This document shows positions 1 through 64,000 of a stretch of DNA of 64,000 nucleotides, one piece after another (positions within the stretch are counted from its first letter, which is position 1; every line of letters starts with the position of its first letter). This DNA comes from Armatimonadota bacterium. GTDB taxonomy: Bacteria; Armatimonadota; Hebobacteria; CAIYQO01. A program made the position numbers and the translations under genes. The stretch is taken from the NCBI GenBank assembly GCA_029553475.1, contig JAKPKV010000131.1, positions 1 to 64,000 of the forward strand, read 5' to 3'. The notes under the pieces were generated by a model that saw nothing but the letters and a program-made list of their open reading frames with translations, was not told the origin of the DNA and did no database searches.

Positions 1-94
1 CCTTTCAATCTGCATGGGGCGCAGCGTGCCTTCGAGCGCTGCTGTCCGGTGGCGATACCAGGGGCGTTTTTGGGGGGAGAAATGCTCGCAATGC

Positions 95-123
95 TTGACA
101 AAATGGGCTCATGACCGTATCTT
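95..123 (+). promoter_or_regulatory. sigma-70-like promoter for first pseudopilin gene
   Basis: A perfect -35 TTGACA (95-100) and a -10-like TATCTT (118-123) are separated by 17 bp. The start codon at 196 lies about 65 bp downstream of the predicted transcription start. Confidence 0.6.
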
Positions 124-195
124 AAGTTCTGGAAATGTTCGATTCTCGGAATCGAGGCGTCAGCCATGCTTTATTTTGGAAAGGAGTGCAGAGGT

Positions 196-1458
196 ATGTC
201 TCACAGGCAGCGCAGAGGGACCCGCCGCCGCGCGGGCTTCACTCTCATCGAGTTATTGGTGGTGATCGCGATCATTGCGATTCTGGCGGCGATTCTCTTC
301 CCGGTCTTTGCCCGCGCCCGCGAAAAGGCGCGGCAGAACACCTGTCTGAATAACCAGCGCCAGATCGCGATTGCCATCCAGATGTATACCCAGGACAACC
401 AGGAGAAGTTCTTCCCGAACAACGGCCAATCGTGGGCCAATTACCTGACCCCGTACAACGGCCCCGGCATCTACGACTGTCCCACCCTCACCGGCGAGGG
501 GCAAAACGCCAATCCCGAATACGGCTTCAACCCCAACCTGTTCAAAAAACCCTTGGGCATGGTGGCCACGCCCAGTTCCGCCCTGCTCACCGCCGACCTC
601 AAGAAGAGTTATTTCAATAGCGCGACGAATACCAATTTCACGCTCTCGGTTGACGGTGTCAATGCGGAGGCGACCACCATTGACCCGCGCCACAATGCCA
701 GCTTCATCGCGACGGCGGTGGACGGCTCGGTGCACGCGGTGCCGTTGACGGGACAGACGGCGCCGGATTACCTGGCCGCGCTGAACAAAGCCTCGTTGTC
801 ATTGTCGGCGGCGTATGATCCCAACGCGGCGAAAATTCCCTTTGCGTTGAACAACCCCGCCTCGCCGACCGGCGTGATCGTGGATCGCGCCGCCGGCTTC
901 ACCAGCGGCACCTTCGCGCAGACGTCCACGTTCCGCGGGTTTGTCAACGGCACCAACTACTTCTCACCGGATTACCGCATCAGCTGGCCGCTGGTGGATA
1001 ACATCGCGGTGGCGGCAAACAACATCAGCTTGATCTATATCAATACCAATGACAGTCTCAACCAGTTCGTCTGTAAAATCACCAATATCAAGCCGCCCGT
1101 GGTCCTGTCGAAGCTTCGCGTCTACACCTCGCCCGGCTACTGGGTCGGCTGGAGCGATGCGATCGGCGGCTTCAGCGGCAATGATTCCGGCGGCGTCGCG
1201 CGGCAATGGCCGTATAAAATCATCGTACAGTCGAGCCCCACCACGGGCGGCGCGCTCACGACGCACAACACCTTCCCGGCGGGCTGGACGTCACCCGCCT
1301 CCGGGAAGTGGTTTGAGTATGCGGTCAGTACCCCGCCGGCGGAAGATATCGTCATCACCATGACCCAGGATATCAACCCGTATATCACGGGACAAGTCAT
1401 CAAAGGCATGGTGCATAATATCGGTGAAATCGAATTTTTCGGCGTGAAGGCCCAGTGA
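196..1458 (+). CDS. pseudopilin-like secreted protein, H-x9-DG type (paralog 1)
   Basis: 420-aa protein with a basic leader ([13 protein letters not shown]) followed by the type IV prepilin cleavage/methylation signature [10 protein letters not shown] and a hydrophobic helix ending [15 protein letters not shown]. In known families this leader is cut by a prepilin peptidase and the product assembles in a type II secretion or pilus-like fibre. Mid-protein [15 protein letters not shown] gives the H-x9-DG signature of DUF1559-like proteins of Planctomycetes, Verrucomicrobia and Armatimonadetes. Unlike typical members, about 200 residues follow the motif, probably a beta-rich ligand domain. I chose ATG 196 over an in-frame ATG at 166 because AAGGAG at 181-186 is correctly spaced. 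Paralog 2 starts 35 bp downstream and is probably co-transcribed. The substrate or partner is unknown. Confidence 0.9.
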
Positions 1459-1493
1459 GCGGTTCTCATCATCTGTGAAAGGAGGATACCCCC

Positions 1494-2690
1494 ATGCGAC
1501 ACGGGTTTACCCTGATTGAACTCCTGGTGGTGATCGCGATCATCGCCATGCTGGCGGCCATTCTGTTTCCGGTGTTCGCCAAAGCGCGCGAGAAGGCGCG
1601 CACCAACTCTTGCCTGAATAACCAGCGGCAGATCGCTATCGCGGTCTCCATGTATATCCAGGACAACGACGAAAAACTCTTCCCCGACCCGGGCAATCGC
1701 GCGTGGTCCTCATGCTTGAAGATGTATAACGAGCCCTCCATCTACGACTGTCCGAGCGCGGACGGCGTGAATCCCGGCAGCAGCGACAACCCGGAATACG
1801 GCTTCAGCGCCCTGCTGTACGGCACGGCGCTGGGCGATATCAAGAGCCCGGAATCCACCCTGCTCTCCGCCGACCTGGTGCTGGACGAGACCGTGCTGGC
1901 GCAGAACCCCGCCTGCGCGCTGCGCATCACCAGCAAGGATCTCGACATCGCCCCGCGGCATAACAAAGGCGCCGTCTTCGCGCTCTTCGACGGCCACGTG
2001 GAATACCTGGCCATCAAGGATGAAGACCCGATGGCCACCGTGCTGGCGAAAGGCTGGCAGCTGGGCACCGGCGGCACGCCGTGGATTCCCCTGCAGCCGC
2101 TCGCCGCGGTGGCCGGCACCGCGGACATCCCCATGACGAGCCTGGCGCTGGGCGGATACTGGTATAACACCGGGTGGACCGCCACCGTCTTCAAAAAATG
2201 CCCGAGCTGGATTGACCCCGCCACCTTCATCGTCAAGTCGGTGGGCGCCTCCGACGGCGTCGAGCACCTGGACACCGAGGAGTACAGCGCCAGCGCACCC
2301 TTCTGGCGCGCGTGCGCGTCGCAAAACAGCAAAGGCATCGTGTTCACGAAACCCGAAGGCGGCACCGCCAATACCAACGGCATCATGTGCTCGCGCAATA
2401 ACAAGGCGCTCTCCGGGGTGAAGATGGACTTCAAGGTGCTGGATGACGCCACCCACACCATCACCATGGTGTGGGCGTCGCATAACGATTCGGGATATGG
2501 CAACGTCACCATGCTCGTCACCGATGGCGTGATGAAAGTCGAGCAGACGACGTTCCGCAATACCGCGCAAATCGCCTACTGCCGCTACACCTTCAAGGCG
2601 GCGGATCCGAGCGGCGGCGTCATCACCGCCGAGTTGAAAAACAGCGTGGCGAACGGCCACGTCGGGTTCAGCGGCTTGCTCTTCGAGTAA
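1494..2690 (+). CDS. pseudopilin-like secreted protein, H-x9-DG type (paralog 2)
   Basis: 398-aa protein beginning [13 protein letters not shown], a very short prepilin leader, then the same amphipathic segment ([15 protein letters not shown]). The H-x9-DG motif is [14 protein letters not shown]. The first ~170 residues closely match the other three paralogs. The C-terminal ~220 residues differ from all of them and contain repeated aromatic/Gly strands suggestive of a beta-sandwich. AAAGGAGG sits directly upstream of ATG 1494. The 35-bp gap from paralog 1 and the lack of a promoter in it suggest an operon of two, ended by the hairpin at 2716-2740. The function is unknown beyond probable surface display or secretion-fibre assembly. 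Confidence 0.88.
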
Positions 2691-2715
2691 GCAACGCTGG
2701 ACCACGGGGGATGAC

Positions 2716-2740
2716 GGGGGGAGGCCGGCGGCCTCCCCCC
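2716..2740 (+). terminator. strong GC hairpin after paralog 2
   Basis: A perfect 11-bp stem (2716-2726 with 2730-2740) and a 3-nt loop lie 26 bp after the stop codon. There is no clear T-tract, so it is either an imperfect intrinsic terminator or an mRNA 3'-end stabiliser. Confidence 0.6.
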
Positions 2741-2823
2741 GCGCTGTTTGGCGGGCGGGCCGCGCAATGACAGCGATCGTCAAGGCGAGACCGGCGCGGG
2801 CGCTCCCGTGGCCATATCACCGG

Positions 2824-2851
2824 TTGACGGCGGGGAAAATCGTGGTAGAAT
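2824..2851 (+). promoter_or_regulatory. sigma-70-like promoter for pseudopilin paralog 3
   Basis: TTGACG (2824-2829) and TAGAAT (2846-2851) have a 16-bp spacer and lie about 60 bp before the start codon. Paralog 4 carries the same arrangement. Confidence 0.6.
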
Positions 2852-2914
2852 AAGGATGGTGACCGGTCGCATGCCACCGGTCATCAATCACTCGTCCGCT
2901 AGAGGAGGTTCTTC

Positions 2915-4162
2915 ATGGTTAGTCCCCAACGAGGGTTCACCCTCATCGAGTTGCTGGTGGTGATCGCCATCATCGCCATCCTCGCCGCCATTCTCTTCCC
3001 GGTGTTCGCCAAAGCGCGGGAAAAGGCGCGCACCAACACCTGCATCAACAACCAGCGACAGATCGGCGTGGCCATCCTGATGTACGTACAGGACCACGCG
3101 GAAACCTTCATCCCTGACACCGGCAACAGCGCCTGGTCGTCGCTGCTGCGGGACTACAACGAGCCGAGCATCTACGACTGCCCGACGAAGACGGGGAAAG
3201 GCACGAACGCCGCGCCGGAGTACGGCTTCAACACCTTCCTCTTCGGACAGGCCCTCGGCGATATCGCCTCGTCATCGGCCGCCTTCATGACCGCCGACCT
3301 GAAGATGGATGACCCGCCGGCGAATTATGCCATCCGCAGCTTCTCCAGCCACGTGGATGCCCGGCACAATAAAGGCGTGGTGATCCTCTGCGCCGACGGC
3401 CATGTCGCCGTTGAGTCACTCGATCAGATCACCACGCCGCTGTTCGTCACGCTGGTGAACCGCGGCTACGATATCGTGCCCACCGCCGGCAAGGCGGTGC
3501 TGAACGACCCCAGCATTGCGTGGTTTTCCGCCCCGGCCGATGCCACCTACAATGGCAACTGCGCCCCCAACGCCTGGGTGGCGAACTGGGTGCGCACGCC
3601 GGCCGTGCCCATGCCCGCGAGCACCTATCAGGATGTCAACGGCAATATCCCCAAGGCCGTGCGCGTGGAAGCGGAAGTGATGGGCGCCTCGTACGCCAAC
3701 GATTGCGATACCGCGTTCCTCGCCATCTATGACCCCGGCACCGCCAGCAATGACGCCGCCGGCTACACCTCGTCGGTGATTCCGACGGGCAGCATCGTCT
3801 CCAGCCACCATGTCAAGGCGCATTTCCCGGTCAATACCGGCTACGGCCTGTGGATGCCGAGCGCCTCCATCGCCAACGGGCAAAAGCCGCAAAATCTGCT
3901 GACCCTGCCGGCCCACACCGGGCTGCAACTGGCGCACTTCAAGCACGTGATCACGCTGATTGACGGCACGGACTGCTACACCAACGTCAGCCTCGTCTCC
4001 TCGTCCACCGCCGGCGGCGCGATTGCGGCGGGCACGTGCGGCGTCAGCGCCAATATGAAAGCGAACATGGTGGCGTCCCGCGCCAACATCGTGGCCTACA
4101 CCACCGGCCCGTATAACAATGCCGTGAAACTGCGCAACATCAAAGTCTCCATCTGGAATTGA
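2915..4162 (+). CDS. pseudopilin-like secreted protein, H-x9-DG type (paralog 3)
   Basis: 415-aa protein with leader [14 protein letters not shown], the [15 protein letters not shown] segment and the H-x9-DG signature [22 protein letters not shown] precedes ATG 2915. The C-terminal half carries a module shared with paralog 4 ([13 protein letters not shown] against [13 protein letters not shown], then a SYAN segment), so 3 and 4 are the closest pair. The gene has its own promoter and its own GC-rich terminator hairpin at 4184-4212, unlike the tightly linked pair 1-2. A prepilin-peptidase-processed exported protein is well supported. The ligand or role of the C-terminal module is not. Confidence 0.9.
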
Positions 4163-4183
4163 CGGGCGCGGACGCGCCGTTTC

Positions 4184-4212
4184 CCCGCCCCGGCCTTCCC
4201 GACCGGGGCGGG
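4184..4212 (+). terminator. GC-rich terminator-like hairpin after paralog 3
   Basis: A 10-bp perfect stem (4184-4193 with 4203-4212) and 9-nt loop sit 22 bp past the stop, followed by CCGTTATT, a weak T run. Confidence 0.6.
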
Positions 4213-4246
4213 CCGTTATTACCGGTCATTTCCCGGTGCTCCGGCA

Positions 4247-4274
4247 TTGACGCCGGCCTGTTCCGTAGTATAAT
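4247..4274 (+). promoter_or_regulatory. sigma-70-like promoter for pseudopilin paralog 4
   Basis: TTGACG (4247-4252) and a consensus TATAAT (4269-4274) are separated by 16 bp, about 60 bp before the start codon. Confidence 0.65.
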
Positions 4275-4334
4275 GATCGTGCTCATCGGGCCTATCGCCC
4301 GGTGCACGATGACGCGCGTAAAGGAGGTCTCGTG

Positions 4335-5573
4335 ATGTTTCATCCCCGTCCCCCGCGAGGGTTCACCCTCATCGAGCTCCTGGTGGTGATCGCGATTATC
4401 GCGATTCTGGCCGCCATCCTCTTTCCCGTCTTCGCGAAAGCGCGGGAGAAGGCCCGGCAGAACTCCTGCATCAACAACCAGCGGCAGATCGCCATCGCCA
4501 TGACGATGTACGTGCAGGACAACGCGGAAACCTTCATCCCCGACACCGGTACCAGCGCCTGGTCCTCGCTGCTGAAGGACTACAACGAGCCGACGATCTA
4601 CGACTGCCCGACGAAGACGGGGAAAGGCAGCAACACCGCCCCGGAATATGGCTTCAACGGGTATCTCTTCGGCAAAGCGATCGGCGACGTGAATTCCCCC
4701 GCCGCGGGTATTCTCACCGCGGACCTGAGGATGGACAACCCGAATCCCAACTCCGCCATCTACGCGTTTTCCAGTGACGTGGACCCGCGCCACAATAGCG
4801 GGCTGGTGCTCACCTGCGTGGATGGCCACGTGGCGGTGGAGTCTTTTGACAAAGTGGCCGGATCGTATACGAAAGTGCTGGTGAACCGCGGCTATGATTT
4901 GGTGCCGGCATTCAGCAAAACGCTGCCGGTGACCCAGGCGGATGGTACGCCGGACTGGCCGCCGCAGCCGCTGACCCACGCGGTCCCCCCGTATACGACG
5001 AACTGGATACGGTCGAATCTCTTCGTCTTGCCGGGGGAAGCGTATCAGGATGCCGATGGGAACATCCCCAAGGCGGTGCGCATCGAGGCGGATGTGCGCG
5101 GCGGGTCCTACGCCAACTCCTGCAGCCACGCCTTCTTCAGCGTGTATGATTCGGGTGTCCTGGGTCCCGGTGGAGATCGCAACCAGTTGTATATCCCCAC
5201 GAGTGCGATTGTCTCCGGCCATAGCATTACGGACGGCAGCATCGTCCCGGTCACCACGGGGTTCGCGGTGTTCACGCCCGGCACGCAAATCAAATTCGGC
5301 GCGAAGGCGGCCGATTCCATTGCGACGCCGACATTGCCGACAGCCCGCTACGACTCGTTCTGGTTCCGCGCTGCCATCACCATCTTGAACGGCAAGGAAG
5401 TCTATGCGTCGTATACGGATAGCCGGGATAACACGACCTACCCCGCGGTCGGGTTCGCTGCCGACGTGAAGCCCTCCATGATCGCCGCCAATCGCAACGT
5501 GGCGGTGTATAGCTGTAGCGTGTACAACAATTACATCTGGATCAAGGATGTGAAAGTGTCTATCGCCAAGTAA
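4335..5573 (+). CDS. pseudopilin-like secreted protein, H-x9-DG type (paralog 4)
   Basis: 412-aa protein with leader [16 protein letters not shown], segment [15 protein letters not shown] and H-x9-DG signature [15 protein letters not shown] chose ATG 4335 over an in-frame ATG at 4302 because AAGGAGG (4321-4327) is spaced for 4335. The N-terminal ~190 residues match paralog 3 closely and the C-terminal module is also shared, with an insertion around the [11 protein letters not shown] segment. It is a monocistronic unit with its own promoter and a 12-bp terminator stem. Most likely it is an exported pseudopilin-type protein of unknown ligand. Confidence 0.9.
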
Positions 5574-5650
5574 GTGCGCAAGTGGGCGGCATCCATGTTT
5601 TCGCGCGAGACGCCGCGAAAACCGCGTGATGCCTTCGACGACGGCATTTA

Positions 5651-5678
5651 CGCCCCCCGGCCCGCTGGCCGGGGGGCG
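5651..5678 (+). terminator. terminator-like hairpin after paralog 4
   Basis: A perfect 12-bp GC stem (5651-5662 with 5667-5678) closed by loop CGCT, 77 bp after the stop codon. There is no T-tract. Confidence 0.55.
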
Positions 5679-5743
5679 CGGCATTTGTCGCGCCCTGCTC
5701 CGCGGACCGGCAGTGACGCTGACGCGCACCGTGGTACACCAAG

Positions 5744-6050
5744 TACTCCTACCGTACTCGTCCCCTGCACCCCCTGAAGGAGGGTGCGAACGATGGCAAG
5801 GACGCTGAAGCGCCCTAAGTGCTGTGGAACACGCGCGCGCTTATGCTCTTTATACATGCATATCGCTCTCTCCAGCCTCCGGTTGGTCTGTTCGATCCGC
5901 CGCGTCCCTGGAGAGGGACGCCTGGCCCCGCAGAGGGTACTTCAGCCCGCGTCCCCCACCATAACGACAGGCGACTATCAAAGAGCATCAGCGTGCGTGT
6001 CGTGGTGCGCCACCTCCTGCAGGGGGTGGGCGGAGTCAGGTACGGGAGTA
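5744..6050. repeat. MITE-like imperfect inverted-repeat element
   Basis: This is the gene-free stretch between paralog 4 and the GH95-like gene. Sequence 5744-5783 (TACTCC...CACCCCCTGAAGGAGG) recurs on the opposite strand at 6013-6050, and 5831-5855 (...TTATGCTCTTTATA) recurs inverted at 5975-6000. The left copy carries about 40 extra bases. The centre has a perfect 8-bp hairpin (5902-5921) and the arms form small hairpins of their own. No coding frame in it looks like a protein. It may be a decayed miniature mobile element or a structured leader. Confidence 0.45.
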
Positions 6051-6183
6051 ATACAAGATACCCGCCGGAATAGTCATGGGGCTCATCGCCTCCGGAGGTG
6101 GTGTCGCATCGCAGGTGTCCGGGGCAGGAATGCCCGCGCGGGCGGGGAAGAGTGGTGGAGATGCTGTCCGAGATGGAGGCGCT

Positions 6184-9100
6184 ATGCGTTACCTGCTTGC
6201 CCTGTGCATCTGCGCGCTCGCCTGTGCGGCGGAGCCGCCGGCGATGACCAACGTCGTCGCCCACAACGACATCATCTACCTGGCGCCCGCCCGCGAGGGG
6301 TGGGAGGGGCTGCCGCTGGGCAACGGCAACCTGGGGGCGCAGGTCTGGCAGCCGGAGGGCGGGATACAGTTCCAGCTCAACTCCGCCTGGGGCGGGGTTT
6401 ACGACCGCGCGCTGGGCCGGCTGCGGGTGCGCACCGCGCCGGCGCCGCCGCTGGCCGGCATGACAGCGTACAAGCAGCGCCTCTCCCTCCACGACGCCAC
6501 CCTCTTCACCGCCATCACCACCGACCGCGGCACGCTGACCGCCGCCGCCTTCATCCCGGCGACGGACGACGCCCTCGCCGTGCGCCTGGCGGGGATGCAG
6601 GCCGGGGAAGAGGTCATCATCGAGATGGAGGCGTGGCGGCCGACGATGACGGCGGCGGCCGCGGGCGGCGTGCTGCTGCTGGCGGACAGCGCGAAATATT
6701 CGGGGCAGCCGGATTACCGCTACGCGCTGGCGGTGAGCGCCGACGGCGCGACGGCGGAGGCGGGGCAAAACCTGCTGACGCTGCGCGCCCCCGCCAACAG
6801 CACCATCTGGGCGGCGCTGGCGGAGACGCGCGACCCGGCGGCCGACGTGGTCGCCGCGGCGAAGGCGAAGCTGGCGGCGCTGCGGGCGCGCGGCTGGGCG
6901 GCCACGCGGCGCGCGCACGCCGACTGGTGGGCGCGGTTCTGGAGCCAATCGTTCATCAGCCTCTCGTCCGATGACGGGGTGGCCGACTACCTGGCCAACG
7001 CCTGGTATCTGCACATCTACGCCATGGGCGCCGGCTCGCGTGGGCCGGTGCCGCCGAAATTCAACGGCGGGCTGTGGCTGGACGACTACGATACGCGGGA
7101 GTGGGGATCCGCCTACTGGCACTGGAATACCCAGGAAACCTACTGGCCGCTCTACGCCGCCAACCACCTGGAGCTGCTGGCGCCCTACTACCGCATGTAC
7201 TGGGAGATGCTGCCGACGGTGGAGCAGCGCACGAAGGAGTATTTTGGCGCGAACGGCGCCAGCTACGACGAGACGATCAGCTTCACCGGCCACGCCGGGC
7301 GCGGGGAGAAGGTGATGGGCGTCCACCCGCGGTTGGCCGTGCCGAAACACCCCGGCCACACCAACCTCATCTTCTCCTCCAGCGCGGAAATCGCCATGCA
7401 GTTCTGGTGGTATTACCGCTACACCGGCGACGAGACCTTCCTGCGCGAGCGCGCCTACCCGCTGATGAAGTCGGTGGCCGCCTTCTACGTGGATTACCTG
7501 GAGAAGGACGAGAAGGGGCGCTACGGCATGTGGCCCTCCAACGCCCACGAGACCTTCTGGAAGGTGCAGAATCCCACGCCCGACCTCGCCGGCATCCGCT
7601 ACCTCTTCCCGGCGCTGCTGGAGGCCAGCGCGCGGCTGGAGCGGGACGCCGACCTGCGCCCGGTCTGGCAGGACCGCCTGGACGGCCTGGCGCCCTACCC
7701 GCTGGACCCGGAGAAGGGCAGCCTCCTCGCCTTCGAGCCGCGCCCCGGCGAGGAGGTGAAGACGAGCAACGGCGAGAACCCCGACCTCTTCCCCATCGGC
7801 GTCTTCCCGAATATCACGCTGGGGTCGCCGGACTACGCGCTGGGGCTGACCACGTTCCGGAATCGCCGGCACGTCAACACCTACGGCTGGACCACCGACA
7901 GCATCGCCGCCGCCCGCCTGGGGCTGGCCGAGGAGCTGGCGACGCTGCTGCCCGATCACCTGATACGCTACCAGACGCACCCCTCCGGCCTGCAGGATTA
8001 CTACACGCGCAAGCCCGCCGTCCACCCCTACCTGGAGGGCAGCGGCACCTTCGCGGCCGGCGTGAACGAGATGCTGCTGCAGAGCTGGGGCGGCGTCATC
8101 CGCGTCTGCCCGGCGCTGCCGAAAGCGTGGAGCGCCCGCTTCACGCTGCTGGCGATGGGCGGATTTGTGATCACCGCGCAGGCGGAGAAGGGGCAGGTCA
8201 CCTACCTGGCGGTCACCAGCCAGCGCGGCGGCGTGCTGCGCCTGGTGAATCCCTTCCCCGGCCGGGCCATCGTGCAGTGCAACGGCAAGCCGGTCGCGGA
8301 TCTCTCATCCGACCACGGGACGATCATCGTCCCCACCGAAGCCGGGAAGACCTACCACATCGGCACCACGCCGTTCGCGGACGTGCCGGCGACCGGCGGG
8401 AGCTGGCAGGCGCTGCTGAAGCCCAACGACGCCCCCAAGCACCTCACCCCCACCAGCATCCGCTGGCTGGGCAAGCCGGAGGCGACCATCGCCGGGTGGA
8501 CGCCGCCGGCGGAGCCGAACGCCCCGCGGCCCCCGGCGGCGGCGCCGGTGACCCGCGCGGCGCGGCCGGAGATTCATGTGGCGAAGCTGGCGGGGGCGCC
8601 GAAGGTTGACGGCGAGCTGAGCGATCCCGCCTGGCAGGGGGCGGCGAAACTCGCCGATTTTGTGCTGCTCGGCAAGACGACGCTGGCGAGCCAGCCCACC
8701 GAGGTGCTCATCGGCCACGACGCGGAGCATCTGTACCTGGGCATCACCTGCTGGGAGGCGCGCATGGCGGGGCTCATCGCCGAGTACGGCGAAAAAGACC
8801 GCGACTGCGCCGTCTTCCTCGACGACTCGGTGGAGATTTTTCTGCGGCCGACGCCGGCGCTGCAGTGGCACCTGGCGATCAACGCGCTGGGCGCGCGCTT
8901 CGACGCCCGCGGCCTCACCGCGGAGACGGAGAACGCCAGCTTGAACCTGCCGTGGACGGCCGCCGTGCAGCGCAAAAGCAACCGCTGGATCGTGGAGATC
9001 GCCATCCCCTTCTCGGCGCTGGTGCCCGACCCACCCGGCCCGGCCAGTGACTGGGGCTTCAACGTCTGCCGCAACGAGAAGCCGCACGGGGAGACCTCCA

Positions 9101-9822
9101 CCTGGGCGCCGCTGTCCGCGATGCGCTTTCACCTGCCGGAAGAATTCGCCCGCCTGCGCTTCCCGCACGGACCGGCGCCGGCGACGGACACGCCCATTGA
9201 CCCGCACCTCGTCGGCTGGTGGACGGGCGACGCCATCGGCGGCCTGTGGGTGCGCGACCGCTCCGGCAACGGCCTGCACGCGCGGATGCACGGCGCCGTG
9301 AGCGCCGCGGAGGGGAAAATCGGCGCGGGGCTGGCGCTGCGCGGCGGCTACCTGGAAGTGCCGGACGCGCCCGCGCTGCGGTTGACCGCGGGGATGACGC
9401 TGCTCGCCTGGGTGAAGCCCGCCTCCGCGGGGTCCATGCGCATCCTGGACAAGGGCCGCGCGGGCCACAACGACGCGTATATGATGGATACGCATCCCGC
9501 CGGCAACCTGCGCGTCATCACCAGCCGCGGCGGGTTTTCACAGGACGTGACGCTGCCGCTGAACGCCTGGTCGCACCTGGCGCTCACCTATGACAACGCG
9601 GCGCTCACCCTCTACCTCAACGGCGCGGTGCTCGATACGCTGAAGACGGCCGGCCCGCTCACCGTCACCGATCTCCCCCTCCATATCGGCGCGGACTCCG
9701 GCGGCGGCAGCCGCTTTTCCGGGGTGATGGACGGCGTGATGCTGTGGAGCCGGGCGCTGACGGCGGAGGAGATCCGCACCTATATGACCGCGGCGCCCAC
9801 GGACGCCGGGCGTCAGAACTGA
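6184..9822 (+). CDS. secreted GH95-like glycoside hydrolase with CBM9-like and LamG-like domains
   Basis: 1212-aa exported protein. The signal peptide is MRYLLALCICALACA with a probable cut before AEPP. Residues ~27-750 resemble GH95 alpha-L-fucosidase-like enzymes (DUF5703-type): WEGLPLGNGNLGAQVW near 40-55, then an (alpha/alpha)6 barrel with WNTQETYWPLYAANH. Residues ~796-990 look like a CBM9/DOMON-like sugar-binding domain (PKVDGELSDPAWQ, LYLGITCWE). Residues ~1008-1205 form a LamG/concanavalin-like domain (GWWTGD, RDRSGNGLHA, LLAWVKP). ATG 6184 is preferred because GGAGG lies 4 nt upstream and it opens the signal peptide. An in-frame ATG at 6076 would bury that peptide. It probably cleaves a plant or microbial glycan outside the cytoplasm; the linkage is unknown. 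It overlaps the convergent mgtC-family gene by 10 bp. Confidence 0.8.
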   Translation: MRYLLALCICALACAAEPPAMTNVVAHNDIIYLAPAREGWEGLPLGNGNLGAQVWQPEGGIQFQLNSAWGGVYDRALGRLRVRTAPAPPLAGMTAYKQRLSLHDATLFTAITTDRGTLTAAAFIPATDDALAVRLAGMQAGEEVIIEMEAWRPTMTAAAAGGVLLLADSAKYSGQPDYRYALAVSADGATAEAGQNLLTLRAPANSTIWAALAETRDPAADVVAAAKAKLAALRARGWAATRRAHADWWARFWSQSFISLSSDDGVADYLANAWYLHIYAMGAGSRGPVPPKFNGGLWLDDYDTREWGSAYWHWNTQETYWPLYAANHLELLAPYYRMYWEMLPTVEQRTKEYFGANGASYDETISFTGHAGRGEKVMGVHPRLAVPKHPGHTNLIFSSSAEIAMQFWWYYRYTGDETFLRERAYPLMKSVAAFYVDYLEKDEKGRYGMWPSNAHETFWKVQNPTPDLAGIRYLFPALLEASARLERDADLRPVWQDRLDGLAPYPLDPEKGSLLAFEPRPGEEVKTSNGENPDLFPIGVFPNITLGSPDYALGLTTFRNRRHVNTYGWTTDSIAAARLGLAEELATLLPDHLIRYQTHPSGLQDYYTRKPAVHPYLEGSGTFAAGVNEMLLQSWGGVIRVCPALPKAWSARFTLLAMGGFVITAQAEKGQVTYLAVTSQRGGVLRLVNPFPGRAIVQCNGKPVADLSSDHGTIIVPTEAGKTYHIGTTPFADVPATGGSWQALLKPNDAPKHLTPTSIRWLGKPEATIAGWTPPAEPNAPRPPAAAPVTRAARPEIHVAKLAGAPKVDGELSDPAWQGAAKLADFVLLGKTTLASQPTEVLIGHDAEHLYLGITCWEARMAGLIAEYGEKDRDCAVFLDDSVEIFLRPTPALQWHLAINALGARFDARGLTAETENASLNLPWTAAVQRKSNRWIVEIAIPFSALVPDPPGPASDWGFNVCRNEKPHGETSTWAPLSAMRFHLPEEFARLRFPHGPAPATDTPIDPHLVGWWTGDAIGGLWVRDRSGNGLHARMHGAVSAAEGKIGAGLALRGGYLEVPDAPALRLTAGMTLLAWVKPASAGSMRILDKGRAGHNDAYMMDTHPAGNLRVITSRGGFSQDVTLPLNAWSHLALTYDNAALTLYLNGAVLDTLKTAGPLTVTDLPLHIGADSGGGSRFSGVMDGVMLWSRALTAEEIRTYMTAAPTDAGRQN

Positions 9823-10448
9823 AACTCGATCACGTCCGGATTTTCGAAGAACGTCCGCACCACCGCGTCGTGCGCGCCCGGCGGGCCGACGGTGACCCAG
9901 CGGCAGGTCATGCGGTCGCCGGTTTTCACGTGCTGGCTGGAGCGGATGCGCAGGCCCTGTTCGGTGATGAGCGCCTCCAGGCGGTCAATCTTCTCCAGGC
10001 AGGTGTCGGAGATCACCGTATAGGTGCGCTCGTGGCGCAGGTTGTCCACCAGGTGCTCCAGGAAGGGAAAAAGCCAGAGCACCACCAGCGAGACGGCGAG
10101 CACGACGCCGCCGATGAGGTAGTACCCGCCGCCCAGCGCCATGCCCAGCGCCGCGGTGAGCCAGATGGCGGCGGCGGTGGTGAGGCCGACCACCCGCCCG
10201 CCTTCGCGCAGGATGACGCCGGCGCCGAGGAAGCCGACGCCGCTGACGATGTTGGCCGCGATGCGCGTGCCGTCGCTATTGCCCGCCAGCTTCGCCGAGA
10301 GCAGGGTGAAGAGTGCCGCCCCCACGCAGATGAAGATGAGCGTGCGAAATCCCGCCGCTTTATCGCGAAACTCGCGCTCCAGCCCGATGGCCCCGCCCGC
10401 CGCGAGCGCCAGGATGATACGCAGGACATCTTCCGCGGAGATAGTCAT
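9813..10448 (-). CDS. MgtC/SapB family inner-membrane protein
   Basis: 211-aa membrane protein. The N-terminal MgtC domain begins MTISAEDVLRIILALAAG, followed by the family signature GAIGLEREFRDKAAGFRT. About four hydrophobic segments occupy the first ~140 residues, followed by a soluble ACT-like tail (ERTYTVISDTCLEKIDRLEAL). MgtC proteins are linked to growth at low Mg2+ and to modulation of the F-type ATPase in some pathogens; in free-living bacteria the role is uncertain. GGGAG precedes the ATG on the minus strand. It converges with the GH95-like gene and its 5' end faces the nadB promoter region, so it is probably transcribed alone. Confidence 0.85.
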   Translation of the reverse strand: MTISAEDVLRIILALAAGGAIGLEREFRDKAAGFRTLIFICVGAALFTLLSAKLAGNSDGTRIAANIVSGVGFLGAGVILREGGRVVGLTTAAAIWLTAALGMALGGGYYLIGGVVLAVSLVVLWLFPFLEHLVDNLRHERTYTVISDTCLEKIDRLEALITEQGLRIRSSQHVKTGDRMTCRWVTVGPPGAHDAVVRTFFENPDVIEFQF

Positions 10449-10583
10449 GGCGATACTCCCGCGGGTATCCTACCATGCAAACGGGAGATTGCCAAGCGGC
10501 GGAGCGGTGTCGCGCGGGCGCGCTGTTTTCTCGCCTCGTGGTCCGTGCTATACTAATGCCCGTTCGAGGGGGCATGGCCACTC

Positions 10584-12143
10584 ATGGGCATCGAGATGTA
10601 TGACGTGCTGGTTCTGGGCGCCGGCGCCGCCGGGTGCGCGGCGGCGATGGCCGCCGCCGACGGCGGGGCGCGGGTGCTGCTGGTGACGAAGGCGGACGAC
10701 CTGCTGGAGTCGAACACCGCGCACGCGCAGGGCGGCATCATCGCGCGGGGACCGCGGGATTCCCCGGCGCTGCTCGCGCGGGATGTCACCGCCGCCGGCA
10801 ACGCGCTGAGCTGGCCGCCGGCGGTGGCGCAGCTCGCCGAGGACGGCCCGCCCCTCGTCTACCGCCTGCTGGTGGAGCGGCTGGGCGTGCCCTTCTGCCG
10901 CAAGGGCGGCGACCTCGCCTATACGCAGGAAGCCGCGCACTCCACCCGCCGCATCCTCTATGCCGACGATGCCACCGGGTGGGCCATCGCCACCGGGCTG
11001 GTGGCGGGCGTGCGCGCGCACCCCGGCGTCGAAATCCGCACCCATCAGACCGCGGTGGACTTGATCACCCTGCCGCACCACAGCACCGACCCGCTGGACC
11101 TGTACGAGTCCACCCTCTGCCTGGGCGCCTATCTCCTCGATCAGCACGACGGCGTGGTGCACCGGGTGCTCGCCCGCCGCACCATCCTCGCCACCGGCGG
11201 CCTGGGGCAGATTTACCTGCACACCACCAATCCCGGCGGCGCGCGGGGCGACGGGCTGGCGATGGCCAGCCGCGCCGGCGCCGACCTCATCAACGTGGAG
11301 TATATCCAGTTCCACCCCACCGCCTTCTACCACCGGGACGCCGACCGCTTCCTCATCTCGGAGGCGGTGCGCGGCGAGGGCGCGGTGCTGCGCAACCGCC
11401 GCGGCGACCGCTTCATGGAGCGCTATCACCCGCTGGCCGAGCTGGCCCCGCGCGATATCGTCGCCCGCGCCAGTTGGGAGGAGATGCTGAAGGAAGGCTC
11501 CGAATACATGCTCCTCGACCTCTCGGCGGTGACGCTGGACGTGACGAAGCGCTTCCCCACCATCCACCGCACGCTGCTGCGCTACGGCGTGGATATCACC
11601 CGCGATCCCATCCCGGTGGTGCCCGCCGCGCACTATTTCATCGGCGGGGTGAAGGTGGACCTGCTGGGCCGCTCCTCGGTGCGAAACCTTTACGCCGTGG
11701 GCGAGGTGTCCTGCACCGGCGTGCACGGCGCCAACCGCCTGGCCAGCACCTCGCTGCTGGAAGCCGTCACCTGGGGGGTGAAGGCCGGCGAAGACGCCGC
11801 CGCCGCGCGCGCCGACGCCCCCGACCCGCGCGCCAACCACGTCGCCCCCTGGCACGACACCGGCCTCACCGAGGCGATGGACCCCGCGCTGGTGGTACAG
11901 GACTGGATGACCATCCGCACCATCATGTGGAACTACGCCGGCATCGTGCGCACTACCAAACGCCTCTACCGCGCCGTCGCCGATCTGAACTACCTCTCCC
12001 ATCGCATCGAGAACTTTTACCGCGAAACCAAGCTCTCCGACCCCCTCGTCGGCCTGCGCAACGCCATCGAAGTCGCCCAGCTCATCGCCGGCGCGGCCTT
12101 CCGCAACCGGCGCAACGTGGGGGTGCATTACCGGGTGGATTGA
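10584..12143 (+). CDS. nadB: L-aspartate oxidase
   Basis: 519-aa flavoprotein for the first step of de novo NAD synthesis, oxidising L-aspartate to iminoaspartate. An N-terminal dinucleotide fold VLGAGAAGCAAAMAA is followed by the family motif SNTAHAQGGI. Further along are the substrate-region motifs FHPTAFY, RGEGAVLRN, LAPRDIVARA and the C-terminal FAD motif GEVSCTGVHGANRLAST, all as in NadB and closely related fumarate reductase flavoproteins. The SNT...AQGGI and GVHGANRLAS forms favour NadB. GAGGGGG at 10566-10572 supports ATG 10584. A -10-like TATACT lies at 10549-10554 with a weak -35. nadA and nadC are not in the window; the gene stands 41 bp before the carbonic anhydrase gene. Confidence 0.88.
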   Translation: MGIEMYDVLVLGAGAAGCAAAMAAADGGARVLLVTKADDLLESNTAHAQGGIIARGPRDSPALLARDVTAAGNALSWPPAVAQLAEDGPPLVYRLLVERLGVPFCRKGGDLAYTQEAAHSTRRILYADDATGWAIATGLVAGVRAHPGVEIRTHQTAVDLITLPHHSTDPLDLYESTLCLGAYLLDQHDGVVHRVLARRTILATGGLGQIYLHTTNPGGARGDGLAMASRAGADLINVEYIQFHPTAFYHRDADRFLISEAVRGEGAVLRNRRGDRFMERYHPLAELAPRDIVARASWEEMLKEGSEYMLLDLSAVTLDVTKRFPTIHRTLLRYGVDITRDPIPVVPAAHYFIGGVKVDLLGRSSVRNLYAVGEVSCTGVHGANRLASTSLLEAVTWGVKAGEDAAAARADAPDPRANHVAPWHDTGLTEAMDPALVVQDWMTIRTIMWNYAGIVRTTKRLYRAVADLNYLSHRIENFYRETKLSDPLVGLRNAIEVAQLIAGAAFRNRRNVGVHYRVD

Positions 12144-12184
12144 GGCGCGCCGCGTCCAATCCGGTCCCCGCTGGAGGTTCGATT

Positions 12185-12907
12185 ATGGCACCGCTCTCAC
12201 GTATCCAGATGGGCATACCGCGCGCCCGCGTGCTGGCCGGGCTGTTCGCCGGTCTGCTGCTCTTGCTGAGTGTCGCGTTCGCCTTTGGCGTCACGCCGAA
12301 GGACGCGCTGGCGCTGTTGGCCGACGGCAACGCGCGGTTTGTACAGGGTAAGAGCACCCATCCGAACGGCTCGAAGACGCGGTTGGTGGAAACGGCCGCC
12401 GGCCAGCATCCCTTCGCCGTGGTACTGACGTGCGCGGATTCCCGCGTGTCGCCGGAGTTGATCTTTGATCGCGGCATCGGCGACCTCTTCGTGGTGCGCA
12501 CCGCGGGGAACGTCATTGATCCCGTGGTGATCGGCAGCATCGAATACGCCGTCGAGCATTTGCACGCCCCTCGGATCATCGTCATGGGGCATACCCGGTG
12601 CGGCGCGGTACAAGCGGCGGCAGAGCAGGCCCACGCGGAGGGATCCATCGGCGTGGTCGTCGCCTGCATCACCCCCGCGGTTGAGCAGACGGCGAAGCTG
12701 ACGCCCAAACCGGCTGATGACGCGTTCCTCGACGCGGTGTCCGAGGCGAATGCCCGACAGCAGGCGGCGCTGCTGCTGCGCCGGAGCCCGTTGATCGCCG
12801 AAGCGGCGCGCGGGGGTACGGTGGTGGTGTCCTGCGCGATGTATGACGTGCGCACGGGCGTCGTCACGTTGAGCCGGACGCCGGTTGCCGTGCCTGACGC
12901 GCGATGA
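12185..12907 (+). CDS. exported beta-class carbonic anhydrase
   Basis: 240-aa protein interconverting CO2 and bicarbonate. An N-terminal hydrophobic helix (RVLAGLFAGLLLLLSVAFAF, ~14-33) suggests Sec export or membrane anchoring, unusual but known for this class. The catalytic zinc site is visible: C83-x-D85-x-R87 in TCADSRVSPE, then H136 and C139 in GHTRCGAV. The family segment DLFVVRTAGN and the DGNARFVQGK start of the domain are also present. GGAGG at 12173-12177 fixes ATG 12185. It follows nadB by 41 bp without an obvious promoter and may be read through from it. Periplasmic location would make it a CO2/bicarbonate balancer at the cell surface. Confidence 0.88.
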   Translation: MAPLSRIQMGIPRARVLAGLFAGLLLLLSVAFAFGVTPKDALALLADGNARFVQGKSTHPNGSKTRLVETAAGQHPFAVVLTCADSRVSPELIFDRGIGDLFVVRTAGNVIDPVVIGSIEYAVEHLHAPRIIVMGHTRCGAVQAAAEQAHAEGSIGVVVACITPAVEQTAKLTPKPADDAFLDAVSEANARQQAALLLRRSPLIAEAARGGTVVVSCAMYDVRTGVVTLSRTPVAVPDAR

Positions 12908-12917
12908 CCGGCGCGGA

Positions 12918-12946
12918 TTGTCCCCCGCTCCTTGTCCTGCTATACT
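12918..12946 (+). promoter_or_regulatory. sigma-70-like promoter for URO-D gene 1
   Basis: TTGTCC (12918-12923) and TATACT (12941-12946) with an ideal 17-bp spacer, 30 bp before the start codon. Confidence 0.55.
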
Positions 12947-12976
12947 GCACCCGACCCTTCCCACAGGAGAGCACCG

Positions 12977-14056
12977 ATGACCCTCATGCCCATTGAGCGC
13001 ATCCCCGATTGGGAGCAGCGCCTCGCGCGGCAGGACGCCTTCTGGCGGCGCGAAATCCTGGACCGCCCAGTGGTGATCATGGCGTGCGGCGCGGAGACGC
13101 CAGCGGCGCCGTGGCCGGCGGAGCGCGCGTATGCCTCGCAGCGCGAGCGCTGGTTCGACGTGGAGCGCGCCGTGGAGGGCGCGCGGGCGGCGGCGCTGAA
13201 CACCGCGTATCTCGGCGACGCGCTGCCCACCGCCTGTCCGAACCTGGGGCCGGAGGTGTTCAGCGCGTTTTTCGGCACCGAGCTGGAATACTCGGAGGCC
13301 ACCGCCTGGGCGATCCCGAACCTGCATGACTGGGCTGACGCGGACACGTTGCAGTTTTCCGAGGATAATATCTACTACCGCCGGCTCTGGGCGCTCACCG
13401 AGGGGCTGCTGGAGGGCGGCCAGGGGCTGTACTACACCGGGCTGACCGATTTCCACCCCGGCGGCGACGCGCTGGTGGCCTTCCGCGACCCGCTGCTGAT
13501 GAATATGGATATGCTGGAAGCGCCGGATGAGGTGAAGGCGCTGCTCGCCGCCACCTACTCCGTCTACTTCGATGTCTTCGACCGCTTCTACACGCGCCTG
13601 CGCGAGGCCGGGCAAGCCTGCACCGCCTGGGCGGGGATCGCGTCGGCGCAGAAGTGGTACGTGCCCTCCAACGACTTCTCCTGCATGATCTCGCCGGCGA
13701 TGTTTGATGAGTTCTTCCTGCCCGGCATCGCCGAGGAGTGCCGCCGGCTGGAGGCGTCCATCTACCATCTGGACGGCCCCAACGCGCTGCGCCACCTGGA
13801 CAGCCTGCTCGCCATCCCCGAGCTGAACGCCATCCAGTGGGTGTACGGCGCCGGCAACGGCCGCGCCACCGACTGGATGCCCGTCTACCGGAAATGCCAG
13901 GCCGCCGGCAAAGGCATCCAGCTCTGGGCCGAACGCGATGAGCTCGACACCATCATGGACGTGCTGCGCCCCGAAGGCGTCTGGCTCGGCGTCAGCGGCA
14001 TCCGCACCCGCGAAGAGGGGGAGGCGGTGCTGAAGCGGGTGATGCGGTGGACGTAG
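12977..14056 (+). CDS. uroporphyrinogen-decarboxylase-fold protein (URO-D paralog A)
   Basis: 359-aa cytoplasmic protein of the URO-D/COG0407 superfamily by overall pattern: a TIM-barrel-like series including FHPGGDALVAFRDP, ISPAMFDEFFLPGIAEECRR and SIYHLDGPNALRHLDSLL. In the methyltransferase branch (MtaA/MtbA) the position of YHLDG carries His-x-Cys and a later Cys to bind zinc. Here His remains but the Cys is absent, so a zinc-dependent methyltransfer role is doubtful and a different reaction is likely. AGGAG (12965-12969) supports the start. It is the first of six URO-D-type proteins in the window. It has its own promoter and is followed directly by the inverted-repeat cassette. Heme-pathway UroD itself is unlikely. 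Confidence 0.65.
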   Translation: MTLMPIERIPDWEQRLARQDAFWRREILDRPVVIMACGAETPAAPWPAERAYASQRERWFDVERAVEGARAAALNTAYLGDALPTACPNLGPEVFSAFFGTELEYSEATAWAIPNLHDWADADTLQFSEDNIYYRRLWALTEGLLEGGQGLYYTGLTDFHPGGDALVAFRDPLLMNMDMLEAPDEVKALLAATYSVYFDVFDRFYTRLREAGQACTAWAGIASAQKWYVPSNDFSCMISPAMFDEFFLPGIAEECRRLEASIYHLDGPNALRHLDSLLAIPELNAIQWVYGAGNGRATDWMPVYRKCQAAGKGIQLWAERDELDTIMDVLRPEGVWLGVSGIRTREEGEAVLKRVMRWT

Positions 14057-14065
14057 GGGCGGAGA

Positions 14066-14505
14066 ATTGAAAAGTGCAAATTGATAATTGACAATTGTAA
14101 ATTTTTACTCTCGAGCGTCCAGATGCGATACTCGAACTGCTGAACTCTTCTTCGCGGCGTTTGTTTTTGCGGTAACGATGGATTTCGCAACGATATTACA
14201 TAATTCACTGGCTTCCTGTGCCACTTCCTGGATACCTGGCGTCGTCCTGAGTTCCGCTTTCAGCATCAGGCGCAGCCAGAAGCGGGACTCCCGCAGCTCT
14301 TTCAGTGCAATTTTCAATTTATGAATACAGTCAGCACGGCTCTCCGCTGCACAGGCTTCTTCGTAATTGGCCGCGCTCGATGTTCCCGACCGCAGCAGTT
14401 GCGCGCCAACATGCCGTCTCTGAGATGGAACAGCGTATCCGCTTCTACCCCTGGTGATCGCATACCGCGCCATCAATTGACAATTGTCAATTTGCACTTT
14501 TCAAT
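14066..14505. mobile_element. inverted-repeat cassette around a four-helix-bundle gene
   Basis: A 33-bp arm at 14066-14098 (ATTGAAAAGTGCAAATTGA...) matches the reverse complement of 14473-14505 at 30 of 33 positions, including the outer 19 without mismatch. The 440-bp unit fills the whole gap between two unrelated genes and contains one small minus-strand gene whose stop lies 6 bp from the left arm and whose ATG touches the right arm. No target duplication is evident. The geometry matches the 474-bp GxxExxY cassette at 19518-19991. Confidence 0.7.
14105..14473 (-). CDS. four-helix-bundle protein (23S rRNA IVP/S23-like), N-terminus shortened
   Basis: 122-aa protein whose core is characteristic of the four-helix-bundle family TIGR02436, first described from proteins encoded in 23S rRNA intervening sequences: VGAQLLRSGTSSAANYEEAC, ADCIHKLKIALKEL and ESRFWLRLMLKAEL. 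Family members usually have a further helix (FA...RLVEALP) before the GxQLLRSGTS motif. Here that segment is replaced by ARYAITRGRSGYAVPSQRRH, so the 5' part looks eroded or replaced. The ATG at 14473 abuts the right inverted-repeat arm. A GTG at 14497 would begin inside the arm. There is no clear ribosome site. It may be a decaying gene. The biochemical role is unknown. Confidence 0.7.
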   Translation of the reverse strand: MARYAITRGRSGYAVPSQRRHVGAQLLRSGTSSAANYEEACAAESRADCIHKLKIALKELRESRFWLRLMLKAELRTTPGIQEVAQEASELCNIVAKSIVTAKTNAAKKSSAVRVSHLDARE

Positions 14506-14513
14506 CCCGTATA

Positions 14514-15644
14514 CTATCTTCCCCCCAGCGCCTTCGCGAAGAAGCTCCACGCCACCTCCTGCATGTCGCGGGTGAAGGCGTGGGGGAGGTCGAAGAGGCG
14601 GATGTCCAGGCGGCCGGGGACGCCGGCTTTGGCGTAGACGGCGCGCAGGTGCGCGGCGGCCTTCTGAAAACCGTCCAGCGGGAAGAGCGCGTCCTGGCTG
14701 CCCTGCAGCACGAGCAGCGGGTTGGGGGCGTGCAGCGCGGCGACATCCGGCCAGTCGAGCACGCGGGTGAGACCGGGGATGAAATTGCACCAGGAGTGCA
14801 GGCCGGCGTGTTCCGGCAGCATGTCGGTGAGGGCGCTCATCCAGCCGACGATGCCGGTGGCGGACACCCGCGGATCGAGGGCGCCGAGCAGCGCCGCGCG
14901 CATGCCGCCCATGGACAGGCCGATGCACCCCACGCGCGCCGGATCCACCTCCGGACGGGTGAGCAGGAAATCCACCGTGCGCATGTCGTCCCAGACCAGG
15001 ATGCCCGGCCAGGTGACGCCCGCCCAGAAGAGCGATTTCGCCACCGTGCTCTCCATCGCCGCCGACACGCGGTCCAGCAGATCAATCCAGTGCTCCGAGC
15101 CTTCCGCCGCCAGCAGGAACTCCGGCTGCAGCTCTGGCGGGGGCGGCACGGACAGCCGGCGCTCGCCGAAGTAGAAGGCGTCAATCACCGCCACCACGTA
15201 CCCGCGCCGCGCCAGCTCGTTGGCGATGGGCACGCCGTCGTACCCACGCTGGCGCATCTGGGTGAGCATGGCCGGCTCACCCTCTTCCGCGACCAGCTTG
15301 CGCTTGCCGAAGTAGTACTGCGCGCCGTGGTCGTGCAGCCCCACCACCGCGGGGAAGGGCCCGTCGCCGCGCGGCAGCAGCAGGATCAGCGGCATGCGCT
15401 CACCCGGCGACGGCGTGACGTACCACTTCTGGATGACGTAGTCGTCGTAGTCGGTATGGTCGGTCAGCTCCGGACCGAGCTCCACCGCCTCCGGCGCAAA
15501 CAGCAGCAGCGAGCGCAGGTATTCGCGCACCTCCGCGCGCCAGGCCTCGATCTCCGTATACCGGTCCTGCAGAAAGGACAGCGCGGGCGCCCCCTGCGGC
15601 GCCTGCCGGGCGATGAACGGGTAGAGGTTACCGGTGACAGCCAT
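14514..15644 (-). CDS. alpha/beta hydrolase, dienelactone-hydrolase/acetyl-xylan-esterase-like
   Basis: 376-aa protein with an alpha/beta-hydrolase core. The oxyanion region is VVGLHDHGAQ, the nucleophile elbow is GLSMGG with Ser in the canonical G-x-S-x-G setting, the acid is probably Asp in GSQDALFP, and the catalytic His is in DLPHAFTRD near the C-terminus. An ~80-residue N-terminal extension precedes it. No signal peptide is seen, so action is cytoplasmic, plausibly on esterified sugars or related ester compounds. GGGAGA precedes the ATG on the minus strand. It is divergent from the oxidoreductase at 15870 and its stop lies 8 bp from the edge of the inverted-repeat cassette. Confidence 0.75.
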   Translation of the reverse strand: MAVTGNLYPFIARQAPQGAPALSFLQDRYTEIEAWRAEVREYLRSLLLFAPEAVELGPELTDHTDYDDYVIQKWYVTPSPGERMPLILLLPRGDGPFPAVVGLHDHGAQYYFGKRKLVAEEGEPAMLTQMRQRGYDGVPIANELARRGYVVAVIDAFYFGERRLSVPPPPELQPEFLLAAEGSEHWIDLLDRVSAAMESTVAKSLFWAGVTWPGILVWDDMRTVDFLLTRPEVDPARVGCIGLSMGGMRAALLGALDPRVSATGIVGWMSALTDMLPEHAGLHSWCNFIPGLTRVLDWPDVAALHAPNPLLVLQGSQDALFPLDGFQKAAAHLRAVYAKAGVPGRLDIRLFDLPHAFTRDMQEVAWSFFAKALGGR

Positions 15645-15766
15645 GCGTTCTCCCTCGATGCCGGCGATGATACCGTCTTATGGTAACGCGCGACGGGGAA
15701 TCCGGCAAGGCCGGCATGCCGGAGCATTGGCAGATGCATAACGGTGAGGGAGAAGGCGGGAGTTTC

Positions 15767-15802
15767 GATGACGGTGACGACGATGACGACGACGACGATG
15801 AT
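15767..15802. repeat. GAC/GAT trinucleotide microsatellite
   Basis: A run of GATGAC, GACGAC and GACGATG triplets immediately before a -35 box. A shorter run of the same type occurs at 20002-20018 beside the GxxExxY cassette. Confidence 0.7.
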
Positions 15803-15832
15803 TTGACACCCCTTCCGCGCTCCCGGTATGCT
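15803..15832 (+). promoter_or_regulatory. sigma-70-like promoter for the oxidoreductase fusion
   Basis: Perfect TTGACA (15803-15808) and TATGCT (15827-15832) with an 18-bp spacer. The -35 abuts the GAC/GAT microsatellite, whose length could affect transcription. Confidence 0.6.
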
Positions 15833-15869
15833 TAGGCAATTCCCTGTTCCCACAGAAACCGGAGAGGCC

Positions 15870-18500
15870 ATGGCTGCGCACGAGCGATTCCGTTATCACA
15901 CCCTTGACCAGTTGCAGGCAAAAATTGCCGAGTTGGGCGTGGAGATTCCCCTGACGGATCGCCCGGACGTCCTGGCGACGCCGGCGCGTTTTGGGGCGCT
16001 GACGGCGCCGAACCGCATGGTGGTGCAGCCAATGGAAGGGTGCGACGCGGACCACGACGGACGGCCCACCGAGCTGACCGTCCGCAAGTACGAGCGGTTT
16101 GCCGCCGGCGGATCGGGGATGCTGTGGCTGGAGGCGTGCGCGGTGGTGCCGGAGGGGCGCGCCAACCCGCGGCAGCTCTGGCTCACCGAGGCGAGCCTGC
16201 CCGCCTTCCGCGCGCTGGTGGACCGCATCCACGCCGCCGCCCGCGCGGGCATGGGCGCCGACTTCCGCCCGGTGCTGGTGCTGCAGCTCACCCACTCGGG
16301 GCGCTACAGCAAGCCGGAAGGCGTCGCGGCGCCGCTCATCGCCCACCATTCCATCATTGACGCGAAATCGGCGGTGACGCCGGAGACGCCGGTGCTCACC
16401 GACGAGTACCTCGCCGGGCTGGTGCCGTATTACGTGCGGGCGGCGACGCTGGCGCGGGCGGCGGGGTTTGACGCGGTGGATATCAAGGCCTGCCACCGCT
16501 ACCTGGTGTCCGAGCTGCTCGCCTCCTTCACCCGCGAGAACTCCCGCTACGGCGGCGCCTTCGAGAACCGCGTGCGCCTGCTGGTGGACGTGGTGCGCGC
16601 GGTGCGTGACGCGGTGCCCGACCTGGAAGTGAGCTCCCGCCTGAACCTCTACGACGCGCTGGAATACCCCTACGGCTGGGGGGTGGACAGGGAGGAGATG
16701 ACGCGCGCCGACCTGACCGAGCCGAAGCGGCTCATCGCCCAGTTGATGGCGCTGGGCTACCACGGCCTCAACACCACCATCGGCAACCCGTATTACAATC
16801 CGCACTTCGGCCGGCCCTTCGATACGCCCATCACGGGCATGTATACGCCACAGGAGCACCCGCTGGAGTCCTTCGCGCGCTTCATCCGCATCACCGCGGA
16901 GGTGCAGCGGGCGTTCCCGGACCTCGCGGTGGTGGGCTCCGGGCACTCGTGGATGCGGCAGTTCTACCCCAACGTCGCGGCGGCGCTCATCGAGCAGGGC
17001 TGGGCGACGCTGGTCGGCCTCGGTCGCGGCGCGCTCGCGTATCCCGACTACGCGAAGGACATCATCGAGCGCGGCGCGATGGCGCCGAAGAAGACCTGCA
17101 TCACCTGCTCGGCCTGCACGCAGCTCATGCGCGACGGCGGGCGCAGCGGCTGCGTGGTGCGCGACGCCGAGGTCTACGGGCCGATGTACCGGGAAGGCCG
17201 CCGGCTGGCGCAGGACGCGAACCGTGCGCTGGCAGAACAGTGCCGCGCCTGCGCCACCCCCACCTGCCGGGACCAGTGCCCGGCGGGGGTGGATATCCCC
17301 GGCTTCATCAGCGCCATCGCCCGCGGCGAGGAGGCGGACGCCTACCGCATCCTGCGCACGACGAATCCGCTGCCGGAGATCTGCGCCCACGTCTGCCCGG
17401 TGGAGGTGCAGTGTGAATCCGGCTGCGTGGAGGCGATCTTCACCGGCCGGCCGGTGCCCATCAAGCAACTGCAGAAATACGTGGCGGCGCTGGCGCGCAA
17501 GCAGGGGTGGACGACGCTGGCGCTGCCCGCCGCCACCGGCCAGCGCGCGGCGATCATCGGTGCCGGGCCGGCGGGAGTCGCCTGCGCCGTGCGCCTGCTG
17601 GAGCTGGGGTGCCGGGTGACGATCTTCGCCGCCGCCGAAGCCGGCGGCGTGGCCGGCGCCACCATCCCGGCGGAGCGCCTGCCGCATGACGTGCTGCGGG
17701 CGGAGATCGCCGCCGTGCTCGACCTAGACGCCGACCCGTCCCGCCTGACGTGGAAAGCGGGCACGCCGCTCACCGCGTCGTTCACCCTCGATGACGTGCT
17801 GACGGACGGGTACGACGCCGTCTTCATCGGCATCGGGCTGCCGCGCTCGCAGCGGCTTGACGCGCCGCGCCCGGCGAGCGGGGTGATGGACGGGCTGGAT
17901 TTCCTGCGCGAGGCGAAGCTGGGCATGCTCGCGGTTCCGCAGCGGGTGGCGGTCATCGGCGGCGGCAACACCGCGATGGATGCCGCCGTCACCGCCCGCG
18001 CGCTGGGCGCCGAGGACGTCTACGTGCTCTACCGCCGCTCCTTCAACGAGCTGCCCGCGTGGCCGGAGGAGCGCGCCCACGCGCTGGACGCCGGGGTGAA
18101 TGTTCTCATCTTCACCCAGCCGGTGGGCTACGTGGCCGACGCCGCGGGCGCGCTGGCGGGCGTGCAGGTGCGGCGCACCACGCTGGGCGCGCCGGACGCC
18201 TCCGGCCGACGCCGCCCGGAACCCGTGCCGGGCAGCGACTACGTGCTGGAAGTGGACCTCGCCGTCGAGGCGATCGGCCAGCTTCCGCCGGCCGATCTGC
18301 CCGCGCTGCTGCCGGGCGTCAACCTGACGACAGACGGCCTCATCGCCGTTGAGCCGGGCTCGGCGCGCACCAGCCGCGACCGCGTCTACGCCGGCGGCGA
18401 CCTGGTGAATGGCGGCAAGACGGTGGTGGACGCGGTACGGAGCGGCGTGCAGGCGGCCGAGGAGATGGCGCGGGCGGCGCTCGCCAGCCCGCCGCGATGA
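15870..18500 (+). CDS. Old Yellow Enzyme / GltD-like FAD-NAD(P) oxidoreductase fusion with iron-sulfur motifs
   Basis: 876-aa multidomain redox protein. Residues ~1-400 form an FMN TIM barrel of the NADH:flavin oxidoreductase (OYE/2,4-dienoyl-CoA reductase) type, with RFGALTAPNRMVVQPM and VLQLTHSGRYSKP. At ~410 a cysteine cluster C-x2-C-x2-C-x10-C (CITCSACTQLMRDGGRSGC) resembles the 4Fe-4S site of dienoyl-CoA reductase. A GltD/dihydropyrimidine-dehydrogenase N-terminal iron-sulfur domain follows (CRACATPTCRDQCPAGVDIP, ICAHVCPVEVQCESGC), then dinucleotide folds (AAIIGAGPAGVACA; VAVIGGGNTAMDAA) and a closing AGGDLVNGGKTVVDAV. GGAGAGG at 15861 fixes the start. It likely moves electrons from NAD(P)H through FAD and Fe-S to a flavin site acting on an unsaturated carbonyl substrate, which is not identifiable. 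Confidence 0.82.
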   Translation: MAAHERFRYHTLDQLQAKIAELGVEIPLTDRPDVLATPARFGALTAPNRMVVQPMEGCDADHDGRPTELTVRKYERFAAGGSGMLWLEACAVVPEGRANPRQLWLTEASLPAFRALVDRIHAAARAGMGADFRPVLVLQLTHSGRYSKPEGVAAPLIAHHSIIDAKSAVTPETPVLTDEYLAGLVPYYVRAATLARAAGFDAVDIKACHRYLVSELLASFTRENSRYGGAFENRVRLLVDVVRAVRDAVPDLEVSSRLNLYDALEYPYGWGVDREEMTRADLTEPKRLIAQLMALGYHGLNTTIGNPYYNPHFGRPFDTPITGMYTPQEHPLESFARFIRITAEVQRAFPDLAVVGSGHSWMRQFYPNVAAALIEQGWATLVGLGRGALAYPDYAKDIIERGAMAPKKTCITCSACTQLMRDGGRSGCVVRDAEVYGPMYREGRRLAQDANRALAEQCRACATPTCRDQCPAGVDIPGFISAIARGEEADAYRILRTTNPLPEICAHVCPVEVQCESGCVEAIFTGRPVPIKQLQKYVAALARKQGWTTLALPAATGQRAAIIGAGPAGVACAVRLLELGCRVTIFAAAEAGGVAGATIPAERLPHDVLRAEIAAVLDLDADPSRLTWKAGTPLTASFTLDDVLTDGYDAVFIGIGLPRSQRLDAPRPASGVMDGLDFLREAKLGMLAVPQRVAVIGGGNTAMDAAVTARALGAEDVYVLYRRSFNELPAWPEERAHALDAGVNVLIFTQPVGYVADAAGALAGVQVRRTTLGAPDASGRRRPEPVPGSDYVLEVDLAVEAIGQLPPADLPALLPGVNLTTDGLIAVEPGSARTSRDRVYAGGDLVNGGKTVVDAVRSGVQAAEEMARAALASPPR

Positions 18501-18557
18501 CCGCCGTCCCGCGCGGCCGGGCGAAGCGCCCGGCAACCGTTGAGGAGGGCAGGTGTG

Positions 18558-19490
18558 ATGGCGAAAATCACCGGCACGTTCATTGACTTCGCGGTGGGCC
18601 TGGAGTATGCCGCGTCGTGCACGCAGTACCCGGAGCGGCTCACGCAACCCGGCTTCTGGGACCGGGAGCTGGCGGACATGCGCGCGGCGGGCATCACCGA
18701 GGTGATTCTCGCGCGCATCATGGAGCTGGGGCGCACGCACTACCACTCGCCGCTCTTCCAGGAGTGGGACCGCGAGGACCACACCGCGCTCATCATGCGC
18801 GCGGCGGAGGAGCAGGGGATGCGCGTGTGGCTGGGCGGGCACCTGAACCTCGCCTTCTGGGACCGGACGTGGGATTTCACCCGCATGATGCAGCGCGACC
18901 TGAACGTGAACGTCGCGATTTTCACAGAGCTGTGGGCACAGTATGAGGGCCATCCGGCGCTGGCCGGCTTTTACGTCTCCAACGAGCCGGACTACGATAA
19001 TCTGGACACCCCGGAGCGCGCGGACGCGCTGCGCCGCTGCCTGCACGGCATTTATGAGGTCATCAAGCGCGAGTCCGGCCTGCCGGTGCTCGTCTCCCCC
19101 TTCTTCTCGAAATCGCTGCCCCCCGCCGCGCTGGCGGCCTGGTGGGACGCCTATCTCGACCGGCCGATGTTCGACGTGCTCGCCATGCAGGACGGCGTCG
19201 GCTGCTTCCCCCGGCGCGACCTGCATGCCGAGGAGATTCCCCCCTACTACGCCGCGCTGGCGCCGGTCTACGCCCGCCACGGCATCACCTTCTGGAACAA
19301 CGTGGAAACCTTCGCCAGCCCCTGGCCCACCCCCGGCCCGCTGGAGCGCATTGATCGCCAGTACGCAGCCGGCACACCCTACACCGCCCGCGCCATCACC
19401 TGGGAATACGGCCACTTTCTCGGCCGCCAGCAGGTGGGGGAGGAGCGCTACGCGGCGTTCACGGAGTGGAACCTGGCCGAAGAGGGGTGA
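18558..19490 (+). CDS. DUF4434-like TIM-barrel protein, probable glycoside-hydrolase-fold
   Basis: 310-aa protein resembling DUF4434 proteins: TGTFIDF at the N-terminus, DRELADMRAAGITEVILARIM, a GHPALAGFYVSNEPDYDN strand with the Glu-Pro of a glycosidase-like active site, and later LAMQDGVG and TFWNNVETF strands. The arrangement fits a TIM-barrel hydrolase, but no activity is established for this family to my knowledge. No signal peptide is present. GAGGAGGG (18542-18549) selects ATG 18558 rather than an upstream in-frame start. It follows the oxidoreductase fusion by 57 bp and may be in the same transcript. Its 3' end is followed after 27 bp by the GxxExxY cassette. Confidence 0.65.
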   Translation: MAKITGTFIDFAVGLEYAASCTQYPERLTQPGFWDRELADMRAAGITEVILARIMELGRTHYHSPLFQEWDREDHTALIMRAAEEQGMRVWLGGHLNLAFWDRTWDFTRMMQRDLNVNVAIFTELWAQYEGHPALAGFYVSNEPDYDNLDTPERADALRRCLHGIYEVIKRESGLPVLVSPFFSKSLPPAALAAWWDAYLDRPMFDVLAMQDGVGCFPRRDLHAEEIPPYYAALAPVYARHGITFWNNVETFASPWPTPGPLERIDRQYAAGTPYTARAITWEYGHFLGRQQVGEERYAAFTEWNLAEEG

Positions 19491-19517
19491 GAACGGCAAA
19501 CCTGTGAGAGAGGAATG

Positions 19518-19991
19518 TCTCACGCCAAGGCGCCAAGGCGCAAAGACGCGAGGATTATTCCAGACCATTGACGACACGCTTGATGCCGTCTTTTATATAC
19601 GTGGCGCCAAAATTGATGAGCAAGCCAAGGCGCATGTCAGTGAGCCGCAGGTAGGTGAGAAGCTGCTTTTTGTGCACTGGCAGCACTGTCTCCACGGACT
19701 TCAGCTCAAGGATGACTAACTGCTCAACGATGATGTCTGCACGAAAACCGATGTCGAAGGTCAGCGTATCATATCTCACGGCGATAGGCTGTTGACGTGT
19801 AACTGATAATCCGCGCTTCTGCAGTTCATGTGCGAGCGCAACCTCGTAAACAGATTCAAGCAGGCCCGGTCCGAGTGATTTGTGAACCTGATACGCGCAG
19901 TCTACTACAATCCTGGCAACCTCGTTCTCGGTCATCACAATGCTCCTTCACATACACTCGCGTCTTTGCGCCTTGGCGCCTTGGCGTGAGA
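19518..19991. mobile_element. inverted-repeat cassette around a GxxExxY gene
   Basis: Two perfect 35-bp inverted repeats, 19518-19552 and 19957-19991, enclose a single gene. Each arm contains an internal GCCAAGGC tandem duplication. The enclosed gene's stop lies 2 bp from the left arm and its ATG about 20 bp inside the right arm. A 32-of-35 match to the right arm stands alone at 41828-41862. No transposase and no target-site duplication are visible, so transfer would need help in trans. Confidence 0.75.
19555..19935 (-). CDS. GxxExxY protein
   Basis: 126-aa protein of the GxxExxY family (TIGR04256): the signature GPGLLESVYE sits at ~24-33 and is followed by ALAHELQKRGLSVTRQQPI, DIGFRADIIVEQLVILELKS and LPVHKKQLLTYLRLT. 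The Asp/Glu and Glu-x-Lys pattern (RADIIV...LELKSVE) resembles the PD-(D/E)xK nuclease fold, which suggests nucleic-acid or nuclease-related activity; no function is established. AAGGAG supports ATG 19935; a GTG one codon upstream is an alternative. Composition is clearly less GC-rich than the flanking genes. The gene is fully contained in the perfect inverted repeat, which points to mobilisation as a unit. Confidence 0.85.
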   Translation of the reverse strand: MTENEVARIVVDCAYQVHKSLGPGLLESVYEVALAHELQKRGLSVTRQQPIAVRYDTLTFDIGFRADIIVEQLVILELKSVETVLPVHKKQLLTYLRLTDMRLGLLINFGATYIKDGIKRVVNGLE

Positions 19992-20017
19992 TTCTTCGAT
20001 TTCGATGACGATGACGA

Positions 20018-20407
20018 CTATAGCCCTTCGATAAACGCCCCCTCGATATGCCGCACCGCCCGCACCGTGCCGCAGGGAGTGGCGATCACTTCCACCACGT
20101 CGTAGCGGATGGGGCAGTCGGGGAGGCGGCGCCGGCGGCGGTACTGGCGGCCCATGCGGGCGATGCGGGTTTGCTTCTCGGCGTTCACCGAGGCCAGCGG
20201 GGTCATCGTGCGTTCCGAGGTGCGGGTGCGCACCTCGACGAAGACGAGGGTGTCGCGGTCGCGGGCGATGAGATCGAGCTCGCCCAGTTTTGTGCGAAAA
20301 TTCGCCTCGAGCACCCGCAGCCCGCGCGCGCGCAGGTAGCGGGCCGCGTGGCGCTCGCCAAGCTGCCCGAGCTGCGCGCGGGTGAGGGGGCGGCGCTTCC
20401 AGAACAT
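20018..20407 (-). CDS. YraN family (UPF0102) putative endonuclease
   Basis: 129-aa protein of the conserved YraN/UPF0102 family with a RecB-like nuclease fold: LGERHAARYLRARGLRVLEANFR, then GELDLIARD with the metal-binding Asp, VFVEVRTR with the Glu and basic pair, and NAEKQTRIARMGRQY. The family often sits near rnhB or rpl genes; here it lies downstream of RNase PH on the same strand. GGAG six bases before ATG 20407 decides that start over in-frame ATGs further upstream. It overlaps a GAT/GAC repeat at its stop codon. The substrate is unknown. Confidence 0.85.
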   Translation of the reverse strand: MFWKRRPLTRAQLGQLGERHAARYLRARGLRVLEANFRTKLGELDLIARDRDTLVFVEVRTRTSERTMTPLASVNAEKQTRIARMGRQYRRRRRLPDCPIRYDVVEVIATPCGTVRAVRHIEGAFIEGL

Positions 20408-20530
20408 CGCGCACTCCATGCTAGCAAACATGCACCCGGCTGTGGGTCGTGCGCCACGCAACGCCGTGGCGCCCAAATGAGGACAGTCCCCCATGTTGCG
20501 ATCAGGCAATCCGGCATCGCCAGTACGCCT

Positions 20531-20555
20531 CCCCCTCCCCGCATAGGGGAGGGGG
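20531..20555 (-). terminator. 10-bp GC stem between rph and yraN
   Basis: A perfect stem (20531-20540 with 20546-20555, loop GCATA) lies just past the rph stop in the minus direction. Without a T-tract it may be an intergenic repeat hairpin as much as a terminator. Confidence 0.45.
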
Positions 20556-20577
20556 CCGGGGGGAGAGGTGATCCCCC

Positions 20578-21303
20578 TTACGGCAGTCCCAGCACCGTCT
20601 TCTGCTCCTCGAGCAGGCGGCGGATGCCGCGCTCCGCCAGGTCCACGAGCTCGTTCATCTGCTCGCGGCTGAAGGGGAGGCCCTCGGCGGTGCCCTGGAT
20701 TTCCACCAGCTTGCCGCTGCCGGTCATCACCACGTTCATGTCCACCGCGGCGCGCGAGTCTTCCTCGTAGGCCAGGTCGAGCATCGGGCGGCCGTCCACG
20801 ATGCCCACGCTCACCGCGGCGATGGCGTCGAAGGTGGGCAGTCCGCCGCGCAGCATGTTGCGCCCCTGCATCCAGCGCAGCGCGTCGTAAAGGGCCACGT
20901 AGGCGCCGGTGATGGAGGCGGTGCGCGTGCCGCCGTCCGCCTGGATCACGTCGCAGTCAATGGTGATGGTGCGCTCGCCCAGGCCGCGCGTCTCCACCAC
21001 CGAGCGCAGCGCCCGCCCGATGAGCCGCTGAATCTCCATCGTGCGCCCGGACGGCGACCCTTTCTGCACCTCGCGCTGCTGGCGGGTGGTGGTGGCGCGC
21101 GGCAGCATGCTGTATTCCGCCGTCACCCACCCGCTGCCGCTGCCTTTCATGAAGGGCGGCACCCGGTCCTCCACGCTGGCGGTGCAGAGCACTTGCGTGT
21201 CGCCCAGCCAGATCATGCACGAGCCCTCGGCATGCTTCATGATCTCGCGATCGAGCGACACCGCGCGCAGCTCATTCTCCTGTCGGCCATCTATACGTAC
21301 CAT
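20578..21303 (-). CDS. rph: ribonuclease PH
   Basis: 241-aa phosphorolytic 3'-5' exoribonuclease that trims tRNA 3' ends, the usual length for the family. Recognisable segments: N-terminal [33 protein letters not shown] and [16 protein letters not shown] with phosphate/RNA-binding arginines, the core [23 protein letters not shown], and [26 protein letters not shown] precedes the ATG on the minus strand. It is followed by yraN after ~170 bp and is divergent from the heparinase-like gene, sharing a 231-bp intergenic region. Confidence 0.95.
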
Positions 21304-21479
21304 GCCTACCTGTTTCGCCTTCTCCGGTGGGCATACCTGCCGGGGAGGTGGACAGAATCCGCGGAGAACGCGGACGTCGGCGGACGCACGGGGGTATGCG
21401 ACTTGGACTCGCTAACCGCCGGCGTATCCTCCGCCGGCCCGGACAACGATACCGCCGCGCCGGTGTCAGAGTATGCAGC

Positions 21480-21504
21480 CCCGGCAGTACACGCTCCTGC
21501 CGGG
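21480..21504 (+). promoter_or_regulatory. hairpin in the leader of the heparinase-like gene
   Basis: An 8-bp perfect stem (CCCGGCAG, 21480-21487, with 21497-21504) and 9-nt loop lie 30 bp before the start codon. It may act as an attenuator or operator, or protect the mRNA 5' end. Confidence 0.4.
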
Positions 21505-21534
21505 AGGTGTGTTGTTCGAGCCGGGAGGCCGTCC

Positions 21535-24500
21535 ATGCGTGTTTTTTTCTGCTGTTGCGCGTTCCTCGTCGCCGCGCTGGCCTCCGCCCAGCGCACCGTC
21601 ACCATCACCGACTACACCGGCCGCGGCTTCGCGCCGGATCTGGTGCACTATACGGTGAAGCTGACGCCCGCCGCGATGAAGACGGCGCGGCTCTTCCGCG
21701 ATGGCGAGACGCCGGTGGCCCTGCAATTCGGCGCCCGGGGGAAGGATGGGGCGGCGACGATGAGCTTCGTCGCCGACGTGCCGCCGTACGGCACGAGCCG
21801 CTATACGCTGGCCGCGGGGGGCGCGGCGCCCACCGGCAGCCTGACCGCGGCGCAGCGCGGCGACACCATCGAGCTGGCGACCGCGCTGCTCGCCGTCCGC
21901 CTGCCGAAGGGGGCGAAGACGTTCAAGGCGCCGGTGCCCGCGCGGACCCTCCCGGCCCCCATCCTCGCGTTCCGCAGCGGTGGGCCGGGGGCGGCGTGGC
22001 TGGGCGGGAGCGCGGTGCTCACCGACCGTCCGGTGAAGGCGTGGAAGGCGGCGCTGGTGGAGCAGGGCCCGGTCTCCGCCACCGCGCAGTATGAAATCAC
22101 CTATGCCGGCGGCGGCTACTATCGCTCGACGATCACCGTCATTGACGGCGTGCCGGTGGTGAAGGTGCGCGACGAATACGACCTGGGCAGCGTCTCGCCG
22201 ACGGACGATCTGTGGGAGCTGTGCCTCACCGACGGCTGGGAGCCGGACATGGCGGAGACGGCGCAGACCTGGGGCAACGGCACCGTGCGCGGCAGCAACA
22301 TCGGCGCGGTGCAGGCGGTGTGGATGGGCACGCGCATCCAGCCCTACGGCGCGCTGGGCGATGAGATGTCGCAAATCGGCCTGTCTCGCGCGCGGGAGGC
22401 CACGGACACGCCCGCCGACTCCCCGATGGTCGGCGTGGTGCCCCTGCACCACGGCAACTGGCGGCGCATCCAGCAGCTTCCGGTGGTCTACCCGCCGGAC
22501 CGCGGCCGCATTGCCGTGCGGTTCCCGATGACGCGGAGCAATCCGCGCGCGGATCTGAATCCCTTCTTCGCCGGCACGCATGACGACCGCCTGCCTGTCT
22601 CCTACGCCCGCCGCGAGTGGGCGCTGGCGCTGGGCCGGCCGGCGCTGGAGGTGAAGGCGAACTGGGGCACGGATGCCGTCGGCCCGTTCTATCAGCTTCG
22701 CCTGCTGTACGGCGTCATCGGGCTGGACCGCTACAAGGACTACGTCACCGACTGGCCGGACACCGACGCCGATTACCCGCGCGTCTTCCTGCGCAAGCGC
22801 GAGCTGCCGAAGATCCGCGAAGCGCTGGCGAAAAACCCGGCGCTCTTCGACCCGTTCAAAGATCACTACTACTTCCGCGACATCGCGCACTTCTACAGCC
22901 TGACCGGGGACCCGACGGCGATCAAGAAACCGCACTCCTGGCCGCAGCAACTGCAGGCGTATCTCCGCTACCTGGTGAGCTGCCCCACGCCCAGCCACCA
23001 TATGACCTTTGAACTGTTCAGCATGCTGCCGAAAATCGAGGACACCCTCGCCTGTCCCGCGCTGCTGCCCGAGGACCGCCGGAAACTGCGCGCGCAACTG
23101 GCGGTGCTGGCCTATGAGCTGTGCGAGCCGGATGCCATGGGCCACGCCAACGGCGCGCACACCGGCAACCCGAATATGAGCATCGCCCGGCAGATGTGCG
23201 CGCTGAACGTGGTGGCGCTGCTGCCCGACCATCCGATGTACGCGCAATGGCGCGACTTTCTCAGCGAATATATGACCTACAAAATGGCGACGATGATGAC
23301 GCCGGGCGGCGCGTGGTTCGAACCGGGCGGCTACCAGATGTGGGCCTACGGGCGCATGATCACCGCCATGAGCGGCGTGGAGACGATGCGGCCGACACAG
23401 ACCGAGACCCTGTACGCGTATCATCGCTCGGGCATGGACTACCTGCTGAACCAGCTCACGCCGCCGGACCCGCGCTATGGCGCGCGCATGCACCCGGGGT
23501 TCGGCAACAGCAGCGCGAACTACTTTGAAAACTATTTCGACGCGGCGATGACCTTTGCCGATCACGATCCGGCATTCGCCGGCGAGCTGCTGTGGGCATG
23601 GCAGGTCAACGGTCAGTCCCCCTTCGAGATGTCCGCCACCTATAAGCCGTGGGTGCAGCCGCGGGAGCCCCGGCTCGCCAGCCGCGGCTTCCCCGGCTTC
23701 GGCGTCATCTTCCGCGCGCACCAGGGCCCGGACGAGACGTATCTGCTGCTGCGCAGCGGCTACGACTGGAGCCATTGGTACGTGGACCAGGGCAACTGCG
23801 CGCTCTACAGCAAGGGCGCCAGCCTGCTGCCCTGCCAGCCCTACGCCTACTATGACAACAGCCCGCATCCCGACTACGCGCTCTATAACCTGGCGCGCTT
23901 CGGCGAGACGACGGCGCAGTATCCCTACGGCTGGCCGGACAGCAACGTGCTCGACAGCACCTTCGGCCCGCGCGCGCAGTACGCCTGGGCCTCCGCCGGC
24001 TACCCCGCCGGGGATCCGCGGGACGAATACGGCTGGGAGCGCCAGGTCGCCTTCCTCATCGGCAAGACGGCGAAAAGCCCGAACTACTTCGTCTTCCATG
24101 ATACCTTTCACGGCAAGGCGCTGCCCAACTGGCTGTATTTCAACCTGCTGGGCCGCAAGGACGATGTCGCGGTGAACGGGCGGACGATCACCGTGCAGAC
24201 GGAATTCCCGACGAAACTCGACCTCATCTTCGCGGGCGGCAAGGCGCCGGCGCCGGAGCTGGCGGAAGACAACATGCCGATGAACCTGCTGGCCCATCGC
24301 AGCGGCGCGCTGTGGGCAAAGCTGACGCGGGGCCATCCCGCCTCGTCGAACTGGAAGCGCAAAGACGGCTCCCAGGCCACGAATGCCGTGGATGCCAACG
24401 GCTATCCCACCGCGCTGCCCGCCTACGAGCAGCACGTGCTGCTGCGCCTGGCCGGCGCGCAGGCGGACGACCGCTATTGGGTGGCCTACCCCCGCGGCGC

Positions 24501-25314
24501 GGACGAAGCGGCGCCGGCGGTGGAGCGGCTGGCGAAGCACGTGGTGAAGATCGCCCACCCCGAAGGCACCGACTATCTGTTGCTGGCGCCCGACTACGAC
24601 AAGTGGGAGGGCGAGGGCGTGCTGCTGGCAGGCTCCGCCGCCGCCGTGCGGGTGAGTCCGGGCGACGTCACCTTCAGCCTGCTCAGCGGCGCCGGCGCGG
24701 TGGGCTACCGGGGCATGACGTTCGACGGCGTCGCGCCATTCGAGAACACGGTGCCGCGCCACGAGCTGCAGGCCGGCACGACCGCCATCGGCGGCCAGGT
24801 CATGGTCCCGTGGAGGGCGCACGCCGAAGTGGCGCCGGGCGTGTATCAAGCCGATACCGGCAAGGGAACGGCGGAGTACATCATCCACCGTGAGGCGCCC
24901 ACGCGCTATGCCGCCGGCGAGGTGAGCCTGGAGGGCCGCAGCGCGCGGGTGGTGATCACCGAGAGCCAGACCCGCTTCATCGCCCCGGAAGCGACCTATG
25001 TCAAACTCGTCGCCGGCGATAAGGCCATCCGCGGCTTCGGCCCCTTCGACATCACCATCAGCGATACGGCGCTCACCGGCACGGTGGACGGGAAGACGCG
25101 GACGCTGGTCGCCTCCCGCCCGCGCGGCATCCGCCGGCCGTCCTATTACGTGGACGGCGTGCGCTGGCACGCGGGCTTTGAGGAGGAGCGGCACCGGCCC
25201 GTCGCGCAGATGAACCTGGCGTTTGGCTTCACCGAAGGCAAGCATGCCGTGACGGTGACGGAGTGGGCGTCCCCGTCGCTGCCGCCGACGCCGGCGCGCG
25301 CGGCGATGCGATGA
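21535..25314 (+). CDS. secreted heparinase II/III-like protein, probable polysaccharide lyase
   Basis: 1259-aa exported protein. The signal peptide MRVFFCCCAFLVAALASA is followed by mature QRTVTITDY. Residues ~20-400 are a beta-rich N-terminal region. Residues ~420-720 contain an alpha-toroid pattern (HFYSLTGDPTAIKK, MCALNVVALLPDHPMYAQW, GGAWFEPGGYQMWAYG, GFGNSSANYFENYF). Residues ~720-950 form a beta-sandwich of the heparinase II/III C-terminal kind (GFGVIFRAHQGPDETYLLLRSG, WYVDQGNCALYSKG). This domain order fits PL-type lyases acting on uronate polysaccharides, though the lyase catalytic residues cannot be assigned confidently. GGGAGG (21523-21528) decides ATG 21535 within a longer open frame. 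It is monocistronic and divergent from rph. Confidence 0.72.
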   Translation: MRVFFCCCAFLVAALASAQRTVTITDYTGRGFAPDLVHYTVKLTPAAMKTARLFRDGETPVALQFGARGKDGAATMSFVADVPPYGTSRYTLAAGGAAPTGSLTAAQRGDTIELATALLAVRLPKGAKTFKAPVPARTLPAPILAFRSGGPGAAWLGGSAVLTDRPVKAWKAALVEQGPVSATAQYEITYAGGGYYRSTITVIDGVPVVKVRDEYDLGSVSPTDDLWELCLTDGWEPDMAETAQTWGNGTVRGSNIGAVQAVWMGTRIQPYGALGDEMSQIGLSRAREATDTPADSPMVGVVPLHHGNWRRIQQLPVVYPPDRGRIAVRFPMTRSNPRADLNPFFAGTHDDRLPVSYARREWALALGRPALEVKANWGTDAVGPFYQLRLLYGVIGLDRYKDYVTDWPDTDADYPRVFLRKRELPKIREALAKNPALFDPFKDHYYFRDIAHFYSLTGDPTAIKKPHSWPQQLQAYLRYLVSCPTPSHHMTFELFSMLPKIEDTLACPALLPEDRRKLRAQLAVLAYELCEPDAMGHANGAHTGNPNMSIARQMCALNVVALLPDHPMYAQWRDFLSEYMTYKMATMMTPGGAWFEPGGYQMWAYGRMITAMSGVETMRPTQTETLYAYHRSGMDYLLNQLTPPDPRYGARMHPGFGNSSANYFENYFDAAMTFADHDPAFAGELLWAWQVNGQSPFEMSATYKPWVQPREPRLASRGFPGFGVIFRAHQGPDETYLLLRSGYDWSHWYVDQGNCALYSKGASLLPCQPYAYYDNSPHPDYALYNLARFGETTAQYPYGWPDSNVLDSTFGPRAQYAWASAGYPAGDPRDEYGWERQVAFLIGKTAKSPNYFVFHDTFHGKALPNWLYFNLLGRKDDVAVNGRTITVQTEFPTKLDLIFAGGKAPAPELAEDNMPMNLLAHRSGALWAKLTRGHPASSNWKRKDGSQATNAVDANGYPTALPAYEQHVLLRLAGAQADDRYWVAYPRGADEAAPAVERLAKHVVKIAHPEGTDYLLLAPDYDKWEGEGVLLAGSAAAVRVSPGDVTFSLLSGAGAVGYRGMTFDGVAPFENTVPRHELQAGTTAIGGQVMVPWRAHAEVAPGVYQADTGKGTAEYIIHREAPTRYAAGEVSLEGRSARVVITESQTRFIAPEATYVKLVAGDKAIRGFGPFDITISDTALTGTVDGKTRTLVASRPRGIRRPSYYVDGVRWHAGFEEERHRPVAQMNLAFGFTEGKHAVTVTEWASPSLPPTPARAAMR

Positions 25315-25327
25315 GCATCCCGCCGCC

Positions 25328-25356
25328 TTCACGGCCCGCGGCGCGGGTGGTATAAT
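25328..25356 (+). promoter_or_regulatory. sigma-70-like promoter for gatC
   Basis: TTCACG (25328-25333) and perfect TATAAT (25351-25356), 17-bp spacer, 24 bp before the start codon. Confidence 0.6.
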
Positions 25357-25380
25357 ACCCTCGCCCGAAAGGATACCGCC

Positions 25381-25668
25381 ATGCGCTTATCCCGCGACGA
25401 GATTGCACATGTGGCCCTGCTCAGCCGTTTGAAGCTCACCGAGGAGGAGATGGCGCAGTTCACCGGACAGCTCAACGCCATCCTCGATCATTTTGCGGCG
25501 CTCACGGAAGCCGATACCGGCGACATTGACGCCACCACCCATGTGGTGCCGATGACGAACGTCATGCGCGCCGACGTGCAGCGCCCGAGCTTTGCGCCCG
25601 ACGATGCCCTCGCCAACGCCCCCGAGCGCGCCGGCGACCAGTTCAAAGTGCCGCGCGTGGTGGAGTGA
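25381..25668 (+). CDS. gatC: Asp-tRNA(Asn)/Glu-tRNA(Gln) amidotransferase subunit C
   Basis: 95-aa GatC, the small subunit that stabilises the GatCAB amidotransferase converting misacylated Glu-tRNA(Gln) and Asp-tRNA(Asn). Family features are complete: SRDEIAHVALLSRLKLTEEE at the N-terminus, FTGQLNAILDHFAAL, a VVPMTNVMRADV linker and the C-terminal FKVPRVVE. AAAGGAT precedes the ATG. gatA and gatB are not adjacent, unlike many genomes; the next gene is a URO-D protein after a repeat-filled gap. Confidence 0.95.
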   Translation: MRLSRDEIAHVALLSRLKLTEEEMAQFTGQLNAILDHFAALTEADTGDIDATTHVVPMTNVMRADVQRPSFAPDDALANAPERAGDQFKVPRVVE

Positions 25669-25686
25669 GAGCCGTCATACGCAGTA

Positions 25687-25784
25687 GGGATTAGGGGTGA
25701 GGGATTGGGGAGGGGTTGGGGGTTGGGGCGCGCGCTACAGACGGTTGCCCTGATACGCACACGACATCGTGACGACCCGCTACA
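25687..25784. repeat. G-rich tract plus dispersed 44-bp repeat and solo TIR end
   Basis: 25687-25728 holds seven runs of three to five G. 25731-25774 matches 39279-39322 at 40 of 44 positions. 25766-25784 ends in GACGACCCGCTACA, the terminal sequence of the small elements at 39237-39405 and 62452-62643. This looks like a partial copy of that family. Confidence 0.6.
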
Positions 25785-25859
25785 AGTAATCAGTATCGTT
25801 ATGTCTCTGCTCAGTACTGCGGTGTCTGTCACCGCATGACCCTCGGAAAGGTATCTCTC

Positions 25860-26972
25860 ATGTCAACCGCGACGTATTCCCTCGACGATCTCCTCGCCAT
25901 GCTGGAGCCTGACCCGCGGGCGCTGGAGGACGGCCGGCGGCGGATGGCCGATGTCTGGCATGACCGCCCCACCGACAGCCTGCCCATCCTCTTCGGCGCG
26001 CCCGCGCCGGAAGGCGTGAGCGGCGGCGGGGATATGCGCCGGCATTTCGAGGACGACGCGCAGATGCTCTACGACGCGGTGGTGGGCTTGCTGGGCGTCG
26101 CGCGGGCGGGGTCGGATATGCAGCTCACCATCCGCGCCGACACCGGCACCGGCACCTTCGCCACCGTCGCCGGCTGCGAATTGCTGCCCTCGGAGTATGC
26201 GCTGCCGTGGACCACCCACCTCACCCGCGAAGCGCTGCAAGCCTTCCATCCCGAGGAGATGACGCTTGCCGAGGCGGGGGTGATGCCGCGCGTCAAGCGC
26301 CTGTACGCCTACTTTCGCGAGGCGCTGCCGGACGACGTTCACCCCTTCTGCGCCGACTCGCAAAGCCCGTATGACCTGGCGCATCTCCTCTACGGCGATC
26401 CCATCTTCTACGACATGTATGACGATCCCGACTTCGTGCATGAGCTGCTGCGCAAGACGACGTATCTCTACGTGGAGTGCACAACGCTCATCAAGGCATG
26501 GATGAACGAGCCGCTGGACGGCGGTTATCACTGGGGCATGGCGGTCGCCAACGGCGGCACGCGCAGTTGCGAGGACACCGCCACCCTGCTCAACGCCGAG
26601 GCCATCGCCGAGTTCGTGCATCCGTACCGCTCGCGGGGGCTGGCGGCCTTCGGCGGCGGCTTCGTCCACTACTGCGGCGATAACGACCATCTGTACGCCG
26701 ACGTGCTCAGCGAGCCGCTGGTGCGCGGCCTCAACTTCGGCAATCCGGAGCGCCACGACCTGGGCCGGGTCATCGCCGACCTCATCCAGGCCGGCAAGTG
26801 CTACTGGGGCGGCATCCCCCGCGATGACGACGAGACGCTGGAGGCCTACTTCCGCCGCGTCATCGGCTACACCGCCGGCACGCGCAAGGGCCTCATCTTC
26901 ACCCCCACCCTCCGCGGCGACGAAGCCAAAGAGCCACAACGGGTGATCGAGATGTGGCGGTCGCTGCAGTAA
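25860..26972 (+). CDS. uroporphyrinogen-decarboxylase-fold protein (URO-D paralog B)
   Basis: 370-aa cytoplasmic protein. Its pattern matches URO-D-like proteins: YDLAHLLYGDPIFYDMYDDPDFVHELL, GFVHYCGDNDHLYADVL and a final TAGTRKGLIFTPTLRGDE. The zinc-type pair His270-x-Cys272 of MtaA-like methyltransferases is kept, but the later Cys usually found near the C-terminal strand is missing. The YDDPDF segment recurs as YDDPDHLHQLL in the partial paralog at 62933, suggesting these two are closest. GGAAAGG (25845-25851) favours ATG 25860 over ATG 25836. It stands alone between two repeat-rich gaps. The reaction is unknown. Confidence 0.65.
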   Translation: MSTATYSLDDLLAMLEPDPRALEDGRRRMADVWHDRPTDSLPILFGAPAPEGVSGGGDMRRHFEDDAQMLYDAVVGLLGVARAGSDMQLTIRADTGTGTFATVAGCELLPSEYALPWTTHLTREALQAFHPEEMTLAEAGVMPRVKRLYAYFREALPDDVHPFCADSQSPYDLAHLLYGDPIFYDMYDDPDFVHELLRKTTYLYVECTTLIKAWMNEPLDGGYHWGMAVANGGTRSCEDTATLLNAEAIAEFVHPYRSRGLAAFGGGFVHYCGDNDHLYADVLSEPLVRGLNFGNPERHDLGRVIADLIQAGKCYWGGIPRDDDETLEAYFRRVIGYTAGTRKGLIFTPTLRGDEAKEPQRVIEMWRSLQ

Positions 26973-27014
26973 GCAGCGGGGAACACTGCGCGTCTGCTCT
27001 CGTTCCCAAACCAT

Positions 27015-27127
27015 CCCGTTGGTAGTCAGCTACGCAGCGGAGCGGAGTAGCGTTCGCATACCGTTCCGGTTACGGATGCTATATCTGAACGGCACTCCGC
27101 TCCGCTGCGTGCCTCACTACGAACGGG
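27015..27127. repeat. long hairpin element, copy 1
   Basis: The 41-bp arm 27015-27055 pairs with 27087-27127 at 35 of 41 positions around a 31-nt loop. The arm core (ACGCAGCGGAGCGGAGT) and the loop recur, in the opposite orientation, in the element at 41377-41683. Confidence 0.75.
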
Positions 27128-27147
27128 GTCTTTTCCAGCCTTTGCCT

Positions 27148-27210
27148 GGGGACTGTCCCCCTGCACGTCGTGACCAGATGATCCACAGGCCGTTCACCGG
27201 GACTGTCCCC
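27148..27210. repeat. 63-bp GGGGACTGTCCCC module, copy 1
   Basis: Two near-palindromic GGGACTGTCCCC boxes (27148-27160 and 27199-27210) bound a 63-bp module that matches 41428-41490 at 55 of 63 positions. It lies between the convergent URO-D B and beta-propeller genes. Confidence 0.75.
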
Positions 27211-27233
27211 CTGGTGCGTGCAGCGTTTGCCTG

Positions 27234-29150
27234 TTAGCGGGAAAGAAACCCATCCACCACCACGATCTCCTCTCGCCGGAAGAGGTAGAGGGAGCCGTCC
27301 TGCGCCACGGCGTTGTAAAAGTCGCCGTCCGCCAGCACGGCGAGGCGCGCGGGGGCGGTCATGTCCCAGAGCTCCAGGCGGTTCTCCACGCGGAGCAGGA
27401 AGCGGCCGGGCTGGCCGGCGTAGGTGATGCGCCAGACGCCGTCCGGCAGCGGGCGCAGGTCGCCGGGGATGAGTGCCGCGGGGTCGAGGGCGCACCACTG
27501 CTCGGCGGGGTGGACGGTGCAGAGCCAGCGGCCATCGCCGAGCGGGCCGTGTATCTGGGCGGCGGTGGCATTCGCGGGGGCACGGACGGCGGCCCCCACC
27601 GCCAGCGTCTCGGGGTCGAAGCGCGCGAAGAAGGCATACTCTACCGCCGGCGGGCAACTGGCGCAGTCGGCGGCGTTGGAGGTGCCGGCGAGGAGCGCGC
27701 CCGTCGCCGCGTCCCACGCCAGGCTGGTGATCTGCTGGTCGGGCAGCGGGTTCACCGCGTAGGCGGCCAGCCCGGTTGCGGTATCGTAGCGCGCCAGCGT
27801 GGAGCCGAGGTGGCCGTATTCCGCGCTGCAGGCGTAGTAGATATTTCGGCCGTCGTCGGCGCCGGCGACGGGACGCATGCCGCCCGGCGCGTCGGCCACC
27901 ACCCGCGGGTTTTCCGGGAAGTGCGGGTGGACAGCCGGATCATATTCCACCAGCTCCCCACCGCCGTAGGCCGCCATGTACACCGTGCCCCCGATCTTCC
28001 ACGTGCGCAGCACCTCGCCGGCGCCCGGCGCGGCGCGCCCGCAGTCGTACCCCGCCCCGGTGCGCAGGTTCACCTCCCAGAAGCGCTGGGTGATGAAGGG
28101 CGTGCCCAGCAGGCGCTCCTCGTCAATGCGGCAGACGCAGTCCACGTGGCCGATGCTGTCGGTGGGCAGCACGCGGCTCATCTCCAGCGTGCCGTCCAGC
28201 GCGTAGCGATGGAAGACGCCGTACATATTCACCGCCACGATGTGCCCGGACGCGGTGAGGTTCACGTTCATCAGGTGGCAGTCCGGGATGGCGCACAGCG
28301 GCCGCACGTGGCCGCTGGCCAGCTCCCAGGCGAGGATGCCGGCGTCGCCGCCGTCGCGGGTGGAGCCATACGCCGTATCACCGCGGCGGGCGAACCAGGT
28401 GGCGTCGCGGTCGGGTATCGGGCCGTCGGCGCGCACGGCGTTGGCGCGCGGGTCGTACCAGCCGGCGCCCGGCAGGTAATGGCGGCCCAGGTCGTCGGCA
28501 ATGGTCAGGTAGTCGCAGCCGTCCACGCCGGTATCCGCCAGCGTCTCCGCGACGGGGTCCCAGCGCAGCACCGCCGGCTCCGGGCACTCCAGCAGGATGC
28601 TGTAGGCGCCGTCGCCGTTGGGGAAGGAATGGCGCAGGTAGCGCGCGGGGGAGATGTCCTCGTAGACCGTCACGGCGGCGCGCGCGCGGGTGTCGAAGGA
28701 GAAGGCCGTGGTGGTGGTATAGGGGAAGGCGGCGGCAAAAAGCTTGCCGGTGGCCGGGTCGTAGGCCATTCCCTCGAAGACCAGCGCCTCCGGCGCGCCG
28801 GTGGGGAACTCCTGGAAATCGCCGCTGCTCAACGTCAGCCGCACCACGCGGTCCAGCGAGCCGCACAGCCAGACGGTATCATCATCCACCGCGACCGCGC
28901 TGTAAAAGCCCGGATGGCGCGGCGGGAAGCGATACAGGCGGTGTTCCCCCAGCTCGCTCACCAGCGCGGCGGTGGCGCCGACCGCGGAATTCCACGTGCT
29001 GATCCAGAACCACTCGACCTCGCGGTCATCCCGCTTCACGCGGATGAGCGGCGTATTCACGAACGGGTCGCGCGTGGGGGGAATCGGCGCCCGCCGCACC
29101 ACGGCGTCATCGGCGACGGACAGGGTCAAATCGGCACACTGGCGCATCAT
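27234..29150 (-). CDS. uncharacterised beta-propeller-like protein
   Basis: 638-aa protein not recognised as a specific family. It reads as repeated ~45-residue beta units with Gly/Asp turns, such as HRLYRFPPRHPGFYSAVAVDDDTVWLCG, VFEGMAYDPATGKLFAAAF, ITSLAWDAATGALLAGTS and FYNAVAQDGSLYLFRREE, which suggests a seven-bladed or double propeller. There is no signal peptide or lipobox, so it is probably cytoplasmic. Start: tandem ATGs at 29150/29147 behind GGGAGG; the longer open frame upstream has no ribosome site. It is divergent from the exported M14 peptidase. It could bind a ligand or partner; no catalytic signature is evident. Confidence 0.6.
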   Translation of the reverse strand: MMRQCADLTLSVADDAVVRRAPIPPTRDPFVNTPLIRVKRDDREVEWFWISTWNSAVGATAALVSELGEHRLYRFPPRHPGFYSAVAVDDDTVWLCGSLDRVVRLTLSSGDFQEFPTGAPEALVFEGMAYDPATGKLFAAAFPYTTTTAFSFDTRARAAVTVYEDISPARYLRHSFPNGDGAYSILLECPEPAVLRWDPVAETLADTGVDGCDYLTIADDLGRHYLPGAGWYDPRANAVRADGPIPDRDATWFARRGDTAYGSTRDGGDAGILAWELASGHVRPLCAIPDCHLMNVNLTASGHIVAVNMYGVFHRYALDGTLEMSRVLPTDSIGHVDCVCRIDEERLLGTPFITQRFWEVNLRTGAGYDCGRAAPGAGEVLRTWKIGGTVYMAAYGGGELVEYDPAVHPHFPENPRVVADAPGGMRPVAGADDGRNIYYACSAEYGHLGSTLARYDTATGLAAYAVNPLPDQQITSLAWDAATGALLAGTSNAADCASCPPAVEYAFFARFDPETLAVGAAVRAPANATAAQIHGPLGDGRWLCTVHPAEQWCALDPAALIPGDLRPLPDGVWRITYAGQPGRFLLRVENRLELWDMTAPARLAVLADGDFYNAVAQDGSLYLFRREEIVVVDGFLSR

Positions 29151-29261
29151 CGCGGCCTCCCGCACCCGTATTTCGCCCCGCTCTGCCGAATTCCTGCGCC
29201 CCCCGCCCCTGTTCCGTACCAGCCAATACTGCACACTGTTGTCACGCCAAACCTGAACAGT

Positions 29262-29281
29262 CCGCAGAATCGGTTCTGCGG
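29262..29281. promoter_or_regulatory. dyad CCGCAGAA-N4-TTCTGCGG
   Basis: A perfect 8-bp dyad in the 316-bp divergent intergenic region between the propeller gene and the M14 peptidase. It could be an operator for either gene. Nothing else is clear in this stretch. Confidence 0.35.
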
Positions 29282-29466
29282 CGGACCCACTGGCCGCCCA
29301 GGCAAAAGCGCGTGGCATCATCCACTACGGCCACTCCGCCAGCCAAGCCAAGCCCCGCGCGCCGATTTGGAGCGCTCGCGCGGATAGACAGATTCGTGGG
29401 CGGCATGGTAAAGTCTCTCAAAGAAGCGACCGCTTTCCCATCTTCACCAGCAGAATGGGGTACGGA

Positions 29467-30996
29467 ATGCAGCGTTTCCGATGGGAGCGATATATTGGGC
29501 ACCTCATCCTGCTCCTGGGCCTGCTCGCCAGCGCGGGGGCGCATGGTGACGCCCCCCCGCCCATCGCCCTCATCCCCCAGGATGGCTTCAACCTGGAAAT
29601 CGTGGACCAGGTCACCCCGCACTACGTCGTCGTCCAGCTCGCCACCCCCGCCCATAACTGGTTCGCCGGCACGTTCACCAATCTCCCCACCGACAAAGAG
29701 GTGACCATCGGCCTCTCGATGGCCGGCAACGACACCAGAGGCAACGCCGCCGACGTGACGAAGTGGGTGGGCCTGATGCCGGTGATGACCTATGCCGACC
29801 CGACCCAATACGAGACCTATGAATGGTTCCAGAAAGATGCGCAGGGGCGGTGGGTGAGCGGGGACCCGTTCAAACAGGGGGAGGAGAAATTCGCCGGCAT
29901 GGGCAAGACGCCGGAGCAGTCGGTCATTCCCAAGGATATCGCCGAGCAGTTCCTGTCACAGGAGGGGACGTACTGGCAAGCGTGGCGGGAGGTAGACAAA
30001 GCGGAGGCGGTGCCGGGGATCAACGTGTTTCGGGTCACGCAGCGGTTTGCCTATCCCACGGCGACGGTGGCGATGCGGGTGCCGTATACGTATACGTATT
30101 TGCAGCAGTTCATTGCACGGTTGCAAATGGCAAAAATGCCTGGGGTTTTTGTTGATGAGCTTGGTGAGACGCCGGAGAAGCGCAAGCTATTGATGCTTCG
30201 CCTTGAAGATCCCAGTGGCATACAAGCGAACAAGGAGGCGATACGTTCCATATTGATCGATGCGGCAGAGCACGCCACTGAACATGCCGCCAGTTGGGCG
30301 GCACATGGATTGCTGGCAGCTTTACTCGACGCCAAGGGAAAGCCGTTACGTCGCAATATGGCGTGGCTGATTCTGCTGATTCATGATCCTGATGGTAACG
30401 CACATTCGCAATTCGACCGCCTGACAGACATCTTTTGTGATCCATACAATAAAAATAAGCCACCGGAAGTATTTGCCTTTGCGCAGTATTTTATCAAATA
30501 TGTGGATGATGGGAAGACGATTGATCTGTCATTGACGTTGCACAACGTCGAAGCAAATGAATGTGAAAATATTTACTGTCCGTTCATAGATCGCCGCTTT
30601 CCGAACAGAGTAATCATTTTTAATGAAATGCTCTTTGATGACTTGAAAAAAGAGGGGTATGTAACTCCAGCTACGGGTGATTGCCCCGATAAAGGCTGGA
30701 TGAATTTTCGCCTCTATGGCTGGTGCGCGCTCCACTTCGGTACGTTTGACTTGGCATATGAGGTCAATGATCGCTATCCGAAACAACGCCTTACGCTGGC
30801 AGCGCTTGAGCAGATCGGCTCCATGATGGGAATGTCCATAGGTAAATGGCTCAATTCTGAGAGCGGAAATCAATGGCATAACCAGGCGCGTGAAGTATTG
30901 CGGAAACGCGAAGAGGAGCGCAAGCAGTATCTAACAAATCGAGGTTATGATCCCAAGCATCGCTCGAAGGCTGAAATACTGATGAGAGCGTATTGA
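29467..30996 (+). CDS. exported M14-family metallocarboxypeptidase
   Basis: 509-aa protein with signal peptide (QRFRWERYIGHLILLLGLLASAGAHG), an N-terminal beta domain (~30-200), and an M14 zinc peptidase domain from ~VPYTYTYLQQFIARL onward. Zinc ligands are visible: H269-x2-E272 in EHATEH and H359 in SLTLHNVEAN. The probable catalytic Glu lies in LAYEVNDRYPKQR. M14 enzymes remove C-terminal amino acids or act on cell-wall peptides. Oddity: codons up to ~30090 are strongly GC-rich, then the gene shifts to AT-richer usage through its 3' half and the next two genes. ATG 29467 is preferred because GGGG lies 6 nt upstream; ATG 29455 is an alternative. It probably heads an operon of three. Confidence 0.8.
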   Translation: MQRFRWERYIGHLILLLGLLASAGAHGDAPPPIALIPQDGFNLEIVDQVTPHYVVVQLATPAHNWFAGTFTNLPTDKEVTIGLSMAGNDTRGNAADVTKWVGLMPVMTYADPTQYETYEWFQKDAQGRWVSGDPFKQGEEKFAGMGKTPEQSVIPKDIAEQFLSQEGTYWQAWREVDKAEAVPGINVFRVTQRFAYPTATVAMRVPYTYTYLQQFIARLQMAKMPGVFVDELGETPEKRKLLMLRLEDPSGIQANKEAIRSILIDAAEHATEHAASWAAHGLLAALLDAKGKPLRRNMAWLILLIHDPDGNAHSQFDRLTDIFCDPYNKNKPPEVFAFAQYFIKYVDDGKTIDLSLTLHNVEANECENIYCPFIDRRFPNRVIIFNEMLFDDLKKEGYVTPATGDCPDKGWMNFRLYGWCALHFGTFDLAYEVNDRYPKQRLTLAALEQIGSMMGMSIGKWLNSESGNQWHNQAREVLRKREEERKQYLTNRGYDPKHRSKAEILMRAY

Positions 30997-31017
30997 TGAA
31001 AGAGGAGGACTACGGAG

Positions 31018-32526
31018 ATGCGATTCATCGTAATGGCATTGTTGATGGCGTGGTGTTTGTTCGCCCAAAGAACCACAGGCGCAGCAACAGACGAGAGTAC
31101 GTCGTTTCGTGGCTTCAGTCAGTCGACCAGTGTCAGCATGGCATTTATGAGTGATGTGTATCCTATCGGCTCTACATTTAATCAAACGTTGCAGATTACC
31201 GTCAATGGCGTGGCTGAAGATGGTGATGGAACCATCGAACTGGCGGGACCTGTTGGGGGCAGTATCAATCCGTCTTCCGTGCGACTACCCAACGGAGGCT
31301 CGACATCGGTGAACGTATCGTTTCCTAATACGGCTGGCGTAAAAACATATACTGGAACATACGGTATCAAGATCGCACAGAATCCTCCACGATGGAAGAC
31401 AGATAGAGCTGAAGCATCAGCAACGATTTTCCGTATTTCGTCTATGAGTGTATCATCTGGTGCAACTCAAAAAGGTGTTATTGGGAATAAAAACTGGGCT
31501 TGTCCTAAAGGAGCAATAGTATACGTTGATGTCGCGCTTGACCCCCCCATTGATGAGTTGCCAATGGGAAGTATTGAATGGGGGGGTGACATGCTAGTCC
31601 AGGAGCAAAACATATCAACACGGGCATTTACCTACACTCCAATATCGAGAAAAGAGCATTTAACCGCAGAATTGAGAGACAGTACATCAAGTGATTATTT
31701 GGATCTTTGGGTTATTTGGGGGAGTATTGATATACATATTAGAGGAAATGCCGATCAATTTCCGAACGCACCTGATATCAGTGTTTATGCAGATGAAACA
31801 AAAGTACTGGGACCTGTATCATATTTAACAGCAGATAATTTTGTTAATACATCTGCAAAATTTCTTGTTGTCGGTAAACTCACTCCTCCAGGTATCCATG
31901 ATGTTGTCAATGGTGGATGGCAATTGAAGCGCGACAAACAGATGGTCGCTTTTTATGACGAGGTGTTAAATGATTTGGGTTCAAGTTATTCATGGGTCCC
32001 TGATAATAGTCCTCCTGAATGCTTGAACTTAGTTCCTGACAACGATGATCAGATATATGACATTGATTGCCCGACAGCTTCTGCGGGTGCATGTGACCCC
32101 GAGACAGAAGAAGGATACGATATAATTGAGCATATAGGTAATTTACGTGAGTGGCTACAATGGTATGATTTCAATATAACTGGCAAGACAGTGTTTTACT
32201 GGCATACATTATTGGCAAATAACACTGTAATTAAAAATTCGTTCGAATTTGGCCATATTGATTCGTTGCCTGGTAATGGCGATATAGTCTGTGGAAAAGT
32301 CGTCTCTCAAGGTGGTGGCTTAGCTGGCGTTACGGTTACCGCAGGTGGTAAAACTGCTGTAACTACGACAGATGGATCATATAGAATTAAAGAACTAGCT
32401 CCAGGAACATATCTCTGCACCGCACAAAAAGAGGGTTATACCATGAGTCCAGCAGAAGGGATCCCTATTACCGTACCTGTCGGCGGTCATGTCGTTGATA
32501 TACATTTTACTGCTGCATTGCAATAG
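31018..32526 (+). CDS. exported protein with C-terminal carboxypeptidase-regulatory-like domain
   Basis: 502-aa protein starting 21 bp after the M14 gene. Signal peptide MRFIVMALLMAWCLFAQRTTGA. Residues ~20-130 look Ig-like (ITVNGVAEDGDGTIEL, SVNVSFPNTAGVKTYTGTYG). The middle is uncharacterised. The last ~75 residues form a CarboxypepD_reg/CNA-B-like beta domain (GDIVCGKVVSQGGGLAGVTVTA, TTTDGSYRIKELAPGTYLCTAQKEGY). AGGAGG (31003-31008) supports the start. Base composition is markedly AT-richer than the window. Its position after an exported peptidase suggests a surface or periplasmic partner; the function is unknown. Confidence 0.7.
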   Translation: MRFIVMALLMAWCLFAQRTTGAATDESTSFRGFSQSTSVSMAFMSDVYPIGSTFNQTLQITVNGVAEDGDGTIELAGPVGGSINPSSVRLPNGGSTSVNVSFPNTAGVKTYTGTYGIKIAQNPPRWKTDRAEASATIFRISSMSVSSGATQKGVIGNKNWACPKGAIVYVDVALDPPIDELPMGSIEWGGDMLVQEQNISTRAFTYTPISRKEHLTAELRDSTSSDYLDLWVIWGSIDIHIRGNADQFPNAPDISVYADETKVLGPVSYLTADNFVNTSAKFLVVGKLTPPGIHDVVNGGWQLKRDKQMVAFYDEVLNDLGSSYSWVPDNSPPECLNLVPDNDDQIYDIDCPTASAGACDPETEEGYDIIEHIGNLREWLQWYDFNITGKTVFYWHTLLANNTVIKNSFEFGHIDSLPGNGDIVCGKVVSQGGGLAGVTVTAGGKTAVTTTDGSYRIKELAPGTYLCTAQKEGYTMSPAEGIPITVPVGGHVVDIHFTAALQ

Positions 32527-32606
32527 ACTATTTTGGCTCTTATAGAAAACCCGACCGAGCATCTCTAGTAGGCACAGTCCGCTGGTCAGACAAAGGAGGT
32601 TAGCGT

Positions 32607-33248
32607 ATGAAACGAGGTATAGCGTTGTATCTGCTTATGACATGTTGCGTGTTTTTTCTTGGGGTTAACGCATATAGTGAGGAAAGCAAGTCGTCGTCAG
32701 CCGAAGCAACTTCAACAAACAAATTAGAAAATATCGCTGCGTTATCCGTTGATGGGCAAGAAGAATACGTTGTTCAGCTAATGCAGGAAAGGAAAGACTT
32801 TCAAAGCCGGTTGCTTAATCAATTTACCCCGACAGCATCCGACAACGTAAAATGCACAATTATCACCATTCTAGGCGTTTATCGTATGACTGATACGATT
32901 CCGCTCATAGCAGAGAATATTACGATTCGGTACCGAAACCCTAAAGGGTTCACTTGGGCGCATGCGATAGATGAATATCCTGCAGTTATAGCGTTAATAC
33001 GTATGGGGACAAAAGCAGTACCTTCAATGGTTAATAATATTGCGTCTACAAATGATGAGAGAGTAAGAGCTTTTTCTACTTCTGTCATCCAAGGTATCTA
33101 CGGCCCAGACATAGCAAGATTCGTACTTGAGAAGGAACGCGAGAAGACAAGAGATGACGTTTCGAAAAAACGCATAGAGCGTTCGATAAAGCAAGTTGAG
33201 GAAACAATAGCGCGTATAGAGGCCAATACAGTACCTGCCCAGGAGTAG
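32607..33248 (+). CDS. exported alpha-helical protein of unknown function
   Basis: 213-aa protein. Signal peptide MKRGIALYLLMTCCVFFLGVNAYS. The mature part is helical, with a HEAT-like run (VKCTIITILGVYRMTDTIPLIAENI, PAVIALIRMGTKAVPSMVNNI) and a charged C-terminal coiled-coil (EKEREKTRDDVSKKRIERSIKQVEETIARIE). AAAGGAGG precedes ATG 32607. It lies 80 bp after the preceding exported protein, with the same AT-rich composition, and is probably in the same transcript. I do not recognise the family. Confidence 0.65.
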   Translation: MKRGIALYLLMTCCVFFLGVNAYSEESKSSSAEATSTNKLENIAALSVDGQEEYVVQLMQERKDFQSRLLNQFTPTASDNVKCTIITILGVYRMTDTIPLIAENITIRYRNPKGFTWAHAIDEYPAVIALIRMGTKAVPSMVNNIASTNDERVRAFSTSVIQGIYGPDIARFVLEKEREKTRDDVSKKRIERSIKQVEETIARIEANTVPAQE

Positions 33249-33410
33249 GCTGGCCTTGAATACAGCAGCCTGGAAGCGATGCGCTGCTGGCCCAGGCGCG
33301 CGCCGCCGTCGCCCCCCGCGTCGTGCATCTGGCGCGCCGGCTCTTATGCGCGCCGGGCACGGGTGGAGGGTGAGAGATGCCTGTCCGCATCATCCCACCT
33401 CGAACACACG

Positions 33411-34181
33411 CTACCGCAGCGCCCATCCCTTCAGCGTTTTCGCGAAGGCGTGGCTGGTCAGGTCCAGGTGCAGCGGGGTGATGGAGATTTTGCCCTGCAT
33501 GATGGCGTCGCCGTCGCTGCCGGCGCCGGCGATGTCCTCGATGATCTCGCCGCCGAGCCAGTAGTAATCGCGGCCGCGCGGGTCCTGGCGGCGCTCCACC
33601 CGGCCTTCGTAGCGGCGCTTGCCCTGGCGGGTGATCTCCACGCCGAGGATCTCCGCCTCGGGCAGGTTCGGCACGTTCACGTTGAGCAGCGTGTCGCGGG
33701 GCAGGCCCTCCGCCAGCACCCGCGCCACCAGGCGGGCGGTGAAGCGCGCGGCGGGGCCGTAGTCGGGTCGTTCGTAGTCCGCCACCGAGACGGCGATGGC
33801 CGGCTTGCCGCAGATCGCCCCCTCCATCGCCGCCGAGACGGTGCCGGAATAGGTGAGGTCCTCGCCCAGGTTCGGCCCCAGGTTGATGCCGGAGACCACC
33901 ACGTCGCAGCGCCCGCCCATGATGGCGAAGATGCCCAGCACCACGCAATCGCTGGGGGTGCCGTTCACCGCGCAGCCTTCGCCGCCCCAGGGGATGCGCA
34001 CGGTCTCGATGCGCAGGGGTTTATGCAGGGTGATGGCGTGGCCGCTGGCGCTGCGCGGGCGCTCCGGCGCCACCACCGTCACCGCGCCGACCTCCGCCAG
34101 CGCGTCGCGCAGCGCGGCCAGTCCCTCGGCGTAGATGCCGTCGTCATTCGTCACCAGGATCCGCGGGCGGGTTGTCATCAT
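33411..34181 (-). CDS. surE: 5'/3'-nucleotidase SurE
   Basis: 256-aa survival protein SurE, a metal-dependent nucleoside monophosphatase. Family motifs: ILVTNDDGIYAEGLAAL with the metal-binding Asp pair, VVAPERPRSASGHAIT, AVNGTPSDCVVLG, VVSGINLGPNLGEDLTYSGTVSAAMEG and LLNVNVPNLP. The length is normal for the family. Tandem ATGs at 34181/34178 follow a weak GGGA. It is divergent from comB with 93 bp between them. In many bacteria surE neighbours pcm; here it does not. Confidence 0.93.
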   Translation of the reverse strand: MMTTRPRILVTNDDGIYAEGLAALRDALAEVGAVTVVAPERPRSASGHAITLHKPLRIETVRIPWGGEGCAVNGTPSDCVVLGIFAIMGGRCDVVVSGINLGPNLGEDLTYSGTVSAAMEGAICGKPAIAVSVADYERPDYGPAARFTARLVARVLAEGLPRDTLLNVNVPNLPEAEILGVEITRQGKRRYEGRVERRQDPRGRDYYWLGGEIIEDIAGAGSDGDAIMQGKISITPLHLDLTSHAFAKTLKGWALR

Positions 34182-34238
34182 CACGTCCCGTTCTTCCGGC
34201 CGCGGGAACGGTGTCCCTGCCGGCGCCGGCTGGCGGTA

Positions 34239-34268
34239 TTGTACAGGAATCCGCATTCCCCGTACAAT
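34239..34268 (+). promoter_or_regulatory. sigma-70-like promoter for comB, leaderless geometry
   Basis: TTGTAC (34239-34244) and TACAAT (34263-34268), 18-bp spacer. The predicted transcription start falls at or very near the ATG at 34275, and no ribosome site is present between. Confidence 0.55.
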
Positions 34269-34274
34269 GATCCT

Positions 34275-35090
34275 ATGCCATCCCTCCATCTCTCGCGCGG
34301 CGTTGCCGGCTGCGAGCTGGCCAATCGGTTGCGCGGCGTCGCGGTGATCGTGGACGCCCTGCGCGCGAGCACCACGCTGGCGGCGCTGTTCGATCACGGC
34401 GCGGCGCGCGTGCTGGTGACCGCCGCGCTGGAGGACGCCTGCGCGCTGACCGGCGCGCTGCCGGACGCCGTGCTGGTGGGCGAGCGCGACTGCCTGCCGC
34501 CGGCCGGCTTCCATCTGGGCAATAGCCCGCGCGAGGTGCTGGCCGGCCCACGGCTGGATGGCCGTACCGTCATCTTCACCTCCAGCAACGGCGCCCAGCG
34601 CCTCACCGCCTGCGGCGGCGCCCGCCATATCCTGGTGGGCACGGTGGCCAACGCCGCCGCCGTCGCCGCCCGCGCCCGCGCGCTGGCCGAAGCGGAGGAG
34701 TGCGACATCGTCTTCGTCGGCGCCGGAAAATACCCGGACGAAACCTACGTCGCCCCGGAAGACGAAGCCGCCGCCGCCTATCTCGCCGCCGCCGTCGGCC
34801 TGCCCATCGCCGCGGCGTCGCGGGAGGCGTTCGCCTACTGGCAGCGAGAGATCGCCGCCCGCGGCCTCGCGCACATCTTCGCCCACTCGCCGCACGCCGC
34901 CGTGCTCGCGCGGCACCGGCTCGCCGCCGATATCGCCTTGTGCGCCACCCCCGACCTGCTGTGCGCCGTGCCCGAAGTCACCGGCTCCGTGGAGCTGGCC
35001 GGGCGCGGCGCCGGCGTGGAGCTGCGGGCGGAGAACTGCCCAGACGCGTATCGAAATCGCACGACATCCCCGATGCACGAAAAGGAGTGA
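34275..35090 (+). CDS. comB: 2-phosphosulfolactate phosphatase family protein
   Basis: 271-aa ComB-family protein, named for the Mg2+-dependent 2-phosphosulfolactate phosphatase of coenzyme M synthesis but widespread in bacteria without that pathway. Signatures: VAVIVDALRASTTLAALFDHGAARV, LVGERDCLPPAGFHLGNSP, DGRTVIFTSSNGAQRL and the late DIVFVGAGKYPDETYVAPEDEAAA. No other coenzyme M genes are nearby, so the physiological substrate is uncertain. The start at ATG 34275 lacks a Shine-Dalgarno, consistent with a leaderless mRNA. The stop is 3 bp from the nucleoside hydrolase start, so the two are co-transcribed. Confidence 0.82.
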   Translation: MPSLHLSRGVAGCELANRLRGVAVIVDALRASTTLAALFDHGAARVLVTAALEDACALTGALPDAVLVGERDCLPPAGFHLGNSPREVLAGPRLDGRTVIFTSSNGAQRLTACGGARHILVGTVANAAAVAARARALAEAEECDIVFVGAGKYPDETYVAPEDEAAAAYLAAAVGLPIAAASREAFAYWQREIAARGLAHIFAHSPHAAVLARHRLAADIALCATPDLLCAVPEVTGSVELAGRGAGVELRAENCPDAYRNRTTSPMHEKE

Positions 35091-35093
35091 CCG

Positions 35094-35990
35094 ATGACCA
35101 CTGAGCGCATCCCCATCCTGCTCGATACCGATATCGGCACCGATATTGACGATGCCGTCTGCCTGGCCTACCTGCTGCGGCAGCCGCGCTGCGAGCTGGT
35201 CGGCATCACCACCGTCACCGGCGAGCCGGAACAGCGGGCGCGGCTCGCGGACGCCGTCTGCCGGGCGGCGGGGCGCGCGGACATCCCCATCCACAGCGGG
35301 GTGGCGGTGCCGATGCTCACCGAGTCCATCCAATCCACCGCCGCGCAGGCGGCCGTGCTCGACCGCTTCCCGCACCGGACGGATTTCGAGCCGCATACCG
35401 CGGTGGAGTTCCTGCGCCGGACGATCCGCGCGCGACCGGGCGAGATCACGCTGCTCGCCGTCGGGCCGCTCACCAATATCGGCCTCCTCTTCGCCGGCGA
35501 TCCGGAGATTCCGCGCCTGCTCAACGGGCTGGTGCTCATGTGCGGCCTGTTCGACCCGCGCACCAGCTACGGCAATCTCCGCGAGTGGAACGCCTTCGGC
35601 GATCCGTATGCCACCGCCATCGTCTACCGCGCGCCGGTCTCCCCCCACGTCTCGTTCGGGCTGGACGTCACCACCCGCTGCGTCCTGCCCGCCGACGCAT
35701 GCCGGCGCCGCCTGCGCGGCGGCCCGCTGGATGTGGTCGCCGCCATGGCGGAGGTGTGGTTTGCCCACGCCGGGCAGATCACCTTCCACGACCCCCTCGC
35801 CGCCGCCGGCATCTTCCGGCCGGAGATCTGCGGCTACCAGGATGGCACGGTGGAGGTAGAGCTGCTCAGCGGGCGCGCCCCCGGCATCACCTACTGGAAT
35901 CCCCACGCCGAGGCGAAACCGCATCGCGTGGCCGTCACCGTGCATCCGGAAGCCTTTTTCGAAGAATATTTTCGCGTGACGACGGGGTAG
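35094..35990 (+). CDS. inosine-uridine preferring nucleoside hydrolase
   Basis: 298-aa N-ribohydrolase cleaving nucleosides to base plus ribose. The calcium-binding motif DTDIGTDIDDA lies near the N-terminus, followed by LLAVGPLTNIGLLFAGDP, the active-site strand EWNAFGDPYATAIV and a FHDPLAAAGIF segment. The length is standard. AAAAGGAG overlapping the comB stop provides its ribosome site, so it is translationally coupled. Nucleoside salvage is the likely role; surE on the opposite strand is functionally related (nucleotide to nucleoside). Confidence 0.9.
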   Translation: MTTERIPILLDTDIGTDIDDAVCLAYLLRQPRCELVGITTVTGEPEQRARLADAVCRAAGRADIPIHSGVAVPMLTESIQSTAAQAAVLDRFPHRTDFEPHTAVEFLRRTIRARPGEITLLAVGPLTNIGLLFAGDPEIPRLLNGLVLMCGLFDPRTSYGNLREWNAFGDPYATAIVYRAPVSPHVSFGLDVTTRCVLPADACRRRLRGGPLDVVAAMAEVWFAHAGQITFHDPLAAAGIFRPEICGYQDGTVEVELLSGRAPGITYWNPHAEAKPHRVAVTVHPEAFFEEYFRVTTG

Positions 35991-36073
35991 GCGCCGCCCC
36001 TCGGCCTTCTCCCGGCGCGCACGGCGTCGCGCCCGCCAGGAGGGGAGGGGCCGGAGCGGAGACATGCGCCGCG

Positions 36074-37780
36074 CTATTCCCCTGCCGGCGTGTGCTGCGC
36101 CCGGATCACCGCTTCGGCGATGGGCGCGGCGGCGGCGCCGCCGTGGCCGCCGTGCTCCACGAGGACGGCGATGGCGATGGTGGGGGCGTCGGCGGGGGCG
36201 TAGCCGATGAACCAGGCGTGGTCCGCGCCGGGATTCTGCGCGGTGCCGGTTTTGCCGGCGATGCGCAGCGCCGGGTCCAGGCCGCGGGCGGTGCCTTCGC
36301 CGTGGGTGACGGCGCGCAGGCCGCGGGCGATGCCGCGCAGCGTGCCCGGCTGCAGGCCGATGGGCGTGGGCGGGGCGGTGGGGATGACCGCATCGCCCAC
36401 CTGCTGCACCAGCCGCGGCGTCACCAGCTTGCCGCCGTTGGCGATGGCGGCGATGAGGCGCGCCCCCTGCAGCGGGGTAATGGTGAGGAAGGACTGCCCC
36501 ATGCCCGTCTGCAGCGTGTCGCCGAGCTGCCAGCGCCGGCCCGTCTCCTTCGCCCAGCCGGCGTCCGGCACCAGCCCGCGCCGCTCCGGCAGTACCTCCA
36601 GCCCGGTGCGCTCGCCCAGCCCGAAACGGCGGGCCATCTTCGCCAGGCTGGCGATGCCCACGTCCTCGGCCATGTGCATGAAGGCCACGTTGCACGACTG
36701 CGCGATGGCCGCGGTGATCCCCAGCGTGCCGTGCCCGGCGTGCTTCCAGCAGCGGATGTTGTGGTAGGCGCCGGGGCAGTAGAAGTAGCTGCCGGCGTGG
36801 GCTTTCCCCGTTTCCAGCGCGGCGGCGGCGGTGACGATCTTGAAGACCGACCCCGGCGGATAGCGCTCCAGCCCGCGGTTCACCAGCGCGTGGCTGCGCT
36901 GCAGCCAGGCCCACGATTCCGGCGAGAGGCGGCCGGACATGCTGGTGGGATCGTAGGAAGGGGCGCTGGCCAGCGCCAGGATATCGCCGGTGCGCGGGTC
37001 CAGCGCCACCACCGCGCCCTTCCGCCCGGCCAGCGCCGACTCCGCCGCGCGCTGCAGGACGGCGTGAAGGGTGAGGACCACCGTCTGTCCCTCGCGCGGC
37101 GGCACCTGCCGCACGCTGCGCAGCACGCTGCCGCGGGCGTCCACCTCCACCTCCTCCCGCCCGTCCTGCCCGCGCAGCGCCGCTTCGAAGGTTTTTTCCA
37201 GCCCGCTTTTGCCGATGCGGTCGCCCTGCCGGTAGCCGTCCGTGCGCCGCGCCGCCAGCTCTTCGGCGTCAATTTCGCGCACGTAGCCCAGCGCGTGCAC
37301 CGCCAGCGCGCCGCCCGGATAGGCGCGCACCGGCTCCGCCCGCAGGTAAATGCCCGGCAGGAAGGCCCCCTCTTCCTCCACCCGCGTCACCTGCGCCATC
37401 GTCAGGTTGCTGCCCAGGCGGAGCGGCAGGTAGCTGGGCAGCCGTCGGTGCTCGGCCAGCGCCGCCGCCGCCGTTTGCAGGTCGGGGAAGATGCCGATGG
37501 CCACCAGCCGCGCCAGCAGCGCGTCCCAGCGGTCGCGCGCCACCTCGCCGGAGACCAGCCAGGCCGCCATCGCCGGGGTGTTGGTGGCCAGCACCGCGCC
37601 GGTGCGATCGAGGATGACCCCGCGCGGCGCCGGCGAGCGCACCCAGCGGAGCTGATTGCGCACCGACGCGTGCCGCAGCTCGCCCCCGCGCAGCAGTTGC
37701 AGGTAGGCCAGCTTCCCGGCGAACGCCAGGAACGCGACCAGCAGCACGATGCGCAGCAGTAGTAAACGACGGGCTAACAT
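36074..37780 (-). CDS. mrdA: penicillin-binding protein 2, peptidoglycan transpeptidase
   Basis: 568-aa class B PBP for cell elongation. An N-terminal membrane anchor (LLLLRIVLLVAFLAFAGKLAYL) and dimerisation domain beginning RSPAPRGVILDRTGAVLATN are followed by a transpeptidase domain with the three catalytic boxes: S-x-x-K in PPGSVFKIV, S-x-N in QSCNVAFMHMAE and K-T-G in AGKTGTAQNP. The GHGTLGITAAIAQS region and FGLGERTGLE are typical of PBP2. No strong ribosome site precedes the ATG. It converges with the nucleoside hydrolase. The partners mreB/C/D and rodA are not in the window. Confidence 0.92.
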   Translation of the reverse strand: MLARRLLLLRIVLLVAFLAFAGKLAYLQLLRGGELRHASVRNQLRWVRSPAPRGVILDRTGAVLATNTPAMAAWLVSGEVARDRWDALLARLVAIGIFPDLQTAAAALAEHRRLPSYLPLRLGSNLTMAQVTRVEEEGAFLPGIYLRAEPVRAYPGGALAVHALGYVREIDAEELAARRTDGYRQGDRIGKSGLEKTFEAALRGQDGREEVEVDARGSVLRSVRQVPPREGQTVVLTLHAVLQRAAESALAGRKGAVVALDPRTGDILALASAPSYDPTSMSGRLSPESWAWLQRSHALVNRGLERYPPGSVFKIVTAAAALETGKAHAGSYFYCPGAYHNIRCWKHAGHGTLGITAAIAQSCNVAFMHMAEDVGIASLAKMARRFGLGERTGLEVLPERRGLVPDAGWAKETGRRWQLGDTLQTGMGQSFLTITPLQGARLIAAIANGGKLVTPRLVQQVGDAVIPTAPPTPIGLQPGTLRGIARGLRAVTHGEGTARGLDPALRIAGKTGTAQNPGADHAWFIGYAPADAPTIAIAVLVEHGGHGGAAAAPIAEAVIRAQHTPAGE

Positions 37781-37881
37781 GGCATGATTCGTAGACCTGT
37801 CATCGGCCAGGTATCTGCCGATGTGCCACTTCGGCTCCCCTCCCCGGCCCCATCTGCGTCACGAGAGAGTTCGCGTCTCCT

Positions 37882-38032
37882 TCGTACTCGTGCTCGTACT
37901 CGTAACTCGCATACGGGCTCCGCTTCTTCACCCCGTGTCTGATCGCCAGGCGCCGGACTGCCCGACGCGCGGTCACAAAAGCGCTCGGCCGCGGCACAAC
38001 CGTTTCGAGTACGAATACGAGCACGAGTACGA
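37882..38032. repeat. inverted repeat of CGTACT/CGAGTACGA hexamers
   Basis: The left arm from 37882 (TCGTACTCGTGCTCGTACTCG) is complementary to the right arm 38006-38032 over about 20 bp, with hexamer-like internal repetition and ~100 bp between. It fills the gap between PBP2 and the SRPBCC gene. No gene is recognisable inside. It may be an emptied cassette. Confidence 0.55.
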
Positions 38033-38051
38033 AAAGGGGTGAGCGCTGTCG

Positions 38052-38498
38052 TTAGACCTCGCCCAGCGCCCGCTTCCCGATGCCCTCGAACATGCGCTCC
38101 ACGTTCTCCTTCGCCATTTTCGCGATGAGATTCTTGATCAGCGGGCCGATGAGCGGCACGTCCACGTCGCACTCGAGCCGCATCCACATGCGGGTGCCGC
38201 CGTCCACCGCCTCGAAGGTCCACAGCCCGTCGTACTTGTCCCAGTCGCCGCCCACCGCGCGGAAGGTGCAGGTGCGCGCGGCGTCGTCCCACACGTCTTC
38301 CTCGCGCCACCGGATCTTGCGGTTCAATTTCTCCACGACGCCCACCCACTCGGAGATGAAGCCTTTCTCCGTGCGCTCGACAATCTCTACGGATTCGACG
38401 TCGGGAAAAAACTCCGGAAAGCGCTCGATATCTTTCGCGACCGCGTAGACGGTCTCCACCGGCGCCGGAATGACGATTTCAGCCTCGATGTGCGGCAT
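38052..38498 (-). CDS. SRPBCC / polyketide-cyclase-like lipid-binding protein
   Basis: 148-aa START-like protein of the COQ10/polyketide-cyclase type: IEAEIVIPAPVETVYAVAKDIERFPEFFPDVESVEI at the start, then W-rich strands (SEWVGVVEKLNRKIRWREEDVWDD) and a C-terminal helix LIGPLIKNLIAKMAKENVERMFEG. The fold has a hydrophobic cavity for lipids or quinone-like molecules; no specific ligand can be read from sequence. GAGGAG precedes the ATG. It is a single gene between two repeat-rich gaps. Confidence 0.82.
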   Translation of the reverse strand: MPHIEAEIVIPAPVETVYAVAKDIERFPEFFPDVESVEIVERTEKGFISEWVGVVEKLNRKIRWREEDVWDDAARTCTFRAVGGDWDKYDGLWTFEAVDGGTRMWMRLECDVDVPLIGPLIKNLIAKMAKENVERMFEGIGKRALGEV

Positions 38499-38760
38499 GA
38501 CGGCTCCTCTGTGACAGGGTACCGTTAAGTTGGACGGCGCGCGGGGGAATACCTTTTTCCGGTGGGAAGGGGCGGATGAAGGGGTGAAGAGGTGAGGTGA
38601 TGCGGGGAGGTCCGGTGTGTGCGGAGTACAACTCCGCGGCCCCGGTGGGCGGGGTGCAACGAACCAGGAACGAGGTGTAGTGGGCCGTCACGTTGCTTCG
38701 CCATCTTGACCGGGGGCGCCCCACGGGAATCGGACGGCGCCGACGCGGAGGGCGCGCCAG

Positions 38761-39158
38761 CGGACCCCATGGACAGCGCCCGGTCGCCCCATGTCCCGAA
38801 GGGACCGAAGCCGTTAGCCACGGGTGGAGCGTCAGCGGAACCCGTGGGACCCGGCTACCGCGGAGCATCCGGAATCCTCCTCCTGCAACCTCACCGTCCG
38901 CTGCGGCTCGGCCTGCGGCTCGCGCTACCGCTTCACCGCGTCCCATCCGCTCACGCTGCTCGAGGAGGCGCGGGGCCATCTCCGGTCGGGGCGGCGAATG
39001 AATCGGCCATGCTCTCCTCCTGCTGTCGCCCCTGCGGGGCTGCGAATGTTTGCGGGCCGGGTCCCACGGGTTCCGCTATCGCTCCACCCGTGGCGAACGG
39101 CTTCGGTCCCTGCGGGACATGGGGGTGGGGGGCGACCGGGTGCTGTCCGGGGGGTCCG
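38761..39158. repeat. 400-bp element with ~95-bp inverted arms
   Basis: Arm 38761-38855 (containing CCATGTCCCGAAGGGACCG) corresponds to the reverse complement of 39056-39158, with roughly 85% agreement and one short insertion, around a ~200-bp centre rich in GCTGCGGCTCG-like runs. It occupies most of the 925-bp gene-free stretch 38499-39424. No credible gene is present; the long open frames here are products of the high GC content. Confidence 0.65.
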
Positions 39159-39236
39159 CTGATGTGCCGCCCGTGGCCGGGGGGGATCCCTTCGGGATGA
39201 CATCATATCCTCTACCTCTTACTCCGATCTCCTATC

Positions 39237-39405
39237 TGTAGCGAGTCGTCACGCTATACCTTGCCGGGCAAACCGTCGCGCGCTACAGGCGGTTGTCCTG
39301 ATACGCACACGGCAACGTGACGCCCCCCTCACCCCTAATCCCCAACCCCTAACCCCGACCAGCGGTCGGTTCGCAGAGCACGAGACAGCGTGACGACCCG
39401 CGACA
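39237..39405. repeat. small TIR element (TGTAGCGGGTCGTC family), copy 1
   Basis: 19-bp terminal inverted repeats (39237-39255 and 39387-39405, 17 of 19 paired) bound 169 bp that include the dispersed 44-bp repeat (39279-39322) and a C-rich tract (39323-39356). Ends are 5'-TG...CA-3'. It abuts the 3' end of the permease gene. Confidence 0.65.
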
Positions 39406-39424
39406 CATATCCGGTTGCGCGGGG

Positions 39425-40597
39425 TCACTCCTCCCGCAGCAGCGCGATGATTGCCAGCAGGCCGAAGAGGGCGTCCGGCGCCCAGGCGAATGCGGCCGGC
39501 GCCCAGGCGGCGAGGGCGGGGTGCAGCGTCAGCGCGTTGGGCGTCTCCACCAGCACGCGCGCCCATTGTTGCGAGACGACGAAGAGGAAGGAGAGCACCA
39601 CCGCCACCAGCAGTCCGACGTAGCCGCCGGAGCGGCCGAAACGCACCGCGAAGGGGATGGCGATGAGCACCGCCACCAGCGCGGAGATGGGGATGCTGAA
39701 CTTGCTCTGGATGTAGTAATCCAGTTTCGTCGGATCAATGTAGGTGCCGTAGGCGCCGCCGAGCTGCGGCCCGCGGATGCCCTGTTTGAGCGACATCAGC
39801 TCGCGCAGCGTCATCGCGTCCGGCGTGGTGGGCTGGTTCACCATGTAGCTCCACAGGTCGCGGTTCTCCTTCAGGTTCAGCCAGCTTTCCTCCGGCGCGT
39901 CCACCCCCTCGATGGCGTAGGTCATCTTCGGCTCGCCGTTGTCGTCGAAGACGTAGACGGTGGGCGGGCGTCCGGTGAAGGGGTCGCGATGGAAGAGCCA
40001 GCGGCCGTCCTGGTTCTCCGCCATCGGGATGGACATCCAGGTGAAGCCCTTCGCGTCAATGCGCATCACGATGATGCCGTACAGCATCTTCGTGGCCGGG
40101 TCCACGCGCTTGGCGTAGAGGTAGTGCCGGCTGCCCACCTTGAACATCACGTCCGACTGCACCGCGGCCGTGGGCGAGCCGAACACGACTTTCCGCTCCA
40201 GCTTCAGCGCCTCCAGCGTCGTGTGGTTGATGACGTATTCCTGCAGCAAAAAGAGCAGGCCGGAGCAGAGGATGCCGAGCACGATATACGGCGCCATCAG
40301 CCGCGTGAGCCGCACCCCCGCCAGCCGCAGCGAGAGCAGCTCGCGGTCGCGCTCCAGCCGGTTCACCGCCAGCGCCGTGCCCAGCAGCAGCGCGCCGGGG
40401 ATCGCCTGCAGCAGCAGGCTGGGCAGGCGGTAGAGCAGGATCATTACGATGTCGCGCGGGTTGGTGCCGGCGGTGTACGCCATTTTCAGCAGGATATACA
40501 GCCAGTTGCCCAGCAGGAGGACGAGCAGAATCACCGCGCCGACGAGCGCGGGTATCAGCATTTCTCTCAGGGCGTAGCGGTCAATGCGTCGTATCAA
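39425..40597 (-). CDS. LptF/LptG family lipopolysaccharide export permease
   Basis: 390-aa YjgP/YjgQ-type inner-membrane protein. Three N-terminal membrane helices (LIPALVGAVILLVLLLGNWLYIL, LLLQAIPGALLLGTALAVNRLERDRELLSLRLAGV, LMAPYIVLGILCSGLLFLLQEYVI), a periplasmic beta-jellyroll-like middle, then helices near the C-terminus (KFSIPISALVAVLIAIPFAVRFGRSGGY). The ERDRELLSLRLAG motif contacts the LptB ATPase in known complexes. It implies an outer membrane with LPS-like lipid. TTG 40597 behind GGGGAGGAG is my preferred start, as typical members begin near xxRRIDRYxLRE; a TTG at 40618 is an alternative. lptA/B/C are absent here. Confidence 0.87.
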   Translation of the reverse strand: MIRRIDRYALREMLIPALVGAVILLVLLLGNWLYILLKMAYTAGTNPRDIVMILLYRLPSLLLQAIPGALLLGTALAVNRLERDRELLSLRLAGVRLTRLMAPYIVLGILCSGLLFLLQEYVINHTTLEALKLERKVVFGSPTAAVQSDVMFKVGSRHYLYAKRVDPATKMLYGIIVMRIDAKGFTWMSIPMAENQDGRWLFHRDPFTGRPPTVYVFDDNGEPKMTYAIEGVDAPEESWLNLKENRDLWSYMVNQPTTPDAMTLRELMSLKQGIRGPQLGGAYGTYIDPTKLDYYIQSKFSIPISALVAVLIAIPFAVRFGRSGGYVGLLVAVVLSFLFVVSQQWARVLVETPNALTLHPALAAWAPAAFAWAPDALFGLLAIIALLREE

Positions 40598-40810
40598 GGG
40601 GTGCTCACTCCTCCCCAATATCCCCGCGCGCGGTCGAACCTATGCGTGGGGCGGCGCGCGCGGGCCGGGCGCTCCCCTTGATTTCGCCGCCCGGCGCGTG
40701 CTTCCTGTTCACCTTCCCCGCGTGACGATGTGGCGTTTCTCCGACACGCCGCGCCGCGGGCGGGCGCAGGCCGCGGTGCGGGCGGGTATCCCGATGGTGG
40801 AGGGGCGATC

Positions 40811-41368
40811 ATGATCACGGCACGGGAATTGCAGACGCGTGTGGAAGAAGCCCTGCTGCTGGATGAGCGGTTGGATGCCCGGGGCATTCGCGTGGTGGTG
40901 TTGGGGAACGAAGTCTGGTTGGAAGGCGAGGTGCCCACGCTGGAGATGTATGAACGCGCCGACCATATCGCCAACACCATCGGCGGGGTGGGCACGGTGA
41001 CGAATAACCTGGTCACCGCCGGACAGCCATATGATCTCTTTGATCGGTACGGTGATGATATACGCCTGCTCGCCGCCGACGTCTCCACGGACCCCACCGC
41101 CGACAACCGCATCGGCACGCGCGTCGGCCCGTTCGGGGAAGAGCATGACGAACCGGAAATTGATGAGACGGATGCCATGGGCGGCCCGGCCGGCGGCCCG
41201 GTGGGCGGCGACAGCGGCATGCCCACCCACCCGATGGACCTGGACGAAACCGCCCCCCTCGCCGCCGACATCATCCACGCCGAAGAACCCTGGCGCTATC
41301 AGGACGACGGCCCCAACGCCCATCTGGACGAAGAACCGGTGCTGCCGCCCGATGAGGATGAAGTGTAA
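40811..41368 (+). CDS. BON-domain protein with acidic tail
   Basis: 185-aa protein. Residues ~1-70 form a BON domain (ARELQTRVEEALLLDERLDARGIRVVVLGNEVWLEGEVPTLEMYERADHIANTIGGVGTVTNNL), a fold that binds membranes or phospholipid-associated partners. The remainder is low-complexity and acidic, with Gly/Pro/Asp runs (GGPAGGPVGG, DEEPVLPPDEDE), probably disordered. No signal peptide is present. GGAGGGG at 40797-40803 supports the ATG. It is divergent from the LPS permease gene, which may hint at an envelope role. The gene is followed by a composite inverted-repeat element. Confidence 0.75.
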   Translation: MITARELQTRVEEALLLDERLDARGIRVVVLGNEVWLEGEVPTLEMYERADHIANTIGGVGTVTNNLVTAGQPYDLFDRYGDDIRLLAADVSTDPTADNRIGTRVGPFGEEHDEPEIDETDAMGGPAGGPVGGDSGMPTHPMDLDETAPLAADIIHAEEPWRYQDDGPNAHLDEEPVLPPDEDEV

Positions 41369-41376
41369 CGCGGTGG

Positions 41377-41683
41377 GGCGCGTCCGCATTTGCACCCGGC
41401 CCCACCAAACCCCGTTCGTCGTGAAATGGGGACTGTCCCCCTGAACGCCGTGACCCGTTGATCCACAGGGGCCTCACCGGGACTGTCCCCAATACGCCCA
41501 CCCGGGGGAAGTAAATTATACCCGGATGAACCCATCCCGTTCGTCATGCGGCACGCAGCGGGGCGGAGTGCCGTCCGAGTATAGGATACGTTACCGTGAG
41601 CAGCAGCGCACGGCACTCCGCCCCGCTGCGTGCCGCACGACGAACGGGGTTTGGTGGGGACGGGGTGCAGAGGCGGACGCGCC
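41377..41683. repeat. composite nested inverted-repeat element, copy 2
   Basis: Outer arms 41377-41423 and 41636-41683 are near-perfect inverted copies. Inner arms 41536-41574 and 41610-41648 pair at 38 of 39 positions around a 35-nt loop. Between lies the 63-bp GGGGACTGTCCCC module (41428-41490). The same parts recur at 27015-27210 in a different order. No coding content. Confidence 0.8.
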
Positions 41684-41827
41684 TTGCTGCGGCTGCGGCG
41701 CTACTACGAACGATTAGGCACGGCACCACCAAACACCTATTGGCAAACAAAAGTTTTTATACTATCCTCCCGCTCGTACCCTGACAACCCCATATCGCCC
41801 ATCCGCCGGAAACCACCCTTGTATTTC

Positions 41828-41862
41828 CTCGCGTCTTTGCGTCTGTGCGCCTTGGCGTGAGA
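41828..41862. repeat. solo copy of the GxxExxY cassette arm
   Basis: 35 bp matching the right arm at 19957-19991 at 32 of 35 positions, in the same orientation, without a partner arm or GxxExxY gene nearby. It lies in the leader region of the pabB-pabC fusion. Confidence 0.75.
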
Positions 41863-41939
41863 CGTCGCCTGCGCTGGAGCGACGGGAACGGGAGCGGCCG
41901 GGAGGGAATCCTCCCACCTGTCCCGAACCAACAGGGACC

Positions 41940-43688
41940 ATGCCGGAATCGTTCGCCGATACAGCGGGGGCCGTCATCCTCCAGGCCGAGGGGTGCTGGT
42001 GGCGTTTTCACGCGCCGCGGGCGGTGGTGTGCGCGCGCGCGATGGACGAGGTGCTGCCCGCGCTGCGCGCGGTGAGCGCGGCGACGGAGGCGGGCTGGCA
42101 TGCTGCGGGCTTCGTCAGTTACGAGGCGGCGCCGGCCTTCGATCCCGCCATGCGCGCGCATCCGCCCGGACCGTTGCCGCTGCTCTGGTTCGGGCTGTAT
42201 CCGGCGCCGGTGCGGCTGGCGGCGCTGCCGGATGACGGCGGGGCGTTCAGCGCCTCCGGGTGGACCCCCGAGCTGTCGCGCGACGACTACGATGCCGCCA
42301 TCGCGCGCATCAAGGCGTACATCGCCGCGGGTGAGACCTACCAGGTGAATTACACGCTGCGCCTGCGTGCCCGGCTGGCGGGCAGCGCGTGGGCGTTTTT
42401 TCTCGCGCTCACCCGCGCGCAGCGCGGCCACTACGGCGCCTGGGTGCATCTCGGCTCGCATATCCTGTGCTCCGCCTCGCCGGAGCTGTTCTTCCGGCTG
42501 GAGGGCGACGTCATCACCTGCAAGCCGATGAAAGGCACCGCCCGGCGCGGCCTCTGGTGGGAGGACGACCGGGCGCGCGCCCGCGAGCTGGCGCACTCGG
42601 CGAAGAATCGCGCGGAGAATGTGATGATCGTGGATATGGTGCGCAATGACCTGGGGCGCATCGCCAAGACCGGCAGCGTGCGCGTGACGCGCCTGTGTGA
42701 CGTCGAGCGCTACGCGACGGTGTGGCAGATGACCTCCACGGTGACCGCGCGCACGCGGGCAGCCTACCCGGAGTTGTTCCAGGCGCTTTTCCCCTGCGCC
42801 TCCATCACCGGCGCGCCGAAGGTGCACACCACCGCGCTCATCGCCGGGCTGGAAACGTCGCCGCGCGACGCCTATACCGGCGCCATCGGCTGGCTGGCTC
42901 CGGGCCGGAAAGCCCAGTTCACCATCGCCATCCGCACCGCGCAGGTGGATGTCGCCACCGGCGAGCTGGAATACGGCACCGGCGGCGGCATCGTGTGGGA
43001 TTCCGCCGCGGAGAGCGAATACGACGAGGCGCTCACCAAAACGCTGGTGCTCACCCAACGCCGGCCCGAGTTCCGCCTGCTGGAGACGCTGCGCTGGCGA
43101 CCGGGCCGCGGCTACGACCTGCGCCATGGCCACCTGCGCCGCCTGCGCCGCTCCGCCGACTATTTCGGCTTCACGGTAGATCTGGACGCCGTGCGCGCCC
43201 GCCTGGAGGGCGAGGCTCCCGTCGAGCCGGTGCCGCACCGCGTCCGCCTGCTCGTCGCGGAACACGGCGCCATCGAAATCCAGGCCACCCCGCTGCCGGA
43301 AACGGAGAAACGGGTATGGCGGGTGGCGCTGGCGCCGGAGCCAGTGGATCCCGCCGACCCTTTCCTCTACCACAAGACCACCCACCGGGCGGTCTACGCG
43401 GCCGCGCGCGCCGCCCATCCGGAGGCCGATGATGTCCTCCTCTGGAATCCGCGCGGCGAGCTCACCGAAGCCACCATCGCCACCCTGGCCGTCCGCCTCG
43501 ACGGCCGCTGGCTCACCCCGCCCATCGCCTGCGGCCTCCTCCCCGGCGTCATGCGCGCGCACCTGCTGCGGCGCGGCGTCCTCACGGAAGCGGTCATCAC
43601 CCGCGCCATGCTGGCGGCGGCGGAGGAGATCGCGCTCATCAACTCCGTCCGCGGCTGGCTGCCGGCGGAATTGATGCCACAGCTCTGA
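41940..43688 (+). CDS. pabB: aminodeoxychorismate synthase component I fused to aminodeoxychorismate lyase
   Basis: 582-aa bifunctional enzyme of p-aminobenzoate/folate synthesis. Residues ~100-380 form the chorismate-binding PabB part: YIAAGETYQVNYTLRLRA, SPELFFRLEGDVITCKPMKGTARRG, ENVMIVDMVRNDLGRI and ASITGAPKVHT. Residues ~390-582 are PabC, a PLP class IV lyase releasing PABA: LLETLRWRPGRGYDLRHGHLRRL, FLYHKTTHRAVYAAA, LLWNPRGELTEATIATLAV and CGLLPGVMRAHLL. The fused PabB-PabC arrangement is known. AGGGACC just before ATG 41940 is a modest ribosome site. The glutaminase PabA is not nearby. Confidence 0.92.
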   Translation: MPESFADTAGAVILQAEGCWWRFHAPRAVVCARAMDEVLPALRAVSAATEAGWHAAGFVSYEAAPAFDPAMRAHPPGPLPLLWFGLYPAPVRLAALPDDGGAFSASGWTPELSRDDYDAAIARIKAYIAAGETYQVNYTLRLRARLAGSAWAFFLALTRAQRGHYGAWVHLGSHILCSASPELFFRLEGDVITCKPMKGTARRGLWWEDDRARARELAHSAKNRAENVMIVDMVRNDLGRIAKTGSVRVTRLCDVERYATVWQMTSTVTARTRAAYPELFQALFPCASITGAPKVHTTALIAGLETSPRDAYTGAIGWLAPGRKAQFTIAIRTAQVDVATGELEYGTGGGIVWDSAAESEYDEALTKTLVLTQRRPEFRLLETLRWRPGRGYDLRHGHLRRLRRSADYFGFTVDLDAVRARLEGEAPVEPVPHRVRLLVAEHGAIEIQATPLPETEKRVWRVALAPEPVDPADPFLYHKTTHRAVYAAARAAHPEADDVLLWNPRGELTEATIATLAVRLDGRWLTPPIACGLLPGVMRAHLLRRGVLTEAVITRAMLAAAEEIALINSVRGWLPAELMPQL

Positions 43689-43776
43689 CGCGCGACATCG
43701 CAGCAAAGGCTCCCCGACGCGTATAGCATGGTAAGACGGCGTCACTGCCGCGCACGTACGCGTAAAGGAGTCTGCC

Positions 43777-45036
43777 ATGCGAATCTTGCCTGTCATCCTG
43801 TTGCTGACGTCGGCGATCCTGCTGGGCGCCGGATGCCAGCAGGCCGCGGGGGACCTGCCGGGCGCCGCCGCCGGCACGGTGACGATGCGCCTGTCGCTGG
43901 CCTCCAGCGGGCGCGCGCTTCCCGATGAGATCGCCGCGGTCAGCGTGACGGTGACCGGCCCGGAAATCCCCGCGCCGATCACCCACGCGCTGACGTACGA
44001 TGCGGCATCGTCCCACTGGCATGGCCAGTTCAGCGTGCCGTCCGGCATTGACCGCGTCTTCACCGTCACCGCCGCTGACGCCGGCGGCGTCGCGCTCTAC
44101 CGCGGCAGCGGGCGCAGCGATGTCCGCCCGCAGGCGGTGACGCAGGTGACGCTGCACCTGTATGCCGACCCCGCCACGGTGGGCGGCCTGGCACTGTCGC
44201 TGGCCTTCGATCATCCCGATCTGGGCCTGGGGAAAATCCCGGTCTGCTACGGCCCCTTCACCACGCAGCCCCCGACGACGGTGCTGAGCGAGGTGGAGAT
44301 CGCCCAGCAGTTCGCCGCCGTGTCGCGCTACGGCAGCGCGATTCGCACCTACACCGCGCGCAATGGCGTCGCGCACGCGGTGCGGCTGGCCGCTGAGCGG
44401 CACATCCCCTGCTGGGTGGGCATCTGGATCAGCGCCGACGCGCAGGCGAACGAGGCGGAGATCGCCGCCGCGCTCGCCGTTGCCGCGGAGTATCCGGTCG
44501 CCGGCCTGATCGTCGGCAGTGAAGTGCTGCTGCGCGGCGAGCAAACGGAGGCGGCGCTCATCGCGTATCTCACCCGGGTGCAGCAGGCCGCCAACGTCCC
44601 GGTTGCCTACGCCGATACCTGGAATATCTGGCATCAGCAGGGGCAGGGGCGCCCGGCGCTGGCGGCGGCCGTTGATACCATCATGATTCACTGCCATCCC
44701 TACTGGGAAGGTGTGCGCATTGACCGCGCCGTTGCCAGCGTGGCGGAGGCTTATGGCACGGTGAAAGCGCTGTATGGCGCGCGGCCCGTCATCATCGGCG
44801 AGTGCGGCTGGCCGTCCGCCGGCAGCGCGAAGGGCGCGGCAGCGCCGACACCGCTCAACCAGCGGCTCTTCACGCGCGACGTGGTGACGTGGGCGCGCGG
44901 CGCCGGGGTGGAGCTCTTCATCTTTGAGCTCTTCGACGAGCGCTGGAAAAACGAGCCCGGCGGTGTCGGCGCACACTGGGGCCTGCTGGCGACGGACGGC
45001 ACGGTCAAGCCGGAGATCCGCAAGATCCTCTTCTGA
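43777..45036 (+). CDS. GH17-like lipoprotein, probable beta-glucanase
   Basis: 419-aa lipoprotein. Signal with lipobox LLGAGC (Cys ~20). Residues ~30-145 form a beta-rich module (TVTMRLSLASSGRALPDEIAAVSVTV). Residues ~150-419 look like a GH17-type TIM barrel: IPVCYGPFT, SRYGSAIRTYTA, GLIVGSEVLLRGE with probable acid/base Glu249, and VIIGECGWPSAG with probable nucleophile Glu342, then FIFELFDERWKN. GH17 enzymes act on beta-1,3 or related glucans. AAAGGAG precedes the ATG. It is followed 45 bp later by a lipoprotein with a similar N-terminal beta module, suggesting an operon for surface glucan degradation. Confidence 0.78.
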   Translation: MRILPVILLLTSAILLGAGCQQAAGDLPGAAAGTVTMRLSLASSGRALPDEIAAVSVTVTGPEIPAPITHALTYDAASSHWHGQFSVPSGIDRVFTVTAADAGGVALYRGSGRSDVRPQAVTQVTLHLYADPATVGGLALSLAFDHPDLGLGKIPVCYGPFTTQPPTTVLSEVEIAQQFAAVSRYGSAIRTYTARNGVAHAVRLAAERHIPCWVGIWISADAQANEAEIAAALAVAAEYPVAGLIVGSEVLLRGEQTEAALIAYLTRVQQAANVPVAYADTWNIWHQQGQGRPALAAAVDTIMIHCHPYWEGVRIDRAVASVAEAYGTVKALYGARPVIIGECGWPSAGSAKGAAAPTPLNQRLFTRDVVTWARGAGVELFIFELFDERWKNEPGGVGAHWGLLATDGTVKPEIRKILF

Positions 45037-45081
45037 GGCGCTGGCGGTGTGGGTCGTCCGATCAGGGAAAAGGAGTTGGCG

Positions 45082-45882
45082 ATGCAACGATATCTGATGA
45101 TACCCATCGTGTATGGGCTGCTGCTCGCGGGATTGCTGTCCGGTTGCGGCGGCGGGGGCGGAGGCGCGACCGCCACGGCCGTGCCGACCGGCGAGGTGCT
45201 GCTCCAGATCGCGCTGCCGGCGCCGGATGCGCTGCCGGTGACGCGCAGCATCGGCGAAATTGCCGCCTTCCGCGTCACCGTCAGCGGGGCGGGCGCGCCG
45301 CAGGTGATGACGATCCCCTGGACGCCGCCAACGCCGGTGAGCCAGCGGATGACCGTGCGCGCCGGCGACAACGTGATCCTCGCGGTCGCCGCGCTGGATG
45401 ACGCCGCGGTGATCCATTATCACGGCCAGACCACCGTGGACATCGCGGCGGGCGCGGTGACGCCGGTGACGGTGACGCTGTCGCCCACGCTGGCCGATGT
45501 GGCGTTGGATACCACCCTCCATACCGGTGAGCCGGGATTGACCATTGACGAGGTGCCGCCGGTCGGCACGGGGGGCTCCGCGCGCGGCACGGTGACCGGC
45601 CGGCTGGATCCGGAAACGCTGGCGGTCGCGGTCTATATCAAAGTCGGCGGCGGCTGGTGGAGCAAACCGTATTTCGACGCCCCGCTGACCTTCCCGCGCG
45701 CGGAAGATGGACACTGGCAGTGCGACATCATCACCGGTGGCAGCGACGCCGCCGCCACACATGTCGCCGCCTTCCTGGTGTATCGCACCGCGGCGGTGCC
45801 GTTGGCCGGCGGTGGCGCGCTGCCGGACATCGCGCACGCGCTGGCCAGCGTGCAGGTCGCCCGCCCGTCGCCTGGCGAATGA
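45082..45882 (+). CDS. beta-rich lipoprotein of unknown function
   Basis: 266-aa lipoprotein with lipobox LLSGC followed by a GGGGGG linker. The first mature module (GEVLLQIALPAPDALPVTRSIGEIAAFRVTVSG) resembles the N-terminal module of the upstream GH17-like lipoprotein, and a second beta domain follows (GRLDPETLAVAVYIKVGGGWWSKP, HWQCDIITGGSDAAATHVAAFLVY). AAAAGGAG selects ATG 45082. Probably co-transcribed with the GH17-like gene, perhaps as a sugar-binding partner. I do not recognise a named family. Confidence 0.7.
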   Translation: MQRYLMIPIVYGLLLAGLLSGCGGGGGGATATAVPTGEVLLQIALPAPDALPVTRSIGEIAAFRVTVSGAGAPQVMTIPWTPPTPVSQRMTVRAGDNVILAVAALDDAAVIHYHGQTTVDIAAGAVTPVTVTLSPTLADVALDTTLHTGEPGLTIDEVPPVGTGGSARGTVTGRLDPETLAVAVYIKVGGGWWSKPYFDAPLTFPRAEDGHWQCDIITGGSDAAATHVAAFLVYRTAAVPLAGGGALPDIAHALASVQVARPSPGE

Positions 45883-45931
45883 GACCCCGGCGTGGTCCGC
45901 CGGGTGAGGGGTGGACCACGCGACGCTCGCA

Positions 45932-45961
45932 TTGCCCGCCGCCTTCCCGCCGTGCTAGAAT
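45932..45961 (+). promoter_or_regulatory. sigma-70-like promoter for the MFS gene, near-leaderless
   Basis: TTGCCC (45932-45937) and TAGAAT (45956-45961), 18-bp spacer. The predicted start is only ~5 nt before ATG 45973, and there is no ribosome site. Confidence 0.5.
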
Positions 45962-45972
45962 GCGCGCACGGC

Positions 45973-47256
45973 ATGATCACGCTCTTCGCGAACCGACAAC
46001 TCAGGCGGACGATTATCCCCCTGCTCCTCACGGAATTGTTGTGGGGCATGGGGACGTTTTTTACGCTGCCGGCCACCACCATGGCGGCCTACCTGCAGGC
46101 GTTGCACGCCTCGCCGGTGATCATCGGCCTCATCGTCACGGTGATGGGGTCGCTGGTGGTGCTCCCGCAGTTCTTCAGCCGCTCGGTCGTCGAGCGCTTC
46201 CGGCATCGCAAGCGGGGGATCATCCTACTGCATCTCTGCGTGCTCACCCCGTATTTCGTGATCCCGCTCTGTGACCGCCTGCTGCGCGACACGTCCCCCG
46301 GCCTGCTCATCGGGCTGATCCTGCTCCTGCTCGGACTCTCACAGCTCCTCATCGGCTTCATTGTGCCGGCGTGGCTGGATATGGTGGCGCGCCTCATTCC
46401 GGTATCGGTGCGCGGCCGGTATTTTGGCGTCGCCAGCAGCGCCTTCTCGCTGGGCGGCATCCTCGCCGGGCAGGCGCTCATCTGGATGGCCCGCGGATTG
46501 GGCGAGGCCGTCTTCCCCGCCGCCTTCCTCACCTCCGGCATCTGCTTCGCGTTCTCCATGGTCGCTTTCGCCGGCGCGCCGGTGCCGGAAACCGCCTTCC
46601 AGCATGCGCCGGAACCCTCCATCGTCGCGCGGCTGCGCATAGCGCTGGCCGCGTGCCATCCGTGCGGGAATCTGGGGCGTTTTCTCCTCAGCAACGTGTT
46701 GCTCACCCTGGCGCTGGGCATCACGGCCTTCGTGACCGTCTTCGCGGGTGATCCGAAAGGGTTGGGGCTGCCGGCGACGGTCTTCAGCTACCTCACGCAG
46801 ATGCAGGCGCTGGGCGGCGCCGCCGCGGCGCTCCTCCTCGGCTGGGCGGTGGACCGCTACGGTCCGCGCCGGCCCTGGGCTGTCGTGATCCTGCTGCTGC
46901 CCGCGGCGCTGTTGCTGCTGCCGCACGGCGCCAGCCTGCCGGTGCTCACCCTCTGCGCGTTGCTGCTTGGCACCTTCATCACGCTGTGGGCGATCACCGG
47001 CCCGGCCGTGCTGGAACTCTCGCCCGACGGCGACAAAAGCGGCTATGTCGCCATCGTCAACGTCGCCGCCTTCCCCGCCAACGCCTTCGGCCCGCTGCTG
47101 ATGGGGGCCATCATCAACCTCGCCGGCTACCAGCCCGCGTTCCTCCTCGCCATGGGCATCGCCGCCCTCGCCCTCCTCCCCGCTCTCCTCCTCCGCCGCC
47201 GCCCCGCGCCGCATCCCGCGCCGCATTCCGTAGCACCCCATGGACCATTGACTTGA
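45973..47256 (+). CDS. major facilitator superfamily transporter
   Basis: 427-aa integral membrane protein with about twelve hydrophobic helices in two halves. The loop SRSVVERFRHRKRGIILLH after helix 2-3 fits the MFS cytoplasmic motif region, and GWAVDRYGPRRPWAVV begins the second half. SVRGRYFGVASSAFSLGGILAG is typical of transporter clade signatures. The substrate cannot be told; its position after two polysaccharide-related lipoproteins hints at sugar or oligosaccharide uptake. ATG 45973 is chosen since the upstream open frame has no helix and the promoter overlaps it. It ends 36 bp before tRNA-Lys. Confidence 0.85.
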   Translation: MITLFANRQLRRTIIPLLLTELLWGMGTFFTLPATTMAAYLQALHASPVIIGLIVTVMGSLVVLPQFFSRSVVERFRHRKRGIILLHLCVLTPYFVIPLCDRLLRDTSPGLLIGLILLLLGLSQLLIGFIVPAWLDMVARLIPVSVRGRYFGVASSAFSLGGILAGQALIWMARGLGEAVFPAAFLTSGICFAFSMVAFAGAPVPETAFQHAPEPSIVARLRIALAACHPCGNLGRFLLSNVLLTLALGITAFVTVFAGDPKGLGLPATVFSYLTQMQALGGAAAALLLGWAVDRYGPRRPWAVVILLLPAALLLLPHGASLPVLTLCALLLGTFITLWAITGPAVLELSPDGDKSGYVAIVNVAAFPANAFGPLLMGAIINLAGYQPAFLLAMGIAALALLPALLLRRRPAPHPAPHSVAPHGPLT

Positions 47257-47281
47257 CAGCGCGCGCGCGTTTTTATATACT
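47253..47281 (+). promoter_or_regulatory. consensus promoter for tRNA-Lys
   Basis: Perfect TTGACA (47253-47258) and TATACT (47276-47281) with a 17-bp spacer; the -35 overlaps the stop of the MFS gene. Confidence 0.75.
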
Positions 47282-47292
47282 ACTCCCCGCGT

Positions 47293-47368
47293 GGATCGTT
47301 AGCTCAGCTGGTAGAGCAGGGGACTCTTAATCCCAAGGTCGCAGGTTCGAATCCTGCACGATCCACCA
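47293..47368 (+). tRNA. tRNA-Lys (anticodon CTT)
   Basis: A 76-nt cloverleaf with acceptor GGATCGT/ACGATCC, D-arm GCTC-AGCTGGTA-GAGC, anticodon loop CTCTTAA with CTT at 47326-47328, T-arm GCAGG-TTCGAAT-CCTGC, and encoded CCA (47366-47368). It decodes AAG. Its 3' end is the start point of a ~250-bp repeat that recurs at 49861. Confidence 0.97.
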
Positions 47369-47613
47369 TCGTTCTCTCGTAAACGCCTCTCTCTTGCCGA
47401 AAATCCGCCTGTCACGCACGCTCACAGCGGCAAAGCCGTGGTCTTGCCACCCTGCGCCGGCATGGAAAAACTCTCGCTTCGCCCCCGTTCTCTCTGAAAG
47501 CCGTGGTCGCAGAGTGAGAAGACCACGGCTTTTGACAATTTTCCTCTCTTGTTACGCTCGACGACCACGGCCCGTGGTCGTCTCAGTTCGAAATCGACTT
47601 GGAGGGGTCACGG
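47363..47613. repeat. structured ~250-bp repeat, copy 1
   Basis: Closely matches 49861-50108 throughout, beginning at the tRNA-Lys CCACCA end. It contains a 10-bp stem (47499-47508 with 47521-47530) followed by TTTT, terminator-like, and an 11-bp palindromic stem (47560-47570 with 47572-47582). No convincing protein is encoded. The rest of the gap to ribB shows nothing. Confidence 0.75.
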
Positions 47614-47677
47614 AAGTTGCCTTTGCGCAACAGCCATAATCTGAGAAACGAAAAGTAACACTCATGTGTAATACCAG

Positions 47678-48346
47678 TTATGGCCACATTGACACAGGCA
47701 TTGTTTCCTCCCTTGTGGACCTACAGGCGATAATGTCCGCGACGGTGACCACAGGGAAACCATGCCGGGTGGCGAAGGCGATGATCTCCGGCAGGCGGGC
47801 CATGGTGCCATCAGTATTCATGAGTTCGCAGAGCACGCCATAAGGTCGCAGTCCGGCCAGGCGTATCAGGTCGACGGTGGCTTCCGTATGGCCGGGGCGT
47901 TCCAATACCCCACCTGACCGCGCACATAGGGGGAATACGTGGCCGGGTCGACAGAGATCAGCTGATTCGGCGGCGTCGGCAATCGCCGCGCGGATGGTCG
48001 TGACGCGATCAGCAGCCGATACCCCGGTTGTAACTCCGTGCGCCGCTTCGATTGAGACGGTAAAAGCTGTGCCATACCGGCTGGTATTATATGTAACCAT
48101 CATCGGTAGATCGAGTATACGGATCTTCTCTTCAGGTAGGCAAAGGCATACTATGCCGCTGCACTCACGGATGAGCAAGGTCATTTGCGCCACGGTGAGT
48201 GACTCAGCGGTAAAGATGAGATCCCCTTCATTCTCGCGAGTTTCATCATCGGTTACCAGCACGCCTTGTCCGTGACGTAGCGATGTGAGCGCGTTGATGA
48301 TGCGCTGTTCGGAGGTGCCGAATACGGTGAGTAGCGACTGATTCAT
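47678..48346 (-). CDS. ribB: 3,4-dihydroxy-2-butanone 4-phosphate synthase
   Basis: 222-aa enzyme making the four-carbon unit of riboflavin from ribulose 5-phosphate. Metal and substrate motifs are complete: [68 protein letters not shown] and [16 protein letters not shown]. It is the stand-alone form without a RibA domain. AGGAGG sits 5 nt before ATG 48346. It is controlled by the FMN riboswitch directly upstream. Base composition is lower in GC than neighbouring housekeeping genes, and it lies between two copies of the 250-bp repeat. Other rib genes are absent here. Confidence 0.95.
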
Positions 48347-48444
48347 GGTGTCCTCCTGTAGAATAGGCGACCAGAATCAGGGCAGGTATACACGGAGATA
48401 CGCCAGCACAGACAAGATTGCCTATGTACTGACGCATGACCGTA

Positions 48445-48582
48445 TCCTCTTTCATCCGGACTGTGACCGTCGGCTCTGGCATCGCACCAGATCTGCTGTC
48501 CTCCGTGTCGATTACGGAGCGCTCGCGGGCTCCCCGATTGGATCGGGATACCGCCGGTGGGGACTTTCACCCCGCCCTGAGA
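48445..48582 (-). promoter_or_regulatory. FMN (RFN) riboswitch
   Basis: Read on the minus strand, the conserved RFN segments appear in order: TTCTCAGGGCGGGGTGAAAG, CCCCACCGGCGGTA, AGCCCGCGAGCG, a variable hairpin, GCAGATCTGGTG, GATGCCAGAGCCGACGGT and CACAGTCCGGATGAAAGAG. FMN binding turns off ribB in known cases. About 100 nt separate it from the ATG. A GGAGGAC copy inside the aptamer resembles the ribB ribosome site, but the switching mechanism is not decidable by eye. Confidence 0.95.
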
Positions 48583-48596
48583 ATAGGTTCATTGCT

Positions 48597-48625
48597 AGTA
48601 TAGCAGAAGGGATTGCCTTTGACAA
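48597..48625 (-). promoter_or_regulatory. sigma-70-like promoter for ribB leader
   Basis: On the minus strand TTGTCA (48620-48625) and TATACT (48597-48602) have a 17-bp spacer and place transcription ~10 nt before the riboswitch. The -35 falls inside the degenerate repeat copy at 48617-48707. Confidence 0.7.
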
Positions 48626-48707
48626 TCAAAGACTTCCCTTCTCTTCGTGCTCAGCGACTACAGTCCATGGTCGTTGCAGTCCGAAGCCATGTGGAAGGGG
48701 TGAAATG
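48617..48707. repeat. structured repeat, degenerate third copy (3' part only)
   Basis: Aligns with the last ~90 bp of the 250-bp repeat: TTTGACAAT, a CTC...CGACTACAGTCCATGGTCG hairpin with a G-T pair, then CCGAAGCC and GTGGAAGGGG. It provides the -35 box of the ribB promoter. Confidence 0.5.
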
Positions 48708-48799
48708 AGGCATCGATGCACACCCGATCTGCATATGACAAAGGTCGAAATACCCGGTATAATCGTTCGTATACAGCGCAATCACGCAAGGATATGCTT

Positions 48800-49627
48800 A
48801 TGGATACATGCGAGTACGAGCGCATCTTTACCCAGTATTTTTTCGGTGGAAGTGAACTAGCTGCCGATCTCGTGACGCTTGATGCGCTCGGGGAGCAATC
48901 TCCGGTTGACTGGTTGGCCGGGCATCCACGACTCGTGCTGCGGATGAAGGCCGCACAGCAGCGATGCCTGGTGGCGATGAGTGCAGCGCTCCAACCGCAC
49001 GCCACGCAGCTGAAGTGTCTCCCGACGACGGCAGAGAACTGTCTTGCCGAGGATGTTGAAGGACTACTCGGCGAGATGTGTCGGCACGTGTATCCACCTG
49101 ATGCCGTCATCTACATCGTGACGGAGCGGAATTATTATTGTACGCCTACCAGCCTTCGCCTGATGAACCTGGAAGGCATGCAACGTGCCACCCCGGACAA
49201 TGTGGAGGAGATTCGGGCCGCGTTAATTCCCGGCATTGCGGACAAACCAGAATATCTGAGTGGAAAGGATATCCTCGGTTACGGTCCGGCATTTGCCTGG
49301 TATCAGGACAGGCAACCGGTCGGGTTTGCCGGAACTCATGCGTCCTTCATGCGTGACAGTGTCGGAAACGTTGGTATGGTGTTCGTGAAGGAAGCTTATC
49401 GCCGGCGTGGCGCTGGCACTGCCTTAGTAGCTGCAGTCGCCGATGCATTGCTCGCAAGAGGACGGCTTCCCGTTTACGGATGTTTTGCCAACAATATTGC
49501 CTCAACACACTCAGCGGAGAAGGCGGGATTTCTCTTTGCCGGCTTCAGTTGCCGAGTCTTTGTCGCTGATGATATGGAAGTTCATATCAATGGTGAGAAG
49601 CCAATCCTATCAGCGTTAGAAGGATAA
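48800..49627 (+). CDS. GNAT family N-acetyltransferase
   Basis: 275-aa protein. The C-terminal ~130 residues form a GNAT fold: VGFAGTHASF strand, NVGMVFVKEAYRRRGAGTALVAAVADALLARG with the acetyl-CoA-binding R-x-x-G-x-G/A loop, and YGCFANNIASTHSAEKAGFLFAGFSC. The N-terminal ~140 residues are a family-variable region. AAGGAT six bases upstream favours ATG 48800 over ATG 48794. It is divergent from ribB and lies within the repeat-flanked segment of lower GC. The acceptor substrate is unknown. Confidence 0.83.
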   Translation: MDTCEYERIFTQYFFGGSELAADLVTLDALGEQSPVDWLAGHPRLVLRMKAAQQRCLVAMSAALQPHATQLKCLPTTAENCLAEDVEGLLGEMCRHVYPPDAVIYIVTERNYYCTPTSLRLMNLEGMQRATPDNVEEIRAALIPGIADKPEYLSGKDILGYGPAFAWYQDRQPVGFAGTHASFMRDSVGNVGMVFVKEAYRRRGAGTALVAAVADALLARGRLPVYGCFANNIASTHSAEKAGFLFAGFSCRVFVADDMEVHINGEKPILSALEG

Positions 49628-49860
49628 TCCTTATCCGGCGGGAGGAGCAGCAGACAGTACGTGTGCATATACGACCAATCGAGATTTAACGCGCACGAGG
49701 TCATTCGCGTTACGGTACCGCCCTTCATCCTGCCCGCATGGCCATTGATGGACTATTACACGGCAAAGTTTCTACGATATGTAGTCTCGATTTCAATTTC
49801 TGATGTGCTCAAAGCGGCTTCGAACTATAGAGAGATCGGTTGTAGATAACTCATCGTGCC

Positions 49861-50108
49861 CCACCAATTCTCTTTCGTCAATGCCTCTCTCTTGCCGAAA
49901 ATCCGCCTGTCACGCACGCTCAAACCGGCAAAGCCGTGGTTTTGTCACCCCGGGCCGGCATGGAAAAACTTTCGCTTTGCCCCCGTGCTCTCTGAAAGCC
50001 GTGGCCTCGATCTATCGGGGCCACGGCTTTTGACAATATTCTTCTCTTTTGACGCTCGACGACCACGGCCCGTGGTCGTCTCGGTGCGAAGCCTGTGCGG
50101 AGGGGACG
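49861..50108. repeat. structured ~250-bp repeat, copy 2
   Basis: Full-length copy beginning at CCACCA, as the tRNA 3' end does in copy 1. Its terminator-like stem (49995-50006 with 50019-50030) carries a C-G pair where copy 1 has T-A, a compensatory change. The palindromic stem at 50058-50080 is unchanged. Between the acetyltransferase gene and here (49628-49860) I see nothing coding. Confidence 0.75.
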
Positions 50109-50213
50109 GCTGGATTGACCTCTGTATAACGTGCGAGAGCTCGCTAAATGGTATAATACTGTGATATCGATTACGGGATTGCCGGGATGCTGCTCGATTC
50201 CAAAGGAGTCAGC

Positions 50214-50360
50214 GTGAAAGCTAAGAGCGACCTCTACAGCTTCGGCACCGGACTGCCCGACGCCGAAGTGAAATATCTCGCCACCGTGGTGAAGAAAGCG
50301 CTTAGCTGCTGTCCTCTCAAGCAGGGGCTCACTCTTGATTGGCCTTCATCGCATCGGTAA
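50214..50360 (+). CDS. 48-aa ORF, possible truncated gene
   Basis: GTG start behind AAAGGAG (50202-50208), with TATAAT at 50152-50157. The first ~30 residues (VKAKSDLYSFGTGLPDAEVKYLATVVKKAL) look protein-like. The tail CCPLKQGLTLDWPSSHR runs antisense through the 3' end of the convergent lipoprotein gene, so the frame is probably a gene fragment whose 3' part was replaced at about 50310. No family recognised. Confidence 0.35.
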   Translation: MKAKSDLYSFGTGLPDAEVKYLATVVKKALSCCPLKQGLTLDWPSSHR

Positions 50361-51072
50361 CGGCTTGTTTGAATGTCTCTGCTGGTTTTGCAAGGGCTGT
50401 TTTGAATGCGGTGATATCTTTGCTCGCATCGAGGCATTGGCGAACCTGTTGTTGATACGCAGAAAACGGCTGATAAATCTTGCCGTAGATGGCGATCATC
50501 TTGCTGTCGGGAGAGTCAATAAACCAGCGCCCGTTGAGCTTGACGAATTTCGCGGTGATCTCTGTAGTCGTCGCTGCCCCCCACATCGCTTGCTGAAACT
50601 GTGCGATTTCTGGCTGTTTTGCAAGGATCTCATCCCCTTTCTCACTCACATTGTACGTATACACCGCCTTGTCACCGGTGATATCGAGTTTGCCTTTCGT
50701 GAGGAACAGATTGCTAACAATCTCGGGATTGTCGGCACCTTGGCCAATAAACATCACCCCGTATGAGCCGAGTGCACCGACAAAATTCGTTGCACCATAT
50801 TTTTTGACTCCATCGATCACCAATTGCCTGGAAACGGGGTTCAGTCGGTGCATCTTGGCCAGCGTTTTAGCTGCGTCGGGGTTATCGCGCACATAGGCAG
50901 ACTGGCATGCGGCAATTTCATCCAGGTCCACCGCGCGTATCGCATCGGTAGATCGTGTCAGTACCTCGGCAGGCGTTGCGCCACCAGGCTCTTTCGCTGA
51001 AGCACATCCCCCCGTGCCGATGAGCAACAGCAAGGTGGTGAGAAAGACTGAACACGTGCGAAGCATGTTCAT
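50329..51072 (-). CDS. lipoprotein of unknown function
   Basis: 247-aa lipoprotein with signal helix CSVFLTTLLLLIGTGGC (lipid Cys ~23). The mature part has a helical first half (TPAEVLTRSTDAIRAVDLDEIAACQ, KTLAKMHRLNP) and a beta-rich middle ending in KFVKLNGRWFIDSP, a pattern seen in SnoaL/DUF4878-like lipoproteins that turn over a cystatin-like fold. Its own promoter lies at 51131-51159. It overlaps the small ORF at 50214 at its 3' end. Role unknown. Confidence 0.7.
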   Translation of the reverse strand: MNMLRTCSVFLTTLLLLIGTGGCASAKEPGGATPAEVLTRSTDAIRAVDLDEIAACQSAYVRDNPDAAKTLAKMHRLNPVSRQLVIDGVKKYGATNFVGALGSYGVMFIGQGADNPEIVSNLFLTKGKLDITGDKAVYTYNVSEKGDEILAKQPEIAQFQQAMWGAATTTEITAKFVKLNGRWFIDSPDSKMIAIYGKIYQPFSAYQQQVRQCLDASKDITAFKTALAKPAETFKQAVTDAMKANQE

Positions 51073-51130
51073 GTTGACCCCTTTCCCCCCAGAAGTGAGC
51101 TGCGGGATTCAGTAACTGTCTACTTTCGGC

Positions 51131-51159
51131 ATTGTAACAAACGATTGCCACGAGCACAA
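51131..51159 (-). promoter_or_regulatory. sigma-70-like promoter for the lipoprotein gene
   Basis: On the minus strand TTGTGC (51154-51159) and TACAAT (51131-51136), 17-bp spacer. Confidence 0.5.
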
Positions 51160-51362
51160 CGGGAGTGACGCGCACATCGTATTACCAGCAGTACCTGCGC
51201 TAGCTGTCGGCATAAAAAACGAAAAAACGGGGACACCGGAGGCTGTCCCCTATTTCGTCCCTTATTTCCGGAGGCCAAAGGAATACTTATACTTGGCGAT
51301 GCATCATGTGACACCTATCACCTGCCCATGCGAACCTTTGACTAGGTTTTCGCCACTGTATT

Positions 51363-51768
51363 ATGAGGATGAAGCACGAGACCACCGACAACCCGACGAA
51401 TGGAGATGCCAGTCTCGTTCAGCGTGCGCTGACCGGAGAACTGCAGGCATTTGACGCGCTGGTGCTCCGGTATCGGCAGATCGTCTTCCGGCAGGCATTT
51501 CATGGTGCTGCATGATTGGGACCGCGCGGAGGATGTCGCGCAGCAAGCCTTTCTCGAGGCGTTCGTGGGGCTGGCGGGATTGCAGGATACGGGACGATTT
51601 CGCAACGGGCTGCTGACAGCGATCTGTCACGGGGTGAACGATCAGCAGCAGATCGCCGCGCAGTACGGCTTGCTGACCGACCAGGTGCGCGGGCCGCCAA
51701 TCTCGCACGGAGGCGGGAAATGGGGCGCGACCAAAGCCCATGGGGCATCCGTTCAGTCACTCGGATAG
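51363..51768 (+). pseudogene. broken ECF-type RNA polymerase sigma factor
   Basis: The first frame reads MRMKHETTDNPTNG then LVQRALTGELQAFDALVLRY and RQIVFRQAF, the start of sigma-70 region 2, then stops at TGA ~51513. Region 2 continues in another frame as VLHDWDRAEDVAQQAFLEAF and VGLAGLQDTGRF, the canonical D-W-D-x-A-E-D-V helix. After that the frame degrades and region 4 is missing. One frameshift plus 3' loss makes it non-functional; an assembly error could explain the shift but not the missing region 4. Confidence 0.8.
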
Positions 51769-51854
51769 CGTAGACGTATCAGACAGCCAGGCTACCACCA
51801 CTTTTGGCGGCCACCGCACTTGTCGACCAACAGGACAGGTCATGTCTCAACATC

Positions 51855-51875
51855 GCTGCACAGGACCTGTGCAGC
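51855..51875. promoter_or_regulatory. perfect 10-bp-arm palindrome
   Basis: GCTGCACAGG-A-CCTGTGCAGC, an exact dyad in the 204-bp gap between the sigma pseudogene and araC-like gene. It could be an operator or terminator; the gap shows nothing else. Confidence 0.4.
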
Positions 51876-51972
51876 GCATTCATGAAGCCGGAGCATCGAG
51901 GTCTGTCACACGCAACGCCCCGAAAACTAGGCCCGTTCATGAGTCGGCGATGTCATCAAACAGTTTCTGAGG

Positions 51973-52851
51973 CTATAGGACGGCATTGATACGCAATTGG
52001 CGTCGATATCGGGCGGGCGGGCAATTGAAGTGACGGCAGAAGCAGCGGGTGAAATACGCCGACTGCGCGAACCCGGTGCGCTCGGCGATTTCAGCGAGCG
52101 ACAGGTTGGTCTGTCGGAGCAACTCGGCGGCATGCACCAGGCGGAACGTGCGCAGGCGGTCCATCACTGTGCTGCCGGTTTGCTCGCGCAACAGGCGCGT
52201 CAGCGTGCGGCGGCTGATGCACAGGTGCTCGGCAAGCTGATCAAGCGTGAGCAGCTCGTGCAGGTGATCGTGCAAGTAGCGATCCAACGCTTCCAGGCGA
52301 TCACTGCCATGCGCGTGCCCAGTGCGGGATGCATCGGTAAGCAACCCGATACCTGTCGAGAGGATGGCGCCGATACGCAATGGCAGCCGGTCGCACCAGC
52401 CGGGAAGCTGCTGCTGCATGTCGTTCAACAACAGACGCGCTTCGGCTACCAACTCCGATGACAGCGGCCAGCGGGCGGGCAATGTCAGATGAATCGCTGG
52501 ATCGGCTGTGAAACCGATGGAAAGCACATCGCAGGAAAAGCCCGGCAGTGCCCGCCAGGCATGCGGCACGCCGGTGCCGTGCAGCAGGTAATTCCCCGGT
52601 CCCAAACGCTGAACGGGCACCGTCGCCGTCTCCCCATGCCCCGTCAATAGGATATCAATCTCATGGTACTGATGCCGGTGAATGCCGCTGGACCAGCCGG
52701 CATCCAGCGTGATATGTTTGAAATCACGCAGGTGCAGGCGTATGCCCCCCACCGGCAGCGCGGCGACTGCCGTGACCAGCCACGATTCGACCGGCTCGGA
52801 TGCGAGACACCATATCGGCAGCTTCACCACACGTGTTGTCGTTTGTGTCAT
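51973..52851 (-). CDS. AraC family transcriptional regulator
   Basis: 292-aa regulator. The N-terminal half is an AraC-type cupin for ligand sensing (SSGIHRHQYHEIDILLTGHGE, GPGNYLLHGTGVPHAWRAL). The C-terminal ~100 residues hold two helix-turn-helix motifs (LTLDQLAEHLCISRRTLTRLL; SLAEIAERTGFAQSAYFTRC) and the family end FNCPPARYRRQL. ATG 52851 is preferred to the TTG at 52866. It is divergent from the URO-D/GH2 gene set with only 96 bp between, the usual arrangement for a sugar-responsive activator of the adjacent operon. The inducer is unknown. Confidence 0.9.
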   Translation of the reverse strand: MTQTTTRVVKLPIWCLASEPVESWLVTAVAALPVGGIRLHLRDFKHITLDAGWSSGIHRHQYHEIDILLTGHGETATVPVQRLGPGNYLLHGTGVPHAWRALPGFSCDVLSIGFTADPAIHLTLPARWPLSSELVAEARLLLNDMQQQLPGWCDRLPLRIGAILSTGIGLLTDASRTGHAHGSDRLEALDRYLHDHLHELLTLDQLAEHLCISRRTLTRLLREQTGSTVMDRLRTFRLVHAAELLRQTNLSLAEIAERTGFAQSAYFTRCFCRHFNCPPARYRRQLRINAVL

Positions 52852-52886
52852 GGCCTGATTGTACAAGAAGATGGCCCGTTCGTGTA

Positions 52887-52916
52887 GTGACAGGTTGAAT
52901 AATAGATAATTATAAT
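52887..52916 (+). promoter_or_regulatory. promoter of the URO-D/GH2 operon
   Basis: GTGACA (52887-52892) and consensus TATAAT (52911-52916), 18-bp spacer, ~30 bp before the first start codon. AraC binding would be expected just upstream. Confidence 0.55.
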
Positions 52917-52947
52917 GACTCTATTGTACTCATTAAAGGAGTAAACC

Positions 52948-54090
52948 ATGCGCTTTTCCCTTGATATCGCCTACTCGCTGGAACGTATGGAGGCCAGTCG
53001 CCGGCGCATGGAAGCACGCGGGCGCTATGAGATCGCCGACCGCGTGCCGGTGGGCTTTTGCGTCGTGCCGCGCTTCTTCGCACCGCATTTCGGCCTCAGG
53101 TACCGAGACTTCTTCACCGACGCGGAAACGCACTATTACTGGCAACTGCAGTTCGCCAAATTTCGCATCGAATACATCGCCGAGGATATGTTCTGCACCG
53201 GACCGACCCTCTGGGTCTACCCGTTTTTCGACAACGTGCTGGACGCGGACGCCCTGGGGGCGGACGTGGTCTGGCCAGAAAACGAGACCCTGCAGGCTTG
53301 CCCGACGATTCACACCGTGGACGCGATGGAAGCGTTCGTCATCCCGCCGCCCACCGCCGGATTGTGGGGACGGTTGCTCGACTGGTGCCGGCAGATGCGG
53401 GGGTTCGCCGCGGAGACGCGCGTGACCATCGGCGGGATCGAGGCACATGTCGCCATCGGCGCACCCAGCATAGGCGGGGTGTCGCCGCACATGCTGGCGG
53501 TGGACCTGGTCGGCACCGACTTCTACTGGTGGCTGGTGGAATATCCCGAGGCCTGCCACCGCTTCCTCGGCAAGCTCACCGATGCCCTGATGCAAACCCA
53601 GCAGTATTTCGAGCAGGTCTGGCCGCGACCACGCGGGGGCGTGGGACTGGCGGAGGATTCCGCGCAGATCATGTCGCTGGCGAGTTTCCGCGAGTTCTGC
53701 GTGCCGTACGATCTGCGGCTCTTCGAAACGCTCGGCGCGCCGAACGGCGATCGCGGCATGCACATGTGCGGCGACAGCGCCCACCTGCACCCCGCGCTGG
53801 TGGAGGACTTGCGCATCACCGACTTCAATATATTCGGCTACCTGGTGCCCCCGCAGGTGGCGGCGCGCAACCTGGGCGGCAAGATGCGGCTGTGGGGCAA
53901 TATCAACCCCATGCTGATGCGCGACGGCACGACGGCGGAGGTGAAAGCTGCGGCGCACGCGTGCCTGCGGGCGCTGGCGCCCTGCGGCGGCCTGCTGCTC
54001 GGCGACGGTGCCAACGTCTGCCCCGGTACCCCGCTGGACAACCTGTCGGCACTCACCGAAGCGGCGGAAGAATATGGACACGGAGCATAA
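52948..54090 (+). CDS. uroporphyrinogen-decarboxylase-fold protein (URO-D paralog C)
   Basis: 380-aa cytoplasmic protein of the URO-D superfamily. The MtaA-type metal site appears intact: His272-x-Cys274 in GMHMCGDSAHLHPAL and a later Cys358 in DGANVCPGTPLDNL. That makes zinc binding and methyl-group or thiol chemistry plausible. Other family segments: RVPVGFCVVPRFFAP, EYPEACHRFLGKLTDALM and SFREFCVPYDLRLFETLGAPNG. AAAGGAG precedes the ATG. It is first in a tight operon, 3 bp before paralog D, facing the AraC regulator. The substrate is unknown; the genomic link to glycosidases suggests sugar-derived compounds. Confidence 0.72.
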   Translation: MRFSLDIAYSLERMEASRRRMEARGRYEIADRVPVGFCVVPRFFAPHFGLRYRDFFTDAETHYYWQLQFAKFRIEYIAEDMFCTGPTLWVYPFFDNVLDADALGADVVWPENETLQACPTIHTVDAMEAFVIPPPTAGLWGRLLDWCRQMRGFAAETRVTIGGIEAHVAIGAPSIGGVSPHMLAVDLVGTDFYWWLVEYPEACHRFLGKLTDALMQTQQYFEQVWPRPRGGVGLAEDSAQIMSLASFREFCVPYDLRLFETLGAPNGDRGMHMCGDSAHLHPALVEDLRITDFNIFGYLVPPQVAARNLGGKMRLWGNINPMLMRDGTTAEVKAAAHACLRALAPCGGLLLGDGANVCPGTPLDNLSALTEAAEEYGHGA

Positions 54091-54093
54091 CAC

Positions 54094-55305
54094 ATGACGA
54101 TGACTTCACGACAGCGCATGCTCACCGCGATGCGGAACGACATGCCGGACCGCGTGCCAGTGGCGCCGGACATGTCGAATATGATCCCCTGCCGCTTGAC
54201 CGGCCAGCCGTTCTGGGACATCTACCTGTACCAGAATCCTCCGCTCTGGCGGGCCTACATCGACGCGGTAAACTATTTCGGCACCGACGGCTGGATGTAC
54301 AACCTGGACGGCTTCTCCCTGCCGGACCCGGAGACGCCAGCCCCCGACCCCGAGGTGGAGAGCGAAACGGTCATCATCGAGCGTTCCGCAGAGCGCATCG
54401 TCACGCGCGGCTATACCCGGCGAAAGGGACAGGAGCGGGAGTGGTCGGCGCACGTGACCGTGTATCCCCGCTGCGATCCGCCCACCTTCTTGCTGGCTGA
54501 CAAGATCGGCATGGCGGCACTGCCCACGCGCTGGGAGCCCATTGAGGGCGTGAAGCCGCAGGCGGAGGGCGTTGATCTGCTGCGGGAAGGATTGGACTCT
54601 TTCGCGGAGCGCGGAGTCATCGGCGTCTATGTCGGCCCACCCCAACTCGGCAATCCCGAGTCGGGATACGGCTATTCCGTCTACGATTATTACGACCGGT
54701 ATGACGAAGTGAAGGCGTGGAGCGAGCAATGGCGCGCGGACGCCGTCGCCTATCTCCGCCGCGTGCTGGCCGGTCCGGTGCGTCCCGACTTCATCCTCAC
54801 CGGTGGCTCCGGCATGCTGGTCTTCAACACCCCGGCGATCATCCGCGACATCGCGCTGCCAGCGCTGCAGGAGATCACCCGCATCTGCCGGGACGCGGGC
54901 ATCCCCTCGCAGATTCACTGCTGTGGTCCGGAGCGTGAACTGGTGGAGATGAGCGCACTGGAGACGGAACTGTCCTCGATCAACCCGCTGGAAATCCCCC
55001 CAATGGGCAACTGCGATCTGGCGGAGATCAAGCGCAGCTTCGGGAACCGGCTAAGCCTAATGGGCAACCTGCACACCACCGACGTCATGCTGCGCGGCAG
55101 CGTGGATGACGTGCGCCGCGAGAGCCTGAAGGCCATCCGCGCGGCGGGCGAAGGCGGCGGTTACATCCTCTCTACCGGCGACCAGTGCGGCCGCGACACC
55201 CCTGACGCCAACATCTTCGCCATGGTGGAGATCGTGAAGGAGTTCGGCGTCTATCCGCTGGATATGGCGCGCATCGATCGTGCGATCACGCGATTGGAGC
55301 GATGA
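54094..55305 (+). CDS. uroporphyrinogen-decarboxylase-fold protein (URO-D paralog D)
   Basis: 403-aa protein starting MTMTSRQRMLTAMRNDMPDRVPVAPDM, the typical N-terminus of COG0407 URO-D-like proteins. The metal-site pattern is His275-Cys-Cys277 in IPSQIHCCGPERELVEM and Cys365 in STGDQCGRDTPDANI, as in zinc methyltransferases of the MtaA class. Strands FILTGGSGMLVFNTP and INPLEIPPMGNCDLAEIK are conserved barrel parts. It begins 3 bp after paralog C and its stop overlaps the GH2 start, so the three are translationally coupled. A pair of different URO-D proteins suggests two steps or a heteromeric complex. Confidence 0.75.
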   Translation: MTMTSRQRMLTAMRNDMPDRVPVAPDMSNMIPCRLTGQPFWDIYLYQNPPLWRAYIDAVNYFGTDGWMYNLDGFSLPDPETPAPDPEVESETVIIERSAERIVTRGYTRRKGQEREWSAHVTVYPRCDPPTFLLADKIGMAALPTRWEPIEGVKPQAEGVDLLREGLDSFAERGVIGVYVGPPQLGNPESGYGYSVYDYYDRYDEVKAWSEQWRADAVAYLRRVLAGPVRPDFILTGGSGMLVFNTPAIIRDIALPALQEITRICRDAGIPSQIHCCGPERELVEMSALETELSSINPLEIPPMGNCDLAEIKRSFGNRLSLMGNLHTTDVMLRGSVDDVRRESLKAIRAAGEGGGYILSTGDQCGRDTPDANIFAMVEIVKEFGVYPLDMARIDRAITRLER

Positions 55306-57290
55306 TGAAACAGCGCTACGACTTATCAACATTGCCGTGGACCGTTGAGGGCACCACCCCCAATATGTGGCTCTTCGAGCAGCGAGTCGGCCTCATTTTT
55401 GGCTCCAACGCTCGCAGCCTCGACGTGCCGCCGGTGCCGGCGCCGGTGCCCGGCTCGGTGCAGGGGGCATTGCGCGCGGCCGGCATCCTGCCCGACTGGA
55501 ACATCGGCACGAACTCCCGCGCATGCGAATGGGTAGAGCATCGCCACTGGGTATACCGGACACACATTCCCGACGAGTGGTTGAACACCGCGGCGCAATT
55601 CCGGCTGGAATGCCAGGGGCTCGATTACGCGGGGTGGGTGTATCTCAACGGTCGCGAAGCCGGCAGCTTCACCGGCACGCACAAACCCCACGTCTTTGAC
55701 CTGACGCCGTTCCTCAACGAGGCGGATAATGCGCTGGAGATTATTTTTGATCTGCCGCCGCGCTGGTTGGGGCATGTCGGCTATACCTCCCGCATGACAG
55801 AGTGGAAGACGCGCTTCAACTACACCTGGGACTGGTGCCCGCGGCTGGTGCAGACCGGCATCTGGGACACCATCACGCTGGTCGCGGTGCAGGAGAGCGA
55901 GATACGTTCTTTCCGGTGCACGACGGACGCCGACCTGCGGGACACCACCGGCATACTGGAGATCTCCGGCGATGTCACGGTGGATGAGAGCGTTCGCCTG
56001 CAGATCCGGTTAGCGAAAGACGGCACAGTGATCCGCGAAGCCGCGTATTCGCCTGACGCATTTCGGCAGGGGATCACCTGGCGCGGGCTGCCGATCGATC
56101 TCTGGTGGCCGAATCTGGAAGGTGCGCAGCCGCTCTACACCGTCACCTGCACGCTGGAAAATACGTCCGAGCAGGTGCACGATCAAGTTACCCGCCGCGT
56201 GGGATTCAAGCGCGTGGAATGGCAGCCGTGCGAGGGCGCGCCGCCGGAGGCCGACCCCTGGCTCTGCGTCATCAATGGCAGACCGATCTTCCTGCAGGGC
56301 GTGAACTTCGCGCCGCTCAGTGCCTTCTATGCCGACCTGACGCGCGACGATTATGTCAGGCGGTTGTATCAGTACCGGGAGATGGGTTTGAACCTGTTCC
56401 GCGTCAATGCCTGCCAGTTCCTGGAGCGCGCGTGGTTCTACGAGCTGTGCGACGAGTTGGGTCTGCTGGTGTGGCAGGAGTTCCCCGTCACCTCTTCCGG
56501 CTTGGAGAATTGGCCACCTGCGGACGAGGAGAGTATCGCCGCCGTCGCGGAAATCGCCGCGTCATATATCGAGCGCCGCCGGCATCACGTGTCACTGCTG
56601 ATGTGGTGCGGCAGCAACGAGCAGATGGGCGCCCTGGACGGCGCGAAAACCGGCACCGGCAAGCCCTGCGACCTCAGCCATCCACTGCTCAAGCGGTTGG
56701 GAGAGGTGGTGCGGGAGCTGGACCCGCAACGCCGCTACCTCCCCACCTCCCCGTGCGGCCCGCGTGCCTGGGCGAATCCCGCGGAGTTCGGCAAGGGTAT
56801 GCACTGGGACGTGCACGGCGGCGCCTCGCTCGACACCCTGACGGAAGCCATGGCATACTGGGCGCATGATGACGCGCTCTTCCGCGCGGAAGTCTATTGC
56901 CCGGGCGCCGGCTCCGTCGAAGTGATCGAGAGATACGCCGGCGAATTCGCCGCCTTCCCAGCGACTGCCGACAATCCCTACTGGACGCGCATCACCACCT
57001 GGTGGCTCGACGGGGCGCGATTGGCAGCGATGCATGGGCGCGAGCCGCGCGATCTGGCGGAATACGTCGCCTGGAGCCAGGAAAACCAGGCACGCATGAT
57101 AGCCGGAGAGATGCAGGCGTGCAAGGCGCGCTTCCCGCGCTGCGGCGGCATCTTGATGTGGAGCGGGCACGACACCTTTCCGCTCACCATCAACTCGTCG
57201 CTCATCGATTTCGACGGCAATTCCAAAGCCGCAGCACAGGCAGTGGCCGCCGTGTGGCGCCGCCGACCGTTGAAGGATGTGACGTCATGA
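55302..57290 (+). CDS. GH2-type beta-mannosidase-like glycosidase
   Basis: 662-aa cytoplasmic enzyme without a signal peptide. N-terminal jelly-roll (CQGLDYAGWVYLNGREAGSFTGTHKPHVFDLTPFL), the beta-mannosidase-like RFNYTWDWCPRLVQTGIWD, an Ig-like middle, and a catalytic TIM barrel with INGRPIFLQGVNFAPLSAFY, GLNLFRVNAC, LLVWQEFPV and acid/base Glu440 in LLMWCGSNEQMG. The nucleophile is probably Glu in FRAEVYCPG, an atypical context. It is shorter than many GH2 enzymes (~800-900 aa), with the C-terminal Ig domains missing. ATG overlaps the paralog D stop. It likely hydrolyses imported beta-linked oligosaccharides; mannose specificity is by similarity only. Confidence 0.83.
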   Translation: MMKQRYDLSTLPWTVEGTTPNMWLFEQRVGLIFGSNARSLDVPPVPAPVPGSVQGALRAAGILPDWNIGTNSRACEWVEHRHWVYRTHIPDEWLNTAAQFRLECQGLDYAGWVYLNGREAGSFTGTHKPHVFDLTPFLNEADNALEIIFDLPPRWLGHVGYTSRMTEWKTRFNYTWDWCPRLVQTGIWDTITLVAVQESEIRSFRCTTDADLRDTTGILEISGDVTVDESVRLQIRLAKDGTVIREAAYSPDAFRQGITWRGLPIDLWWPNLEGAQPLYTVTCTLENTSEQVHDQVTRRVGFKRVEWQPCEGAPPEADPWLCVINGRPIFLQGVNFAPLSAFYADLTRDDYVRRLYQYREMGLNLFRVNACQFLERAWFYELCDELGLLVWQEFPVTSSGLENWPPADEESIAAVAEIAASYIERRRHHVSLLMWCGSNEQMGALDGAKTGTGKPCDLSHPLLKRLGEVVRELDPQRRYLPTSPCGPRAWANPAEFGKGMHWDVHGGASLDTLTEAMAYWAHDDALFRAEVYCPGAGSVEVIERYAGEFAAFPATADNPYWTRITTWWLDGARLAAMHGREPRDLAEYVAWSQENQARMIAGEMQACKARFPRCGGILMWSGHDTFPLTINSSLIDFDGNSKAAAQAVAAVWRRRPLKDVTS

Positions 57291-58057
57291 CCACGACCTT
57301 TTTCTGCATCCCGGGTGTTGGCCCTGCGCGTCGCGCTGGCGGATGCCCCGTTGGGGATGGTCGGCTGGGAACTCTCGCGCGAGCCGCACCCGCCGCATCT
57401 CGCTCCGACGGCGACATTGCCTGGCTGCGACAAACCTTCACGCCGGGCGACGCGGTGGTCGTCGCCATCGCGGCACGCGGCGCGTCCCTGGGCGCGCGAG
57501 GCGGAATATGCGGTGATTGCGAAGGCGCACCGCGCCTGGTGGGCGGCGTACTGGCAGCGGGCATACGTCTGCGTGGACGACGCGGCGCTGGAAAAATGGT
57601 GGTATACGTCACTCTACCTCTGCGCGTCTACCATTGAGCCGGACTACCAATCCCCCGGCTTGCAGGGGGTGTGGATCAAAGAGAATGTGCCGGCCTGGTG
57701 CGGCGACTATCATACCAACGTAAACCTGCAATCCGTCTACTGGGGTCTGTATGCCGCCAACCGGGTGGATTTTCTGGAGCCGTTTGTGCACCTGCTCCAT
57801 GACATGGCGCCCCGCTGTCGCCAGGACACGCGCGGCTATTACGGCATGCGCGGAATCCGCTTCCCGCATGCCGGCGGAATTGATGGCGGCGAGCTGACGA
57901 CGGGGCCCTGGTCGTTGCTGGGGATCTCCGTGGGCGGTTCCGGCTGGCGGCCGGACAGTCTTGCGGCGGAGGGGGCAAATCGGTGGGCCATATCACGGAA
58001 TGGCCGCGCGGCGAGCATCTGTTGCACGGGGAGGCAGAGTGCGGTATCATCGCGGTA
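57287..58057 (+). pseudogene. frameshifted and truncated GH95-like glycosidase gene
   Basis: The ATG at 57287 overlaps the GH2 stop (ATGA), so this was a coupled operon gene. Real protein sequence appears in alternating frames: SDGDIAWLRQTFTPGDAVVV, then after a shift near 57490 EYAVIAKAHRAWWAAYWQRA, WIKENVPAWCGDYHTNVNL and QSVYWGLYAANRVDFLEPFV, which resembles the WNTQETYWPLYAANHLELLAP barrel segment of the GH95-like protein at 6184. It ends near LLGISVGGSG. Both ends are incomplete against family lengths of 700 or more residues. Sequencing error alone could not explain the missing 3' part. Confidence 0.7.
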
Positions 58058-58079
58058 GCTCACACGAAAGGACCACCCC

Positions 58080-59156
58080 ATGCCGAAAACCATGACTTCC
58101 AAGGCGCGCGTGCTCACCGCCTTTGCCCACCAGGAGCCGGATCGGGTGCCCATCGGCATGGTGCACGGCAACAGGAGTATTGACGCCCGGCTGAAGGCGC
58201 ATTTCGGGGTAGCGGATACAGAAGGACTCTATCAGGCGCTGCGGGTGGATATGCGCGGGGTGGGGGCGCCCTACGTGGGGCCGCGGCTGCACGCCGAGGT
58301 GCCGGGGCGCAATGTGGATGCCATGTTCGGGGTGCATACGCGCTGGATCGAGCACGAGAGCGGCGGCTACTGGGATTTCTGCGATTTCCCCCTGCGCGAC
58401 GCCACGCTGGAGGAAGCGGAAGCCTGGCCGATGCCCAGTCCGGATGATTTCGACTACTCCGGCGTGGCGGCGTATTGCGAACAGCACAACGACTACTGCA
58501 TCACCGTGGGCGGGCCGGGGCTGGGCGACATCATCAACAGCACGGGGATGCTGCGCACCATGGAACAGGTGCTGGTGGACCTGATGACGGATGACGAGGC
58601 CGGCCTGCGCATCATTGACCGCAAGCTGGATGTGCTCATTGAGATGACCGCGCGCACGCTGGACGCGGCGAAGGGCGGCATTGACGTGCTGTGGATGGGC
58701 GAGGACCTGGGCACGCAGCATGCGCCGCTCATCAGCCTGGAGCTCTTTCGCCAACACATCCGCCCGCGCCACCAGCAGGTGGTGGACCTGGGCAGAGCCT
58801 ACGGCATCCCGGTGATGATCCACACCTGCGGCTCCAGCAGTTGGGCGTATGAAGATTTCATTGAGATGGGCATCGGGGTGGTGGATACGCTGCAGCCGGA
58901 AGCGGCGAACATGGACCCCGCGTATCTGAAGGCGCATTTTGGTGGGCGGCTGGCCTGCCACGGCTGCATCTCCACTGCCGGCCCGCTGGCATACGGCACG
59001 GTGGATGATGTGGTGGCCGACGTGCGGAAAACCCTGGAGATCATGAAGCCCGGCGGCGGCTACGTGCTGGCCCCCACCCACAGCCTGCAGGACAATACAC
59101 CCACGGCGAACGCGGTGGCGATGTTCGAGGCGGCGTGGGCCTACGGCGCGTATTGA
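58080..59156 (+). CDS. uroporphyrinogen-decarboxylase-fold protein (URO-D paralog E)
   Basis: 358-aa protein with the classic start TSKARVLTAFAHQEPDRVPI and a good match to COG0407 along its length: VGGPGLGDIINSTGMLR, DVLWMGEDLGTQHAPLISLELF, then His248-x-Cys250 in IPVMIHTCGSSSWAYEDF, VVDTLQPEAANMDPAYLK and GRLACHGCISTAGPL. An LAPTHSLQDNTPTANAVAMFEAA tail follows, where MtaA-like enzymes usually carry the third Cys; here the extra Cys pair is in CHGC. AAAGGA precedes the ATG. It follows the broken GH95-like gene by 22 bp and probably ends the operon. Confidence 0.78.
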   Translation: MPKTMTSKARVLTAFAHQEPDRVPIGMVHGNRSIDARLKAHFGVADTEGLYQALRVDMRGVGAPYVGPRLHAEVPGRNVDAMFGVHTRWIEHESGGYWDFCDFPLRDATLEEAEAWPMPSPDDFDYSGVAAYCEQHNDYCITVGGPGLGDIINSTGMLRTMEQVLVDLMTDDEAGLRIIDRKLDVLIEMTARTLDAAKGGIDVLWMGEDLGTQHAPLISLELFRQHIRPRHQQVVDLGRAYGIPVMIHTCGSSSWAYEDFIEMGIGVVDTLQPEAANMDPAYLKAHFGGRLACHGCISTAGPLAYGTVDDVVADVRKTLEIMKPGGGYVLAPTHSLQDNTPTANAVAMFEAAWAYGAY

Positions 59157-59160
59157 ACCG

Positions 59161-60537
59161 TCACGGCGCGTCAGCCTCCCGGCGCGCCGTCGCAGCCACC
59201 GGGGGTAAGTGATCGTACGTCATGAGGTAGATGCTCGACGGCATTCGCCCTTCGGCGCGCGCGAAGGCGATCCAGAGTGCATCGCGGTAAAAGACCGCCG
59301 ACGCATCCCGATCCAGGAACTTGCCATCGGTGAGTTGGCGTGGGGTCTCCCAGTGCGCGCCATCCCGTGAGGTCGTGATCCAGAGCGAGGTGGTGCTCCC
59401 CACGTATTCTGTTTTGGCGTAAATCAGGACCAGCAGGCCGTCATCACGCACCGCCAGCGTGCTTTGGACCGCCTTGGGCTCATGTACCACCACCACGGGC
59501 TCTTGCGGCAGTGCCTGTCCCCACTGCCACCGCCAGAGCATGAGTTTTCCCAATACCGGCCACGCCGCCCCCTTCGGCCAGTCATCCGGCCAGTAGCCCC
59601 ACATGTAGTCCGGGATCAGTATCTGGCGCACCCGGTCGGTAGCCACGACAAAGACCTCGCCATCACGGACGGCCAGCGTCGGCAAAAATCCCCAGCCGAA
59701 TGGGGTCTGCGGCGCCCACGTTTTGCCCGCATCGGCGCTGCTGGTGATCCAGATATTGCCCGCGTCAGGGTGAATCCCCTGATCAATGGTACCAACGCAG
59801 AGTACGACGTTCGCCTTTTCATGCAACGCGAGAACCGGATTGGCGTAATCCTTGAAAAATTCCTCTTCGGCCGCGGCGCCGCGCAGCGCGAGCGCTTGCT
59901 CTTCGGTGAGGCCGTGGGATTTCAGGTAGCGCTCGACGCCTTCACGTGTCCAGAGGAAGCGCACGCGTCTGGGCAAGGTCCACCGTTGCTCTGCTGCGGT
60001 CAGCACGCGATCTTTGGGGGCCAACGCCTGAAACGTCATGGAGTGAAACGAGTTGAGGTTGGTGTGGGAAAGCCCACTCGCATGTCCAAGTAAATATGTT
60101 GCATTGTCAAGCGGTATAAGGGCATATGCGGGAAAAAGCCCAGCTGGATCAGGCAGCTCGATGGTCCCCAATGATTTCAGGGGAAGTTTCCGATTGAGCT
60201 CTGTGGTGGCAATTACCGCGTATTCCAGCGTAGCAGGTGTCGCTCCGAGCGGTCTAAAGGTTATGGTACGTTTCTCCCCCTTGATTTCAGCCGCCACGCT
60301 CACCTCATCCTTTGCTCCGGCACTCGGACGCAGCCAAGCTAACACCAATTCATCGTTTATGACGACAAGAGAGGGGCAGCGAAAGGAGTGGGTATAATTT
60401 TTGGGAAGGACGGCTTGCGGTTCTGGTAGGTCATCCGCAGAGAAGACAGGTACTCCTCCTCCCAGCAGGAGCAGTAGTATGCAGAACACGCTTGATATGA
60501 GAAATTGCCTCCGCATCTGGGAGCATAAGATACTCAT
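59161..60537 (-). CDS. exported BNR/Asp-box (sialidase-fold) protein
   Basis: 458-aa protein. Signal peptide from MSILCSQMRRQFLISSVFCILLLLL to ~VFSA. The mature part is a six-bladed-propeller type with two readable Asp-boxes, SADAGKTW and SRDGAHWE, plus FRCPSLVVINDELVLAW and TLAVRDDGLLVLIYAKTE. Asp-box propellers include sialidases and non-catalytic sugar-binding proteins. The Arg triad of sialidases is not obvious, so enzymatic activity is uncertain. GAGGG supports ATG 60537 over longer starts. It converges with paralog E with a 4-bp gap, and its upstream side carries a perfect palindrome. Confidence 0.72.
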   Translation of the reverse strand: MSILCSQMRRQFLISSVFCILLLLLGGGVPVFSADDLPEPQAVLPKNYTHSFRCPSLVVINDELVLAWLRPSAGAKDEVSVAAEIKGEKRTITFRPLGATPATLEYAVIATTELNRKLPLKSLGTIELPDPAGLFPAYALIPLDNATYLLGHASGLSHTNLNSFHSMTFQALAPKDRVLTAAEQRWTLPRRVRFLWTREGVERYLKSHGLTEEQALALRGAAAEEEFFKDYANPVLALHEKANVVLCVGTIDQGIHPDAGNIWITSSADAGKTWAPQTPFGWGFLPTLAVRDGEVFVVATDRVRQILIPDYMWGYWPDDWPKGAAWPVLGKLMLWRWQWGQALPQEPVVVVHEPKAVQSTLAVRDDGLLVLIYAKTEYVGSTTSLWITTSRDGAHWETPRQLTDGKFLDRDASAVFYRDALWIAFARAEGRMPSSIYLMTYDHLPPVAATARREADAP

Positions 60538-60561
60538 GGTATCCCTCACCTGTTCGCCGTG

Positions 60562-60589
60562 ACAGCAAGGCAATATATTGCCTTGCTGT
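60562..60589. promoter_or_regulatory. perfect 28-bp palindrome
   Basis: 14-bp arms (ACAGCAAGGCAATA and its complement) without a spacer, between the glcD stop and the BNR protein start. On the plus strand it is followed by TTTATAG. It may terminate glcD, or be an operator for the BNR gene. Confidence 0.55.
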
Positions 60590-60618
60590 TTATAGTCTAC
60601 CACTAGCCGCGCTGGCCT

Positions 60619-62007
60619 TCAATCTCGCGTCACAGCAAGGGAGAAGACTTTGCCCGGATTCATGATGCCGGCGGGGTCGAAGACGGCTTTGAGCCGGCGG
60701 TAGAGGTCGAGGTTCTCGGCGGGGACGGCGAGGGGGAGGAGGTCTTTTTTCAGCAGGCCGATGCCGTGTTCGCCGGAGAGGGTGCCGCCGTGTTCGACGG
60801 CGGCGCGGATGAGCGCTTCGGCGGCCTGGCTCACGCGGGCCATCTCGGCGGCGTCGCGGGGGTCGAAGACCAGGTTCGGGTGCAGGTTGCCGTCGCCGAT
60901 GTGGCCGAAAGTGGGCAGCAGCACGTCGTACGCCTCGGCGATCTGCTGGATGCGGCGCACCATGGGCACAATGGCCCTGCGCGGCAGGCTGATGTCCTCG
61001 CCCAGCTTGCTCGGCTTCAGGCGGCCGAGCGAGGGTGAGACCGAGCGCCGTGCCGTCCACAGTTTCTCGCGCGTCTCGTCATCGGTGGCGCGTTCGACGA
61101 CGGACGCGCCGCCCGCCGCGCACAGCGCCACCACGCGCGCCAGCTCCGCCTCCACCGCCGCCGGCTGGCCGTCGCATTCGATGAGGATGAAGGCCTCCAC
61201 GCCGGCGGGCAGGCCGAGTTTTGCCGCGTGCTCGATGCAGTGCAGACAGGCTTTGTCCATGAACTCCAGCACCGAGGGGAGGATGCCCGCGCGCAGGATG
61301 CGGGTGACGATGGCGGCGGCGTCCTCCAGTTGCGGGAAGAGCGCCATCACCGTGCCCACCGCCGGCGGCTTGGGGATGAGGCGCAGCGTCACCTGGGTGA
61401 GCGCGCCCAGCGTGCCCTCCGAGCCGACGAAGAGCTGGGACAGGTTATACCCCACCGCGCTTTTCAGGTACGCGCCGCCGTCGCGGATGACCGCGCCGCC
61501 GGGCAGCACGGCGCGGATGCCGCGCACGTACTCCCGCGTGGTGCCGTATTTCAGGCAGCGCGGGCCGCCGGCGCCGGTGGCGACGTTGCCGCCGATGGTG
61601 CTCTGCTTCAGGCTGGCGGGGTCGGGCGGATAGCAGAGGCCGCGCGCCTCGACCGCCGCCTGCAGGTCGGCCGTCACCACGCCGGGCTCGACGGTGACCA
61701 TCAGGCTGTCTTCGTCCAGCTCGAGGATCGTGCGCATGGGGGCGAAGTTGAGCGCGATGCCGCCGCGTGGCACGCTGCCGCCCGCCAGCCCGCTCGCCGC
61801 GCCGCGCGGGAACACCGGGGTCCGCGTCTCCTGCGCGATGCGCAGCGCCGCGATGACCTCCGCCTCCTCCCGCACCTGCACCACCGCCGCCGGCGCGCCG
61901 TCCAGCAGCGTGCCGCCGTCATAGCCATAGGCGACAAGGGATTCGGCGTCCGTCAACACCCGCCCCGCGGGCAGCGCGGCGGTGAGCGCGTCAATGAAAG
62001 TCGGCAT
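60619..62007 (-). CDS. glcD: GlcD-type FAD-linked glycolate/D-lactate oxidase subunit
   Basis: 462-aa flavoprotein with a PCMH-type FAD-binding domain (TPVFPRGAASGLAGGSVP, GGNVATGAGGPRCLKYGTTREYV, LFVGSEGTLGALTQVTLRL) and the FAD-oxidase C-terminal domain (LLPTFGHIGDGNLHPNLVFDP, GGTLSGEHGIGLLKKDLL, KAVFDPAGIMNPGKVF). It oxidises 2-hydroxy acids such as glycolate or D-lactate. The partner subunits GlcE and GlcF are absent beside it, so either they lie elsewhere or the enzyme works alone like D-lactate dehydrogenases of this family. It is followed by a palindrome. Confidence 0.88.
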   Translation of the reverse strand: MPTFIDALTAALPAGRVLTDAESLVAYGYDGGTLLDGAPAAVVQVREEAEVIAALRIAQETRTPVFPRGAASGLAGGSVPRGGIALNFAPMRTILELDEDSLMVTVEPGVVTADLQAAVEARGLCYPPDPASLKQSTIGGNVATGAGGPRCLKYGTTREYVRGIRAVLPGGAVIRDGGAYLKSAVGYNLSQLFVGSEGTLGALTQVTLRLIPKPPAVGTVMALFPQLEDAAAIVTRILRAGILPSVLEFMDKACLHCIEHAAKLGLPAGVEAFILIECDGQPAAVEAELARVVALCAAGGASVVERATDDETREKLWTARRSVSPSLGRLKPSKLGEDISLPRRAIVPMVRRIQQIAEAYDVLLPTFGHIGDGNLHPNLVFDPRDAAEMARVSQAAEALIRAAVEHGGTLSGEHGIGLLKKDLLPLAVPAENLDLYRRLKAVFDPAGIMNPGKVFSLAVTRD

Positions 62008-62151
62008 ACGCCGTTATTTCCATTTCGGGAGGCACCTATCCTTTTCGCGATAGCCGTGGCGCCACCGCGTGAAGGGGCGTATCGCCCGTCGTCTCTTCGC
62101 GACTGGACGATGCGTCATGCGCGGCGCTATTACCCCCGCGCCGGTTCACCG

Positions 62152-62199
62152 CGTATCACCCCGCACGCTATGCTAATTTGCACAATGCGGGGTGATACG
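62152..62199. repeat. 14-bp inverted repeat hairpin
   Basis: Arms 62152-62165 and 62186-62199 are exact complements around a 20-nt loop, in the 658-bp gene-free stretch upstream of glcD. A further 8-bp pair (62210-62217 with 62247-62254) follows. From 62285 to 62400 the sequence is AT-rich with no gene. Confidence 0.6.
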
Positions 62200-62451
62200 T
62201 CTTTGTGGGCGGAATGGTGATTTGCGCATTGACCATTTTGCATTGGCCATTCCGTCCGCACGGCGCTGCACCCCTCCCGCTGGAACATGCGTTTGTTTAC
62301 AGGAGTATACTTACATTTGTTTGTACTGTCAAGGGGTTGGTTGAAATTTTTGTTTGGGATAATAGCCATACTTGTCCGAAATACGTTTGCGCTGACCAAG
62401 TAGGACAGCGCCTCGTTCGCGTATAACGGATAAGTACCCCCAACCCCTAAC

Positions 62452-62643
62452 TGTCGCGGGTCGTCGCCTTGTCCCGTGCTCTGTCGTCCGCGCCCTCCGC
62501 GGCGCGTGTTGGCGCATTGCTACACCGTGCCCGACGCTGGTGTTGTCGGACACGGTGGCGCATTTTGGTCACACGCGCCGCGGAGGGCGCGGACTACCGG
62601 TCGCGTGTTTACGGGACACGGTACAGCGTGACGACCCGCTACA
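62452..62643. repeat. small TIR element (TGTAGCGGGTCGTC family), copy 2
   Basis: Terminal repeats 62452-62470 and 62625-62643 pair at about 15 of 19 positions. A perfect 24-bp inner inverted repeat (62486-62509 with 62571-62594) and an inner CACCGTG/CACGGTG stem make one long hairpin. It ends 22 bp before a truncated transposase gene. Confidence 0.7.
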
Positions 62644-62665
62644 CCTAACCACAGGAGACGCTGTC

Positions 62666-62869
62666 ATGAAGTAGAGTACCAGCGTGTTCGCCCAACTCCT
62701 AGAGGAACTGCCGCGCACCGAGTTCGCCCGCCTCGTTCAGGAGACCAACGCCGAGCGCCACAGCCAAGGCTTCAGCAGTTGGGACCAGTGTATCGCCATG
62801 CGCTGTTGCCAACTGGCCCAAGCCCACAGCCTTCGCGAGCTCCGCGACGGCTTGGTCGTCACCGGGGCA
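62666..62869 (+). pseudogene. IS4-family transposase N-terminal remnant
   Basis: After ATGAAGTAG (third codon a stop) the frame reads VFAQLLEELPRTEFARLVQE, then GFSSWDQCIAMRCCQLAQAH and SLRELRDGL, the DUF4372-like N-terminal domain of IS4-type transposases. Similarity ends abruptly near 62865, and the catalytic DDE core is gone. The 3' break lies 60 bp before the next gene's start. Confidence 0.8.
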
Positions 62870-62932
62870 CCGCTGCCGCGCCGGATGTTTCTATGTTACA
62901 ATACGCGCAACCACTGCCAAGGAGATCACCCG

Positions 62933-64000
62933 ATGACCGTGACCACTGACCATGCCGTGCTGCGCGAGCTGGCGCGCGAATACGCGGAGATCGCCGCCGA
63001 CCCGATTCAGGAGGAGAAGCGGCGGCTGTGGAGCGCGCACAACAGCCTGAAGAAGACGCGCATCCCCGTGCTGGCGACGTACGGCATGTGGAACGTCTGG
63101 TGCCGCGAGGTCTTCGGCGAGGACACGCTGCACTGCGCAGACCCCTTCTACCGGGGGCACGAGCGCGCGCTGCGCATGATGATCTTCAACCACCGGGTGG
63201 TGGGGGACGACTTCATCCTGGAGCCGTGGATCACCCAGGGCGCGGCGGTGAGCGGCGCCTGGGGGCGGATGTGGGGAGTGGACGAAGCCTCCCATAGCTC
63301 GGGCATGGAAGGCGGCGCGGTGAAGTATGATCCGCCCATCGTCGCGTGGAGCGACATGGCGACGATGCGCCCGGTGCGCCACGCGGTAGACGAAGCGGCC
63401 ACCCGCATCAGCGTGGAACGCCTGCATGACGCCGTCGGCGACCTGCTGCCCATTGACGTGAGCCGCACCCCGGCGTTCAACGGCTTCACGGCCGATATCT
63501 CCACCGATATCTGCAAGCTGCGCGGGCTGGAGCAGATCATGGTGGACATGTACGACGACCCCGACCACCTGCACCAGTTGCTCGCCTTCATGCGCGACGG
63601 CATCCTCGCCGAGCAGGCGCGCGCGGAGGCGATGGGCCATTACAGCCTCACCTCCGGCGGCAACCAGTGCCTGTGCTACTGCGACGAGCTGGAGTGGCCG
63701 CGGGCGAACAGCGGCCCGCGGAAGCGGAAAGATCTCTGGGGCTTCATGGCCGCGCAGGAGTTCACCCTCATCTCGCCGGAGATGCATGACGAATTTCTGC
63801 TCCGGTACCAACTGCCGATCGTCAGCCAGTTCGGCCTGTCGCACTACGGCTGCTGCGAGAACCTGACGCGGAAAATTGACATGCTGCGGCAGATCCCCAA
63901 CCTGCGCATCATCGCCGTCACCCCCACCGCGGACGTCACGGCGTGCGCCGCGCAGATCGGCACGGATTACGTCATCTCCTGGCGCCCCAATCCCGCCGAC
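62933..64000 (+). CDS. uroporphyrinogen-decarboxylase-fold protein (URO-D paralog F), 3' cut by window
   Basis: 356 residues visible, with the C-terminus beyond the window. Pattern resembles paralogs B and A: RIPVLATYGMWNVWCREVFG, DICKLRGLEQIMVDMYDDPDHLHQLLAFM, and SQFGLSHYGCCENLTRKIDML, where His304 is followed by Cys307-Cys308 rather than the His-x-Cys spacing. AAGGAG (62919-62924) supports ATG 62933, and TACAAT at 62897-62902 is a possible -10. The promoter region sits directly on the breakpoint of the truncated IS4 transposase, so the insertion may have replaced the original upstream sequence. Confidence 0.68.
   Translation, partial: MTVTTDHAVLRELAREYAEIAADPIQEEKRRLWSAHNSLKKTRIPVLATYGMWNVWCREVFGEDTLHCADPFYRGHERALRMMIFNHRVVGDDFILEPWITQGAAVSGAWGRMWGVDEASHSSGMEGGAVKYDPPIVAWSDMATMRPVRHAVDEAATRISVERLHDAVGDLLPIDVSRTPAFNGFTADISTDICKLRGLEQIMVDMYDDPDHLHQLLAFMRDGILAEQARAEAMGHYSLTSGGNQCLCYCDELEWPRANSGPRKRKDLWGFMAAQEFTLISPEMHDEFLLRYQLPIVSQFGLSHYGCCENLTRKIDMLRQIPNLRIIAVTPTADVTACAAQIGTDYVISWRPNPAD

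Follow-up and report, generated by a model that had tools for sequence, protein, structure and literature searches.

An IVP gene between inverted heptamer arrays: a candidate one-gene mobile cassette in Armatimonadota and other bacteria

The 64-kb window analyzed here (the whole stretch of DNA under study, 64,000 nt from a contig of an Armatimonadota bacterium) contains a small gene of the IVP (S23-like) family tightly enclosed by two inverted repeats, which raises the question of whether gene and repeats form a single unit and, if so, whether that unit moves. The IVP family is widespread and has solved structures; to our knowledge, there is no agreed function for it.

The IVP cassette in the window

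The cassette (14066-14505, 440 nt, minus strand) consists of a predicted four-helix-bundle IVP gene (14105-14473, 122 amino acids from ATG) and two inverted arms of 32 nt. The left arm, on the 3′ side of the gene (14066-14097), is built of degenerate units of about 7 nt (AATTGAA-AAGTGCA-AATTGAT-AATTGAC-AATTG) with the purine-rich strand directed into the gene; the right arm, on the 5′ side (14474-14505), is an inverted copy of it, and the two are 94% complementary and separated by 376 nt. The initial annotation had described a minus-strand IVP-like gene between inverted repeats of 33 bp, with its stop against one arm and its start against the other. Gene, repeats, and layout were all borne out, with the stop codon (14105-14107) 7 nt from the left arm and the ATG (14471-14473) directly abutting the right arm; the arm length was not, as the 33rd position adds one mismatched outer base. 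A longer form of the open reading frame, starting from a GTG at 14497 within the right arm, would encode 130 amino acids.

Inverted-repeat scores for 628 equal-sized gene slots across the window place this slot first (54, against a median of 17), and its arm score was reached by no dinucleotide shuffle. The second-best score (42) belongs to the slot nearest a companion cassette (19518-19991, minus strand), which had also been reported and is real: a GxxExxY/PDDEXK_3 gene (19555-19938) lies between 35-nt arms of CGCCAAGG type (100%), a different class from the arms of the IVP gene. As RNA, the IVP cassette is predicted to form a single long stem-loop (z = -3.8). It is flanked by an open reading frame without assignment on one side and an abhydrolase gene on the other; no rRNA is present at the locus (L004), which is thus not an insertion in a helix of 23S rRNA.

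The encoded protein matches both family profiles above their cut-offs (TIGR02436, 68.7 bits against 24; PF05635, 48 bits against 33.8), and an AlphaFold2 model (pLDDT 90) is a four-helix bundle whose best structural matches are the IVP structures 2rld (Z 14.8) and 2gsc (Xcc0516 of Xanthomonas; Z 14.2). A weaker match is Avd, a protein of diversity-generating retroelements (4dwl; Z 11.4, rmsd 2.2 Å, 16% identity), which shares the fold and whose homology to IVP was noted earlier (PMC10053308). The TIGR02436 match begins only at profile position 23, and the N-terminal residues (about 20) do not align with relatives, so the window copy may be decaying; the DNA upstream is likewise unalignable, and the first helix is predicted to be short. 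It is probably an old copy that has decayed in part.

Other repeats were observed elsewhere in the window. A 69-nt inverted repeat (94%) surrounds 200 bp at 38787-39124, a MITE-like hairpin with no evident gene, and is itself enclosed by an outer inverted pair (38746-38790 and 39129-39173); GC-rich palindromic repeats at 27008-27134 and 41395-41664 recur and are seemingly related (CGGAGTGCCG / CCCGTTCGTC motifs).

Arms across gene families and phyla

The host genome has four IVP and four GxxExxY genes, and every one of them (8/8) is flanked by inverted repeats far above the level of shuffled sequence, each of the eight arm pairs having its own sequence. A survey of 151 Armatimonadota genomes found flanking inverted repeats at 24/28 IVP loci and at 23/27 GxxExxY loci, the GxxExxY arms having units of 8-10 nt and being of CACCGCAGAGACGCAGAG / CGCCAAGGCGCCAAGG type. 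By the same criterion, control loci in Armatimonadota gave 0/29 for SmpB and 0/26 for PIN/VapC, and neighboring windows of the same loci gave 0/60 and 1/59 (1/119 in total); because these controls are near zero, the arms are not common spacer sequence of the kind found beside genes in general. DUF559 nuclease-like genes carry flanking inverted repeats at 14 of 25 Armatimonadota loci (L140-L169), their arms being CCCTCTCCC...GGGAGAGGG hairpins and the flanking sequences inverted copies of a CCCTCTCCC...GGGAGAGGG...GGGTGAGGG repeat; DUF559 is a third class of one-gene cassette.

Beyond the phylum, the best 80 of 563 confirmed IVP relatives were taken from one-per-species genomes; these relatives were found with a closer sequence set, an alignment of 33 sequences being too divergent for such scans. 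Flanking inverted repeats are present at 62 of the 78 usable loci, in about 20 phyla (at least 15), among them Planctomycetes, Desulfobacteria, Omnitrophota, Bacteroidota, Cyanobacteria, Acidobacteria, Chloroflexi, Verrucomicrobia, Nitrospirae, and Elusimicrobia. Arms were also found at 10/10 plasmid IVP loci (eight independent; Cyanobacteria, Chloroflexota, and one spirochaete), and heptamer arms at 6/7 IVP loci on predicted viral contigs (L260-L266). Four of the 28 Armatimonadota loci and 16 of the 78 others fall below threshold, several of them still with visible heptamers. The earlier suggestion that single-gene inverted-repeat cassettes are a general principle, which would have failed had most homologs lacked arms or unrelated genes carried them equally often, is upheld by these counts, within Armatimonadota and outside it.

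Some plasmid IVP cassettes (L170 and L175-L178) lie between defense genes: cas2 and cas1; DISARM drmD and pglX or MmeI; and DUF1156 and Swt1-HEPN. In Chlorohelix (L178, approximately 1726-2400), a longer heptamer hairpin is present as well as the inverted arms, with two copies in direct orientation flanking the IVP gene.

The IVP arms are tandem arrays of degenerate 7-mers. Pooled over 97 loci, self-identity within arms is 0.62, 0.58, and 0.54 at lags of 7, 14, and 21, and about 0.25 at most other lags; at most loci the purine-rich strand points inward, toward the gene, in either arm (purines exceed half in 78/97). Once phased, the heptamers share a loose consensus (A/G, A/T/C, T/G, T/G, C/A/T, A/G, A/G) with an information content of 3.61 bits (null maximum 3.02). 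The initial annotation was thus right about inverted arms and missed that they are heptamer arrays rather than fixed terminal repeats. A pattern search of the host genome detected the window arm sequence at about nine other sites without a gene, some as back-to-back palindromes; these gene-less arms look like remnants or non-autonomous copies. Transcription termination was considered as a reason for the arms and rejected, no terminator-like site being found.

Arm class is specific to gene family: the family was correctly assigned from arm sequence alone at 97% of loci (null maximum 55%). Within the IVP family, arm similarity follows protein identity (rho 0.39, 0/300 permutations), and does so when comparisons are made between phyla only and corrected for GC (rho 0.41, 0/400), as well as when Armatimonadota are left out of that analysis (rho 0.21, 0/400). 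In six genomes with multiple IVP genes, arms resemble each other no more between paralogs than between genomes (similarity 0.197 against 0.201), and 9/500 shuffles inside genomes matched the observed correlation, a weaker result than that across phyla. Because paralog arms are no more alike and the correlation survives shuffling within genomes, the arms are a property of the cassette and not of the host. Such specificity to the gene family suggests a protein that acts on the arms around its own gene; the covariation could partly represent joint inheritance or horizontal transfer with no contact between protein and arm.

At an orthologous site in two species of one genus (L070 and L077), the flanks are about 83% identical in DNA and the IVP proteins are strongly diverged, either through very fast evolution or through gene exchange at one site.

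Filled and empty sites and a proposed route of insertion

Three Nostocales sites allow a filled locus to be compared with an empty one. In Nostoc plasmids (N6, ATCC 53789, and C057G), a cassette with CAATTCG arms interrupts a cytosine methyltransferase gene, of which Nostoc C052, C057N, and UHCC 0302 have intact versions; 460 bp stand in place of 311 bp of the gene, and the intact gene has no arms, only one lone CAATTCG at the left junction. Compared with N6 and ATCC 53789, C057G lacks exactly one 7-nt unit in each arm. At the second site, on plasmid A of Nostoc C052, a TAATTCG cassette stands in place of 197 bp of a small gene found on sister plasmids. At the third, in Dolichospermum, a cassette takes the place of a spacer of about 80 bp between helicase and methyltransferase genes; this comparison is across genera (approximately 73%-75% identity) and is weaker than those at the two Nostoc sites. 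No target-site duplication is visible at any of the three, the target DNA having been replaced. At the two Nostoc plasmid sites, aligned filled and empty sequences identify gene plus arms as the inserted unit, and the same is probably true in Dolichospermum. A pre-existing palindrome with a gene dropped into its loop was rejected for the Nostoc sites, where the intact target is armless.

These pairs are all from Nostocales and none from Armatimonadota, and it is from comparisons of this kind that we infer movement. For the window locus no homologous empty site was found: a contig of the same genus ends beside the abhydrolase gene, and a genome of the same family has other neighbors. A genus-wide comparison around one Armatimonadota cassette yielded filled orthologs only.

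Replacement without duplication points to insertion of a repair or template-switch type, not to a cut-and-paste transposase. We consider it rather probable that the feature in the window is a copy of a minimal mobile cassette in which two arrays of degenerate heptamers, inverted relative to each other, enclose an IVP gene. The IVP protein (Avd-like in fold, with pentameric relatives) would bind the arms of its own cassette, in the form of hairpin DNA or RNA, and would promote copying of the cassette into new sites by microhomology- or template-switch-type repair. Slippage would lengthen the arrays, and template switching inside the hairpin, a process reported to homogenize inverted-repeat arms (PMC8604942), would keep the two arms similar. 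Such insertion would account for the replaced target DNA, the lack of any duplication, and the parallel change in copy number of the two arms, which homogenization by template switching would explain; in Planktothrix, against this, copy number is altered on one side only.

The main rival to this mobile cassette is a free-standing relative of the intervening sequence (IVS) of 23S rRNA, a reading we consider unlikely. The arms would then act in RNA and would not guide movement; they would stay complementary through selection on the RNA or through template switching, and insertion in operons would be tolerated because RNase III cuts the stem out. The Coxiella IVS, which is sporadic and thought to be horizontally acquired, is 428-444 nt long and has a 28-bp stem of terminal repeats, an S23p open reading frame, and cleavage by RNase III (PMC4990558), so that it resembles the cassette in protein family, in size (about 440 nt), and in complementary termini that form a stem. 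The predicted stem-loop of the 440-nt window cassette is as this rival would have it, as is the position of cassettes between closely spaced defense and CRISPR genes. However, none of 20 loci checked lies within a 23S rRNA gene, and RNA pairing alone does not demand a period of 7, a common consensus, family-specific arms, or gene-less arm copies; position outside rRNA, heptamer arrays particular to each locus, and scattered arms without a gene set the cassette apart from the IVS. Apart from Coxiella, a 23S rRNA IVS with an S23p/IVP open reading frame also occurs in Leptospira.

A non-autonomous transposon, in which a transposase encoded elsewhere would recognize the terminal repeats and carry the gene along as cargo, would fit the terminal inverted repeats, the single gene, the lack of an internal transposase, and the arm-like sequences elsewhere in the genome. 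We judge it very improbable: one transposase needs a fixed site, whereas the arms differ between loci even in one genome, arm class tracks the enclosed gene family, and target DNA is replaced with no duplication. Mobilization in trans, as proposed in the initial annotation, accordingly finds no support in the sense of unrelated machinery: arms are family-specific and co-vary with the protein and no target-site duplication was seen, which fits better with a protein that works on the arms of its own gene. RVT_1 reverse transcriptases are enriched in IVP genomes (21/48 against 10/53, p = 0.009, uncorrected for genome size) and are absent from 27 of the 48, so they are not a required helper within the same genome; a reverse transcriptase as obligatory partner was rejected on these counts, which also speak against a transposon mobilized in trans.

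A neutral by-product would be a further reading: slippage would create heptamer arrays where spacers tolerate them, template switching would add inverted copies, and the gene would be incidental. This would fit the reported homogenization of arms and an over-representation of heptameric repeats in many bacterial genomes with polymerase slippage as the proposed cause (PMC4692102, PMC4679880), but is already disfavored by the SmpB, PIN/VapC, and neighboring-window controls and by the separate arm class of each gene family, and we give it hardly any credence.

Relation to known elements and significance

Several known systems share single features with the cassette. RAYT-REPIN pairs likewise place one gene beside inverted short repeats and have dispersed gene-less palindromes (PMC3116915, PMC2817692); unlike them, the cassette has IVP as its only gene and no Y1 (HUH) transposase, carries heptamer arrays and not REP hairpins, and differs in its arms between paralogs of one genome. 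MITEs and single-gene IS-like elements are also short, with terminal inverted repeats and a gene as sole content, whereas the cassette has no target-site duplication at the compared sites, no fixed terminal sequence, and no transposase. Thus of the hallmarks of TIR transposons the terminal inverted repeats are present, and a fixed sequence common to copies is absent. In contrast to diversity-generating retroelements, whose Avd shares the IVP fold, the cassette lacks a reverse transcriptase; the sole RVT_1 gene of the genome is on another contig (C159).

The heptameric repeats of Xanthomonas, Nostoc, and Beggiatoaceae are intergenic 7-nt tandem arrays, as are the cassette arms, and in Xanthomonas they are often convergent pairs, again like the arms; as described in the accessible parts of the reports, they are not tied to a gene family or generally to mobile elements, unlike the arms (PMC4692102, PMC4679880). 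Cyanobacterial STRR sequences are likewise intergenic 7-nt tandem arrays. A search of the openly searchable literature (subscription papers and preprints lay outside it) returned no paper in which IVP genes are connected with heptamer arms, and the literature on GxxExxY, DUF559, and heptamers held no report of a gene-arm association. The IVS with an S23p open reading frame, heptameric repeats, IVP-Avd homology, and RAYT-REPIN pairs are already known. Gene and arms together resemble a very small mobile unit of wide distribution, one that the searched literature does not recognize as such.

A broader proposal can be put forward only tentatively. IVP genes with heptamer arms may form an unrecognized class, bacteria-wide, in which an Avd-like protein recognizes its own arms and insertion is transposase-free and target-replacing; remnants of such cassettes would have given rise to many heptameric repeats, and GxxExxY and DUF559 would form parallel systems, each using a different arm code. 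The same layout in the nuclease-like GxxExxY and DUF559 families would mean that one-gene elements, each smaller than any insertion sequence, exist in several independent forms. The strict association of IVP with heptamers, together with family-specific arms, makes the function of IVP directly testable. Heptameric repeats are over-represented in bacterial genomes and have no accepted origin, and the link to IVP makes that origin testable as well.
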